From a virus: a DNA stretch of 40,812 bases. The position numbers and the translations under genes were made by a program. Positions 1 through 40,812 of the stretch are shown here, piece after piece. The stretch spans positions 1 through 40,812 of the IMG/VR virus record IMGVR_UViG_3300044626_000729. One strand, 5' to 3'. The first letter of the stretch is position 1. Each line of letters begins with the position of its first letter. The notes below the pieces were generated by a model. It saw only the letters and a program-made list of their open reading frames with translations, was not told where the DNA came from and ran no database searches.

Positions 1-2928
1 GAAGAAAATTACGAGACAATATACTCTAATTTATTTTTTACAGACCCTGATACAAATTCAGTATGGTTTTTATTGGAGGGAGAAAATACAAAAAAAGTAG
101 AAGTTGGAGATAGGTTTATAGTTAAAGCAGATAGTAATGGTCCAAAAAACAATTGTGCTTACGCAACTGTTTTAGAAAAAACAGCACAAGCTTCAGGATT
201 TATAACTCCTGTTGGATACGATATTACAGTACCTGCCGGATTGTACATTAAAATTAATCCAAATAGTTTTGCGGCTGTTCTTGACCCTAATGCTATAGTT
301 AAAGTACCTGCTCAAGAAGATTGTGCTCCAAAAGGAGGAAATTACTCTATATCAAGACAGACTGTAAATTTTTATAGAGGGGCAGGATTTGACCCTTTAC
401 ATCCAACTTGGGTATATGAAGATTACAGCATTCCTGCCGGAAGTATTATTAGTTTAAATTTTACTTGGCATAGAGAGGGTACAGGAGGCGATTGTGAGCG
501 TAGAGGTTATATCTTTAGTAGAAGACTTACTGCCTCTGCTAACTATGACAATTTAATGGATTGGTGGAACGGAGATAATGTTGGAGAATTATTAGATACA
601 GGTTACTCTGAAGATGGAACAACAAGTTTACAATATATACCTACAGTTGGTTACTTAAACTCAACTGATTTTAATGTAATGTTTATTCAATTTGATAGAA
701 TTGTTTCTACAAATGAATTACTTCTTCAATTTAGTACAGGTAAAAGTTGCACAGGTTTTTCCCAACCTAATAGAAGAAAATACTGTGTAACAACCGGTAT
801 TGAAGTATTAAGAGCTGTTGATTTAATTATATTTGAAACAGAACCTCAAGATGCTTTGCCTGATGTATTTTTTGAAAACAACTTATCATTTGGTATTGAT
901 GCAAATGGAAATCATTTGGGTAATATTCAAAACCAAAATATTGCAACAAATACTCCTGCAATAGTTGATACAGAATTTTTCAATTGTTTTTCTTTTGGAA
1001 ATGGAGCTGAAAGTTATAAAGTTAGAGACTCTCTTATTGGAAGAAGTTTTAATTTTGGAGAAAGAGTTACTACAGTAGCTGAACAAGACTATGAAGAAGT
1101 AGATAGATTTGCAGATATTACTTATAGTGGAAATTATAACAGAGAAACTAATGTAAATAGACTTAATGAGTTTAACAAAGGTTTATCTAATTATAAGAAT
1201 TGTGAAGCTTCTTTTGGTCCTATCCAAATAATGGATGGAAGAGAGACTGATGTATTAGTTCTTCAAGAAGATAAAGTATCTTATGTTTTAGCAGGTAAAA
1301 ACCTATTATCTGATGCAAGTGCAGGAAATATAATTACAGCGACTCCTGAAGTATTAGGAACTCAAATAGCAAGAACTGAAAAATATGGTATTAGTTTTAA
1401 TCCTGAGAGTTATATTCAGTGGGGTTACGATAGATATTTTACAGATGTAAAGCGTGGAGCTGTAATTCAAATAAAAGGCGACTCAGGTCCAAATGACCAA
1501 TTGACAGTAATATCTGACCAAAATATGAGAACTTGGTTTAGAGATACTTTTAATACATCTTTTAATACTCAAAAACTTGGAGGTTTTGACCCTTATATGA
1601 ATGAGTATGTTTTGGCTATGAACGACCAACTATTACCTATAAATCCTCAGTGTTTAAATTGCGGAACTTCTCAAACATTTACTTTTTCAATAGCTCCTCC
1701 TGAGACATCAAAAACATTCACATATTGTGTTGATTTGGGTCCTCTTGTAGGAACAACTGAAGTTGAGTGGGTATTTTCAAATATTGAAGTAGGAGCTACA
1801 TTAGATGTTCAAATTGATTATGACGGAACTATAGTTAGTTCAGGTCCTATAAATTCTGATGGAAGTTTGTTCTTTAATAAAAATAATATATCAGTTGAAA
1901 CAGTTGAGATAACATTAACTTATACAGGAGATATGGTTGTATCTGTTTTAGCTAATTGTTGTGAAGCAGAACCTTTAAATATTGTTGAAGTTGTTATTAC
2001 AAATAACTCTGAAGCAGGACAAACTATTCATACGCAATATAGATATACAAACGGTACTTTTGTTGGACCATTATTATCTAATTTAGTATTGTTTCAAAGC
2101 GGTACAGGTACACCACTTGTTTCAAGATATAATATAACATCAGGACTTGTGGGGTCAGGTGGATTCCCACCTGAATTAAGCACAATGAGATTGTCTACAA
2201 ATAAGATAGTTCCTGATACTTATGATTTTGATATTTTACAAGATAAGTTTAAATACTTAAGAAGTAATACATTATATCCAAATACAAATATAGGTATTCA
2301 AGCTATGTTACTTGCTTCATCTACAGCTACACCAAATTTAGGTACGAGTCCATTATTCTATTCAGACTTTACAGTTCCTGCAAGTACGAATGGTATTTAT
2401 TTGTATTTAATTTGGGACTTAAGAGATGCTATACTTGAAAGTTTATGTTTTGCAGCTACAGCTATAGATGCTTGTTGTGATTGTACTCCGGGTAATTATT
2501 ATTTAAATGCTTCATTCGAAAATGCAACATCAATATTTACTGATATAAATATGACTATATTTGCAGCGAATGGATTTTATTCTATTGATGGTATAGTTCG
2601 TGAATTAGTAGATGGTGTATTATTACCGGTTCAAACTTGTAATGCTTGTGCTGTTGAAGCAACTTTATGTTTTGGGTCTACTCAAAATGATGTTTGTTGT
2701 TTTTGTAATGATACTTGTACATCTCCATATAATTCTTATCTTATATCTAATCCAACAGGTTCGTCTGTATTGGTAGGGTACTATGATGAAAATGGATATT
2801 TCCAAGAATTATCTTTACCTTCAGAAACTGTTGATTATCAATTATGCAGCATAGGGGCTCCAACTTGCAGTAATCCATTAGTTTCAGCAACAATAGTATT
2901 TGATTCTTGCGATTGTATAATACCTTAA
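1..2928 (+). CDS. Large virion protein, tail nozzle/tubular-like (5' end outside window)
   Basis: The frame is open from base 1 with no stop, so the start lies upstream; TTG at 73 is not a credible start. About 975 residues are visible. The middle part (YGISFNPES, then RYFTDVKRGAV, then an NMRTWFRD segment) follows a pattern I recall from tail/nozzle-type structural proteins of Bacteroidota podophages. The C-terminal 400 residues are beta-rich and Cys-rich with CC, CNAC and CFC pairs, ending in a module (around YYLNA to CNAC) that recurs in the next gene. It stands upstream of a T7-like internal-protein cluster, where T7 has its tail tubular genes. Virion role is fairly safe; the exact part (nozzle, hub or adhesin) is inference. 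Confidence 0.6.
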   Translation, partial: EENYETIYSNLFFTDPDTNSVWFLLEGENTKKVEVGDRFIVKADSNGPKNNCAYATVLEKTAQASGFITPVGYDITVPAGLYIKINPNSFAAVLDPNAIVKVPAQEDCAPKGGNYSISRQTVNFYRGAGFDPLHPTWVYEDYSIPAGSIISLNFTWHREGTGGDCERRGYIFSRRLTASANYDNLMDWWNGDNVGELLDTGYSEDGTTSLQYIPTVGYLNSTDFNVMFIQFDRIVSTNELLLQFSTGKSCTGFSQPNRRKYCVTTGIEVLRAVDLIIFETEPQDALPDVFFENNLSFGIDANGNHLGNIQNQNIATNTPAIVDTEFFNCFSFGNGAESYKVRDSLIGRSFNFGERVTTVAEQDYEEVDRFADITYSGNYNRETNVNRLNEFNKGLSNYKNCEASFGPIQIMDGRETDVLVLQEDKVSYVLAGKNLLSDASAGNIITATPEVLGTQIARTEKYGISFNPESYIQWGYDRYFTDVKRGAVIQIKGDSGPNDQLTVISDQNMRTWFRDTFNTSFNTQKLGGFDPYMNEYVLAMNDQLLPINPQCLNCGTSQTFTFSIAPPETSKTFTYCVDLGPLVGTTEVEWVFSNIEVGATLDVQIDYDGTIVSSGPINSDGSLFFNKNNISVETVEITLTYTGDMVVSVLANCCEAEPLNIVEVVITNNSEAGQTIHTQYRYTNGTFVGPLLSNLVLFQSGTGTPLVSRYNITSGLVGSGGFPPELSTMRLSTNKIVPDTYDFDILQDKFKYLRSNTLYPNTNIGIQAMLLASSTATPNLGTSPLFYSDFTVPASTNGIYLYLIWDLRDAILESLCFAATAIDACCDCTPGNYYLNASFENATSIFTDINMTIFAANGFYSIDGIVRELVDGVLLPVQTCNACAVEATLCFGSTQNDVCCFCNDTCTSPYNSYLISNPTGSSVLVGYYDENGYFQELSLPSETVDYQLCSIGAPTCSNPLVSATIVFDSCDCIIP

Positions 2929-2940
2929 TTAAATTAAAAT

Positions 2941-3879
2941 ATGGCAGTAAATTCAACATATTATTTAGATGCAGCTAACTTATCGTTGGCTACATCAGTT
3001 TATTTAGACGCAGCATTATCTTTATTAGCTCCTGATGGATTTTATAGAGTTGGAACAATAACAAGACAACAATCTGCAGGTATTTTGTTAGCTGTAGATT
3101 CTTGTGATACTTGCGGAACTCCTTGTGGAGAAAGTATAGAAACTTCAGGAAACGCAGGAATTTATCTTATTAACTTAAACGCAGGGGATACTCCATCAGA
3201 TATAGGGGCTATAATTGTTAATTTTGACCCTAACAATGTTCCTGACGGAATTAGAGTTACTTATGACGGTAATGTTTATAACACATTATGTTCTCCTACA
3301 ATGGGACTACTTCAAAGTTCAAACCCTACAGGATTTACTGTTGTTGGTAGTACACTTTCTGATTGCGGATTAACAGGCAACACAACTATTATACCTGCAG
3401 CTATAGAGTACCTTTATGATGGAGCTGCTTTTGTTGCAACGGGAAATACACAATCTATAACTTTAAATCCGGGAGATATAAACTTAACTTCTCCTGCACC
3501 GGGATTTTGTACTATGGTAATACCAAAGCCTACTCCAACTCCAAGTATACTTAATTTTGAAGTAATAGGTAATTGTGGACCTACTGTTTGGGATATAATT
3601 ATAGATTGTCCTGCTTTATTGCCTTCGTTTCAAAGTTCATTAAAGGTTAGTACTCCAACAGTTCCTTGTGATTCGGAGTTAGTTGATACTTTTTATTTTG
3701 CAAGAGTTCACACTCCTGATGATGGCTATTTAGGATTGTATGATTATGTTTTCCAAGACCCATACGGAGAAACTCCTGTAGAAGATGGAACTTATCTTGT
3801 GGATAGTTTAGCATCTCCAAATCAAGTAATAGAGGTTTTAGATGGAATAGTAAGAACATTAACAACTTGTACACCATAA
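2941..3879 (+). CDS. Cys-containing structural/adhesin-like protein
   Basis: 312 residues starting at ATG 12 bases after the previous stop. Residues 6-60 (YYLDA, then APDGFYRVG, then CDTC) repeat the C-terminal module of the preceding virion protein, and a related stretch ends the protein (DGTYLVDS, then TCTP). The rest is Gly/Thr/Pro-rich and beta-like, with a PKPTPTP linker near residue 200 dividing two halves. No signal peptide is seen. Position between tail genes and shared modules suggest a virion surface or receptor-contact protein; no specific family is recognised. Confidence 0.55.
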   Translation: MAVNSTYYLDAANLSLATSVYLDAALSLLAPDGFYRVGTITRQQSAGILLAVDSCDTCGTPCGESIETSGNAGIYLINLNAGDTPSDIGAIIVNFDPNNVPDGIRVTYDGNVYNTLCSPTMGLLQSSNPTGFTVVGSTLSDCGLTGNTTIIPAAIEYLYDGAAFVATGNTQSITLNPGDINLTSPAPGFCTMVIPKPTPTPSILNFEVIGNCGPTVWDIIIDCPALLPSFQSSLKVSTPTVPCDSELVDTFYFARVHTPDDGYLGLYDYVFQDPYGETPVEDGTYLVDSLASPNQVIEVLDGIVRTLTTCTP

Positions 3880-3881
3880 TT

Positions 3882-4664
3882 ATGGAATATACATTATCAT
3901 ATAGCCAAGGAGTAGCAGGATGGGTATCCTTCTACTCTTATTACCCTGATTGGATGATTGGGATGAACAATTTTTTTTATACCTTTAAAGGTGGGAATAT
4001 TTATAGACACAATGTGAATACGGCAAGGAATACATTTTATGGTGTATTTACTCCAACTACTATTCAGAGTGTATTTAATAATTCAGCTCTTGAAAATAAA
4101 TTATTTAAAACAATCAACTTAGAAGGAGACGCTCCTTGGAGTGCTGATTTAGAAACTGATTTACAAGTATCAGGTTTTATAAACCAAGGTTGGTTTGAGA
4201 AAAAAGAAGCTTCTTATTTTGCTTTTGTTAGAAATAATACTATTGGAGAGTTTGCATTAAGAAGTTTAAATGGTATTGGAAATAGCCTTACTGTTACAGG
4301 TGCGGGTACTACTTCAGCTACAATAAACTTTAGTATATCTCCATTAATATCAATTGGTAGCATTATAAGTGTTGGAGATTATGTTTATTTTGGACATCCT
4401 AACCCAAACTTTGCGGGTCAAGTTACAGCTATAAATGTTGACTTACCGAATGGTCTAAATCAAATTGTTATTAATAACGCAATGACAAGTCCTCTATCAG
4501 TTACGATACCAAGTAATGTAAACTTTTTCTTCTATGTGAAAAATTCTGTAGCAGAATCACACGGAGTTTTAGGACATTATTGTACCTTTACACTTCAGAA
4601 TGATTACAACACTAAAATAGAATTATTTGCAGTTGAATCAGAAGTTATGAAAAGTTTCCCTTAA
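3882..4664 (+). CDS. Virion structural protein, tail-associated
   Basis: 260 residues from ATG 3882, two bases after the previous stop; an upstream in-frame TTG at 3867 is less likely because it overlaps the preceding gene. The N-terminus (GVAGWVSFYSY, then FFYTFKGGNIYRHN, then RNTFYG) matches a pattern I recall from tail proteins of marine Bacteroidota phages, where it is often the C-terminal part of a larger tail protein. The remainder is beta-rich with no Cys cluster. Here it may be a split-off domain. Function beyond virion component is not known. Confidence 0.55.
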   Translation: MEYTLSYSQGVAGWVSFYSYYPDWMIGMNNFFYTFKGGNIYRHNVNTARNTFYGVFTPTTIQSVFNNSALENKLFKTINLEGDAPWSADLETDLQVSGFINQGWFEKKEASYFAFVRNNTIGEFALRSLNGIGNSLTVTGAGTTSATINFSISPLISIGSIISVGDYVYFGHPNPNFAGQVTAINVDLPNGLNQIVINNAMTSPLSVTIPSNVNFFFYVKNSVAESHGVLGHYCTFTLQNDYNTKIELFAVESEVMKSFP

Positions 4665-4670
4665 TTTTAT

Positions 4671-4678
4671 TATCTTTG
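4671..4678 (+). promoter_or_regulatory. Possible -7 element TATCTTTG
   Basis: TATCTTTG fits the Bacteroidota -7 consensus TAnnTTTG and lies only 7 bases before the ATG at 4686, so a transcript starting there would have almost no leader. No convincing TTG is found 17-23 bases upstream, so this is a weak candidate that would separate the internal-virion genes from the tail genes. Confidence 0.35.
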
Positions 4679-4685
4679 TCTCTGT

Positions 4686-5090
4686 ATGGAGTTAACTATT
4701 AGACAACTTAACGAAAATGACTACCAAGAAACACTTGTTAAATGGTGGGAAGATTGGGGTTGGACAGCGCCTGAAAAGGACTTCTTACCTGATAACGGAA
4801 TGGGTGGATACATTGTATATGATGGAGATATTCCTGTTTGTGCAGGGTTTATTTATATAACCAATTCAAGAGTTGCTTGGGTTGATTGGATAATTTCAAA
4901 TAAAGAATATAAAGAAAAAAGAAGAGAAGCTATAACAATGCTTATAGACACTTTGACCAATCTTAGTAAGATGTCAGGAAGTAAGTATGCTTATGCTTTA
5001 ATAAAAAATGAAAGTTTAATAAAAACGTATGAAAGCCTTGGTTATGTAAAAGGCGATTCATATACAAGTGAAATGATAAAATTACTTTAA
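4686..5090 (+). CDS. GNAT-like protein, T7 gp13-type position
   Basis: 134 residues, short for a GNAT acetyltransferase but close to T7 gp13 (138). The N-terminus (MELTIRQLNENDY) and the later KNESLIKTYESLGYVKGDSY segment, with SLGY resembling the end of GNAT domains, suggest the fold. The acetyl-CoA loop (Q/RxxGxG/A) is not evident: the segment there reads YKEKRREAI. It is directly followed, with one base between, by an Ala-rich gp14-like gene, then gp15- and gp16-sized genes. Known: T7 gp13 is needed for assembly of the internal proteins. Inference: same role here; enzymatic activity is doubtful. Confidence 0.6.
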   Translation: MELTIRQLNENDYQETLVKWWEDWGWTAPEKDFLPDNGMGGYIVYDGDIPVCAGFIYITNSRVAWVDWIISNKEYKEKRREAITMLIDTLTNLSKMSGSKYAYALIKNESLIKTYESLGYVKGDSYTSEMIKLL

Positions 5091-5091
5091 A

Positions 5092-5907
5092 ATGGCAGCA
5101 GCAACAGCAATAGCAATCGGAGGATTAGCAATATCAGGAGTATCTACCGCAATGTCTTTTATGCAAGCGGAAGAACAAAAGAGTAAAGCAAGACAAGCAG
5201 AGGCGGATGCCGCAGCTGCAATGGCAGAAGCACGTAGAAAACTTGAAATTAATTACGCTGAAGAAAGAGCTATTCAAAAAGAGCCTTATGAATTAGCAAG
5301 AGAAGCTTCATTATCTTCAGGAGCACAAATTCTTCAGGCAGGTCGAGAATCAGACAGAGGTGCTGAGGTTTCAGCAGGTAGAGTTCAAATGGCTCAAAAC
5401 GAAGCTCAAGCAGGTATTCGTACTGAAATGGGAAAAGAATTAACTGATATTCAAAAAGATATTATTAATGAAGAAAGCCGTCTTAGAGATTTAGGATTTC
5501 AATTAGATACTGAAGAAGCTGCCGGAGCTCAAATGGCTGCAAGAGATGCTGAAGAAGCTTCTGCTGCAGCAACTGCTCAAGGTTTTCAAGGTTTATCATC
5601 TATGGCTCAACAAGGTTTAGGTATGGCTTCTTTATATGGAAAATCATCGCCTGCAGCAAATTTTGATTCTACCGCAACTACATCTGCTAATAAAGATGTT
5701 ATAAATAATGTAAACCCTGCATTTCAAAGTAGTGCATCTAATCAATTTGGACAAGTTGACTATAATTCAATGAAAGCTCAACAAGCAGCTCAAACGTTTG
5801 GAAATTCAGTAAACCCATTTATGCCTTATGGTGTACAAGCAGGTGCAAAAACAGGTCAAATATGGCAAGATTCATTCGCTAATCCTTTTGTTCCAAGAAG
5901 AAGATAA
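5092..5907 (+). CDS. Internal virion protein, gp14-like
   Basis: 271 residues. It opens with a hydrophobic Ala/Ile/Gly segment (residues 2-24), followed by a long Ala/Glu/Gln-rich helical or coiled-coil stretch to about residue 185 and a Gln/Asn/Pro-rich tail ending FVPRRR. This build (N-terminal membrane-active helix plus coiled coil) is that of T7 gp14, which forms the outer-membrane channel of the ejectosome. It is the first of three consecutive genes growing in size, as in T7. Assignment is by architecture and order, not by a searched homology. Confidence 0.6.
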   Translation: MAAATAIAIGGLAISGVSTAMSFMQAEEQKSKARQAEADAAAAMAEARRKLEINYAEERAIQKEPYELAREASLSSGAQILQAGRESDRGAEVSAGRVQMAQNEAQAGIRTEMGKELTDIQKDIINEESRLRDLGFQLDTEEAAGAQMAARDAEEASAAATAQGFQGLSSMAQQGLGMASLYGKSSPAANFDSTATTSANKDVINNVNPAFQSSASNQFGQVDYNSMKAQQAAQTFGNSVNPFMPYGVQAGAKTGQIWQDSFANPFVPRRR

Positions 5908-5922
5908 TTTTAATAATAAACT

Positions 5923-7524
5923 ATGGCAACATACTACAAATATGCAGAGCGTGATGCCGACTCACAGGTAAATTGGGCTGAGGTCGGTAAAGGTTTAAGC
6001 GATATGCTCGCTGAAACTAATCGTGTAAGACAAGAAAAGAAAGATGCGATTGATGCCGCTACGCGTGAGACAATGAAATATCTTGCGGAAACTCCAAATG
6101 GAGAACACGTTGGTGCAAGAGAGAGTATATTGGATTATGCAAATAATGCATCTAATAGAATGAGAATTGCTGAGCAGCAATTAAAAAGCGGTCAAATGAG
6201 CGTAAAGGATTATACCATATTCAGACAAAACTTAATTGATGGCACTAATCTTGCTTTTAATGCGAACAAAGCTTTTCAAGAAGGTTGGAATCTAACAAGA
6301 GAAAGAGAAAGAGATGGTATCAGCTCAGGATTAGAACCTCAGAATTGGGCTGAAGTAGAAGGATTTGGAAATTGGAAAAACATAGGTTGGCAGATAGGTC
6401 CTAATGGAACTATTATGGCAGGTAAAATGATTGAAAAAGAAGTTGATGGTAAGAAAGTAAGAACATTAGATGATTCTCCGGGAGGTCTGAGAAGTATGGA
6501 TTACTTAAACCAAGCTGTATTGGGTAGAATTGATAAATATGACTATGAGTCTAAAGTAAAAGGTTTTGTTGATACTTTAGGAAAAGAAAAGAAAGTTACT
6601 ACTGTTCTTGGAAGAGTAGGTGCTCAAGGCTTATCTCAAAGTGTTGAAGATATTACAAGCAGACAAGACATAGACCCTGCAACTAAACAAATATTATTTG
6701 ATTTCAAAAAAGCTGAAGACGAAAAAGTTAAAGAGATTGCAGGAACTAATTTAGATTCTGCAAGAATACTTTTCGATAGTGCTAAAATAGCACCAAATAT
6801 GCAACCTTATAAAATTGTTACAGACCCTAAAGAAGCTAAAAAAGGAGAGAACTACATATTAAAAGTAGTTGACCCTGATTCAGGTGGCTTCACATACCAA
6901 TTAACAGATGGTCAGAAAAAAGACGCTGAGGAGTTTATTAGGTCTAATATGAGAGCTCAGTATAACTATGAGGAAGAAGATAAAGTTGTGAACCAACTTG
7001 AACTTCAAGAGTCAGCTGCTGCTAAAGCTCGTGCTGCTAAATCTGTTGAGAAAGGAGACGAAGCACCGCCTCCCGTTGAAGTAGGAGAAGTTCTTGTAGT
7101 AAGAGGTACTAATAGTAAAGGACAAAAAGTTGCTACAGGAGTATCTCAAAGATTAAAAAATGCAGTAATTAAAGAAGTGGCGGGTGTATCAAATGAAATT
7201 ACTGACATCGGGTATAATAATAAAACAGGAGCTCTTGAAATCGTAGGATATCAAGCTCAAGGGAAAAAATCAGAAGGAGGAAAGACAGGAACAGGAGGGC
7301 TTGAAGTTTCTGAAGGAGTAAATGTTACTAAAAAAATACCATTTAGAAATAATAGTAAGAAAAACGCAGGACTTGTATCGGCAATTGTAACAGAAATACC
7401 TAATCCAAATAATCCGGGCTACAATTTTAGAAATATTGCAGAAGCAGAAAGCTACTATAAAGGAGAATACCTAAGATTAAGAGGACAAAAAGCTTCAGGT
7501 GGTGTAGATTATAGCGGTAAATAA
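5923..7524 (+). CDS. Internal virion protein, gp15-like
   Basis: 533 residues, ATG 16 bases after the gp14-like stop. The N-terminus (MATYYKYAERDADSQVNWAE, then GLSDML) is a pattern I recall from internal proteins of Bacteroidota podophages. The body is helical, charged and Gln-rich with no enzyme motif; the C-terminal third has Gly/Lys-rich linkers (KSEGGKTGTGG). It sits between a gp14-like and a gp16-like gene. Known: T7 gp15 forms the periplasmic tube of the ejectosome. Inference: equivalent part here; it is shorter than T7 gp15 (747). Confidence 0.55.
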   Translation: MATYYKYAERDADSQVNWAEVGKGLSDMLAETNRVRQEKKDAIDAATRETMKYLAETPNGEHVGARESILDYANNASNRMRIAEQQLKSGQMSVKDYTIFRQNLIDGTNLAFNANKAFQEGWNLTRERERDGISSGLEPQNWAEVEGFGNWKNIGWQIGPNGTIMAGKMIEKEVDGKKVRTLDDSPGGLRSMDYLNQAVLGRIDKYDYESKVKGFVDTLGKEKKVTTVLGRVGAQGLSQSVEDITSRQDIDPATKQILFDFKKAEDEKVKEIAGTNLDSARILFDSAKIAPNMQPYKIVTDPKEAKKGENYILKVVDPDSGGFTYQLTDGQKKDAEEFIRSNMRAQYNYEEEDKVVNQLELQESAAAKARAAKSVEKGDEAPPPVEVGEVLVVRGTNSKGQKVATGVSQRLKNAVIKEVAGVSNEITDIGYNNKTGALEIVGYQAQGKKSEGGKTGTGGLEVSEGVNVTKKIPFRNNSKKNAGLVSAIVTEIPNPNNPGYNFRNIAEAESYYKGEYLRLRGQKASGGVDYSGK

Positions 7525-7546
7525 AAAATCTTAAATATATATAAAA

Positions 7547-10500
7547 ATGGATGAAGAAGTAATCAACGACCTATATTCGAGAGCAAAATCAAAAGGATAC
7601 TCTAAAGGTAGAGAAGATTTTGTGAAGTTATTACATAATGATTCTGAAGTGATTAATGATTCATATTCTTACGTAAAAAGTAAAGGGTATGGAAAAGACA
7701 TTAATTCATTCTATAATCTTATAGGTAAAGTAGAAACAGAACCTTCAACTCAAAAAAAAAAATTCGTTTCGGACTCATCTTTGGAAGATGGTTCATCGGA
7801 ATTGCCAAAGTCTACTAAACCACTTTCAGATATGCCGACTCTTGACCAACAAGGTCTTGAGAGTGCTATGGCTAAAAGACAATCTGCACCTACAGATATG
7901 TCCGGGACTACTATTTTCAAGACTGACGTAAAAGCAAAAAAGACATTTGAAAGATTAGCAAAAGAAAATCAAAAACTTTCAGCTGAAAAGAAAAAATATG
8001 GAGACATATTTGACAAGCAATTAACTACAAAACCAAAAGCAGAAGAAAGCCAATATCTTAAAGATAGGCTATCATCTATTGATACCGATTTAATAAATAA
8101 AACAGAAGAGTCTGTTGTTCCTGAATTAGAATATCAATTTGGAGATTTAGGATTTAAGTTTGAAGAAACAGGAGCTCTTGGAGATTATGTTAAAGTAACA
8201 GCTCCAAACGGAAAAACTTCCGAAATTTCTTTAGATAATTTATTTAGTAGTAAATCAAAAGTTCAATCTGAAATTTTACAAAAATTCATAAAAGAAAATA
8301 CTCCTGCTAAGGGGCTATTTGTGCTTGAAAAAACTATGAGAGAACAGGATAAAAAATTCAACTCTCAAAAACAAGTAGATGAATCTATTAAAGGAATTAC
8401 TGACGATGTAAATGTGCTTAATGCAAAGCAGAAACAATATATTGCTAAAAAATCTCAATTCGATAAAGAGTTAAATATATTAGGTCCGAATGCTACAAAA
8501 GAACAATTAGATTTATTAGACCAACAAAGAATAGCTTTAAATGATGAAATGAAATCATTACTTAAAGAGGAAGAAAAAATAAAACAAAAAAGCGGAAGAT
8601 TATCAAGTGCTGTTGGAAAATATACAATTAACAAATCAAAACAAGGTGGTTGGTTTGGTGGTATACAAGATGCTATAGCAAGAGGTCAAGGTAAAATATC
8701 AGCAGGAACATCAAATTTAATGATTGATATAATTGCAGAGACTAATTCAAATGAAAAAATGGTAGCTCCTGAAGAATTGAAGAAACAAACTTTAATAGCT
8801 GCTAAAAAATTAAATATACAAGGTCCTGCAGAAGGTCAAAGTTATAAGCAATGGAGAGAATCTTTATCTGAAGATGAAAATGATGATATAGAAGATGAAA
8901 TAGATGATTTTGTTAAAAAATCTATGAAATCAAATACATTACCATATATAAGAATTGGTGCTGAAGAGATTTTTGGAGACCCTGAAACAACGAAGCAATG
9001 GGGAGATTTAAAAAAACAAGATTTTTGGGGTGGTGCTGTATTAGGATTAGCTGAGTCAGCTCCTGCTATGATTGGAGGAGCAGGACCTGCAGGTTGGGCT
9101 CAAAGAACAGCTCAAATGTATGCTCAAGTTTCAGATGGTTTAGCTGAAGAAATGGAGAGCAATCCTGAGTTCAAGGATGTATCTGAAAACGAAAAATTAG
9201 CTATTACACTGCCTATAGGAATTACAGGTGCTATTTTAGAAGAGTTTGGTTTGAGAAATATAAAAGGAAGTCAAGGTCTTATAAATAGTTTAACTTTAAA
9301 AGCATTAGGTAAAGCAGGTAAAGGTGTTACTGCTAAAACATTTAGAGAGTTAGTTGAGAATGAAGTTGAAAGTGCTATAGCAAGAGGAGCTATTACTATT
9401 ACTGCTGCAGGTGCGGCTGAGTTTGAAACAGGTGCTGCTCAAGAGTTAGCAGATACATCATATAAGGCATTATACAATGAAATAAAAGGAAAAGAGATGT
9501 TTGATACTCCTGATTCAGTTCAGGATTTAATTGAGAATGTAGCAGTAGCAGGAGCGCAAGAAGCAGTAGGTGGTTTTATATTAGGAGTACCTACAGGAGT
9601 TAGCGTTGCTTATTCAGAGAAAGGATTTTTAAAAATGGATGATGCTTCTTTTGAAACGTTTGCTAATATGGCAAATGATGATAAGATGCAAAGTGCTTAT
9701 ATTGCAAGTTTAAAAAATAAAATAGCTCAAGGAGAATTAAGTGTTTCTGAAGCTAAAGACCAATTAAATAACTATAGAAATTCAGTTGGTCTTTTCAGAC
9801 AATTACCTGATGGTTTAACTACTCAAGAAAAGAAAGAAGCTATGAATCTCTTAAAAGAAAAAAGAGATTTAGAGAACTATATTGAAGGAAAAGATTCTGC
9901 TTTAGTTGTAAAGCAAAAAAATAGAATTGCAGAGATAAATGATTCATTAACTAAATTAAGCGAAACAAATGCCGTTCAAGAGCAAAGCACAACAGAGATT
10001 CCTGTTCAGTCAGAAACCGGAGTTAGCGAAGAAGTGGAGGGAAGAACACCCGAAGCAGAACCTGAAGTCGTTACCGAACAGGTTACAGAAGAAGAAGTAG
10101 TACAACCTGAAGCTGTTACAGAACAAGTTGTAGAAGAAGAAGTAAAAGACTTCGATTTAAATTTACCTGAGAACAAAGATAATATTGTGGTTTCAGAATC
10201 AGAAGATGGATTTACATTAGTTGATTCGGAGACCAATAATCCTATCGAAGTTTTAAATGAAAATGCAGGTCAAGAAAGTATTGGTTTATCAAAACCATAC
10301 GCTACAGAAGTTGAAGCTCAAACGAGATTAGAAGAGTTGAAAGCAGAGCCTGAAGTTTTGGCCGAGCAAGTCGCAGAGGAAACGCAAGCTGAGGTAACCG
10401 CACCGCAAACTATCATCGAAGAGCAAGCTCCTGTTGAAGAGGTTGCTGTAGTTGAAGAAGCTCCTGTAGTGGAAACTCAACAACTTAACGAACAAGATTT

Positions 10501-13500
10501 ACCGGGCTACGATAGAACTATGTCTGAAGTTGAAGGTATTGTTCAGAAATCAAAACAAAGAAAGGTTAGTGAGTCTAAGATATTTGATAATGTAATGAGT
10601 TATGTTACGGGTTCAAAAATATATGAAGATGCCACAGACGTACAAAGAGAAGCTTTAGTTCGTGATGTTCGTAAGAGATTTGGTTTAAAAGAAAAAGCAG
10701 CTCCATCAGTTAATAAATTATTTGGCAAAATTAAAGATGTCAAAAAAGTTACAATTACTGAGAAAGCAGCTCTTATTAAACAAATCAAAGACAGAGCTAA
10801 AGGTGCAAGAGAATCTGTTCAAGCTTGGAAGAAACAATCTGAAGAGTTTGCTAAAGAACTTGATGATTTAGTTAAAGTAGGAAAAATAACCAATACGCAA
10901 GTTGGTATAATACTTAAAAGATTTTCTAAGGTAAATATCTTTAGCGAGAAATCAATGAATAGATTTACTGATTATATGGTAAAAGTATTTAACGACTCTA
11001 ACTATAAAAACAAATTAACTAAAGCAAGAGATGTATTATCTTCATTAAAGAAATTATCTAAAGACCAAACTAAAAATGCTGACCTTAGAGCAGTAGCTTC
11101 TGAGTTCATCAAAATAGACCCGTCTTTCGTAGAAAACATTGATGAGTATAATGATATTGCAAATAAATTAAAAACAGCAGTAGATGGCTCTAAAATAAGA
11201 AAATCAACTACTAAGTTTGCAGAAACTGTAAACGCAGAAGATGTTATTTCTTATGTTGAGAAAACACTTGTAGACCAAGAATCAAAAATCAGGGAAGAAA
11301 GTATTCAAGAGTTACAAGATTTATTAGGTGTAGATGCATCTGAATTTAGCGCTGAAGAGATTAATACTTTATTAGAATCTGATAAAGATATTTCTAAAGA
11401 CGATGAGAAAATAGTAAGAGCTTCAATTAAAAAAGCATTTGATATTTACTCTACTGTAATAAAAGAAATGTTAAGCACAGGGCTTGACCCTTTCACAGAA
11501 GAAGATATTACTTTTACTAAAGAACAAAAAGAACTTATTGAAAGGTTTATGAAGATAGACCCTGATAAGATTACAGATGCAAAAGAAGCATTGAGAGCTG
11601 TTGACTCTCTCATAAACTTTATACAGAATAAATCAACAGCAGGAATGTTAAAATCAATTGCTCAGTATGAAGGAATAGAAGGAGGAGAGCAAGCTGTTAG
11701 TGAAGGGTTAAAAGCAACAAGACTTAGAAAGTATTGGAGTACAAGATTGGGATTAGGTCTCGGAGAGCAAATCACATCGCTACCTGTATTGTTTGATAAA
11801 ATGTTTAAAGGAGTTACAAGAGCATTAAGAGTTGAAGAACTTATAGGTATGTCTGATTTAATTAATAATAGCTCTAAAAAAGAATCTGAATCTAATAGAA
11901 TAGTTAAAGAGTATGTAAATAAATTCTACAAAACAAAAGCAAACGGAGAGTCTTTTAATTCTGCATACAATGATATTGAACGAGGAGTGTTTGCTCATAT
12001 TTTTAGAAATGTAATTGGACCTGAATCAAGAATGAAAGAAGTTTTCAGTAAAAGAAAACAAGAAGTTTTAGATGCTATTGATTTATTATCTAAAAGAGGA
12101 AATGATTCAGAGAAAGAAATAGCTCAACTTTTACAAAAAGTATATGATAAAATATTAGATGGCTCTGAAAATATTCAAGATGTTATTGGTAAAACTGATG
12201 CGAACAATGTAAAAGCTGTTGAGCATTGGGTAAAAGAATGGTCTAATAAATACGACTCATTAGCTGATTTGGCTATTAACTTCTACAATAAAGTATTAGG
12301 TAGAGACTTAAACTATACTCCTGATAAAATTAAAAAGCTTCAGGATAAAATGCAGGATATTGATTTAGAAGATATACAATCTCAATTCTTTGCTAATACT
12401 GACGAGATTTTATATGATAAAAAATCAGGAAGTTTAATGGATAAGCAAGAAAATAGAAGTATACCTAAAGATATGTATGTAGATTTTTCATTTGATAAGA
12501 AAAATGCAAATGCTATGAACGATGCTTTGGCTGATTTATATACTGCATTTGATGTAGCTAAAGTAGGTTCATTCCTCAAATCTAAAGAATTTAGAAAGGT
12601 ATTTCCATCAGCTAAAGATGCAAATCTTATAGATAAAAGAATAAAAAAATTCGTTAGATTAACAAGAAAGAAAACTCCTTTTACTAATCAAGATATATCT
12701 AACCTTTTAAAAGCAGCAAATAAATTAGCTAAGCTTGGTGTTGCAGCATCATTAGCATCTCCTGCTCAGCCATTTAAGCAAACCATACCGGTTATGTTTA
12801 GTACTGCTATGAGTGCGGGTAGTGTAGGCCTTGGTATAGCATTTAATAAAAACTTCAATAATTGGCTTGACAATTTAGGATTCGCTATATCAAATAGAGG
12901 TGTTGAGGCTCAGGCTGAGATAGAGTCGTTAAATAAATTATTAGAGAAAGCAGCAGATATGCCACTTGATAAAGCTTTAAAATTCATAGAAAGAACAAAC
13001 GATAAAGCATTGAAAGTATTGTTGGTTAACTTTGATGTTTGGATTGCAAGAGCTTCATTTAAAGCATACTATGAGCAGTATTTAAAAAACAAAGGCCTTT
13101 ATGAGACCACTGAAACAGTGCAAACAGAAAGTGGAGAGCGAACAGTAATTGAAAAAGGAATTGATTACAGTAAACACGAAGTAAATAAAGAGGCTGCTAA
13201 TTATGCTCAAAGGATGGTAGATAGACAACAAAATATATCTAACCCTGAATTAGCCGGAGATTTATTTACAAGCGAAGATGCTGCAAAAAAAGCATTTGTT
13301 AAAATGCTTATGCCTTTCTCAAGTTTTAGAACGAATCAATCTGCAAGACTTGGAGCTGACTTAAGTACATTAGAATATTGGAATACTTCTACAAAAGAAG
13401 ATAAAGTTATTGCTCTAAGGTCTATAGCAGGATATGTATTAGAAGCTGCTGCATATAGAAGTTTACAAATAGGATTTGCTTTATTGACGTATTCAGCTGC

Positions 13501-14143
13501 AAAAGCTATAATGGGAGCAGATGATGAAGAAGAAGATAAAAAATATGTAGAAAACCTATTAACAGGTTCGGGTCAAAGTTTTATGACTGATACTTTTTCT
13601 CCAATACCGTTAGCAGACCCATTTATGCAAGATGCAATGGCGTTTAGTGCAGAAGAAATTCAATCCTTAATGGAGATTCCTGAAGAAGAAAGAAAAAGAT
13701 TATTCCCTTCTCAAGAACAATCTGCATTGAAAATATTTGGTACTTATGGTATACCTTTACAAAAAGCAAAAGATATATATTCTTTAGGAAGATTAGCTTA
13801 TACTCAGAAGTATACTGATAAATATGGTAAAGAAAAACAAATAAGTAAAGAAGAATCTGATAAATTAAAAATATTGATAGGTCCTTTATTTGCTGCATCT
13901 GTTATGGGGGTAGGTAGTCCTGATATGACATCTATTGCCAACAAATCAATTAAGATGGCTAAAAAATCTAATAAAATAGATATGGAATTACTTAAGAAAA
14001 CAAATCCTAAATTATATGAAAGATTCAAAAAATTACAGGCTAAAAGTTTAGATAAGGAATTTCAAGCTAAATTAGAGGAAAGAAGAAAAAGAATGGAAGA
14101 GAGATTGAAAAAGAAAATAGAAGAGAGAGCAAAAAAAGATTAA
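7547..14143 (+). CDS. Giant internal virion protein, gp16-like ejection protein
   Basis: 2198 residues, the largest gene in the window. Residues 2-29 and 32-59 are two copies of one short repeat (EVINDLYSRAKSKGY and EVINDSYSYVKSKGY). Around residues 495-545 lies an Ala/Gly-rich stretch (AVLGLAESAPAMIGGAGPAG) that could insert in a membrane; residues 820-990 are acidic Glu/Val/Thr-rich low complexity; the rest is helical, and the last 50 residues are highly charged coiled coil (EERRKRMEERLKKK). No lytic transglycosylase motif like that at the N-terminus of T7 gp16 was seen. Known: T7 gp16 is ejected and spans the inner membrane. Inference: same place in this virion. Its stop overlaps the stop of the convergent gene. 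Confidence 0.6.
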   Translation: MDEEVINDLYSRAKSKGYSKGREDFVKLLHNDSEVINDSYSYVKSKGYGKDINSFYNLIGKVETEPSTQKKKFVSDSSLEDGSSELPKSTKPLSDMPTLDQQGLESAMAKRQSAPTDMSGTTIFKTDVKAKKTFERLAKENQKLSAEKKKYGDIFDKQLTTKPKAEESQYLKDRLSSIDTDLINKTEESVVPELEYQFGDLGFKFEETGALGDYVKVTAPNGKTSEISLDNLFSSKSKVQSEILQKFIKENTPAKGLFVLEKTMREQDKKFNSQKQVDESIKGITDDVNVLNAKQKQYIAKKSQFDKELNILGPNATKEQLDLLDQQRIALNDEMKSLLKEEEKIKQKSGRLSSAVGKYTINKSKQGGWFGGIQDAIARGQGKISAGTSNLMIDIIAETNSNEKMVAPEELKKQTLIAAKKLNIQGPAEGQSYKQWRESLSEDENDDIEDEIDDFVKKSMKSNTLPYIRIGAEEIFGDPETTKQWGDLKKQDFWGGAVLGLAESAPAMIGGAGPAGWAQRTAQMYAQVSDGLAEEMESNPEFKDVSENEKLAITLPIGITGAILEEFGLRNIKGSQGLINSLTLKALGKAGKGVTAKTFRELVENEVESAIARGAITITAAGAAEFETGAAQELADTSYKALYNEIKGKEMFDTPDSVQDLIENVAVAGAQEAVGGFILGVPTGVSVAYSEKGFLKMDDASFETFANMANDDKMQSAYIASLKNKIAQGELSVSEAKDQLNNYRNSVGLFRQLPDGLTTQEKKEAMNLLKEKRDLENYIEGKDSALVVKQKNRIAEINDSLTKLSETNAVQEQSTTEIPVQSETGVSEEVEGRTPEAEPEVVTEQVTEEEVVQPEAVTEQVVEEEVKDFDLNLPENKDNIVVSESEDGFTLVDSETNNPIEVLNENAGQESIGLSKPYATEVEAQTRLEELKAEPEVLAEQVAEETQAEVTAPQTIIEEQAPVEEVAVVEEAPVVETQQLNEQDLPGYDRTMSEVEGIVQKSKQRKVSESKIFDNVMSYVTGSKIYEDATDVQREALVRDVRKRFGLKEKAAPSVNKLFGKIKDVKKVTITEKAALIKQIKDRAKGARESVQAWKKQSEEFAKELDDLVKVGKITNTQVGIILKRFSKVNIFSEKSMNRFTDYMVKVFNDSNYKNKLTKARDVLSSLKKLSKDQTKNADLRAVASEFIKIDPSFVENIDEYNDIANKLKTAVDGSKIRKSTTKFAETVNAEDVISYVEKTLVDQESKIREESIQELQDLLGVDASEFSAEEINTLLESDKDISKDDEKIVRASIKKAFDIYSTVIKEMLSTGLDPFTEEDITFTKEQKELIERFMKIDPDKITDAKEALRAVDSLINFIQNKSTAGMLKSIAQYEGIEGGEQAVSEGLKATRLRKYWSTRLGLGLGEQITSLPVLFDKMFKGVTRALRVEELIGMSDLINNSSKKESESNRIVKEYVNKFYKTKANGESFNSAYNDIERGVFAHIFRNVIGPESRMKEVFSKRKQEVLDAIDLLSKRGNDSEKEIAQLLQKVYDKILDGSENIQDVIGKTDANNVKAVEHWVKEWSNKYDSLADLAINFYNKVLGRDLNYTPDKIKKLQDKMQDIDLEDIQSQFFANTDEILYDKKSGSLMDKQENRSIPKDMYVDFSFDKKNANAMNDALADLYTAFDVAKVGSFLKSKEFRKVFPSAKDANLIDKRIKKFVRLTRKKTPFTNQDISNLLKAANKLAKLGVAASLASPAQPFKQTIPVMFSTAMSAGSVGLGIAFNKNFNNWLDNLGFAISNRGVEAQAEIESLNKLLEKAADMPLDKALKFIERTNDKALKVLLVNFDVWIARASFKAYYEQYLKNKGLYETTETVQTESGERTVIEKGIDYSKHEVNKEAANYAQRMVDRQQNISNPELAGDLFTSEDAAKKAFVKMLMPFSSFRTNQSARLGADLSTLEYWNTSTKEDKVIALRSIAGYVLEAAAYRSLQIGFALLTYSAAKAIMGADDEEEDKKYVENLLTGSGQSFMTDTFSPIPLADPFMQDAMAFSAEEIQSLMEIPEEERKRLFPSQEQSALKIFGTYGIPLQKAKDIYSLGRLAYTQKYTDKYGKEKQISKEESDKLKILIGPLFAASVMGVGSPDMTSIANKSIKMAKKSNKIDMELLKKTNPKLYERFKKLQAKSLDKEFQAKLEERRKRMEERLKKKIEERAKKD

Positions 14144-14553
14144 ACATATCTTATATACTTTAGTTCTTTTTGTTTATCATAATAAACCATTAGTTCTAAA
14201 TTATTGAAGGAGTTGTCTCGTGGGGTTCTTCCGCCCCACTTGATTTCTCCTTTTAGTTTGTTGGCCTTTCCGTAAATGATACCATCTTCACAAGCCCATA
14301 TAACTACAGGAGGTAATCTTTTATCTACTAACTTAACTAACTTTCTTGCAGTTACCGGAAGAGGATAAGCATTGTGTATTGTTCTTATTCTTCCTTTAAC
14401 TTCTGCATAAGCTATTAGTCCTCCATCTTTATCGAATATCTTATAGTCGACATCGTGTGGGTCAAGTTTTTTAAATGAACCACCAAATATATTTACAAAG
14501 GTTTGTATAGCTTTTTTCTCTCTTATTAAGTCCTGTTCGGTTTCAAAAGTCAT
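14140..14553 (-). CDS. PD-(D/E)XK nuclease-like protein
   Basis: 137 residues. DVDYKIFDKDGG followed by AYAEVKGR gives the Asp and Glu-x-Lys of a PD-(D/E)XK nuclease core near residues 35-55. The rest (KRLPPVVIWACEDG) would supply further strands. No tetrameric restriction or resolvase signature is recognised, so the substrate is unknown; phage DNA processing is the natural guess from the neighbourhood. Its start overlaps the upstream gene by 11 bases, and its stop TAA shares the sequence TTAA with the convergent gp16-like gene. Confidence 0.55.
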   Translation of the reverse strand: MTFETEQDLIREKKAIQTFVNIFGGSFKKLDPHDVDYKIFDKDGGLIAYAEVKGRIRTIHNAYPLPVTARKLVKLVDKRLPPVVIWACEDGIIYGKANKLKGEIKWGGRTPRDNSFNNLELMVYYDKQKELKYIRYV

Positions 14554-14719
14554 CTTCTTCTATTGATTTTAAAATGCAACGCAATTCCATAATTAAGAAC
14601 TGAACATCTCTCGGTACAGTCTTAAATTCTCTGTCAACTAACTTCTCGTAAATGTCAGTCAACACTATGTGGTACTCTTCTATTCTTCGAGATATTCTCT
14701 CAGCTCTTTGTTGCTCCAT
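14543..14719 (-). CDS. Small helical hypothetical protein
   Basis: 58 residues (MEQQRAERISRRIEEYHIVL...EEDDF), read directly from the minus strand. It is charged, helical and without Cys or membrane segments. The end overlaps the start of the nuclease-like gene by 11 bases, consistent with coupled translation within the same transcript. No family is recognised. Confidence 0.6.
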   Translation of the reverse strand: MEQQRAERISRRIEEYHIVLTDIYEKLVDREFKTVPRDVQFLIMELRCILKSIEEDDF

Positions 14720-14730
14720 AACATTTGATT

Positions 14731-15198
14731 TTATAAATCAAAAGATGGTAATATAACTTCTTTGCAATACTCTATCGTTGGCATCTTTCTATTTTCTTTT
14801 TGGTATCCTTCAAGACGCTCAACAAAATTGTTAAGTAGGTGGTCTCTTTCTAAAATAGCTTTCTCCAATCTCTCTGCTAAAGATATTGCTTCCAAATGTA
14901 TATCATCATTTGACTTCATTATTATTTTTCTATTCTCTAATAAGAATTTCTTCTTACATATATTGTATTTTCTTTTAAATGTCGAATCAAATTCTAATAG
15001 GTTCTCTATGTTGTTTACATAATGAATAATAGTTGCGTGGTCCTTATCTATTGTATTGCCAATTTGTTCGTAGGCATATCCTAAATCTCTAAGTATTTTA
15101 GCGTATACTTTACGACCATCTACAGCACTTCTTTTCCTTCTTTTTGATTCTATATCTATTGAGAATATTTCGTTTACTATTTGTTTTAATGCTTCCAT
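14731..15198 (-). CDS. DnaA domain IV-like DNA-binding protein
   Basis: 155 residues. Residues 19-60 (RKRSAVDGRKVYAKILRDLGY, then EQIGNTIDKDHATIIHYV) reproduce the helix-turn-helix and the signature DHxTxxH of DnaA domain IV, which reads DHTTVMYA in E. coli. There is no AAA+ domain, so it is a stand-alone DNA binder. The C-terminal half is a charged coiled-coil-like helix. It may recognise DnaA-box-like sites in the phage or host origin; a second such protein is encoded at 24452-24754. Confidence 0.7.
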   Translation of the reverse strand: MEALKQIVNEIFSIDIESKRRKRSAVDGRKVYAKILRDLGYAYEQIGNTIDKDHATIIHYVNNIENLLEFDSTFKRKYNICKKKFLLENRKIIMKSNDDIHLEAISLAERLEKAILERDHLLNNFVERLEGYQKENRKMPTIEYCKEVILPSFDL

Positions 15199-15202
15199 TT
15201 AA

Positions 15203-15445
15203 TTAAAGTGGTTTATATATTTCTGTTTTTAATCCGTGTTTTTCTAACTCTTCTATTCTAAAATCCTGTAGAGGAGAAGTCTTTCCATTTTGGGTCTTCA
15301 CTTCCACAAATAGAACATCTGAGTTTTTTGGTATAGCTATAAGGTCAGGTATACCCGGCTTATTTGTATTTATTAATTTTATTACATAATAACCTTCCTT
15401 TTCAAGTTCTTTTATTTTTTTGTTTTGAATTTTTGATTCTAACAT
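15203..15445 (-). CDS. VRR-NUC-type nuclease
   Basis: 80 residues from ATG 15445; a TTG nine bases upstream overlaps the homing endonuclease stop and is less likely. GIPDLIAIP, LFVEVKT, then SPLQDFRIEELEKHG give the G-x-PD, E-V-K and Q-(x)n signature of VRR-NUC, a PD-(D/E)XK branch found in phages and in structure-specific nucleases. The size fits the compact phage form. Its first 25 codons are far more A-rich than the rest, like the adjacent GIY-YIG gene, and a truncated copy of the same N-terminus lies on the other side of that gene. Confidence 0.75.
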   Translation of the reverse strand: MLESKIQNKKIKELEKEGYYVIKLINTNKPGIPDLIAIPKNSDVLFVEVKTQNGKTSPLQDFRIEELEKHGLKTEIYKPL

Positions 15446-15447
15446 AT

Positions 15448-16236
15448 TTAACAATAAATTAAATTAATATTATTTTTTAATCTTCCATTTAATTTTGATT
15501 TTAATGTTGATTGAGGAATATTATTATACAAAGCCGCCTCTTTTGTTCCTATATAAAAAACACCTGTTTGAGTATTTAATATTATTTTTGAAAAAATATT
15601 TTTTAAATTTTCTTTTTCGTTTTCAGACATTTTTTTATTAACACCATTTTTATTTCCTTTTTGAGATAAAGACATTTTATCTTTAGTTGTATCGGAATGT
15701 TTCTTACCAAACATCCCACTAATCTTTCCTGAATTTGATTTAGATATTTTTAATTTTGTTTCTTTAGAATGTACTTTTCCAATATTTGAAAGTGATATTT
15801 TTAATTTTGATTCTTCAGAATGTTTTTTATCACTCATAGCGCCTTTTCTTCCTTTCATTCGAATAGACATTTTTAATTTAGTATCTTCACTTACTAATCT
15901 TCCAATTGATTTTTTCCTTATTTTTTCCTTGGTATATTCTGAAAGATATCCGCTTTTATCATCTGTTTTAGTTAATTTTAAATTTAAACCTATTTCTAAA
16001 ACATTATAATGTTCTTGAAAAAATCTTTCTCTATTATTTAATAATTCAATACAGCATTCTTCTATAATTTCAAATATATGATTTTCTACTCCATACTTTA
16101 AAAAAGAATTATAGAGTTTAATCTGACTTACACAACTTCTTAATTTTTTATATTGAGTAAATCTTTTTTCAATATTTATTGATTGACCAATATAAATCTT
16201 ATTATTTGGAGAAGTAATTTTATAAATTCCTATCAT
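15448..16236 (-). CDS. GIY-YIG homing endonuclease with NUMOD modules
   Basis: 262 residues. GIY is at residues 3-5 and YIG at 15-17, with the expected Arg at 25 (IEKRF). Residues 100-190 contain several NUMOD3-like repeats (KLKISLSNIGK, KLKISKSNSGK, DKMSLSQKGN), and the C-terminus (NTQTGVFYIGTKEAA, then STLKSKLNGR) is a NUMOD1-like DNA-binding HTH. The gene is extremely AT-rich compared with its neighbours, as is usual for recently arrived homing genes. It lies between an intact VRR-NUC gene (two bases downstream) and a truncated duplicate of that gene's start (upstream). Confidence 0.9.
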   Translation of the reverse strand: MIGIYKITSPNNKIYIGQSINIEKRFTQYKKLRSCVSQIKLYNSFLKYGVENHIFEIIEECCIELLNNRERFFQEHYNVLEIGLNLKLTKTDDKSGYLSEYTKEKIRKKSIGRLVSEDTKLKMSIRMKGRKGAMSDKKHSEESKLKISLSNIGKVHSKETKLKISKSNSGKISGMFGKKHSDTTKDKMSLSQKGNKNGVNKKMSENEKENLKNIFSKIILNTQTGVFYIGTKEAALYNNIPQSTLKSKLNGRLKNNINLIYC

Positions 16237-16318
16237 ATAAAAAATTTAAATTAATAACATAGTACCCTTGAGCCTCAAGCTCTTTAATTTTTTTCGACTG
16301 TATGACGCTCTCTCTCAT
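16220..16318 (-). pseudogene. Displaced 5' end of a VRR-NUC gene
   Basis: A 32-codon reading frame starting MRESVIQSKKIKELE and continuing EAQGYYVINL. Residues 4-24 match residues 3-23 of the intact VRR-NUC protein (SKIQNKKIKELE, GYYVIKL) at about 16 of 21 positions, then similarity stops at the upstream edge of the homing endonuclease gene and the frame ends. The codons differ heavily from the intact copy and are richer in G+C, so this is a divergent allele, not a recent duplication. Most likely it is the resident gene's original start, stranded by the insertion. Confidence 0.65.
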
Positions 16319-16383
16319 AACTAAGTATTGTAGCAATTTTATATTGCTTGATTATTTACTTTAAAAACTGCCACAATACGACA

Positions 16384-16393
16384 GTTAGTAGCC
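16384..16393. repeat. Left arm of 10-bp inverted repeat flanking the methyltransferase gene
   Basis: GTTAGTAGCC here is the exact reverse complement of GGCTACTAAC at 16953-16962. After one mismatch the match continues for four bases (TTTT inside the left arm; AAAA inside the right arm). The pair encloses only the methyltransferase-like gene in a 579-bp unit. Confidence 0.55.
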
Positions 16394-16396
16394 ATT

Positions 16397-16915
16397 TTAA
16401 GAAACAGCATCAAACACCGAAACAACCTGCACCCGACCAAAGTAAGTTTTAGGTTGCCACACTAATACATCTGACAAAAGAAACTTTTCCTGTGCCTTTT
16501 TGTATGTTCCTGTTGGATTTGCAGGGATAAACCAATGCTGAAAAATAATCCTTTTACTTGCTACTCTTGAAAGTTCTGCTAATAAATCGTGATTCCATTG
16601 GAAATTTCCGTTGTAAGGCGGGTCGCAAATTACTGTTTCAAATTCGTTATCCTTTACAAAGTCCTGCATTTTTGAGGCATCGCAAATTATGTCAGGATTA
16701 TTTTCAGCATCAGCATCTAATCGCACATCGCCAAGTAATGATTTACCACAGCAAACGTGCAATGTTTTACCAATAAACAATCCCTGCAAAACATCTTCAA
16801 TGCTATCATTCCAAAGTTTCTTTTGCACTCTGTAAATGTGGCTCGTTCCTGCCAACGGCACATTCCCTTTTGTCTTGTTAATTGCAGGTTGATTTTTGTA
16901 AGTTACACTTGCCAT
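16397..16915 (-). CDS. DPPY-type DNA methyltransferase-like protein
   Basis: 172 residues. Residues 52-80 (LHVCCGKSLLGDVRLDAD) have the shape of a SAM-binding motif I region, and DPPY at 98-101 (VICDPPYNGNF) is the catalytic motif IV of N6-adenine or N4-cytosine methyltransferases. No target-recognition domain is apparent and the protein is short, so it may be a minimal enzyme or methylate another substrate. The gene is clearly richer in G+C than its neighbours and is bounded by inverted repeats, which suggests a mobile cassette. Possible role: protection against host restriction, or against the phage's own nucleases. Confidence 0.65.
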   Translation of the reverse strand: MASVTYKNQPAINKTKGNVPLAGTSHIYRVQKKLWNDSIEDVLQGLFIGKTLHVCCGKSLLGDVRLDADAENNPDIICDASKMQDFVKDNEFETVICDPPYNGNFQWNHDLLAELSRVASKRIIFQHWFIPANPTGTYKKAQEKFLLSDVLVWQPKTYFGRVQVVSVFDAVS

Positions 16916-16952
16916 ATTATTTGTTTTTAAATTAAATTCGTGAATAAAAAAC

Positions 16953-16962
16953 GGCTACTAAC
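16953..16962. repeat. Right arm of the inverted repeat flanking the methyltransferase gene
   Basis: GGCTACTAAC, partner of 16384-16393. It is followed by ACACTTGTTTGCACC and a T-run. The left outer sequence is also structured (AACTG and CAGTT arms around 16366-16386). I do not see a full integron attC signature. Confidence 0.55.
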
Positions 16963-17000
16963 ACTTGTTTGCACCTTTTTTTGTTTATATAGTAAATCCA

Positions 17001-17306
17001 TTATACTTCTATATTAGTTACTTTCATTAGTTCGTTTATAGAGAACGTAGCTTTGTTACACTCTTTAATAAACTCAATTAGTTTTTCAAGGTCTTCTTTT
17101 CTAAAAGCAAATCTATTTGCAAGGAACCAAGTGTATGGACTGCAGCTTTCATCTAACTCTATTTCTTCAAGTTGGAAAGCTAATTTTTTTTGGGGTAATA
17201 CGGTCATACTAAAAGATAATGTATATTCTTTATCTTTCTCTAACCATTTATGCTGAGGTATTTTACTTGGTTTGTTATCAGCATTAATGCACAAACATTT
17301 TATCAT
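17001..17306 (-). CDS. Conserved phage hypothetical protein
   Basis: 101 residues. The N-terminus (MIKCLCINADNKPSKIPQHKW, then KDKEYTL) resembles a short protein family I recall from Bacteroidota phages and plasmids whose function is unknown to me; a small beta-barrel fold is plausible. The C-terminal half is helical (RKEDLEKLIEFIKEC). Its start overlaps the upstream stop as ATGA. Confidence 0.6.
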   Translation of the reverse strand: MIKCLCINADNKPSKIPQHKWLEKDKEYTLSFSMTVLPQKKLAFQLEEIELDESCSPYTWFLANRFAFRKEDLEKLIEFIKECNKATFSINELMKVTNIEV

Positions 17307-17581
17307 CGCTTAGAACTTTTACCATTTTGACCATTACGGGCTCTATTCAATTTCATTCTCTCTTTTACTAAACGACCTGTTTTTGTGTGGCTTAAATCCA
17401 ATCCATCTCCATTACCATAAGTACCGGCTTCTCTATTAGCTTTGTTAAGCTCTACTCTGTAGTTCTTTCTTTTCTCAGTAGCTTGATACTTGGTATCGTA
17501 TGCTAACTTTTTCTTTCTTCTTTCTTCTGACATACCTAACTTGTCATAAGATGGGTGGGTCCCTGCTAATTTGTTTTTCAT
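17303..17581 (-). CDS. Conserved basic phage protein (GTYGNGDG family)
   Basis: 92 residues, Lys/Arg/Asn-rich, with YDTKYQ, then ELNKANREAGTYGNGDGLDLSH and NRARNGQNGKS. This signature recurs in small proteins of many phages; I know no proven function. The basic, Gly/Asn-rich build suggests nucleic-acid or virion contact. It is coupled (ATGA) to the downstream gene. Confidence 0.6.
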   Translation of the reverse strand: MKNKLAGTHPSYDKLGMSEERRKKKLAYDTKYQATEKRKNYRVELNKANREAGTYGNGDGLDLSHTKTGRLVKERMKLNRARNGQNGKSSKR

Positions 17582-17606
17582 AATCCTTTTCTTTTAGTGT
17601 AATATC

Positions 17607-17780
17607 TTATTCTTTTAATTCTTCTGCTAATTCTAATATAGCGTTATTAAATTGTTTTTCGTTAAATGTAGCTTGTAACATTAAGCCTTTAAATAGTTGC
17701 AGATATTCATCAAGTGTTATATCGTTATATTCTGTTTCTACTGTGTATGTATGTCCGTAGTTTTCTATTTGTATTTTCAT
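17607..17780 (-). CDS. Small acidic hypothetical protein
   Basis: 57 residues (MKIQIENYGHTYTVETEYND, then LDEYLQLFKGLMLQATFNEK). The C-terminus ILELAEELKE is helical. The pattern of a short beta hairpin followed by two helices recurs in Bacteroidota phage proteins I recall, always without assigned function. It lies 19 bases downstream of the helicase gene. Confidence 0.6.
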   Translation of the reverse strand: MKIQIENYGHTYTVETEYNDITLDEYLQLFKGLMLQATFNEKQFNNAILELAEELKE

Positions 17781-17799
17781 TTAAATTTATCCTTTAGTG

Positions 17800-19260
17800 T
17801 CATAAGTAAAAATCTTTTTTAAAGTGGGCTAACGTGTAGTCCTTCTTTTTAGTTACTGCTTTATAAATTTCGTGCTCCATACCTCCTTTAGAGAATATCC
17901 AAAACACTTTATTCTCAAGTCTTTCTTTAGTAGTCATTCTGTCTTTAGATTGCCAATAACTTGTAGCACTAAAGTCAATATTATAATACACAAGGTACTC
18001 CGCTTTCTTTAAAGATATTCCTTCTCTTCCTGAGACAATCTGTAATGCAATGTTTTTATAAGTTTCTTCAAAGATACTAAGTTCTGTTGTAAGTTCATCT
18101 CCAAATACTTCTTTAAGTGCTTGCAGTTCTTCTTTGAACTTATAGAATATTGCAATCTGACATCCTTCCCAAGTTTCTTTTATGAACTCTGCTTTTGATG
18201 TATCTAATACCATTGAGTTACCACTCTCGAACTTAATTGTCCCTGAGTACAGCTGATGTAATTTACTCATCAACTTTACAGGAGTATCTCCTAAGATAAC
18301 TTCATCCTTTCCTTGAACAACTAAGTCTCTTGTTAATTTATTAATCAGATTATAAGTTGATTCTTTTAAATCTATCTCAATAATTTCTTCAGTTGTTTTG
18401 GTTACAAACCCCGCTTCTTCCTGCGTGTAATTGATTGTGAATGGTTGCATTTCTTGAACGATTGTCTCATATCCTTTCGAGTAATCATTCATATTTAAAC
18501 CATTTATAATCTTGGTTGTAACTTTTACAAAGTTATCACAAAATCTGTAAAAATTTTTAAATTGTTTAAATGGATTTTTTGGGATACCATAAACCTGATG
18601 ATACATCTGAGAATACGACTCAGGAGTGGGTGTACCTGACAGCAAAATAACATTAGCTTTTGTCTTGATTATTAAGTCTTTTACTTGAGTAGCTCTTTTA
18701 CTTGGTTTAGGAAATGCACCCATAGAGTGAGCCTCATCACAAATAATTAAATCCCAATCCGTATTTTCTATCTTATGTAAACTCTCGTAGTTAATGATTG
18801 TTAAATGATACGAAGGGTTAAGCATATCGTAATCCTTTTGGATACTACTAATAGCTTTCTTTTTTGTTAAAAACAAAACATTTCTACTTGAAATCTTTTC
18901 TGCTATTCCAAGACTTGTTAATGTCTTTCCGGTGCGTACCTGCATTGCAAGATATACAAACCCATTTTCTAATATAATATTAGAGCCTTTATCTATAATA
19001 TCTTTTTGGTAATCTCTAAATTCTACTTTCATTAGGCTTTTATAATATTCACAACTTCTGATTATTCTATCTCTAATCTCTGTTGGTGTTTTGTGTTTGT
19101 ACTCTTGTATTGTTTTTACATTCTTACCTCTACCTACTTTAACATCTATTGTGGAACATACTACCTTCTTTAGCAGCTCACATTGTTTCCACATCTCATA
19201 GTCGTTAAAGCCTAAGTTCCTTTCTATTATCTGCTTATTCTCATATTGCATATTGAACAT
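17800..19260 (-). CDS. Superfamily II (SNF2-like) helicase
   Basis: 486 residues. Motif I is RTGKT at 109-113 (AMQVRTGKTLTSLG), motif II DEAH at 175-178 (LIICDEAHSMGAF), motif III SGTPTPES at 208-215, and the C-terminal domain ends with a QSKDRMTTKER segment fitting motif VI of SNF2-type enzymes. DNA translocase or remodeller working in phage replication or recombination is likely. Either ATG 19260 or ATG 19251 could be the start; both overlap the upstream gene. Confidence 0.85.
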   Translation of the reverse strand: MFNMQYENKQIIERNLGFNDYEMWKQCELLKKVVCSTIDVKVGRGKNVKTIQEYKHKTPTEIRDRIIRSCEYYKSLMKVEFRDYQKDIIDKGSNIILENGFVYLAMQVRTGKTLTSLGIAEKISSRNVLFLTKKKAISSIQKDYDMLNPSYHLTIINYESLHKIENTDWDLIICDEAHSMGAFPKPSKRATQVKDLIIKTKANVILLSGTPTPESYSQMYHQVYGIPKNPFKQFKNFYRFCDNFVKVTTKIINGLNMNDYSKGYETIVQEMQPFTINYTQEEAGFVTKTTEEIIEIDLKESTYNLINKLTRDLVVQGKDEVILGDTPVKLMSKLHQLYSGTIKFESGNSMVLDTSKAEFIKETWEGCQIAIFYKFKEELQALKEVFGDELTTELSIFEETYKNIALQIVSGREGISLKKAEYLVYYNIDFSATSYWQSKDRMTTKERLENKVFWIFSKGGMEHEIYKAVTKKKDYTLAHFKKDFYL

Positions 19261-19562
19261 TTTGGTATTGGAGAATATTGTTCTATCTCAGGCATTTCAC
19301 AACCGCACATTATCTCTTTATAGGTTCCATCCTCATTAAAGTTTTCTGCTATGTATTGCTGTAGTTTAGCACACTTCTCATACATCTCTACATCTTGAAA
19401 GTATCTAATCATAAACTCTATACTCTCTAAAGCATCTTCTTCGTCTCTTGAGTGAGCAAAGAAACCTATACCTGACATAACAATCTGTTCTAAGTTTGCG
19501 TCATTAACTAATACATTGTATGAGTTTACCATACCAATGTGAACGGCTTGATTCTGTCTCAT
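19227..19562 (-). CDS. Hypothetical protein with C-terminal Cys cluster
   Basis: 111 residues from ATG 19562, chosen because it overlaps the upstream stop as ATGA; an in-frame TTG 30 bases upstream is less likely. The body is helical (DALESIEFMIRYFQDVEMYEKCAK split over two helices), and the tail CGCEMPEIEQYSPIPKCSIC could bind a metal through CxC and CxxC. Function unknown. Confidence 0.6.
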   Translation of the reverse strand: MRQNQAVHIGMVNSYNVLVNDANLEQIVMSGIGFFAHSRDEEDALESIEFMIRYFQDVEMYEKCAKLQQYIAENFNEDGTYKEIMCGCEMPEIEQYSPIPKCSICNMRISR

Positions 19563-19786
19563 AAATTTACCTGTATTTTCAGTGTTGGACAACTCATTTT
19601 ATGAAAATCTTTTTGATGACAATATTTACATATACCATTATCCCAAAACATATCACAATTATAAGCGTCTGACTCTCTATTGAAGTTACCATAGGACTGT
19701 CTAAATTCATTTGCCGGAGCAGTGAATCGATAACAGAAATCCTTAGACGGACACTGATGGTCCTTGCATTTACTTATATCACTCAT
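19559..19786 (-). CDS. Cys-rich small phage protein
   Basis: 75 residues with SKCKDHQCPSKDFCYRFTAP, then QSYGNFN and CDMFW, then CKYCHQKDFHKMSCP. The first part is a pattern I recall from many phage proteins (C-x4-CP-x4-CYRFTA...QSY) of unknown role. Eight Cys and two His near the C-terminus suggest zinc binding. Confidence 0.65.
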   Translation of the reverse strand: MSDISKCKDHQCPSKDFCYRFTAPANEFRQSYGNFNRESDAYNCDMFWDNGICKYCHQKDFHKMSCPTLKIQVNL

Positions 19787-19898
19787 TTTTTAAAATTTTT
19801 CTATATAAATTATTTACTCTCTCTGAATTAACTCCTCTCTTGTAGTAGAAGTCCATTACTTTTTTAATTCTTGTTAGTGGTTTAAAATACTTTGACAT
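19779..19898 (-). CDS. Basic microprotein
   Basis: 39 residues (MSKYFKPLTRIKKVMDFYYK, ending LYRKILKNE), helical and strongly basic. Its stop overlaps the next ATG (ATGAGTGA), so it is part of the coupled chain. A small DNA-binding or host-takeover role is possible but unproved. Confidence 0.5.
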   Translation of the reverse strand: MSKYFKPLTRIKKVMDFYYKRGVNSERVNNLYRKILKNE

Positions 19899-19900
19899 AA

Positions 19901-19993
19901 TTAATTAAAGATTAAAAATAATACTGATGCTATAATTCCAATTACTGATAGCCACGCTACCACTTCTATAAAAATTCTCTCTGTTTTTGTCAT
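19901..19993 (-). CDS. Single-helix membrane microprotein
   Basis: 30 residues: MTKTERIF, then a hydrophobic helix IEVVAWLSVIGIIASVLFLI. It lies three bases after the primase-helicase stop and three bases before the next start. One of four similar microproteins in the replication region (others at 22964, 24843, 25632). No family is recognised. Confidence 0.55.
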   Translation of the reverse strand: MTKTERIFIEVVAWLSVIGIIASVLFLIFN

Positions 19994-19995
19994 AT

Positions 19996-22389
19996 TTATA
20001 TCTCTTTAAACATTATCCATCTACCAATGTGGTCTCTATCTTCATCGTAAGTAAGTTCACTTCTAAACTTAGCGTATGAGTTTATCCATCTATAGAATTT
20101 AGTTCTACTCAATCCCTCTTTACCTTTGCCTCCATAGAAAGGATAGTCCTCAATGAATGAATTGAACAACTCATTTTTATACAACCTAACATTCGTAGGT
20201 ATAGTAGCTGTCTTATCATCGTTGTCTACCAATCCAACCCATTCTATAAACTCGTGTGAAGTTGCTTGAGACAAGTCTCTTACATTTGAATTTATTGATT
20301 TGGTTTTAACTAATCCGGTAACTAAGTAACTCTTCAAGCAGTTAATCATATAGTTGTCAAACTGAGACCAATCATCATCATTCCAATCTCCAAACAATAA
20401 CTTACCAAATTCGTCTTGTGGTGTAAAGTTTTTATTATAATACTGATGTAGTTCTAATTCCCATTTTCGTCTCGCAAATGAGTTCCCTGACCCTTTAATC
20501 GCATAGTTAGTTGTTATTGCAATCTTCGGAGACTTAGCAAATGGTATCTTAATTGCATCTTTGTTTTTCTTCTCAAGAGTTAAACCCTCAGTAACTACAC
20601 TGAACAATCTCTCAAAGTCAAAATGCTTTTTAACATCATCGAATACAAGTATCTGAGTATCTGCTGATACTAACTGATAAGCAAAGCTTCGCTCAAATGT
20701 GAAAGACTTACCATCAATAGTAACTACTTTCTTCATCTTACTAAGAGCACTCATAAGTAAACCTTTACCTGTTCCACCTTCAGGGTTATCGCTAATAACC
20801 TCATCATTTAGAATGACTGCAGGACAGAATGATAAGTTCTTATATCCGTGCATAAGAAAACCTAATGTACTCTCCATAGATTTGATTCTACTTTCGTCTG
20901 AACCATTAACATTGAATAGAAACTTTTTAAAGTCACAAGACTCTGTTACTTTTCCAACATTAAACATTCTATCAATAACGTGGTCCTTCCAAACATATCC
21001 ACCTAAATCTAAGTAATCAATAGTTGTTATTGCATCTTTAGTAATCTTTACTGCACAATTTTTATAGTACAGGTATGATGAGTCTTTTGTATCTGCAATA
21101 AAGTAAATCTCAATAGTTGAAAGCAAAGATAAAAACTCTTCCTTAAAAAATCTTGTGTTGTCTGCAAAGTAATTGTAGATTGATACATCATCTAATTCAA
21201 GCAGATAACTAAGAACAAAGTCTTTAATCTCTTTCTCTGAGGTATGGTCGATTAAGTTATTAGTAACTTTCACAAATACATAGTTCTTACCACCTTCAGG
21301 GCAGAACTTATAGAACCCATTGTCTTCTAAGAACTCTTTGAATAGAACGTGGATGATTTTTATAATGCCTTTGTCGTTCTTGGTCCAAAAGGTCATCTTT
21401 GAGTTCTCTTCCTCAATCTTTGCTAATACAGAGTCGATTACATCTTCATCTAAGTTGGACTCTTGGAGTTGGTATTTAATCTCTTTTCGAGATGCCCCTC
21501 TTCTAAGTTTAGCTTTAATGGTATTAATTCTTTCTTCATCTTCGTAATACTTAGTACCAAAGTTAGTTGTGTTGCGGTAAGCTGAGTCGATAGTAGTAGC
21601 TATCTCGGCCAATGTAAAGCTGCTTGTTGCGAATTGGTTAAGTACATAAGATGCAAGACTTTTATTAATACCAAAGTCGTTGAATGCCATTGCAAGAACA
21701 TAAGCATTTTGATTTCTCTGTCCTTCTTGCATAGGATATTTTTTCTCCCACCATTTAACCAATATCTCAACTATCTTATTTTCGTCTGTAATTGGAATTG
21801 TGGCCTTATCTCTTACTCTACTAACCTCAGTATACTCCGGCTCCTCAATCGTGTCCCAAATCGAAGAATTTGGGTTGATATGAATAAGTGGGTCATAACT
21901 TTCATAACATACTCTACTGATGTTCTTACTTGTCTTATCGAAGTAAGGAGAGTTAAAGTATTTCTCAAGGCTATTAAAATAATTTTTATGGTTGTCCGGT
22001 TCAGCAGGTATTTTAACCAATACTTTTAAACCATTCCCTGATGGAGATATGAATACTGAGTAAACAAATTTGTTTTTAGATAAAGTCTCTTTGTCTTGCA
22101 ATAACTCTTTTTGTTTTTGATACCCATCAAAGTCCAAACAAATTAAACCTGAATGTTCAGTCAAAGATAAATCTTCTCTCTTGGTAAACTTTCCACTAAA
22201 ACAAATTGCCGGTAATTGTTTCTTTATCTCATTACGCTCAGACTTATCTTTCTCTTGTCTGATACGCTTTACTATTTCTTTTGTAGTACCTGCTCCCTCT
22301 TTAATCCTATCAAGGATGATATTCACATCTCTAAAGAACGGAGTGTCTGTATCCCTTATGTTTTGGAAGATTGTTACTATGTGTGTCAT
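19996..22389 (-). CDS. VirE-N/primase with D5-type helicase
   Basis: 797 residues. The N-terminal part (KKQLPAICFSGKFTKREDLS, then HSGLICLDFDGY) is the VirE/BT4734-type N-terminal domain found on phage and plasmid primases. The C-terminal part is an SF3/D5-like helicase: Walker A GGTGKG around residues 538-543, Walker B FDDV around 583-586, and a TTNYAIKGSGNSFARRKWE segment that would carry sensor 1 and the arginine finger. A combined primase and replicative helicase is the likely role. It follows the iteron-like element at 22393-22554 on its upstream side. Confidence 0.8.
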   Translation of the reverse strand: MTHIVTIFQNIRDTDTPFFRDVNIILDRIKEGAGTTKEIVKRIRQEKDKSERNEIKKQLPAICFSGKFTKREDLSLTEHSGLICLDFDGYQKQKELLQDKETLSKNKFVYSVFISPSGNGLKVLVKIPAEPDNHKNYFNSLEKYFNSPYFDKTSKNISRVCYESYDPLIHINPNSSIWDTIEEPEYTEVSRVRDKATIPITDENKIVEILVKWWEKKYPMQEGQRNQNAYVLAMAFNDFGINKSLASYVLNQFATSSFTLAEIATTIDSAYRNTTNFGTKYYEDEERINTIKAKLRRGASRKEIKYQLQESNLDEDVIDSVLAKIEEENSKMTFWTKNDKGIIKIIHVLFKEFLEDNGFYKFCPEGGKNYVFVKVTNNLIDHTSEKEIKDFVLSYLLELDDVSIYNYFADNTRFFKEEFLSLLSTIEIYFIADTKDSSYLYYKNCAVKITKDAITTIDYLDLGGYVWKDHVIDRMFNVGKVTESCDFKKFLFNVNGSDESRIKSMESTLGFLMHGYKNLSFCPAVILNDEVISDNPEGGTGKGLLMSALSKMKKVVTIDGKSFTFERSFAYQLVSADTQILVFDDVKKHFDFERLFSVVTEGLTLEKKNKDAIKIPFAKSPKIAITTNYAIKGSGNSFARRKWELELHQYYNKNFTPQDEFGKLLFGDWNDDDWSQFDNYMINCLKSYLVTGLVKTKSINSNVRDLSQATSHEFIEWVGLVDNDDKTATIPTNVRLYKNELFNSFIEDYPFYGGKGKEGLSRTKFYRWINSYAKFRSELTYDEDRDHIGRWIMFKEI

Positions 22390-22392
22390 TAA

Positions 22393-22554
22393 ATGTCGGT
22401 TTTATGTTGATTTTATGTCGGTTTTTTAAACCTAACTTACTGATTATTAATACTTCTGTTAATAATGTCAATTTTTTAAGTCAAAATATAATAAATAAAA
22501 AAAGAAGAATAGTATTTTATATATATATATAGTAGAGAAAAGAAAAATCGACAT
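22393..22554. repeat. Iteron-like element, copy A (candidate origin or regulatory site)
   Basis: ATGTCG/ATGTTG/ATGTCG at 22393, 22404 and 22415 are spaced exactly 11 bp. They are followed by TGATTATTAATA (22441-22452), ATGTCA (22465), a TATATATATATA tract near 22519, and AGAAAAATCGACAT (22541-22554). The same parts in the same order and strand occur at 32707-32888. No gene fits here. It lies between the SSB-like gene's terminator and the primase-helicase start. Confidence 0.65.
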
Positions 22555-22565
22555 TGTTGGTAGGT

Positions 22566-22592
22566 AAAAAAAGGGGACTATTACATCCCCTT
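22566..22592 (-). terminator. Rho-independent terminator after the SSB-like gene
   Basis: On the minus strand AAGGGGA, an 8-base loop and TCCCCTT form a 7-bp stem followed by a run of seven T. It lies 10 bases after the stop of the SSB-like gene and insulates that transcript from the primase gene. Confidence 0.8.
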
Positions 22593-22601
22593 ATTTTGGG
22601 T

Positions 22602-22889
22602 TTAGAACGGGAGGTCCGGAGCCTCAGCCTCGACTACGCTTGGCTTTGGTGCGTTACTCACACTCTTCGAACTATCATTCTTTACTTCGAATGTGTCCAA
22701 CTCAACATAGTAGTTACCACTTCGAGCTTGTTTAATACTTAGGTTTGTCCAACCACTTTTCTCATTCTTTTTGATGAAAGCAATTGCCTCATCAACTTTC
22801 ATTGATAATCTCCCTACTACAAAGTCAGGAGCATTTTCGTTTCGTTTGAATACGAAACCATCTGCAAAGATTTTTTCCTCTTGTTGCAT
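22602..22889 (-). CDS. Single-stranded DNA-binding protein (phage SSB-like)
   Basis: 95 residues. The body (FADGFVFKRNENAPDFVVG, then GWTNLSIKQARSGNYYVELD) is a beta-rich OB-like pattern recalled from phage ssDNA-binding proteins, and the tail EAEAPDLPF copies the acidic DxPF tip by which SSB proteins recruit partners. It lies between the exonuclease/recombinase pair and the primase, as expected for replication. A good terminator follows. Confidence 0.7.
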   Translation of the reverse strand: MQQEEKIFADGFVFKRNENAPDFVVGRLSMKVDEAIAFIKKNEKSGWTNLSIKQARSGNYYVELDTFEVKNDSSKSVSNAPKPSVVEAEAPDLPF

Positions 22890-22963
22890 TTTTAAATAAT
22901 TTAAGTTTGCCTTAGTCTATTGAAACCTACTACTCCCCTCTAAGGCTAAGTTTGTAGTTGGTG

Positions 22964-23053
22964 TTATTTCTTTTTAAATAAATACTTAACTATAACCATA
23001 AGCGTTGTTATTGTAGCTGCTACAATAAACGAACAGAATAATAATTTTACCAT
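22964..23053 (-). CDS. Single-helix membrane microprotein
   Basis: 29 residues: MVKLLF, hydrophobic CSFIVAATITTLMVIV, then basic KYLFKKK. The start overlaps the end of the exonuclease gene, so it is probably translated by coupling. Basic C-terminal tail and length match the other microproteins in this region. Confidence 0.5.
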   Translation of the reverse strand: MVKLLFCSFIVAATITTLMVIVKYLFKKK

Positions 23054-23793
23054 AGCATTTCATCAATGTAATAGTTTACAATATCATCTGTTGGATTGTC
23101 TCCGAAGTATTTATTGAATACCTCAATAGCCTTACCAACTTTAATTTCTCCTCCCTTGACAAATTCTTCTGTTGGTCTGAAGATACCAAGTATACCTGAT
23201 GTCTTGTCAATAGTATAGAATACTAAAGGCTTTCCGAATAGAGTTTGGTATATGTAGCACTGAGAGTCGTAGTTATACTTCTTAGCATTCCATTTGAACT
23301 TATCAATATCTGATGTAGTCTTCAGGTCGATGATTGCATCATCAGTTACAATATCAGCCTTACCTTTCCACATCATACCTTGTATCTCTGCAATAGCCGG
23401 TACTTCATACTGATTGCCTTTCTTGTACAACTCCTCAAAGAATACAATGTTACCATTGATAATACTTACAAGGTTCTCAATGTCTTCCTTCTCTTTCTGA
23501 AGTAAACAGAAAGGTAAGTTGTTCTCCTCACAAAAGTCTTTGTATAGTTTTGTAGTTCGTGTACTCGCATCAACATACTTTAAATCTTTAGCCTTCTCAG
23601 GTTCCAATATCAACTGATGAAAGTATCTACCCTCTGCAAAACTTTTGTTGTCTTCTCTTGATTTCCCAAAGTCTTTTGGATTGTTAAGTAGCGTACCAAT
23701 GTCTGAGTTGGATAAGAATTTCTTACCTATACCCGAATAGTATTCCTTGTCGTCTTTCAACAACTCAAGGATATGGTCATTTAATTTTGCCAT
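23047..23793 (-). CDS. RecB-like (PD-(D/E)XK) recombination exonuclease
   Basis: 248 residues. GRYFHQLILEPE at 55-66 matches the motif around the first conserved His of YqaJ/RecE-like nucleases; KADIV with Asp147, IIDLKT with Asp156 and Lys158, and QCYIY with Gln178 and Tyr182 complete the RecB-type active site. It overlaps the upstream single-strand annealing gene by TAATG. Known: such pairs act like lambda Exo and Beta. Likely role: resection of phage DNA ends. Confidence 0.8.
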   Translation of the reverse strand: MAKLNDHILELLKDDKEYYSGIGKKFLSNSDIGTLLNNPKDFGKSREDNKSFAEGRYFHQLILEPEKAKDLKYVDASTRTTKLYKDFCEENNLPFCLLQKEKEDIENLVSIINGNIVFFEELYKKGNQYEVPAIAEIQGMMWKGKADIVTDDAIIDLKTTSDIDKFKWNAKKYNYDSQCYIYQTLFGKPLVFYTIDKTSGILGIFRPTEEFVKGGEIKVGKAIEVFNKYFGDNPTDDIVNYYIDEMLW

Positions 23794-24437
23794 TACGAAT
23801 TAATTAAGGTAGCTATTTCTTTTTTAAGAGCAGGGGTAATTACATATTTTCTATTTAACTGCTTACCAATAGCCTCAAGTCCTAATGCTTTGTTTGTGGT
23901 AACATAGCTAACTACTTTATCCCAATTCTCTGTACCTTTTTTAAGTGTCTCTAATTCAGATGTAGGTGCAGTAACAGGAGCAGTAGTAGTAGTAACATCT
24001 CCTTCAGGTAAGTCTTCTCCGGCATAGATATAAATACCCATACCAAACATAGCTAAGTTCTTAACTAAGCATCTCATTAATGTTTTGTTGATGTCAAACA
24101 TTGTAGCGGCCTCAACAGTCTTCTCTCCGTATCTTGTTTGATAAGTATAAGATTTAGCCATCATTGATTTGTTAGCACCATCCATTACCGGTAACCACAT
24201 TTCTAATGTCTCTCCTTCAATAGTTACCTCAGTCATTACTAAGTACCCAAGGTTCTCATCATAGAAGTATGGCTTGTGTGTGTTAGGGTCTTCGATTACT
24301 GAATAAGTTGCATCAGGGCAAGCCTTCTTTACTTCTGCCCAAGCCCAAGCCCAAGATAAGTAAGTTAGCCCATTCTTTTTTTCTACTTTGTCGTTCACAT
24401 TTATAGACGACAATTTTTCATAAGTTGTTTTTTCCAT
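23793..24437 (-). CDS. Single-strand annealing recombinase, DUF1071/Sak-like
   Basis: 214 residues. LTYLSWAWAWAEVKKACPDA (residues 24-43), then TYQTRYGEKTVEAATMFDINK and LVKNLAMFGMGIYIYAGEDLP, are the pattern of the DUF1071 single-strand annealing protein family as I recall it. It precedes the RecB-like exonuclease with TAATG overlap, the classic recombinase/nuclease pairing. The C-terminal Thr/Pro-rich stretch around 150-165 is a linker. It shares an identical 18-base leader with the upstream DnaA-like gene. Confidence 0.75.
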   Translation of the reverse strand: MEKTTYEKLSSINVNDKVEKKNGLTYLSWAWAWAEVKKACPDATYSVIEDPNTHKPYFYDENLGYLVMTEVTIEGETLEMWLPVMDGANKSMMAKSYTYQTRYGEKTVEAATMFDINKTLMRCLVKNLAMFGMGIYIYAGEDLPEGDVTTTTAPVTAPTSELETLKKGTENWDKVVSYVTTNKALGLEAIGKQLNRKYVITPALKKEIATLINS

Positions 24438-24455
24438 TTGATTTGATTTGATTAA
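24438..24455 (-). promoter_or_regulatory. Repeated TCAAA leader before the recombinase start
   Basis: On the minus strand TTAATCAAATCAAATCAA lies immediately before ATG. The identical 18 bases stand immediately before the DnaA-like gene at 24755-24772. It probably serves as an unstructured A-rich ribosome-loading leader in place of a Shine-Dalgarno sequence. Confidence 0.5.
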
Positions 24456-24754
24456 ATAAATACTGATTTTTCGATTTCTTTTAAAATGTATTGGTAGTCT
24501 TTGTCTTCTTTAATTCTACCTTTAACTACTTTAACTCCATTAATTATTGAGTTGTGGGCAATTTTATATTTATTATCCATCATATACTTTTGAATAATAA
24601 TATACTTCATTGGTCTTGTGTGGCATAAGTAGTACAACATTTGTCTTGCATCTACTATGTGTCTCTTCTTAGATTTAGAGAACAATTCTTTTTTACTTAT
24701 GTTGAATATGTCCATAACTTTTTCAACATATTGATTAAATACATCTTCTTTCAT
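24452..24754 (-). CDS. Second DnaA domain IV-like DNA-binding protein
   Basis: 100 residues. KSKKRHIVDARQMLYYLCHT (residues 27-46), then YIIIQKYMMDNKYKIAHNSI follows the DnaA domain IV layout, in which a basic stretch and an ARQ helix precede the recognition HTH. The DHxT signature is degenerate here (AHNSI). No AAA+ domain is present. It heads the recombinase/exonuclease transcript behind a good promoter. Confidence 0.6.
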   Translation of the reverse strand: MKEDVFNQYVEKVMDIFNISKKELFSKSKKRHIVDARQMLYYLCHTRPMKYIIIQKYMMDNKYKIAHNSIINGVKVVKGRIKEDKDYQYILKEIEKSVFI

Positions 24755-24776
24755 TTGATTTGATTTGATTAAAGAA

Positions 24777-24810
24777 CAAAGGTAACAATAAATGTTTAAA
24801 TATCGTTCAA
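24777..24810 (-). promoter_or_regulatory. Bacteroidota-type promoter for the recombination genes
   Basis: On the minus strand TACCTTTG (24784-24777) matches TAnnTTTG, with TTG at 24810-24808, 23 bases upstream. It lies 22 bases before the ATG of the DnaA-like gene and would drive that gene, the recombinase and the exonuclease. Confidence 0.55.
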
Positions 24811-24842
24811 TTTTTTAATATTTTTTTATCATATTATTATTA

Positions 24843-24935
24843 TTAATTTAAGTATTCCATTATTAATAATATTGATAATATTACTGAACCTATTGCTATT
24901 ATCCAAGCAACTGAACTTATTATTGTTTCTTTCAT
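24843..24935 (-). CDS. Single-helix membrane microprotein
   Basis: 30 residues: MKETIISSVAWIIAIGSVILSILLIMEYLN in three parts, charged start, long hydrophobic helix, short polar end. Its ATG overlaps the upstream stop as ATGA. Same design as the microprotein at 19901-19993, including a central AW and an I-G-x-I/S core, though the resemblance is short. Confidence 0.5.
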   Translation of the reverse strand: MKETIISSVAWIIAIGSVILSILLIMEYLN

Positions 24936-25216
24936 ATTGTCTTTAGGTCGGTGTATTTAACATATATAAAACCTTCGTGGGTAATCTTGTCTGCTTTCTC
25001 CCAACTCTCTTTAGATACTACTACTCCGTTAGGGTTCAGCTCTGATTTTAGTTTCTCAATATATAGAGTGGCATCCATTAATTCTTCTTGTAAATGGTTA
25101 AGCCAATCTAATAATGAAAGGTCATCTCTGTCTAAAGTAGTACCATACTTTTCTACACCAACATCTGACCTGTGTTGGTACTTATCAGTAACTTTTTTTA
25201 CTATTTTATCTTTCAT
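24932..25216 (-). CDS. MazG-like phage protein
   Basis: 94 residues. VGVEKYGTTLDRDDLSLLDW, then HLQEELMDATLYIEKL, forms the helical pattern of small phage proteins related to MazG/dUTPase-type NTP pyrophosphohydrolases, with EELxDA as the presumed metal-binding part. The second EExxD half of canonical MazG is not seen, so activity is uncertain. It may clean up nucleotide pools; alternatively it is a structural relative without catalysis. Confidence 0.5.
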   Translation of the reverse strand: MKDKIVKKVTDKYQHRSDVGVEKYGTTLDRDDLSLLDWLNHLQEELMDATLYIEKLKSELNPNGVVVSKESWEKADKITHEGFIYVKYTDLKTI

Positions 25217-25604
25217 AACTAATTGCTTTTGATATTTCTAAATAGGCTACCTCTTTTTCTACTTTGTCAGTGTTACTGAAGTAAGTAGTAGCCGGGTTTT
25301 TATTATTTATTTCCCAATCGGGTTGAATAATATTTAAGTTAAAACTATATATACCTTTTGGTGTTGAATTGAAATACATCGGGGTATCCAAATGTTTCAT
25401 ACATTTTTCCACCATAGCATCGTATTTCTTTTTCTCAATTAATAAAGTATCGTAATGTTTTCTTCTGCATTTCAACTCTAATCTGTGACCTGTTTTTGGA
25501 CTATAACAATCCCACTTTGACATTGGGTTTTTTGACATAACTAAATCAGGATATACATTTTCCTTTAGCCAATCGAATAGGTTACTTTCTTTCCAATTCT
25601 CCAT
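25206..25604 (-). CDS. PD-(D/E)XK nuclease-like protein
   Basis: 132 residues. KWDCYSPKTGHRLELKCRRK (residues 30-49) supplies Asp and the E-x-K of a PD-(D/E)XK site, followed by YDTLLIEKKKYD. The family resemblance is to phage proteins with a restriction-endonuclease-like fold. It overlaps the MazG-like gene by 11 bases. Substrate unknown; the third compact nuclease fold in the region. Confidence 0.5.
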   Translation of the reverse strand: MENWKESNLFDWLKENVYPDLVMSKNPMSKWDCYSPKTGHRLELKCRRKHYDTLLIEKKKYDAMVEKCMKHLDTPMYFNSTPKGIYSFNLNIIQPDWEINNKNPATTYFSNTDKVEKEVAYLEISKAISYER

Positions 25605-25631
25605 ATTTTTTTTTGGCTAAGATAAACATTA

Positions 25632-25727
25632 TTACAATGTATAGATAAGTATCAGCGTTATTATTGCAAAATATATTGCAACAAGCAGTGCATTTTTAAT
25701 CTCTTTTATAATCTCTTTATTGTCCAT
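25632..25727 (-). CDS. Single-helix membrane microprotein
   Basis: 31 residues: charged MDNKEIIKEIKN, then hydrophobic ALLVAIYFAIITLILIY. The start overlaps the end of the upstream gene by 11 bases. The fourth microprotein of this type in the block. Confidence 0.5.
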   Translation of the reverse strand: MDNKEIIKEIKNALLVAIYFAIITLILIYTL

Positions 25728-25884
25728 AAGGTAGCTCTGTTATTGTTGTTATTCTCTTAAATACTGCAACCTCATTGTTGAATACATTGATAGCTGATAC
25801 TATATCGTTGGCTTCAACAATATGCTCTAAGTCATAACACTCATCGTTCCTTTCTGTGTAATAAAATACTAAATACTTTCTCAT
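25717..25884 (-). CDS. Small hypothetical protein
   Basis: 55 residues (MRKYLVFYYTERNDECYD, then ANDIVSAINVFN, ending TITELPYGQ). ATG 25884 is preferred because it overlaps the lipoprotein stop as ATGA; ATG 25890 would add two residues. Alternating beta and helix pattern, no known family. Confidence 0.55.
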   Translation of the reverse strand: MRKYLVFYYTERNDECYDLEHIVEANDIVSAINVFNNEVAVFKRITTITELPYGQ

Positions 25885-26144
25885 CTGCATTGGTTTATTT
25901 GAGGGATTAATGATTGATTTGTGGTGTCAAAAGTTTTTTGCTTTTGTATCTGCGTGCATTCGTTAATCGTGGTATATACACTATGATAGTTCACTGCAGG
26001 ATTTTGTGGTGTACCAACTACATTAAAGGTAGTTACCTGCACTACTTTATCGCAATCACAATCAGGCTCGTCCACTTGTTCTTGTTGAGGTGTGCTACAC
26101 GCTACCATACCAATAGCGAGTAGAATAAAAGGTATTTTTCTCAT
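25881..26144 (-). CDS. Phage-encoded lipoprotein
   Basis: 87 residues. MRK, a hydrophobic stretch to residue 15 and Cys16 in AIGMVACS make a type II (lipoprotein) signal peptide; serine at +2 would favour outer-membrane or surface retention. After processing, about 70 residues remain with a DCDCDK cluster and TINEC. It is coupled by ATGA on both sides. Known: T5 Llp and similar phage lipoproteins block receptors after infection. Superinfection exclusion is therefore a reasonable but unproved guess. Confidence 0.7.
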   Translation of the reverse strand: MRKIPFILLAIGMVACSTPQQEQVDEPDCDCDKVVQVTTFNVVGTPQNPAVNYHSVYTTINECTQIQKQKTFDTTNQSLIPQINQCR

Positions 26145-26278
26145 TCTTCAATTTTTTTAAGGTTATCAACATCGTATCCTGCATCTCTAAGGACTTGCTT
26201 AGCATTCTCAATGTCTAATTGTTTTAGTATAGCACTAACGTCTATGTAGTCGTTAACATCAATTTCTTTTTCTTCCAT
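26141..26278 (-). CDS. Small acidic hypothetical protein
   Basis: 45 residues (MEEKEIDVNDYIDVSAILKQ, ending GYDVDNLKKIEE). Its stop overlaps the lipoprotein ATG as ATGA, so the two are translationally coupled. Acidic, two helices, no family recognised. Confidence 0.55.
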   Translation of the reverse strand: MEEKEIDVNDYIDVSAILKQLDIENAKQVLRDAGYDVDNLKKIEE

Positions 26279-26370
26279 AATATTTATTTTTAAGTTGTTT
26301 TAAAAAAATAGTCTTTCCTATTAGTCAGTCTAATTGTAATTTCAGTTATTATGATACGCAATTAATACGC

Positions 26371-26448
26371 TGAGTAGCAACTGACTTAACCAATGGCATT
26401 ACAACGAGCTACCTTACCGACAAGTAAAGTTGTCCATAACGCTACTCA
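26371..26448. other. tRNA-sized structured element, not a canonical tRNA
   Basis: An 8-bp inverted repeat TGAGTAGC (26371-26378) and GCTACTCA (26441-26448) encloses 62 bases; the 7-bp version spans exactly 76 nt. Inside lies another hairpin GACAA-GTAAAG-TTGTC (26419-26434). No T-loop GTTC or consistent D-arm was found on either strand. It lies in the 171-bp gap 26279-26449 that holds no gene, in the presumed leader of the 45-residue gene. Confidence 0.4.
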
Positions 26449-26449
26449 A

Positions 26450-26674
26450 TTAAATGATTATTGTGGGGAACTCCACATATAGTTCTATTACTTTTCTTGG
26501 ATATTTTTTCTTAAGTGCATCTAATAGCATCTCATTGTCATAGTCCTCAATGTCTTCACGCTCATTGTTTACAATAGGAGTAATGACCTCTACAATATCA
26601 ACCTCATCAAGTTCAGTATGTAAAAAGAAATCTTCTTCCTCATACGCAGTTGTGTTTACTCTAAATATATTCAT
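26450..26674 (-). CDS. Small acidic hypothetical protein
   Basis: 74 residues from ATG 26674 (MNIFRVNTTAYEEEDFFLHT); a TTG six bases upstream is in frame but less likely. Highly acidic in the middle (EREDIEDYDNEM), C-terminal beta strand ELYVEFPTIII. It overlaps the upstream gene by 14 bases. Unknown function, typical of early phage genes. Confidence 0.55.
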   Translation of the reverse strand: MNIFRVNTTAYEEEDFFLHTELDEVDIVEVITPIVNNEREDIEDYDNEMLLDALKKKYPRKVIELYVEFPTIII

Positions 26675-26906
26675 CTTCAAAATCTTTTAAGGTTATACTC
26701 ATTACTTCAGTTAGTTCTTCTCCATAGTCATCATTTATAAAATCAAATAACTTGGCATCATCATCTAAATCTTCTTCGGTTATGTCCGTATCCCAACCAT
26801 CGCTAATTCTATCTTTAGCAAACTCTCTTAATTCTTCGATACCTTTGAAAAAATAATCTGTATTATCATCATAGTATCTAATTCTAAAAATTTTAATTTC
26901 TTTCAT
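26661..26906 (-). CDS. Acidic hypothetical protein
   Basis: 81 residues, very acidic (TDITEEDLDDDAKLFDFIND) with an N-terminal beta strand MKEIKIFRIRYYDD. Its start overlaps the upstream stop as ATGA. A DNA-mimic role is possible for such acidic early proteins but nothing specific supports it. Confidence 0.55.
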   Translation of the reverse strand: MKEIKIFRIRYYDDNTDYFFKGIEELREFAKDRISDGWDTDITEEDLDDDAKLFDFINDDYGEELTEVMSITLKDFEDEYI

Positions 26907-27211
26907 AGTTCTTCAATATTTTTTTGTTCAACAAACTCTGCTCGAAACTCCATTGATAAATCGTACACATCGACTTCGTTATCGAAAATATCTTGTGCTT
27001 CTTGTTCATCAAAAGCATCAACAATTATATCCATAACATAAGTTATTTTAAATGGTTTCATCTTGATTAATTCTTCCGATAAAAATAGCGTTTCAAGTCC
27101 AACCATTTTGCAGTTGGTATCTCCATAAATATCTTCGATAACCATTATACCGAAATCTTCATCGTGGGGGTGTATTGACTTTACAATATCTCCTATTTTT
27201 AAATCTTTCAT
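26903..27211 (-). CDS. Hypothetical protein
   Basis: 102 residues; the N-terminal half (MKDLKIGDIVKSIHPHDEDF) looks like a small SH3-like beta-barrel, the C-terminal half (AFDEQEAQDIFDNEVDV) is acidic and helical. Coupled by ATGA on both sides. No known family. Confidence 0.55.
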   Translation of the reverse strand: MKDLKIGDIVKSIHPHDEDFGIMVIEDIYGDTNCKMVGLETLFLSEELIKMKPFKITYVMDIIVDAFDEQEAQDIFDNEVDVYDLSMEFRAEFVEQKNIEEL

Positions 27212-27381
27212 AGTTCTTTTAGTATAAATTTAACTTTGCTTTTTGTATCATCATTAGGAGTTAACTCCTCAAGGTTTGCCCAACCACTATTCCACTCGAA
27301 ATAGTAATCGTTACTCCAACTTACTTTGCGTAAGAATTTTCCGTACTCATTTATGTAGTAGAAATAATCTCCTGTTTTCAT
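27208..27381 (-). CDS. Small hypothetical protein
   Basis: 57 residues (MKTGDYFYYINEYGKFLRKV, then GWANLEELTPNDDTK), aromatic-rich and beta-like. ATGA overlaps at both ends place it in the coupled chain 26903-27536. No family recognised. Confidence 0.55.
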   Translation of the reverse strand: MKTGDYFYYINEYGKFLRKVSWSNDYYFEWNSGWANLEELTPNDDTKSKVKFILKEL

Positions 27382-27536
27382 TTCTTTTTAGTTGTTAATA
27401 GTTTTCTATCTATCTCAGGGTTGTTTAACACATAAAGGTAAAATACCTTGTCAACGGCTTGGAACTGACTAAATGCAGTCACGGTACACACATAATTATT
27501 TGCGTAATACACTCGATAAGGTTTACTTGCTTCCAT
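27378..27536 (-). CDS. Small hypothetical protein
   Basis: 52 residues (MEASKPYRVYYANNYVCTVT, then VFYLYVLNN, ending LLTTKKK). Basic tail, beta-rich start. Coupled to the next gene by ATGA. No family recognised. Confidence 0.55.
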   Translation of the reverse strand: MEASKPYRVYYANNYVCTVTAFSQFQAVDKVFYLYVLNNPEIDRKLLTTKKK

Positions 27537-27539
27537 AAT

Positions 27540-27899
27540 CTATAACTCTGCGTCAAAAACGCATTCTTTGTTCTCAATTATACAATCCCTTATTTGAATA
27601 CCTAACTTTAAGTCGGCATAATCACATAACTCTTTAGAAGTAACTCCAATAGATAATAAATCTTCATCGTTGTATCCTGCATTCTTAGAAAAGAAATCCT
27701 CAATAACTTTTATTTTGTCTCCTAAGTTATCCTCAATGTTCTCAATCTCTTTCTCAACCCCTTTCAAATCATCTTTCTGAAATACATAGGTTATGTAACT
27801 TGGCTCTAATTCTTCGCCCCCAAATCTACTTGGTGCATTGCTTGGTTGTAAACCAAACCAAAATTTACCTTCAATGTCTCCGTTATAATATCTTCCCAT
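27540..27899 (-). CDS. Conserved phage hypothetical protein (MGRYYNGDIEGKFWF)
   Basis: 119 residues from ATG 27899, chosen over an upstream start because it has the AACATTATG context shared by neighbouring genes and because the sequence upstream belongs to the gene at 27905-28057. MGRYYNGDIEGKFWFGLQPS is a start I recall from hypothetical proteins of phages and Bacteroidota; the rest is acidic and helical (KGVEKEIENIEDNLGDK). Function unknown. Confidence 0.6.
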   Translation of the reverse strand: MGRYYNGDIEGKFWFGLQPSNAPSRFGGEELEPSYITYVFQKDDLKGVEKEIENIEDNLGDKIKVIEDFFSKNAGYNDEDLLSIGVTSKELCDYADLKLGIQIRDCIIENKECVFDAEL

Positions 27900-27904
27900 A
27901 ATGT

Positions 27905-28057
27905 TTAATTGTTTAATAATTGTTTTACTTTTTTTATGTTCTCTTGTTCTTGTTCTTCGGTTTCTTCGTGCATACATACCCACTCATCGCCAAACTTTTC
28001 TTTGACAACAGGCCTATTTGTATGTTCACAAAACCCTATTCTTACTTTGTCTTCCAT
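27905..28057 (-). CDS. Small hypothetical protein
   Basis: 50 residues (MEDKVRIGFCEHTNRPVVKE, then GDEWVCMHEETEEQEQEN). Two Cys and two His in the first 30 residues could bind a metal. Start context AACATTATG; overlaps the zinc-ribbon gene upstream by 16 bases. Confidence 0.55.
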   Translation of the reverse strand: MEDKVRIGFCEHTNRPVVKEKFGDEWVCMHEETEEQEQENIKKVKQLLNN

Positions 28058-28458
28058 AATGTTTCTTTGTTAATTTTTCCGTTAATTAATCTACTTACTA
28101 TTGCCTTTTGTATATTATGTTCTTGGTTAGTAAAAGATACTATCTCTGATGCAAATTCATCATAGTCTTTTTCAGTCTCTAATGTACCACAACTTCGAAC
28201 ACCATTGTCGAACTCAATACTATAAGCACCATAAGGCTCTTTGAGTAACTTTTCTTCTCTTACTACATTGTCAATAGAATACTCTTTGCTTTCATCTATC
28301 TTTATCATATTCCCTTCGCTATCTCTTTTAATAACAAAAGAGTAATGATAACCACAACTATCGCAGTTTATATATTCTTCTCCCGTTTTATAATAGAAAT
28401 CACTAAACGCTTCTTGCTTACAATTCGGACACTCAATATAATCTATTACACTTCCCAT
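28042..28458 (-). CDS. Zinc-ribbon protein
   Basis: 138 residues with CPNC at 10-13 and CDSC at 32-35 (ECPNCKQEAFSDFYY, then YINCDSCGYHYSF), a classic four-Cys zinc ribbon. The remainder is mixed helix and strand with no further motif. Start context AACATTATGG. Such early ribbon proteins often bind nucleic acids or host transcription factors; the target is unknown. Confidence 0.6.
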   Translation of the reverse strand: MGSVIDYIECPNCKQEAFSDFYYKTGEEYINCDSCGYHYSFVIKRDSEGNMIKIDESKEYSIDNVVREEKLLKEPYGAYSIEFDNGVRSCGTLETEKDYDEFASEIVSFTNQEHNIQKAIVSRLINGKINKETLWKTK

Positions 28459-28479
28459 AATGTTTCTTTATTTAATTAA

Positions 28480-28722
28480 TTACCACATATCTCCACCACA
28501 ACGGACATAATTTTCAATGCTAAACCATTTTTTGTAGTCATCTATATCCTCTTGCTCTAACAATATATACCCATATCCGTTACAATACTTAAGCCTATCG
28601 TTTAACTTAAAGAACTCATCAAAACATTCTGCCTTGGTTTCTTTTTCAATATTAAATGGTCTATTTACGAACTCAAAACTTTTTAAATCTTTTGTTCTTT
28701 CTATTGTTTTTAATGTATACAT
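28480..28722 (-). CDS. Small hypothetical protein
   Basis: 80 residues (MYTLKTIERTKDLKSFEFVN, then CFDEFFKLNDRLKYCNGYGY). Mixed helix and strand, C-terminal CGGDMW. Start reads AACATTATG. No family recognised. Confidence 0.55.
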   Translation of the reverse strand: MYTLKTIERTKDLKSFEFVNRPFNIEKETKAECFDEFFKLNDRLKYCNGYGYILLEQEDIDDYKKWFSIENYVRCGGDMW

Positions 28723-28726
28723 AATG

Positions 28727-28993
28727 TTATTGTTTTAATTGTGTTAAAAAGTTATCTAAATTTTCTTCAAATGTTAATAGGTTTTGGTAATGTTCTTCAA
28801 AGCATTCTAATTCGTATAACGAATAGTCGCTCATACTTTGCATATACAATATCCAATCATTGAAATCATAAATTGAATTGTCTATTAATTCATCTATCAA
28901 TCTAATCGCAAAATCTATTGACTTGCTTTTTAATTCTATGTTTAAAGTAACTAACTTGTTACGATGATAAAACCATTTGTTATCTATTTCCAT
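28727..28993 (-). CDS. Small hypothetical protein
   Basis: 88 residues, largely helical and acidic (FAIRLIDELIDNSIYDFNDW, then ECFEEHYQNLLTFEENLDNF). Four bases separate it from the next gene. No family recognised. Confidence 0.55.
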   Translation of the reverse strand: MEIDNKWFYHRNKLVTLNIELKSKSIDFAIRLIDELIDNSIYDFNDWILYMQSMSDYSLYELECFEEHYQNLLTFEENLDNFLTQLKQ

Positions 28994-28998
28994 AATTG

Positions 28999-29115
28999 TT
29001 ATTTGATTAATAATGGCACCATATAAATGCTATCTAAGAATAGACAAATAATTAATGCTTGAATATGTTCTTGTCTTGTACCTTTGAAATTAGGTATTAC
29101 GCATAATGTTATCAT
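28999..29115 (-). CDS. Short membrane-like protein
   Basis: 38 residues (MITLCVIPNFKGTRQEH, then IQALIICLFLDSIYMVPLLI). One probable hydrophobic helix. It fills the gap between two small genes; coding status rests on the intact frame and position only. Confidence 0.4.
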   Translation of the reverse strand: MITLCVIPNFKGTRQEHIQALIICLFLDSIYMVPLLIK

Positions 29116-29129
29116 AATTTCTAATTTTT

Positions 29130-29399
29130 TTAAACATAATAATAATCAAAAAACCAATTTATAAATTCGTTTTTATTATAATTAAAATCTTTATCATCTT
29201 CCAATAAAGAATTAAATTCATTTATTAATTCTTGGTGAGTTTGTATGTATATAGTTAATTCTTCCATAACTATAACATCATCATCTCTACCTATTGTATT
29301 GTCATCAAAAAGTAATTCCCCATTTAAGAAATCTTTTTTTATTTTAATTATTTTTTTTGAAGGTATATGAAATACCTTATAGCCTGTAATATCTTCCAT
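29130..29399 (-). CDS. Small hypothetical protein
   Basis: 89 residues (MEDITGYKVFHIPSKKIIKI, then LFDDNTIGRDDDVIVMEELT, ending FINWFFDYYYV). Acidic with an aromatic tail. No family recognised. Confidence 0.5.
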   Translation of the reverse strand: MEDITGYKVFHIPSKKIIKIKKDFLNGELLFDDNTIGRDDDVIVMEELTIYIQTHQELINEFNSLLEDDKDFNYNKNEFINWFFDYYYV

Positions 29400-29404
29400 A
29401 ATTT

Positions 29405-29545
29405 CTAATTGTTTTTAGTGTACCAAACGATAAACATTTCGTTTAGTGTGATTAATTTATTACATAGTTTTTTTGCTCGATACTTGCTCGATACTTGGCC
29501 AACAACTTCATCGTTGTCCCAATAGTTTAAGTAGATTGTGTACAT
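29405..29545 (-). CDS. Small hypothetical protein
   Basis: 46 residues (MYTIYLNYWDNDEVVGQVSS, then KYRAKKLCNKLITLNEMFIV). The start overlaps the end of the upstream gene by 19 bases. Unknown function. Confidence 0.45.
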   Translation of the reverse strand: MYTIYLNYWDNDEVVGQVSSKYRAKKLCNKLITLNEMFIVWYTKNN

Positions 29546-29676
29546 TTTTTCTTACTTTTTTTGTTAATACTATTTTGGTATACAATTTCGTATGCCTTAT
29601 CCATTCTATAATGGTCTGCTAAGTGAACGCTACCCATTTTAAGTAACCATTCATAAAATTTGTTTACTTCTTCCAT
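29527..29676 (-). CDS. Small hypothetical protein
   Basis: 49 residues (MEEVNKFYEWLLKMGSVHLA, then DHYRMDKAYEIVYQNS), basic Lys-rich tail. It is the first gene after the promoter at 29705-29735, with start context AACATTATG. Confidence 0.5.
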   Translation of the reverse strand: MEEVNKFYEWLLKMGSVHLADHYRMDKAYEIVYQNSINKKSKKKCTQST

Positions 29677-29704
29677 AATGTTTATTAGGTTAATAATTAT
29701 AGTA

Positions 29705-29735
29705 CAAATTTAGTACATTATTTTTACATTGCAAA
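29705..29735 (-). promoter_or_regulatory. Early promoter with GTAC-flanked -7 element
   Basis: On the minus strand TTTG (29735-29732), 19 bases, then TAAATTTG (29712-29705): a full match to the Bacteroidota TTTG-N19-TAnnTTTG consensus. The -7 element lies inside GTACAAATTTAGTAC on the plus strand, a motif shared with sites at 31019 and 31944. Confidence 0.75.
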
Positions 29736-29745
29736 ATTATATTTG

Positions 29746-29886
29746 TTAATTTTTTGTTAAACTTTTAATATAGTTAATTGCTTCTTTTTTAAACTGAAAT
29801 GATTTTAATATTATATCTTTTTCAGTATCTATAACAAAGTAGAAACCTTGTTCAAATATGCCTTTAGTGTCTTGTATTATTCTCAT
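29746..29886 (-). CDS. Small hypothetical protein
   Basis: 46 residues (MRIIQDTKGIFEQGFYFVID, then LKSFQFKKEAINYIKSLTKN). Beta hairpin followed by a helix. It ends just upstream of the promoter at 29705-29735. No family recognised. Confidence 0.5.
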   Translation of the reverse strand: MRIIQDTKGIFEQGFYFVIDTEKDIILKSFQFKKEAINYIKSLTKN

Positions 29887-29904
29887 AATGATGATAGTTT
29901 TGCG

Positions 29905-30087
29905 TTAATTATTGTACCACTCTTTTGTGGCTCTTTGACTTATATATACATTCATACCCGCTAAATGATATTCTTTTTTTAGCCTTGCTAATTCTTTTCT
30001 AAATTCTCGCCAATCATTAAAATCATTGATATTTAATTGGTCTATAGTTTCAATTCCGTATTCCGTTTTAATATTAAAGTATTTCAT
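29905..30087 (-). CDS. Small hypothetical protein with leader hairpin
   Basis: 60 residues (MKYFNIKTEYGIETIDQLNI, then FRKELARLKKEYHLAGMNVY). Helical basic centre, beta ends. The start AACATTATG stands 17 bases after the hairpin at 30105-30123. Function unknown. Confidence 0.55.
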   Translation of the reverse strand: MKYFNIKTEYGIETIDQLNINDFNDWREFRKELARLKKEYHLAGMNVYISQRATKEWYNN

Positions 30088-30104
30088 AATGTTTTAGTTT
30101 TTAT

Positions 30105-30123
30105 GGGGAGGGTAAACCTCCCC
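30105..30123 (-). promoter_or_regulatory. Leader hairpin, copy 1
   Basis: GGGGAGG, 5-base loop, CCTCCCC: a perfect 7-bp stem between the stop of the 274-residue gene and the ATG at 30087. It is flanked on the minus strand by TTAAC before and ATAAA after, as in copies 2 and 3. No T-run follows, so it is not a terminator. Confidence 0.6.
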
Positions 30124-30131
30124 GTTAATAA

Positions 30132-30956
30132 TTATTTTACTATTGAGTTAATCTCTTTTAAAGTTATTGTATGGCAACCTATTTTTATAAGTTTGTCGTT
30201 GACTTCACTTATGGTATAGTCCAAAAATTTGTCGCCTGCTTTAATTGTTTTGTTTACTATATTATTATAGAAACGCAAACCAACGGCAACGGGTATTTTT
30301 ACCCCTTGAGAAGTTTGGAAATTTTCGCTATCTTTACGCAAGTAGTCGAAGCCGTCACGCAAGTATAGAGAGCCTTGCTCGAATTTTCGCCACTTTTTTA
30401 AGCTCTTTGCGTGCTCTTTTTTAAGTTGTAATTCTTTGGCCTTTGCTTCGGCCTCAATTAGTTTTTGTTTAGTTTCTAAATATTCCTTAGTTTCGGACTT
30501 TTCCGTAATGCTTAACAAATATTCCAACGGCTTAGGGGTTTCTATTCCAAAATAATTAGCGTATTTATTGGCTCTTGCTTTTATGCGTTGCAATTCTAAA
30601 ATATAGTTTTCGGGCTTGCGTGCACTTGATAACTTTTTAATATTATATTCGGCCTCATTAAGCCAATGATTAAAATTTTGTTCGTGGTTTCCTGTTGGGT
30701 TATAACAATAAATTCTATTTTTGTGGCTCGTTGCGTTGCGTACTTGTGCTATATGTTTAGCCGTTGTATTACTATAACCTCTTTCGGTAAATAATAAGGT
30801 ATCGTTATCCACAAATTTAGCAATACAAAAGTGACTTCCATAACTATAAATACTTTTGCCGTTAAAATAAAAATTTCGGCCTTGCGTTGTTGCTTCATCT
30901 TGTAATTGATTAGCGAATAAATGTGCTACTTGTTGAGGTGTTACTACTTTTTTCAT
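30132..30956 (-). CDS. Conserved phage hypothetical protein
   Basis: 274 residues. The N-terminal half (YSYGSHFCIAKFV, then LLFTERGYSNTTAKHIAQVR) is a pattern I recall from phage proteins of unknown role; conserved Tyr/His/Gly around SYGSHF and an STTAKH-like segment hint at an enzyme or DNA-binding surface. Residues 150-200 form a charged coiled coil. It follows the promoter at 31021 and the leader hairpin at 30972. Confidence 0.6.
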   Translation of the reverse strand: MKKVVTPQQVAHLFANQLQDEATTQGRNFYFNGKSIYSYGSHFCIAKFVDNDTLLFTERGYSNTTAKHIAQVRNATSHKNRIYCYNPTGNHEQNFNHWLNEAEYNIKKLSSARKPENYILELQRIKARANKYANYFGIETPKPLEYLLSITEKSETKEYLETKQKLIEAEAKAKELQLKKEHAKSLKKWRKFEQGSLYLRDGFDYLRKDSENFQTSQGVKIPVAVGLRFYNNIVNKTIKAGDKFLDYTISEVNDKLIKIGCHTITLKEINSIVK

Positions 30957-30971
30957 AATGTTAGATTTTAT

Positions 30972-30986
30972 GGGGCTTAACGCCCC
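30972..30986 (-). promoter_or_regulatory. Leader hairpin, copy 2
   Basis: GGGGC, loop TTAAC, GCCCC, 15 bases before the ATG at 30956 and downstream of the promoter at 31021-31028, hence inside the 5' untranslated leader. Same flanks as copies 1 and 3. Confidence 0.6.
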
Positions 30987-31020
30987 GTTAATTTTAAATT
31001 GTTATTGTTTTTATCTTGTA

Positions 31021-31028
31021 CAAATATA
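31021..31028 (-). promoter_or_regulatory. Promoter -7 element, GTAC-flanked
   Basis: Minus-strand TATATTTG inside GTACAAATATAGTAC. The 20 bases around it nearly repeat the site at 31946. A -33 TTG at 19 bases is absent here, so promoter strength is uncertain, but the conserved core argues for function. Confidence 0.55.
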
Positions 31029-31047
31029 GTACATTAAATTGATATTA

Positions 31048-31185
31048 CTATTTATTTTTATTAAAGTTGTTAACAAAGTTATTAACATTTATTAACCCTA
31101 TTAATAGAATGCAAGCGAATAAGATATAATTATATTGCGTTAATATTCCAATGCTCGCAAGCGTAATGTTTAAAATTGTTTTCAT
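31048..31185 (-). CDS. Small membrane protein
   Basis: 45 residues with two hydrophobic segments (LNITLASIGIL and ILFACILLIGLI) and an Asn/Lys tail (NNFVNNFNKNK). The start shares one base with the upstream stop. It ends close to the promoter at 31021. No family recognised. Confidence 0.45.
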   Translation of the reverse strand: MKTILNITLASIGILTQYNYILFACILLIGLINVNNFVNNFNKNK

Positions 31186-31541
31186 TATAAATTATTTAAT
31201 AAGTTAAAAAATGATTTTGAGGATAAAGCCCAATAGTTATTTAAAAATATATCTTTATCTTTTTCAGTTACTAAATTAAAGGCTTTGTATTGTTTAGCGT
31301 TTTCTAAAATTTCATAATTGTAAAATGGTATTGTTAGGCAAGTCGGTAAACCTTGCAACCATTCACAAAATAAGTTTTCTATATTTATATGCTTATTATT
31401 AGCGTGCAAATATTCATCTTTAAAGATATTATAAACGGCCTTAACTTTTTCAAAGTCCGTTAAATTGTTCGGCAAGTTATAGCCGTCTAAGTCGATATTG
31501 TTTAAAATTGTGTTTTCGTAAAAGTTTAAATTTGTTTTCAT
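31185..31541 (-). CDS. Hypothetical protein with leader hairpin
   Basis: 118 residues, mixed helical (DGYNLPNNLTDFEKVKAVYN, then FCEWLQGLPTCLTIPFYNYE). Tyr/Trp/Asn-rich, no motif recognised. Preceded by leader hairpin copy 3 and by AACATTATG. Confidence 0.55.
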   Translation of the reverse strand: MKTNLNFYENTILNNIDLDGYNLPNNLTDFEKVKAVYNIFKDEYLHANNKHINIENLFCEWLQGLPTCLTIPFYNYEILENAKQYKAFNLVTEKDKDIFLNNYWALSSKSFFNLLNNL

Positions 31542-31556
31542 AATGTTTGAATTTAT

Positions 31557-31574
31557 GGGAGGAGTTAACCTCCC
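31557..31574 (-). promoter_or_regulatory. Leader hairpin, copy 3
   Basis: GGGAGG, loop AGTTAA, CCTCCC, 15 bases before the ATG at 31541, with the TTAAC and ATAAA flanks of the other copies. Sequence of the stem differs but geometry and position are kept. Confidence 0.6.
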
Positions 31575-31583
31575 GTTAATAAT

Positions 31584-31886
31584 TTAGTTTAATGATTTTT
31601 TAAATGATTTTAAAATAATGTTTAAAGTATAATTTAAATGTTTTTTACAATATTCGTCACCGAAAACAGAAACTTTATTTAAATTATATCTTTCTTTCTT
31701 ATCTATAAATGAATAGTTATTTATATCGCTTTCAATAGTAACAAATTGATTTTTTACTTTAATAGGTTTAATTACTACATAATGCGGAAAACTTCCACCC
31801 GCATAAGTAACAGGAATATTTTCCCCCTCGCTTATTTGCTCAATCATTGAGTTAATTAATTCGATTTTGTTTAAAATTGTTTTCAT
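31584..31886 (-). CDS. Hypothetical protein, first gene of the early block
   Basis: 100 residues (INSMIEQISEGENIPVTYAG, then GSFPHYVVIKPIKVKNQFVT), beta-rich start and helical Lys-rich end. First gene downstream of the promoter at 31946-31975. A short stem (GAGG-AAATAA-CCTC then T6, 31912-31931) in its leader could be an attenuator. Function unknown. Confidence 0.55.
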   Translation of the reverse strand: MKTILNKIELINSMIEQISEGENIPVTYAGGSFPHYVVIKPIKVKNQFVTIESDINNYSFIDKKERYNLNKVSVFGDEYCKKHLNYTLNIILKSFKKSLN

Positions 31887-31945
31887 AATATTGATTTTCA
31901 GTTAGTTATGTAAAAAAGAGGTTATTTCCTCCCTTATTCCTTGTA

Positions 31946-31975
31946 CAAATATAGTACAATTCAAGTACAATGCAA
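31946..31975 (-). promoter_or_regulatory. Leftward early promoter, GTAC-flanked
   Basis: Minus-strand TTG (31975-31973), 19 bases, TATATTTG (31953-31946), with the -7 element inside GTACAAATATAGTAC. It stands at the head of the entire minus-strand block and next to the G-rich intergenic region. Confidence 0.75.
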
Positions 31976-32392
31976 GTATTTTGCAAAGTTTTTTTTTGTT
32001 TTTTGCAAAGTTTTTTTAAAGTCCCAATGTTTACGGGGGTTGACACGGGGGTAATTGGTGCTAAAATTTAGGCAAGAAAATAAACGGGGGGAGGTTAAGG
32101 GGCTCGTAATGTTATGCGATTAACATTTTAAACGGGTGCAACGGGGCAAAGTTTGGGGGGAGGGAGTAGGCCAAAGGGATAAGGGGGGAGGTTATCGATT
32201 GACGGGGTAGGGATAGCGTAAACCAAACGAGCCAATGGGCACGGGTAAGGAGTGCCACAGCAAAAAGCCAAAAAATCGGATAAGCGTTTTTCAAAAGGCA
32301 CCCCCACCCCCTAAAAAAAAATCGGTTTCCATTTGGGGTCGGCTCACGCAAAACCGCTATAGTACCCCAACACTACTTATATCTAAAATGAT
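31976..32392. other. Non-coding G-rich tract between divergent transcripts
   Basis: The divergent gap 31887-32423 (537 bp) holds no convincing gene. From about 32031 to 32260 the plus strand carries many G runs (GGGGG, GGGGGG, GGGG) against an AT-rich genome, then ends with CCCCCACCCCC and A9 at about 32309-32329. One cluster (GGGGGGAGGG, AGTAGGCCAAA, GGG, ATAA, GGGGGG) near 32153-32188 could form a G-quadruplex with one long loop. Candidate roles are origin, transcription boundary or packaging site; none is proved. Confidence 0.5.
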
Positions 32393-32400
32393 TATATTTG
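32393..32400 (+). promoter_or_regulatory. Possible rightward -7 element TATATTTG
   Basis: Matches TAnnTTTG 23 bases before the ATG at 32424. No TTG at the right distance upstream, so -7 only. It would start the rightward transcript divergent from the early block. Confidence 0.45.
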
Positions 32401-32423
32401 CCTAAACTTTAAATTCACGTGAA

Positions 32424-32648
32424 ATGAAAAAGAAATTAGATTTAGGGAACAGTATATACCAAAGCGCAAAGTTTAGTGGTCTTACTGTTCGTAATGGTAG
32501 GCTGATTAACGAGAGACCTGATGGTCAAACGGGTATTGCACAGGCTGCACAAATTAGAAAGTCTATGAAGGTAGCTGAGAAGGTTTCTATTGTTGCAAGA
32601 GGTACTGCAATGGGAGAGTCTATGTCAGATATGTATGAGATGGATTAG
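32424..32648 (+). CDS. Small basic hypothetical protein
   Basis: 74 residues (MKKKLDLGNSIYQSAKFSGL, then GIAQAAQIRKSMKVAEKVSI). Helical, basic first half, Met-rich acidic end. It is a free-standing unit with its own promoter candidate and a strong terminator 24 bases after the stop. No family recognised. Confidence 0.6.
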   Translation: MKKKLDLGNSIYQSAKFSGLTVRNGRLINERPDGQTGIAQAAQIRKSMKVAEKVSIVARGTAMGESMSDMYEMD

Positions 32649-32671
32649 TAATTTTACCATTACCAAAATTA

Positions 32672-32698
32672 GGAGAGACTTAGTTCTCTCTTTTTTTT
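32672..32698 (+). terminator. Rho-independent terminator
   Basis: GAGAGA (32673-32678), 6-base loop, TCTCTC (32685-32690), then eight T. It closes the single-gene unit at 32424-32648. Confidence 0.75.
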
Positions 32699-32706
32699 AT
32701 ATGTTT

Positions 32707-32888
32707 ATGTCGAAAACTGACATTTTTATGTCGATTTTATGTCGATTTTAATTTTATAACTAATTGATTATTAATATATTATTTCTTTTATGTCGGAAAT
32801 GTCGAAAATAAAAACCAAATCTAATGGGAAAAAAACTATATAAAGGAGGAAATATATATATATATATAGCAAAAAGAAAAATTGACAT
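32707..32888. repeat. Iteron-like element, copy B (candidate origin or regulatory site)
   Basis: ATGTCG at 32707, 32728, 32739, 32790 and 32799, and the inverse TGACAT at 32718 and 32883. Units at 32728 and 32739 are 11 bp apart, the period of copy A. TGATTATTAATA (32765-32776), a long TATATA tract (32852-32868) and AGAAAAATTGACAT (32875-32888) repeat copy A in order. It fills most of the 366-bp gap before the GroEL gene. Confidence 0.65.
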
Positions 32889-32980
32889 ACGTCATAGACT
32901 TACGAAGTAAGTTTATATGTATATCCAACCAATGACCAAACTTTTTTATTTTTAGTGTAGGTATTGAAATTTTTTTATAC

Positions 32981-32988
32981 TATATTTG
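32981..32988 (+). promoter_or_regulatory. -7 element of the chaperonin promoter
   Basis: TATATTTG, a TAnnTTTG match 26 bases before ATG 33015; TTG at 32964-32966 lies 14 bases upstream, shorter than usual. Its position shows that the in-frame TTG at 32964 is part of the promoter and not the GroEL start. Confidence 0.6.
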
Positions 32989-33014
32989 CACATATCAATT
33001 TTAAATACAATCAA

Positions 33015-34637
33015 ATGACACAAAACGAAGGTTATTCTCCAAAAGATTTACATTTTGAGGATAAAGGAAGAAAAAAATTAGCTAATGGTGTAGCCAAGAT
33101 GGCTAAGTCTGTAAAGAGTACATTAGGTCCGGGAGGTAATACTGTACTTATTGAGAGTCCAAACCACACTCACGGGATTACTGTGACTAAAGATGGTGTA
33201 ACAGTTGCTAAGAGTATTGATTTGTTTGACCCGGTTGAGAACCTTGCGGTTAAGATGATGAAGGAGGCTGCTGAGAGAACTGCTACTAATGCGGGAGATG
33301 GAACGACTACTGCGATTGTTTTAACTGAAGCTTTAGTATTGGGTGGATTAGCTCAGATAAAAGAGAACCACAACAGAACTGAGGTTTTAAGAGCTTTAGT
33401 GGAAATGAGTGATAAGGTGGTGGATAACTTAAGACGTAAGAGTAAGAGGTTAACCACTTCAATGTTGGTTGATGTTGCGAGTATATCGGCAAATAACGAT
33501 AGAGAGACAGGTCGTATTATCTCAGAGGTTTATAAAGATGTGGGTAAGACGGGTATTGTAACTGTTGAGAGAAGCCAAACAGATGAGACTTACGCTGAGA
33601 CTACTAAGGGATTGAAGTTTGATAGAGGTTATTTAAGCTCTATGTTCATCAATGATCAAAAGAAAGACGAGTGTATCCTTGAGGATGTTATGGTATTGGT
33701 AGCAGATATGGAGATTGCAAACATTTTGCAGATAGAGAACATATTGAAACCTGTTATATCAGAAGGAAAGAAGTTATTAATTATCTCTCCGTGTAATGCC
33801 AATGTTGTAAATACATTAGCGGCTAACTCGGTTAAGGGTAATTTGAAAGTATGTGCTGTTGCTCCTCCAAGTTTCGGTTACAAGCAACACGAATTGATGC
33901 ACGATATTGCAATTAGCGTAGGTGCAACTTACTTCAGTGAGAAAACAGGGGACGATTTAAGTATAATTAACTTCGGAGATTTAGGTCACGCAGCAAGAGT
34001 TATAGTTAGTAAAGATAAGACTGTGATTATTAAGTCAGCTTTGCGTTCTGACGAAAATGTAATCCAAGAAAGAGTAGACCAATTGTGGGAAGCACATAAG
34101 AATGCCACTAAAAAGGGAGACAAAGACTTCTTATTGGAGCGTATTGCTTCACTTACAGGTGGAATTGGTGTGATTTACGTTGGTGGACAGACAGATTTGG
34201 AGCAGAAAGAGTTATATGACAGGGTTGATGACGCTGTTTGTGCAGTTCGTTCAGCTTTAGAGGAAGGTATTCTTCCGGGAGCGGGTAAAGCATTGCTTGA
34301 AGAGAGTGCTTTGTTGACTATTTCCGAAGAGGTAAGTGAAGAAAGACATATTGCGTTGAATGTTTTAAGCCAAGCGCTTATGGCTCCGTTCTTACAGATA
34401 CTTGCTAACGCGGGATTGAAAGCGGCTGACATTTATCCTGATGGTATTGAGCCGGGTCAAGGATATAATTTGAAGACTGCACAGATGGGAGACTTGATTA
34501 AGATGGGTGTTATTGACCCATTGAAAGTTACAAGGTCAGCATTGCAGAATGCAGTATCGGTAGCTGTAACTATCTTGAGTACTAACGCGATAATCACAAT
34601 GGCTCGTAGTTATGAGCAAACTGAAGAGGTTTTGTAG
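33015..34637 (+). CDS. groEL: Phage-encoded chaperonin GroEL (Hsp60)
   Basis: 540 residues from ATG 33015 (MTQNEGYSPKDLHFEDKG). ATP-site features are intact: TLGPGG at 36-41, TKDG with Asp60, GDGTTT at 95-100, and VDDAV plus EEGILPGAG in the C-terminal equatorial domain, where host proteins have DALHATRAAVEEGV and GGG. The usual Gly-Gly-Met tail is missing; it ends QTEEVL. Known: GroEL folds proteins in an ATP-driven double ring with GroES; a few phages encode their own. Here a GroES gene follows in the same operon, so a phage-specific folding machine for virion proteins is likely. Confidence 0.95.
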   Translation: MTQNEGYSPKDLHFEDKGRKKLANGVAKMAKSVKSTLGPGGNTVLIESPNHTHGITVTKDGVTVAKSIDLFDPVENLAVKMMKEAAERTATNAGDGTTTAIVLTEALVLGGLAQIKENHNRTEVLRALVEMSDKVVDNLRRKSKRLTTSMLVDVASISANNDRETGRIISEVYKDVGKTGIVTVERSQTDETYAETTKGLKFDRGYLSSMFINDQKKDECILEDVMVLVADMEIANILQIENILKPVISEGKKLLIISPCNANVVNTLAANSVKGNLKVCAVAPPSFGYKQHELMHDIAISVGATYFSEKTGDDLSIINFGDLGHAARVIVSKDKTVIIKSALRSDENVIQERVDQLWEAHKNATKKGDKDFLLERIASLTGGIGVIYVGGQTDLEQKELYDRVDDAVCAVRSALEEGILPGAGKALLEESALLTISEEVSEERHIALNVLSQALMAPFLQILANAGLKAADIYPDGIEPGQGYNLKTAQMGDLIKMGVIDPLKVTRSALQNAVSVAVTILSTNAIITMARSYEQTEEVL

Positions 34638-34818
34638 ATTTACGATAATTTGGATAGCGTGCAACCTATCGATTCCTTTTTGGACGATAGGGCACGTTCA
34701 TCTAAGTTTGAACATTTACGAAGATATCACAGAGATAATTGCTTCAATGGGAATGAATATAATTGTTGCAGTAGGATTTTGGTTAAATTGGAAAGACGAA
34801 GATGGACTTACTAAATAA
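34612..34818 (+). CDS. Small membrane protein in the chaperonin operon
   Basis: 68 residues with two hydrophobic segments (FTIIWIACNLSIPFWTIG and GMNIIVAVGFWLNW) and a charged tail KDEDGLTK. It overlaps the end of GroEL by 26 bases and the next gene by 17, so it is cotranslated. No family is recognised; a membrane protein inside a chaperonin operon is unusual. Confidence 0.6.
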   Translation: MSKLKRFCRFTIIWIACNLSIPFWTIGHVHLSLNIYEDITEIIASMGMNIIVAVGFWLNWKDEDGLTK

Positions 34819-35059
34819 GATATTAGAGCATTATCCTGAAGAGGGTTATGTTAAAGTGGACAGCTTTGATTCTGCTATTGTTGGAATAAGTAGTACGGGT
34901 TGTCTTGTCTATTCAATACCAAAAATAATTGAGATATTAGTTTCGAGAAACAATTGGACTTACAAAGATGCTGCTGATTATTTCTTCTACAGCATTGACG
35001 ATGTATACCACGGAGATAAAGCTCCACTATTTATAAATTTAATAAACGATAAAGAATGA
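34802..35059 (+). CDS. Hypothetical protein in the chaperonin operon
   Basis: 85 residues (VDSFDSAIVGISSTGCLVYS, then KIIEILVSRNNWTYKDAADY, ending VYHGDKAPLFINL). This resembles a short protein family I recall from phages and bacteria (patterns like LIYS..K.IEIL and AYxGExTPI), function not known to me. It overlaps GroES by 4 bases (ATGA). Confidence 0.6.
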   Translation: MDLLNKILEHYPEEGYVKVDSFDSAIVGISSTGCLVYSIPKIIEILVSRNNWTYKDAADYFFYSIDDVYHGDKAPLFINLINDKE

Positions 35060-35313
35060 AACCAATTGGTAAAAATATTATTGTCAAAGATATTGACGAA
35101 GAAGTAAAAACAGACTCAGGCTTGATTTTATCAGGCGAGGACATAAAAGGAATGCGTTATAGAAAGGCTATCGTGATAGCATCAGGAACAGAGGTTGCTT
35201 GTATTAAAGCAGATGATATTATCTATTACGACAAGTCTCACGGATTTACGATGCTAATAGAGGACAAGCCTCACACTATTATTCAGGAGCGCGATGTCGT
35301 TGTTGTTTTATAG
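35056..35313 (+). CDS. groES: Phage-encoded co-chaperonin GroES
   Basis: 85 residues, a little shorter than bacterial GroES (about 97). MKPIGKNIIVKDIDEEVKT corresponds to the first strand, SGLILSGED to the mobile loop with its LIL tripeptide that contacts GroEL, and the C-terminal TIIQERDVVVVL to the final strand. Known: GroES caps the GroEL ring; T4 gp31 is a phage version. It is coupled by ATGA to the preceding gene. The pair probably evolved together. Confidence 0.85.
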   Translation: MKPIGKNIIVKDIDEEVKTDSGLILSGEDIKGMRYRKAIVIASGTEVACIKADDIIYYDKSHGFTMLIEDKPHTIIQERDVVVVL

Positions 35314-35722
35314 TAGCATTCATTTCCGTAATCATATTTCGATATACCTTATCTGAATAGGATACATTTTTTGCAAACATTCTATTTTGCGCTTGACTAA
35401 CGGGGATTTCTTCCCCGCTTAGTTTTTTATAGACAGAGCGAATCATTCCAACTGATTTTGATGACAATTGATATATGGCCTTACGAGCTCCCATCCTTTG
35501 TCTGAATACTTCAATCCATCCTGCTTGGCGGAGTTTTTCAAAACGCTGTTTGTCCCAACCAAGCAGGCTGTCAAACTCTCCAAACTTATCTCTGTCGAAG
35601 TATTTTTCTGAGTATAGAAAAAATAGCATATCAAGGTCTGATTGTGTTAGACCATATTTGATTTTCACGAATTGGCGAATGACTCTCCAATATTTTAAGT
35701 AATCATCTTGATTTGATTTCAT
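35279..35722 (-). CDS. Winged-helix-like putative regulator
   Basis: 147 residues. KYGLTQSDLDMLFFLYSEKY (residues 22-41), then GWDKQRFEKLRQAGWIEVFR, then ARKAIYQLSSKS follows a MarR-like winged helix: HTH followed by a beta wing. It matches a conserved protein I recall from Bacteroidota phages. It ends inside the convergent GroES gene (35-base overlap) and starts 62 bases from the divergent small-protein block, which it might regulate. Confidence 0.6.
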   Translation of the reverse strand: MKSNQDDYLKYWRVIRQFVKIKYGLTQSDLDMLFFLYSEKYFDRDKFGEFDSLLGWDKQRFEKLRQAGWIEVFRQRMGARKAIYQLSSKSVGMIRSVYKKLSGEEIPVSQAQNRMFAKNVSYSDKVYRNMITEMNATIKQQRHRAPE

Positions 35723-35745
35723 TTAAAAAAAATTTATTACATTTG
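35713..35745 (+). promoter_or_regulatory. Promoter of the small-protein block
   Basis: TTG at 35713-35715, 22 bases, TACATTTG at 35738-35745, matching the flavobacterial TTG-N17-23-TAnnTTTG form. It lies 39 bases before ATG 35785. Confidence 0.65.
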
Positions 35746-35784
35746 CTACAAAGTTATAAATATTAATTTTAAAAATTAGAAATT

Positions 35785-36114
35785 ATGCCTGATTTAAGAC
35801 CCGGCCAATATAAAAGACTTGGCAGAATAGCAGAAAACAATCCTGAAAGAGCTTCAAAAGTAGCCGATAGAATGGAAAAAAGAGCATCTCGTGAAGAGAG
35901 AGGAAGAGAAGTTGCAGGAAATACAGGAAGAGGTGTTGCAAAGTATAGATCGGCATCAGAAGTGACAAGAGCAGAAGAAAATCCTCGTGCAAGAGAAGAG
36001 GCAAGAAAAAAAATTAATGATTTTGCTAAGGAATCAGAAAACTTTGTAAAAAAAGCAAAAAGACCTGATACTCCGTTAGCTCCAACTCCTGAACCATTAT
36101 TTAGTAGAAGATAA
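35785..36114 (+). CDS. Small basic protein with RPDTPLAPTP motif at the C-terminus
   Basis: 109 residues, very rich in Arg, Glu, Ala and Lys (REERGREVAGNTGRG), helical, ending KKAKRPDTPLAPTPEPLFSRR in two parts. The PLA-containing motif recurs at the N-terminus of the next gene, and its DNA is a 30/33 repeat of that gene. No family recognised; first gene of the block. Confidence 0.6.
   Translation: MPDLRPGQYKRLGRIAENNPERASKVADRMEKRASREERGREVAGNTGRGVAKYRSASEVTRAEENPRAREEARKKINDFAKESENFVKKAKRPDTPLAPTPEPLFSRR
36061..36093. repeat. 33-bp direct repeat, copy 1
   Basis: AGACCTGATACTCC then GTTAGCTCCAACTCCT and GAA. It matches 36153-36185 at 30 of 33 positions and is in frame in both genes (C-terminal in one, N-terminal in the other). 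Confidence 0.8.
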
Positions 36115-36116
36115 TT

Positions 36117-36443
36117 ATGCAACAGCCAAGAAAAGATAAAACAAGAGTTAATAGACCTGATACTCCATTAGCTCCTACTCCTAAAATTACTTATGACAGA
36201 TTAGGTTTAGCAAGAACTGCAGCTAATAATGCGGCAGGAGATTACACAAATACTCCGGCAACAGCTAAAGATAGTGCTGATTACAGAAAAGGATTTAGAA
36301 TGGGTGTTCAAGGTAAAAAAGTATCTGACATTGAGAATCAATATCAGGGGAAAAACCAATATATTGAGAAAGGTAATTGGGAAGGTAAGAATGCTGTAAA
36401 AGATGCTAAGAAAGAAAAACTTAAAACTTTAACTAAAAAATAA
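36117..36443 (+). CDS. Small basic protein with RPDTPLAPTP motif at the N-terminus
   Basis: 108 residues. NRPDTPLAPTPK at 12-23, then Ala/Asn-rich helix (RTAANNAAGDYTNTPATAKD) and a Lys/Gly-rich C-terminus. Two bases separate it from the previous stop. Same motif and DNA repeat as the preceding gene. Unknown function. Confidence 0.6.
   Translation: MQQPRKDKTRVNRPDTPLAPTPKITYDRLGLARTAANNAAGDYTNTPATAKDSADYRKGFRMGVQGKKVSDIENQYQGKNQYIEKGNWEGKNAVKDAKKEKLKTLTKK
36153..36185. repeat. 33-bp direct repeat, copy 2
   Basis: AGACCTGATACTCC then ATTAGCTCCTACTCCT and AAA; partner of 36061-36093, offset 92 bp. Recombination between copies would delete 92 bp and, as 92 is not a multiple of three but both copies are in frame in their own genes, fuse the two proteins through the shared motif. 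Confidence 0.8.
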
Positions 36444-36445
36444 TT

Positions 36446-37024
36446 ATGGCAATCAATAGAAAAGACATACCGTTAGCAAGTACTGATGAACCTAAAATTG
36501 ACCCTACAGTAAAAAAAACTGTTACTGTAAATCCTAATGGTACTAAGACATATAAAATGTCTTGGGTTAAAAATGAAACTAATAAAGTTCCTGCAAAAAG
36601 TAGTTCTTCAAAAACTCCTGCAAAAGGTGGTTCATCATTAAGAAGAAGTACACCACCGGCAGAAACTAAAAAATCTACTTATAACGAAATAGAGTATTCA
36701 ACTTTACCTGAAGTAAAAACTAAAGGTATTATTGAAACGAAACCTGAGATTAAAACAACAGGAGATGCTTCGAAAATCGCAAAAGAGAAAAGAAGTTTAC
36801 AAGAGATAAGAAAAGCTGCGGTTACTAAGAGAGATTACAGTAGGTCTAAGCAAGGAGATGAAACTGTTTCTGAATGGAAAGAAAGAAGAAACGAAGAAGC
36901 TAAAAAGGTCTCTGCAAAAATTAGAAGAAAAGCAGATATAAAAGATAAGATTAAGCAATTAACTCGATTTGGAGGTAATAATAATTCAGCCGGTACGGGT
37001 GGTAGTGGATGTTCATCTTGTTAA
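36446..37024 (+). CDS. Lys/Ser-rich hypothetical protein with PLAST motif
   Basis: 192 residues. NRKDIPLASTDEPK at 4-17 is a third form of the motif. A Ser/Lys/Pro-rich low-complexity stretch (KVPAKSSSSKTPAKGGSS) and charged helix follow; the end is GGSGCSSC, Gly-rich with a terminal CSSC. Two bases after the previous stop. Not a recognised family. Confidence 0.55.
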   Translation: MAINRKDIPLASTDEPKIDPTVKKTVTVNPNGTKTYKMSWVKNETNKVPAKSSSSKTPAKGGSSLRRSTPPAETKKSTYNEIEYSTLPEVKTKGIIETKPEIKTTGDASKIAKEKRSLQEIRKAAVTKRDYSRSKQGDETVSEWKERRNEEAKKVSAKIRRKADIKDKIKQLTRFGGNNNSAGTGGSGCSSC

Positions 37025-37036
37025 TATAATATAGAT

Positions 37037-37300
37037 ATGGCAACTAAAGAAACTAAGAAGACAGAGAAAAAAAGAGAAGACAAACCATTAGCAGAAACTA
37101 AGGTTTATGATATGGATGGTTCTACATTAGCTGAGAAGTTAAAGCAAGTTCAGGCTGATTCTGATGCAAGAAGAGTAGCTTCTTATGAAGAAAGAAAAAA
37201 GAGAGAGGAAGCAAGAAAACAATCTACATCTTCTTCAAAAGCTCCTTCTTTCCAAGGTTTAAATACTTCATTAGGTGGTAAAATAATAACTAAAAAATAG
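37037..37300 (+). CDS. Small basic protein with PLAET motif
   Basis: 87 residues. KREDKPLAETKVYD at 13-26 is the fourth form of the motif. Charged coiled coil (EERKKREEARKQ), then SLGGKIITKK. Unknown function. Confidence 0.55.
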   Translation: MATKETKKTEKKREDKPLAETKVYDMDGSTLAEKLKQVQADSDARRVASYEERKKREEARKQSTSSSKAPSFQGLNTSLGGKIITKK

Positions 37301-37304
37301 AACA

Positions 37305-37433
37305 ATGAAAAAAGTAACTAAGAAGACTGCTTACGATATTAAAGAAGCAAGCAATCCTAAACTAAAAGCAAGTGCAAGAAAGCACTATGCAATGAACGCC
37401 CAAGCGGCAATGAAAAACCAAAAAAAGAAATAA
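37305..37433 (+). CDS. Lys-rich microprotein
   Basis: 42 residues (MKKVTKKTAYDIKEASNPKL, then ARKHYAMNAQAAMKNQKKK), strongly basic and helical. Four bases after the previous stop, two bases before the next start. It resembles virion-associated basic microproteins in composition only. Confidence 0.5.
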   Translation: MKKVTKKTAYDIKEASNPKLKASARKHYAMNAQAAMKNQKKK

Positions 37434-37435
37434 TT

Positions 37436-37594
37436 ATGAAAAACACTCCAAACTTACCTATGTCATCAAGATTGGTGGCTCCAAAAGGTGTAAAGAAAGC
37501 TGCAGTTAAAGGTGCATTGAAAGGTGCTGCTAAAGAAGTAGTGAAAAAAGGCGCTATGAAAGCTATTGTTAAATCTGTAATCAAAAAGAAATAA
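37436..37594 (+). CDS. Basic microprotein with TPNLPMSSR start
   Basis: 52 residues. MKNTPNLPMSSRLVAPKG, then a Lys/Ala/Val helix (KKAAVKGALKGAAKEVVKKG) of amphipathic type. It overlaps the next gene by TAATG, and that gene begins with the near-identical TPNLPGSSR. The helix could bind membrane or nucleic acid. Confidence 0.55.
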   Translation: MKNTPNLPMSSRLVAPKGVKKAAVKGALKGAAKEVVKKGAMKAIVKSVIKKK

Positions 37595-37764
37595 TGGCTA
37601 AAACTAAAAACACTCCGAACTTACCGGGTTCATCTCGTATGCAGATGCCAAGCACAAGTGGTAATTCTACTCCTAAAATAACAGGAGCTTCAGGACCTCT
37701 TTCTAAAAAAATACTTAACTCTGCTAAAGGGAAAGGTATGAAAGGAAGTAATCCTTATTGTTAA
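37594..37764 (+). CDS. Basic microprotein with TPNLPGSSR start
   Basis: 56 residues (MAKTKNTPNLPGSSRMQMPS, then TGASGPLSKKIL, ending KGSNPYC). The N-terminal TPNLP-x-SSR signature is shared with the preceding microprotein, but the rest differs, so the shared part behaves like a tag. Ser/Thr/Pro/Lys-rich. Confidence 0.55.
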   Translation: MAKTKNTPNLPGSSRMQMPSTSGNSTPKITGASGPLSKKILNSAKGKGMKGSNPYC

Positions 37765-37781
37765 TTTTTAAATCTATAAAA

Positions 37782-37937
37782 ATGTCAAAGAAAGATAAGA
37801 AAGTAGAGAATGGATTAGTAGATACTCCGGTTGAGACTGTAGAGACTGCTAAACCAAAACAAGATATTGCAGCTCCGAAAGAAGTTGCTGTTGAAGAAGT
37901 TACTCCGGGTCACTCAACAAGAGCTTTCCGTGGATAA
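37782..37937 (+). CDS. Small protein ending GHSTRAFRG
   Basis: 51 residues. Basic start (MSKKDKKVENGLVDTPVETV), Glu/Val/Pro-rich centre, and a C-terminus TPGHSTRAFRG that I recall as a recurrent tail in small phage proteins. Function unknown. Confidence 0.55.
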   Translation: MSKKDKKVENGLVDTPVETVETAKPKQDIAAPKEVAVEEVTPGHSTRAFRG

Positions 37938-37944
37938 GTCAAAA

Positions 37945-38217
37945 ATGAAATGCAATCATCCTGTCTCGTCTACAAGACCGGGAAAGAAGATGATGGTAAA
38001 AGCCTGTTCCAATGGGGAGGAAAAACTCCTCCACTTTGGAGCTAAGGGTTATGGTCACAACTATTCCCCTGCTGCTCGTAGAAGTTTTAAGGCGAGACAT
38101 AAATGCGATTCAGCGAATGATAAGTTAACCCCAAGATATTGGGCTTGTAAAAAACTATGGGCCGGACCGGGAGGTTCAACTGCTTCGAGCCCAAAAAATC
38201 GAAGAGGTAAATACTAA
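37945..38217 (+). CDS. Conserved Cys/His small phage protein (ARHKCD...RYWACKKLW)
   Basis: 90 residues from ATG 37945; the longer in-frame start would overlap the previous gene by 71 bases and is rejected. KCNHP at the start, then LLHFGAKGYGHNYS, then RRSFKARHKCD and LTPRYWACKKLW. The last two match a pattern I recall from small proteins of many marine phages. Cys and His spacing would allow metal binding. Coupled by TAATG to the next gene. Confidence 0.65.
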   Translation: MKCNHPVSSTRPGKKMMVKACSNGEEKLLHFGAKGYGHNYSPAARRSFKARHKCDSANDKLTPRYWACKKLWAGPGGSTASSPKNRRGKY

Positions 38218-38435
38218 TGAAAGAGTTAATAAAAAGAAAAGACGGTTCTGTGTCTCAAAGAGGTCTTTGGGATAACATTAGAGCTGCAAAAGGTTCAGGT
38301 AAAAAGCCAACTGCTAAAATGATTAAGCAAGAAAAAATAATCAAAAATGCAAAGCAGTATGAATCAAAAGACTCTTTAAATGGTAAAATGAAATTTTTAA
38401 AAGGTAATGTAAAAACTCCTATTAAAAAGAAATAA
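38217..38435 (+). CDS. Conserved small basic phage protein (GLWDNIRAAKGSGKKPT)
   Basis: 72 residues. RGLWDNIRAAKGSGKKPTAK (residues 15-34) then MIKQEKIIKNAKQY; this GLWxNIxAxxGSGxKPT signature recurs in small marine-phage proteins that I recall without known role. Basic throughout. Confidence 0.65.
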   Translation: MKELIKRKDGSVSQRGLWDNIRAAKGSGKKPTAKMIKQEKIIKNAKQYESKDSLNGKMKFLKGNVKTPIKKK

Positions 38436-38436
38436 A

Positions 38437-38697
38437 ATGGCAACTCAGAAGTTTATGGGTAGAGGTAAGTTATTAGAAAGACTTACAGCTCAAGTAGGAA
38501 ATAAGAAGTTGGCGGTAGAAATATTGCAAAAGAGAGGTCATTTAAAAGCAGATGGCAAGACATATACTAAAGAAGGTATAAAGAGAAATGCTATGACTGC
38601 TGAAGAGAGAGCAAAAGATAGAGCCTCTAAGCGAACAGGTCGTTCTGCTGAGAGTTTTAAATATAATCCAATAACAAATTCAGTCAAAAATTTTTAA
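38437..38697 (+). CDS. Conserved small phage protein (TAEERAKDRASKRTGRS)
   Basis: 86 residues. MGRGKLLERLTAQVGNKKLA near the start, then GHLKADGKTYTKEG, then TAEERAKDRASKRTGRSAES and FKYNPITN. All three parts form a signature that I recall from phage proteins of unknown function, often near capsid genes. Basic, helical; the Arg-rich centre may contact nucleic acid. Confidence 0.65.
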   Translation: MATQKFMGRGKLLERLTAQVGNKKLAVEILQKRGHLKADGKTYTKEGIKRNAMTAEERAKDRASKRTGRSAESFKYNPITNSVKNF

Positions 38698-38709
38698 TAT
38701 CTTTACAAA

Positions 38710-38883
38710 ATGAAATCAAAAGGTTTAGGAGACACAATCGAAAAGATAACTACAGCAACAGGAATTAAAAAAGTTGTTGAAACAGTATCGAAAGCCACAG
38801 GAAAAGGATGTGGTTGTAACAAAAGAAAGGAAAATTTAAACAATCCTAATTTATTAATTAATAAAACATTTTATAAAAAATAG
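38710..38883 (+). CDS. Conserved small phage protein (GLGDTIEKIT...CGCNKRKENLN)
   Basis: 57 residues. KGLGDTIEKITTATGIKKVV, then GKGCGCNKRKENLNNPNLL. This GLGDTIxKxTxATGIxK...CGCxxRxxxLN pattern recurs widely in phages and marine bacteria as I recall it. CGC might bind a metal. It is 12 bases after the preceding gene, with a near-promoter TATCTTTA upstream. Confidence 0.65.
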   Translation: MKSKGLGDTIEKITTATGIKKVVETVSKATGKGCGCNKRKENLNNPNLLINKTFYKK

Positions 38884-38888
38884 AAATT

Positions 38889-39419
38889 ATGTCAGTATTC
38901 AAAACAACATTTTCAAGAGCACTAAAAGTTATACCATCAGATAATTGCAATGTTCCATCTCCAAATTTATTAATATCAGGTGCAAACACATCTTACGATA
39001 TATTGAATCCTAATGTCTTAACTGATAATAGTGTAGCTTTTTTCGTAAATAATTCAGATGGGCGACAGTATAATGTAAATGTAGGAGATGTTGTGTATTG
39101 TTATGACACAGGTTTAGCCGCTACTATTTTAGAGGTTATAGACAAATATAATTTATTGTTGAACGCTGATATATTTAGTGGAGGTACAGGTAATACCTAT
39201 TATATATATCAAGAAGGTGCTCAAACAGGATTAGGGAATACAGGAGCTTATTTATATCTTGGAGGTATTCAAAATGAAGGATATATTCACGTAACAACTA
39301 TAGGCGGAGACGATATGATGATTAGTAAAATCACTAAACCATTTTTTCCAATTCAAGTGAAAAAAGTTTGGGCACAAGATACAGAGATTGAGATTGGAGC
39401 CCTATACGCAGTTTGGTAA
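38889..39419 (+). CDS. Putative virion structural protein
   Basis: 176 residues. Beta-rich, Gly/Asn/Thr-rich, no Cys pairs except NCNVPSP near the start. FFVNNSDGRQYNVNVGDVVY and the ALYAVW end suit a small beta-barrel such as a capsid decoration, head fibre or tail component. The ATG follows the previous stop by five bases. The call rests on composition and context only. Confidence 0.5.
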   Translation: MSVFKTTFSRALKVIPSDNCNVPSPNLLISGANTSYDILNPNVLTDNSVAFFVNNSDGRQYNVNVGDVVYCYDTGLAATILEVIDKYNLLLNADIFSGGTGNTYYIYQEGAQTGLGNTGAYLYLGGIQNEGYIHVTTIGGDDMMISKITKPFFPIQVKKVWAQDTEIEIGALYAVW

Positions 39420-39422
39420 GAA

Positions 39423-39557
39423 ATGGCAAAAGTAAAACAACAAGAGTCTGCTTATCAAGCTAAGCCAAAGAAGTCGGGAGTGGCTGCTAAGACTAAAACA
39501 AGCAAGTTGAAGTCAAGTAAAAATTATGTTAAAAAATATGTCGGGCAGGGTAGATAA
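39423..39557 (+). CDS. Conserved basic microprotein (SKLKSSKNYVKKYVGQGR)
   Basis: 44 residues. KKSGVAAKTKTSKLKSSKNY, then VKKYVGQGR. The signature KTSKLKxSKNYxKxYxGQGR is one I recall from small proteins of marine phages; function not known. It overlaps the holin start by TAATG. Confidence 0.65.
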   Translation: MAKVKQQESAYQAKPKKSGVAAKTKTSKLKSSKNYVKKYVGQGR

Positions 39558-39988
39558 TGAAATATTTAAACTATATATTGTCCTCATTGATATTGTTATT
39601 TATACCTATTTATGGGATTTTAACAGCAGTAGCTGCGGCTATTATACTTGATACTTTCACAGGAATATTTAAAAGCATAAAGCTTAATGGTTGGTGTAGT
39701 ATTAGAAGTAAAAAGTTATCCCATATTGTATCGAAAATGTTGTTATACGAAATTTGCATTTTATTATTGTTTGTTATTGATAAGTTTATATTAAACGAGT
39801 TTATTTTTAAATGGTTAAGTATAGACTTTATGTTTACTAAAATATGTGCTATACTTTTAATCTTTATTGAGTTAGTTTCCATTAAAGAGAATATAGAGGC
39901 AGCTTATAATATAAAAATTTGGGATTTGCTTAAGAAAGCATTCCTTAGAGCGAAAGAAGTTAAAGACGATATTGACAATATTACATAA
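39557..39988 (+). CDS. Holin-like membrane protein
   Basis: 143 residues. Hydrophobic segments at 5-30 (with ILTAVAAAIILDTFTGIFKS), 60-80 and 88-108, and a charged C-terminal helix. The LDTFTGIxK pattern near the end of helix 1, followed by SKKLSHIVSKM, is that of the phage_holin_4 family. Known: holins permeabilise the inner membrane and time lysis. It begins the lysis module and is followed by a second membrane protein and a peptidase. Confidence 0.7.
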   Translation: MKYLNYILSSLILLFIPIYGILTAVAAAIILDTFTGIFKSIKLNGWCSIRSKKLSHIVSKMLLYEICILLLFVIDKFILNEFIFKWLSIDFMFTKICAILLIFIELVSIKENIEAAYNIKIWDLLKKAFLRAKEVKDDIDNIT

Positions 39989-39991
39989 TTT

Positions 39992-40300
39992 ATGTTTAGT
40001 ACAACTAATGTATATATAACAATATTTGCTGTGATAATGGCAATGTCATTCATAGTGGGTGCTATCTATTATGTAAACAGAATATTTTCAGACAACACAC
40101 AAGAAATCTTAGTTAGATTTATACTGTTAGTATTTACAGCTTTAGTTGGTGTATTTGTAGTAGATAAAGTAATAGCTTTTGGTGTTCCTTTATTGTCAGA
40201 CCATCAGAACGACCAATTATTTGATTTAATAAAAACCCTTACCTTAATGATATTTAGTTATTATTTTGGTACTAAAAAAGAAAAAGATGCAGTTAAGTAA
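39992..40300 (+). CDS. Second membrane protein in the lysis module
   Basis: 102 residues with three hydrophobic segments (ITIFAVIMAMSFIVGAIYYV, then FILLVFTALVGVFVVDKVI, then TLTLMIFSYYFG) and a basic tail KKEKDAVK. Size suits an antiholin or second holin. Not a recognised family; its position between holin and peptidase is the main evidence. The next start lies inside its end. Confidence 0.6.
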   Translation: MFSTTNVYITIFAVIMAMSFIVGAIYYVNRIFSDNTQEILVRFILLVFTALVGVFVVDKVIAFGVPLLSDHQNDQLFDLIKTLTLMIFSYYFGTKKEKDAVK

Positions 40301-40748
40301 ACACTTATCTCTTGCTGAAATAACAAGAAGCGAAACAGCAAAAAGAAAAGGCATAAGTAATATGCCAACTGAAGAACATTTAGAGAACTTTAAATTACTT
40401 GCAGAAAAAGTATTTGAACCAATTAGAGAGCACTTTAAAGCTCCTATTCACATATCGTCAGGGTACAGAAGTAAGGCTTTGAATGCTGCTATAAAAGGAA
40501 GTCTATCAAGTCAGCATTGTTCAGGAGAAGCTATTGATATTGATATGGACGGAACTTCTATTACTAATGCACAAATATTTAACTATATAAAAGATAATCT
40601 AAGTTTTGACCAACTTATTTGGGAGTTTGGAACTGATAAGAATCCTGATTGGGTTCACGTTTCTTACGAATCAACAGGTAAGCAAAGAAAGCAAATACTG
40701 AAAGCATTAAAGGTTAATGGAAAAACAAGCTATGCTCCATATAAGTAA
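40287..40748 (+). CDS. M15-type peptidase endolysin (D,D- or L,D-carboxypeptidase-like)
   Basis: 153 residues from ATG 40287; a TTG 21 bases upstream lies inside the previous gene. HISSGYRSKALN at 55-66 and SSQHCSGEAIDID at 74-86 give the SxHxxGxAxD motif, with zinc ligands His77, Asp84 and His124 (WVH). This is the Peptidase_M15_3 type used by many phages to cut peptidoglycan cross-links. No signal peptide is seen, so it depends on the holin to leave the cytoplasm. Confidence 0.85.
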   Translation: MQLSKHLSLAEITRSETAKRKGISNMPTEEHLENFKLLAEKVFEPIREHFKAPIHISSGYRSKALNAAIKGSLSSQHCSGEAIDIDMDGTSITNAQIFNYIKDNLSFDQLIWEFGTDKNPDWVHVSYESTGKQRKQILKALKVNGKTSYAPYK

Positions 40749-40812
40749 TTTCATAAAGCAACAATGGTTAGGTAGTTTTTTGATTGTATTATTTATTTTG
40801 TTTTTACTGTAT
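40732..40812 (+). CDS. Membrane protein, truncated by the window end
   Basis: 27 codons visible: MLHISNFIKQQ, then the helix GSFLIVLFILFLLY, open at the right edge. It starts 17 bases before the peptidase stop. A single N-terminal membrane helix after the endolysin fits an inner-membrane spanin (Rz-like), but the rest is not visible. Confidence 0.5.
   Translation, partial: MLHISNFIKQQWLGSFLIVLFILFLLY

Follow-up and report, generated by a model that had tools for sequence, protein, structure and literature searches.

The free-standing Seg endonucleases of phage T4 are intergenic and leave their neighbours whole, and are not known to strand a gene fragment. In fungal mitochondria, mobile ORFs (mORFs) encoding endonucleases have been described at atp6 of Allomyces and at atp6, atp9, cox2 and nad3 of Glomus, with the inserted copy of the gene end sharing 64-81% DNA identity (and more in protein) with the end of a sister species, and the native copy matching that sister closely (PMC3630166). 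Here we describe a locus on the minus strand of the window (the whole virus record of 40.8 kb analysed here) in which a homing endonuclease gene (HEG) of the GIY-YIG/NUMOD3 type lies between a stranded start and an intact copy of a VRR-NUC gene. As in the mORFs, an endonuclease ORF has brought a foreign terminus that is fused to its target, and the native terminus is stranded beyond the ORF (PMC3630166); Allomyces atp6, named as a precedent in the preliminary description, indeed represents the same terminus replacement. However, the fungal cases are replacements of the 3' end in mitochondrial DNA, mostly by LAGLIDADG ORFs (PMC3630166), whereas the window has a 5'-end replacement in a phage. 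The phage cassettes reported below come from dsDNA phages, carry GIY-YIG/NUMOD3 enzymes, involve mainly the 5' end (the 3' end in two or three cases, L106 and L354 among them) and often have the HEG stop overlapping the new start. We conclude that these phage elements work like fungal mORFs, at both gene ends and with GIY-YIG enzymes, with cleavage and homing being inferred.

An intron-free phage GIY-YIG gene, for which co-conversion of flanks is expected, is shared with the T4 Seg endonucleases and with intronless homing in general (PMC2988022). By contrast with the Seg genes, the phage cassettes strand a gene fragment, and no terminal duplication was present in the T4-like and other named-phage loci tested. 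I-TevI of the T4 td intron has the same catalytic domain (matched here through PDB 1mk0) and thyA/td is targeted by both, but its gene is preserved by the self-splicing intron and that of the phage cassettes by the replacement end. In design only, combining a nuclease with a substitute for the gene that it cuts in a single selfish unit resembles the HomeR and Cleave-and-Rescue drives, which are synthetic, Cas9-based and animal, without common descent (PMC7968924, PMC7951863). No phage precedent for a terminus-replacing HEG was found in the open literature, subscription journals being mostly outside the scope. An earlier remark that no phage VRR-NUC case was known thus stands as far as that literature goes, but the case is no one-off, given its recurrence at other phage genes and at both ends.

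Organisation of the VRR-NUC locus

Read 5' to 3' on the minus strand, a gene resembling DNA methyltransferases (16397..16915; PHROG DNA methyltransferase, E 1e-7) is followed by a 24-codon VRR-NUC fragment, the HEG and the intact VRR-NUC gene, an order that had been described before and that coordinates and Pfam matches confirmed. The fragment (16247..16318, minus strand) has its ATG at 16318 and encodes codons 1-24 of the stranded native 5' end, MRESVIQSKKIKELEAQGYYVINL, ending at 16247. It shares 18 of 24 residues and 46 of 72 bases with the start of the intact gene, about what the first estimate of some 16 in 21 residues had indicated. The BLOSUM62 score of this 24-residue match is 87, as compared with about 50 for the 99.9th percentile when flanks were swapped between HEG loci, so the likeness is not due to chance. 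Scanning viral contigs for relatives of VRR-NUC gave 80, of which the HEG-free alleles L002 and L006, the nearest to the window, match the fragment at 56 and 59 of 72 nucleotides, respectively. The 22 bases preceding the fragment ATG are identical to those preceding the intact VRR-NUC ATG of L002.

Downstream of codon 24 the fragment reading frame enters cassette DNA for 8 codons (NFLYDRNL*) and reaches a stop at 16220. This left end of the mobile cassette (16220..16246, minus strand) matches L007, a second phage contig among the 80 relatives, exactly from about position 16247 inward; the two are the same from TTAAATTTTTTATATGATAGG on, although the preceding fragments differ at 13 of 72 positions. 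The HEG itself (15448..16236, minus strand) encodes 262 amino acids at a GC content of 22%, and was identified by Pfam (GIY-YIG, E 2.7e-6; NUMOD3, 7e-19; both above cut-offs), by a PHROG match to homing endonuclease and by a phmmer match to the I-TevI catalytic domain 1mk0 (E 9e-6). Its GIY-YIG catalytic domain (PF01541) occupies residues 2-61 (16054..16233, minus strand), and two stretches pass for the NUMOD3 DNA-binding repeat (PF07460), the better one at residues 153-189 (15670..15780, minus strand). It is identical to the L007 HEG at 669 of 789 nucleotides (78% in protein).

The cassette-borne replacement of the VRR-NUC 5' end, codons 1 to about 31 (15353..15445, minus strand), begins 2 nucleotides past the HEG stop, and the native remainder follows at 15203..15352. 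Together they form an intact gene of 80 amino acids beginning MLESKIQNKKIKELEKEGYYVIKL (15203..15445, minus strand; Pfam VRR_NUC, 2e-10), taken as complete because HEG-free relatives encode 78-80 amino acids. Next to it on the 3' side is a gene with a DnaA-type HTH (14731..15198, minus strand; Pfam Bac_DnaA_C, 7e-9), a homologue of which occupies the same position in most relatives. GC content is 35% in the fragment, 17-18% in the new start and about 33% in the gene remainder (window, 32%). The A-rich start, put forward earlier as a sign of foreign origin, is thus present as described, but it is weak as proof because the HEG-free loci L008 and L051 show similar drops; the weight of the case rests on the alleles.

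Empty, occupied and scar alleles

If a cassette had replaced the start of the gene, the fragment should be contiguous, and in frame, with the gene body in HEG-free relatives, as the preliminary description had predicted. L007 has the same layout as the window, HEG included, and L038 and L041 are its close HEG-free sisters, in which a fragment-type start continues in frame into an L007-type gene body; L002 and L006 likewise have a fragment-type start in frame with the gene body. Comparing L038 with L007, identity was 88.9% in the fragment, 63.9% in the new start, 96% in codons 31-80 and 95.5% downstream, a break supported at Fisher p 1e-8; the comparison places the right crossover near codon 31. 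The nearest relatives switch accordingly along the gene. In the window, codons 1-24 are nearest to L007 and L003 and codons 32-75 to L006 and L002, from which the native remainder derives its closest matches rather than from L007 or L003; L007 changes from L003 and the window at the start to L038 and L041 in the body. The new start resembles only the other cassette-derived starts (L007, L003 and the window). A cassette terminus fused in frame to a native gene body, with the native terminus on the far side of the ORF matching sister alleles, is the mORF arrangement, and the earlier proposal that a mobile gene brought a new 5' end and stranded the original is borne out at both L007/L038 and window/L006/L002. 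No second start was found upstream in HEG-free VRR-NUC loci among the 80, save in L003. Prophage relatives in the genome collection numbered only two, both distant (Prevotella and Bacteroides).

L003 lacks the HEG but has kept both an 11-codon native fragment and a replacement start. Its VRR-NUC start matches the L007 new end at 69 of 72 positions, as against only 66% (111/168) for the remainder. At L003:4961-5001, 7 nucleotides before the new ATG, ATGACGGAGCAACAGATACAGACCAAGAAAATT encodes MTEQQIQTKKI, the native start of the family cut after 11 codons; this fragment scored 53, as compared with 26 for the next family member and a maximum of 35 in 3000 shuffles. The GC content of the locus is 37.5%. 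The simplest reading is an apparent scar, in which the HEG would have been deleted and the replacement end retained. Given that reading of L003 as HEG loss, empty (L038/L041), occupied (L007) and scar alleles have all been sampled at one gene and site, a presence/absence polymorphism of the kind by which homing endonucleases are recognised, with only two cassettes and one scar being known for VRR-NUC. A helicase gene near the scar (L003:2660-4401) appears to bear an intein (C-terminal ...ILVHN/C before GAFPKPSNRAK).

The window and L007 differ in background. Their identity is 43% upstream, 82% in the fragment, 85% in the HEG, 88% in the new end (codons 1-26), 72% in the rest of the gene and 63% downstream. 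The new ends differ by 4 synonymous and 2 non-synonymous codons, which is what would be expected of a working protein end. Where cassettes are comparable, these alignments indicate that HEG and new end move together between phage backgrounds.

The preliminary description had called the new end recoded, and this part did not hold. Fragment and new start share 46 and 49 of 72 bases, close to the mean of 49.5 (sd 3.3) for family pairs of equal protein identity, that is, with 18 of 24 residues shared, and strong synonymous recoding was rejected. With no evidence of deliberate recoding, the new end appears to be a foreign homologous end. Because such divergence is ordinary for homologues, selection for cleavage immunity cannot be read from it.

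Recurrence at other phage genes

We compared the protein translations of 210 bases on either side of related GIY-YIG HEGs, in 148 clusters, using a score cut-off of 45. Counting both orientations, 23 flank matches scored at least 45, with 0.5 being expected from flanks swapped between loci. On the same strand, matches of at least 45 were found in 15/148 HEG clusters as compared with 6/650 control ORFs, 3 of the 6 being copies of HEGs. Since two of the three HEG scans were seeded with HEGs known to show the pattern, 15/148 is no population frequency; the unseeded first scan alone gave L147, L158, L159 and L106, with L145 and L137 being less clear. On this evidence related GIY-YIG genes occur in the same arrangement at a number of further phage genes, at 5' and 3' ends alike, the clear cases all being from metagenomic contigs.

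Five cases lie at an uncharacterised phage gene, here geneX, with the start M..KLPITRLSKFFS (L147, L253, L254 with a decaying fragment, L330 and L359), and further cases at the thymidylate synthase gene thyA (L258, L264, L256, L421 and L464/L465). Single cases were L158, L328 (polynucleotide kinase-like) and L159 (with a frameshifted new copy). Empty alleles were found for two of the other target genes. For the geneX locus L147, the near-empty alleles L166 and L167 share the DNA preceding the fragment and match the gene body at 272-277 of 300 bases. Among L264, L421 and L464, the thyA new ends show 88% mutual identity, as against 67-68% for the fragments, 52-66% for the gene bodies and 39-52% for the upstream DNA. 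In most thyA and geneX cassettes the HEG stop overlaps the new ATG by 8 nucleotides. Since the stop either overlaps the new start or, as in the window, sits 2 bases before it, the restored gene is likely, by inference, to be translated together with the HEG.

The replacement thyA ends of L264, L421 and L464 read ETRNGGT in place of the usual DRTGTGT, so that a conserved motif of thymidylate synthase is changed in sequence by the cassette. At L414 (1173-1517) and L417 (876-1517), thyA start fragments are fused in frame to unrelated non-HEG ORFs ending over an intact thyA start, and may represent other cargo in place of the HEG. The thyA locus L415 was set aside as a simple short direct repeat.

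The mirror arrangement at the 3' end was found in L106, where the native tail of a RuvC-like gene is stranded beyond the HEG and matches the downstream context of the HEG-free L244, and in L354. L137 is probably a 3'-end case in inverted orientation: the HEG (L137:3989-4699) is opposite in strand to its target, and a C-terminal segment, IGCGL..NW..YYKMLE, which we take to be macro-domain-like, is repeated on both sides. At L145 (3929-4618), zinc-finger-like GYTLLS repeats flank a GIY-YIG gene; they could be internal repeats of one HEG, and the locus was left out of the clear cases.

Terminal duplication was seen in none of 27 GIY-YIG HEG loci in named phage records (T4-like and others), the best-scoring being a tRNA array, a high-GC low-complexity match and one reverse-strand match. 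The query of a survey of HNH-type HEGs matched two loci only.

Cassette homing and its alternatives

We regard it as highly probable that a free-standing GIY-YIG HEG has inserted in the 5' end of VRR-NUC, travelling as a cassette with a diverged homologous start that keeps the target whole. The cassette structure, the three allele states, the co-transfer of HEG and new end and the recurrence at other genes are observed; the cleavage site, immunity and homing activity are inferred, the mechanism being derived from the anatomy of the cassette and from what is known of double-strand-break repair with free-standing phage HEGs (PMC2988022). The HEG would cut HEG-free alleles near codons 20-31, for which there are no activity data. 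In repair templated by the donor, the stranded fragment and the DNA preceding it would then serve as left homology arm and the gene body as right arm, so that what lies between them, the HEG and a new end of low homology, would be copied in as one. Insertion would strand the first 24 codons of the recipient upstream, and the cassette-borne start of about 31 codons would fuse in frame to the recipient gene body. The stranded fragment may thus be a working homology arm and not mere debris. Because the new end differs in DNA, the restored gene would probably be no substrate (a reasonable inference, also drawn in the preliminary description), repair via the restored gene that skips the HEG would be less likely, and deletion of the HEG by direct-repeat recombination would be reduced; these effects are inferred, and L003 indicates that deletion does happen despite the diverged end.

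Neutral co-conversion has to be weighed most seriously, although we hold it to be unlikely. An ordinary intergenic HEG upstream of a divergent VRR-NUC gene in the donor could, by an illegitimate left junction and homologous repair, have carried the donor 5' end along once, without that end being protective. The ordinary divergence of the new end is compatible with such an event, and flank co-conversion is normal for free-standing HEGs (PMC2988022). On such a view, however, there is no reason to expect stranded fragments at several unrelated genes and at both gene ends, nor the 8-nucleotide overlap in most thyA and geneX cassettes, nor that one new end should have passed repeatedly from background to background.

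GIY-YIG HEGs often reside in group I introns, and the HEG of the window matches I-TevI, so that a self-splicing intron or other RNA processing might join the fragment to the gene body, with the apparent new start being intronic. However, Rfam detected no group I intron or other RNA in the window region (E up to 5) and no intron in 13 cassette loci at the gathering threshold, which leaves no basis for splicing as the explanation. The new start, moreover, is a complete conserved homologous N-terminus in which synonymous codon differences between phages outnumber non-synonymous ones. We give this possibility very little weight, and still less to the idea that the gene start was duplicated in tandem around the HEG in a single genome and the copies then diverged. 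Two copies do flank the HEG as that would require, but the new ends of the window, L007 and L003 are 88-96% alike as against 64-68% to their own fragments, and each fragment is nearest to the background alleles of its own phage, so that the comparison of alleles refutes it. An assembly chimera of two related phages, conceivable given that every clear case is metagenomic, is scarcely credible when L007, from an independent metagenome, has the same left junction, HEG and order, the scar allele comes from a third metagenome, and the same design is present at several other genes.

The homing-cassette reading can be extended, with support that only slightly outweighs our doubt, to the proposal that phages carry widespread natural home-and-rescue drives, in which free-standing HEGs are directed at conserved codons close to one or other end of important genes and travel with a diverged, cleavage-immune substitute for that end, often translationally coupled, that may persist as immunity after HEG loss. 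Such cassettes represent a third route, beside introns and inteins, that lets a homing gene sit within a coding gene and leave it intact, and one repeated in environmental phages. They mosaic gene ends between unrelated phages, leading to misleading trees and gene calls, and a short orphan ORF in front of a HEG can be the stranded start of a gene. They also offer a natural model of how home-and-rescue gene drives meet resistance and are lost, one gene having been sampled in its empty, occupied and HEG-lost states.

Two loci in named phages touch on related arrangements. In the culturable crAss001 (L506, 1210-1782), a GIY-YIG gene and the large terminase gene, at its annotated start, overlap by 29 nucleotides; no duplicated end was found at this locus, which is a candidate for HEG-coupled translation. 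In phiAS4 (L492, 1-3132), the two halves of a split DNA polymerase are separated by a GIY-YIG gene and a small ORF that resembles polymerase; in contrast to the window, this gene is interrupted without duplication of an end. Elsewhere in the window, positions 32964-34637 hold an ORF of 557 amino acids that by eye resembles a phage GroEL-like chaperonin.
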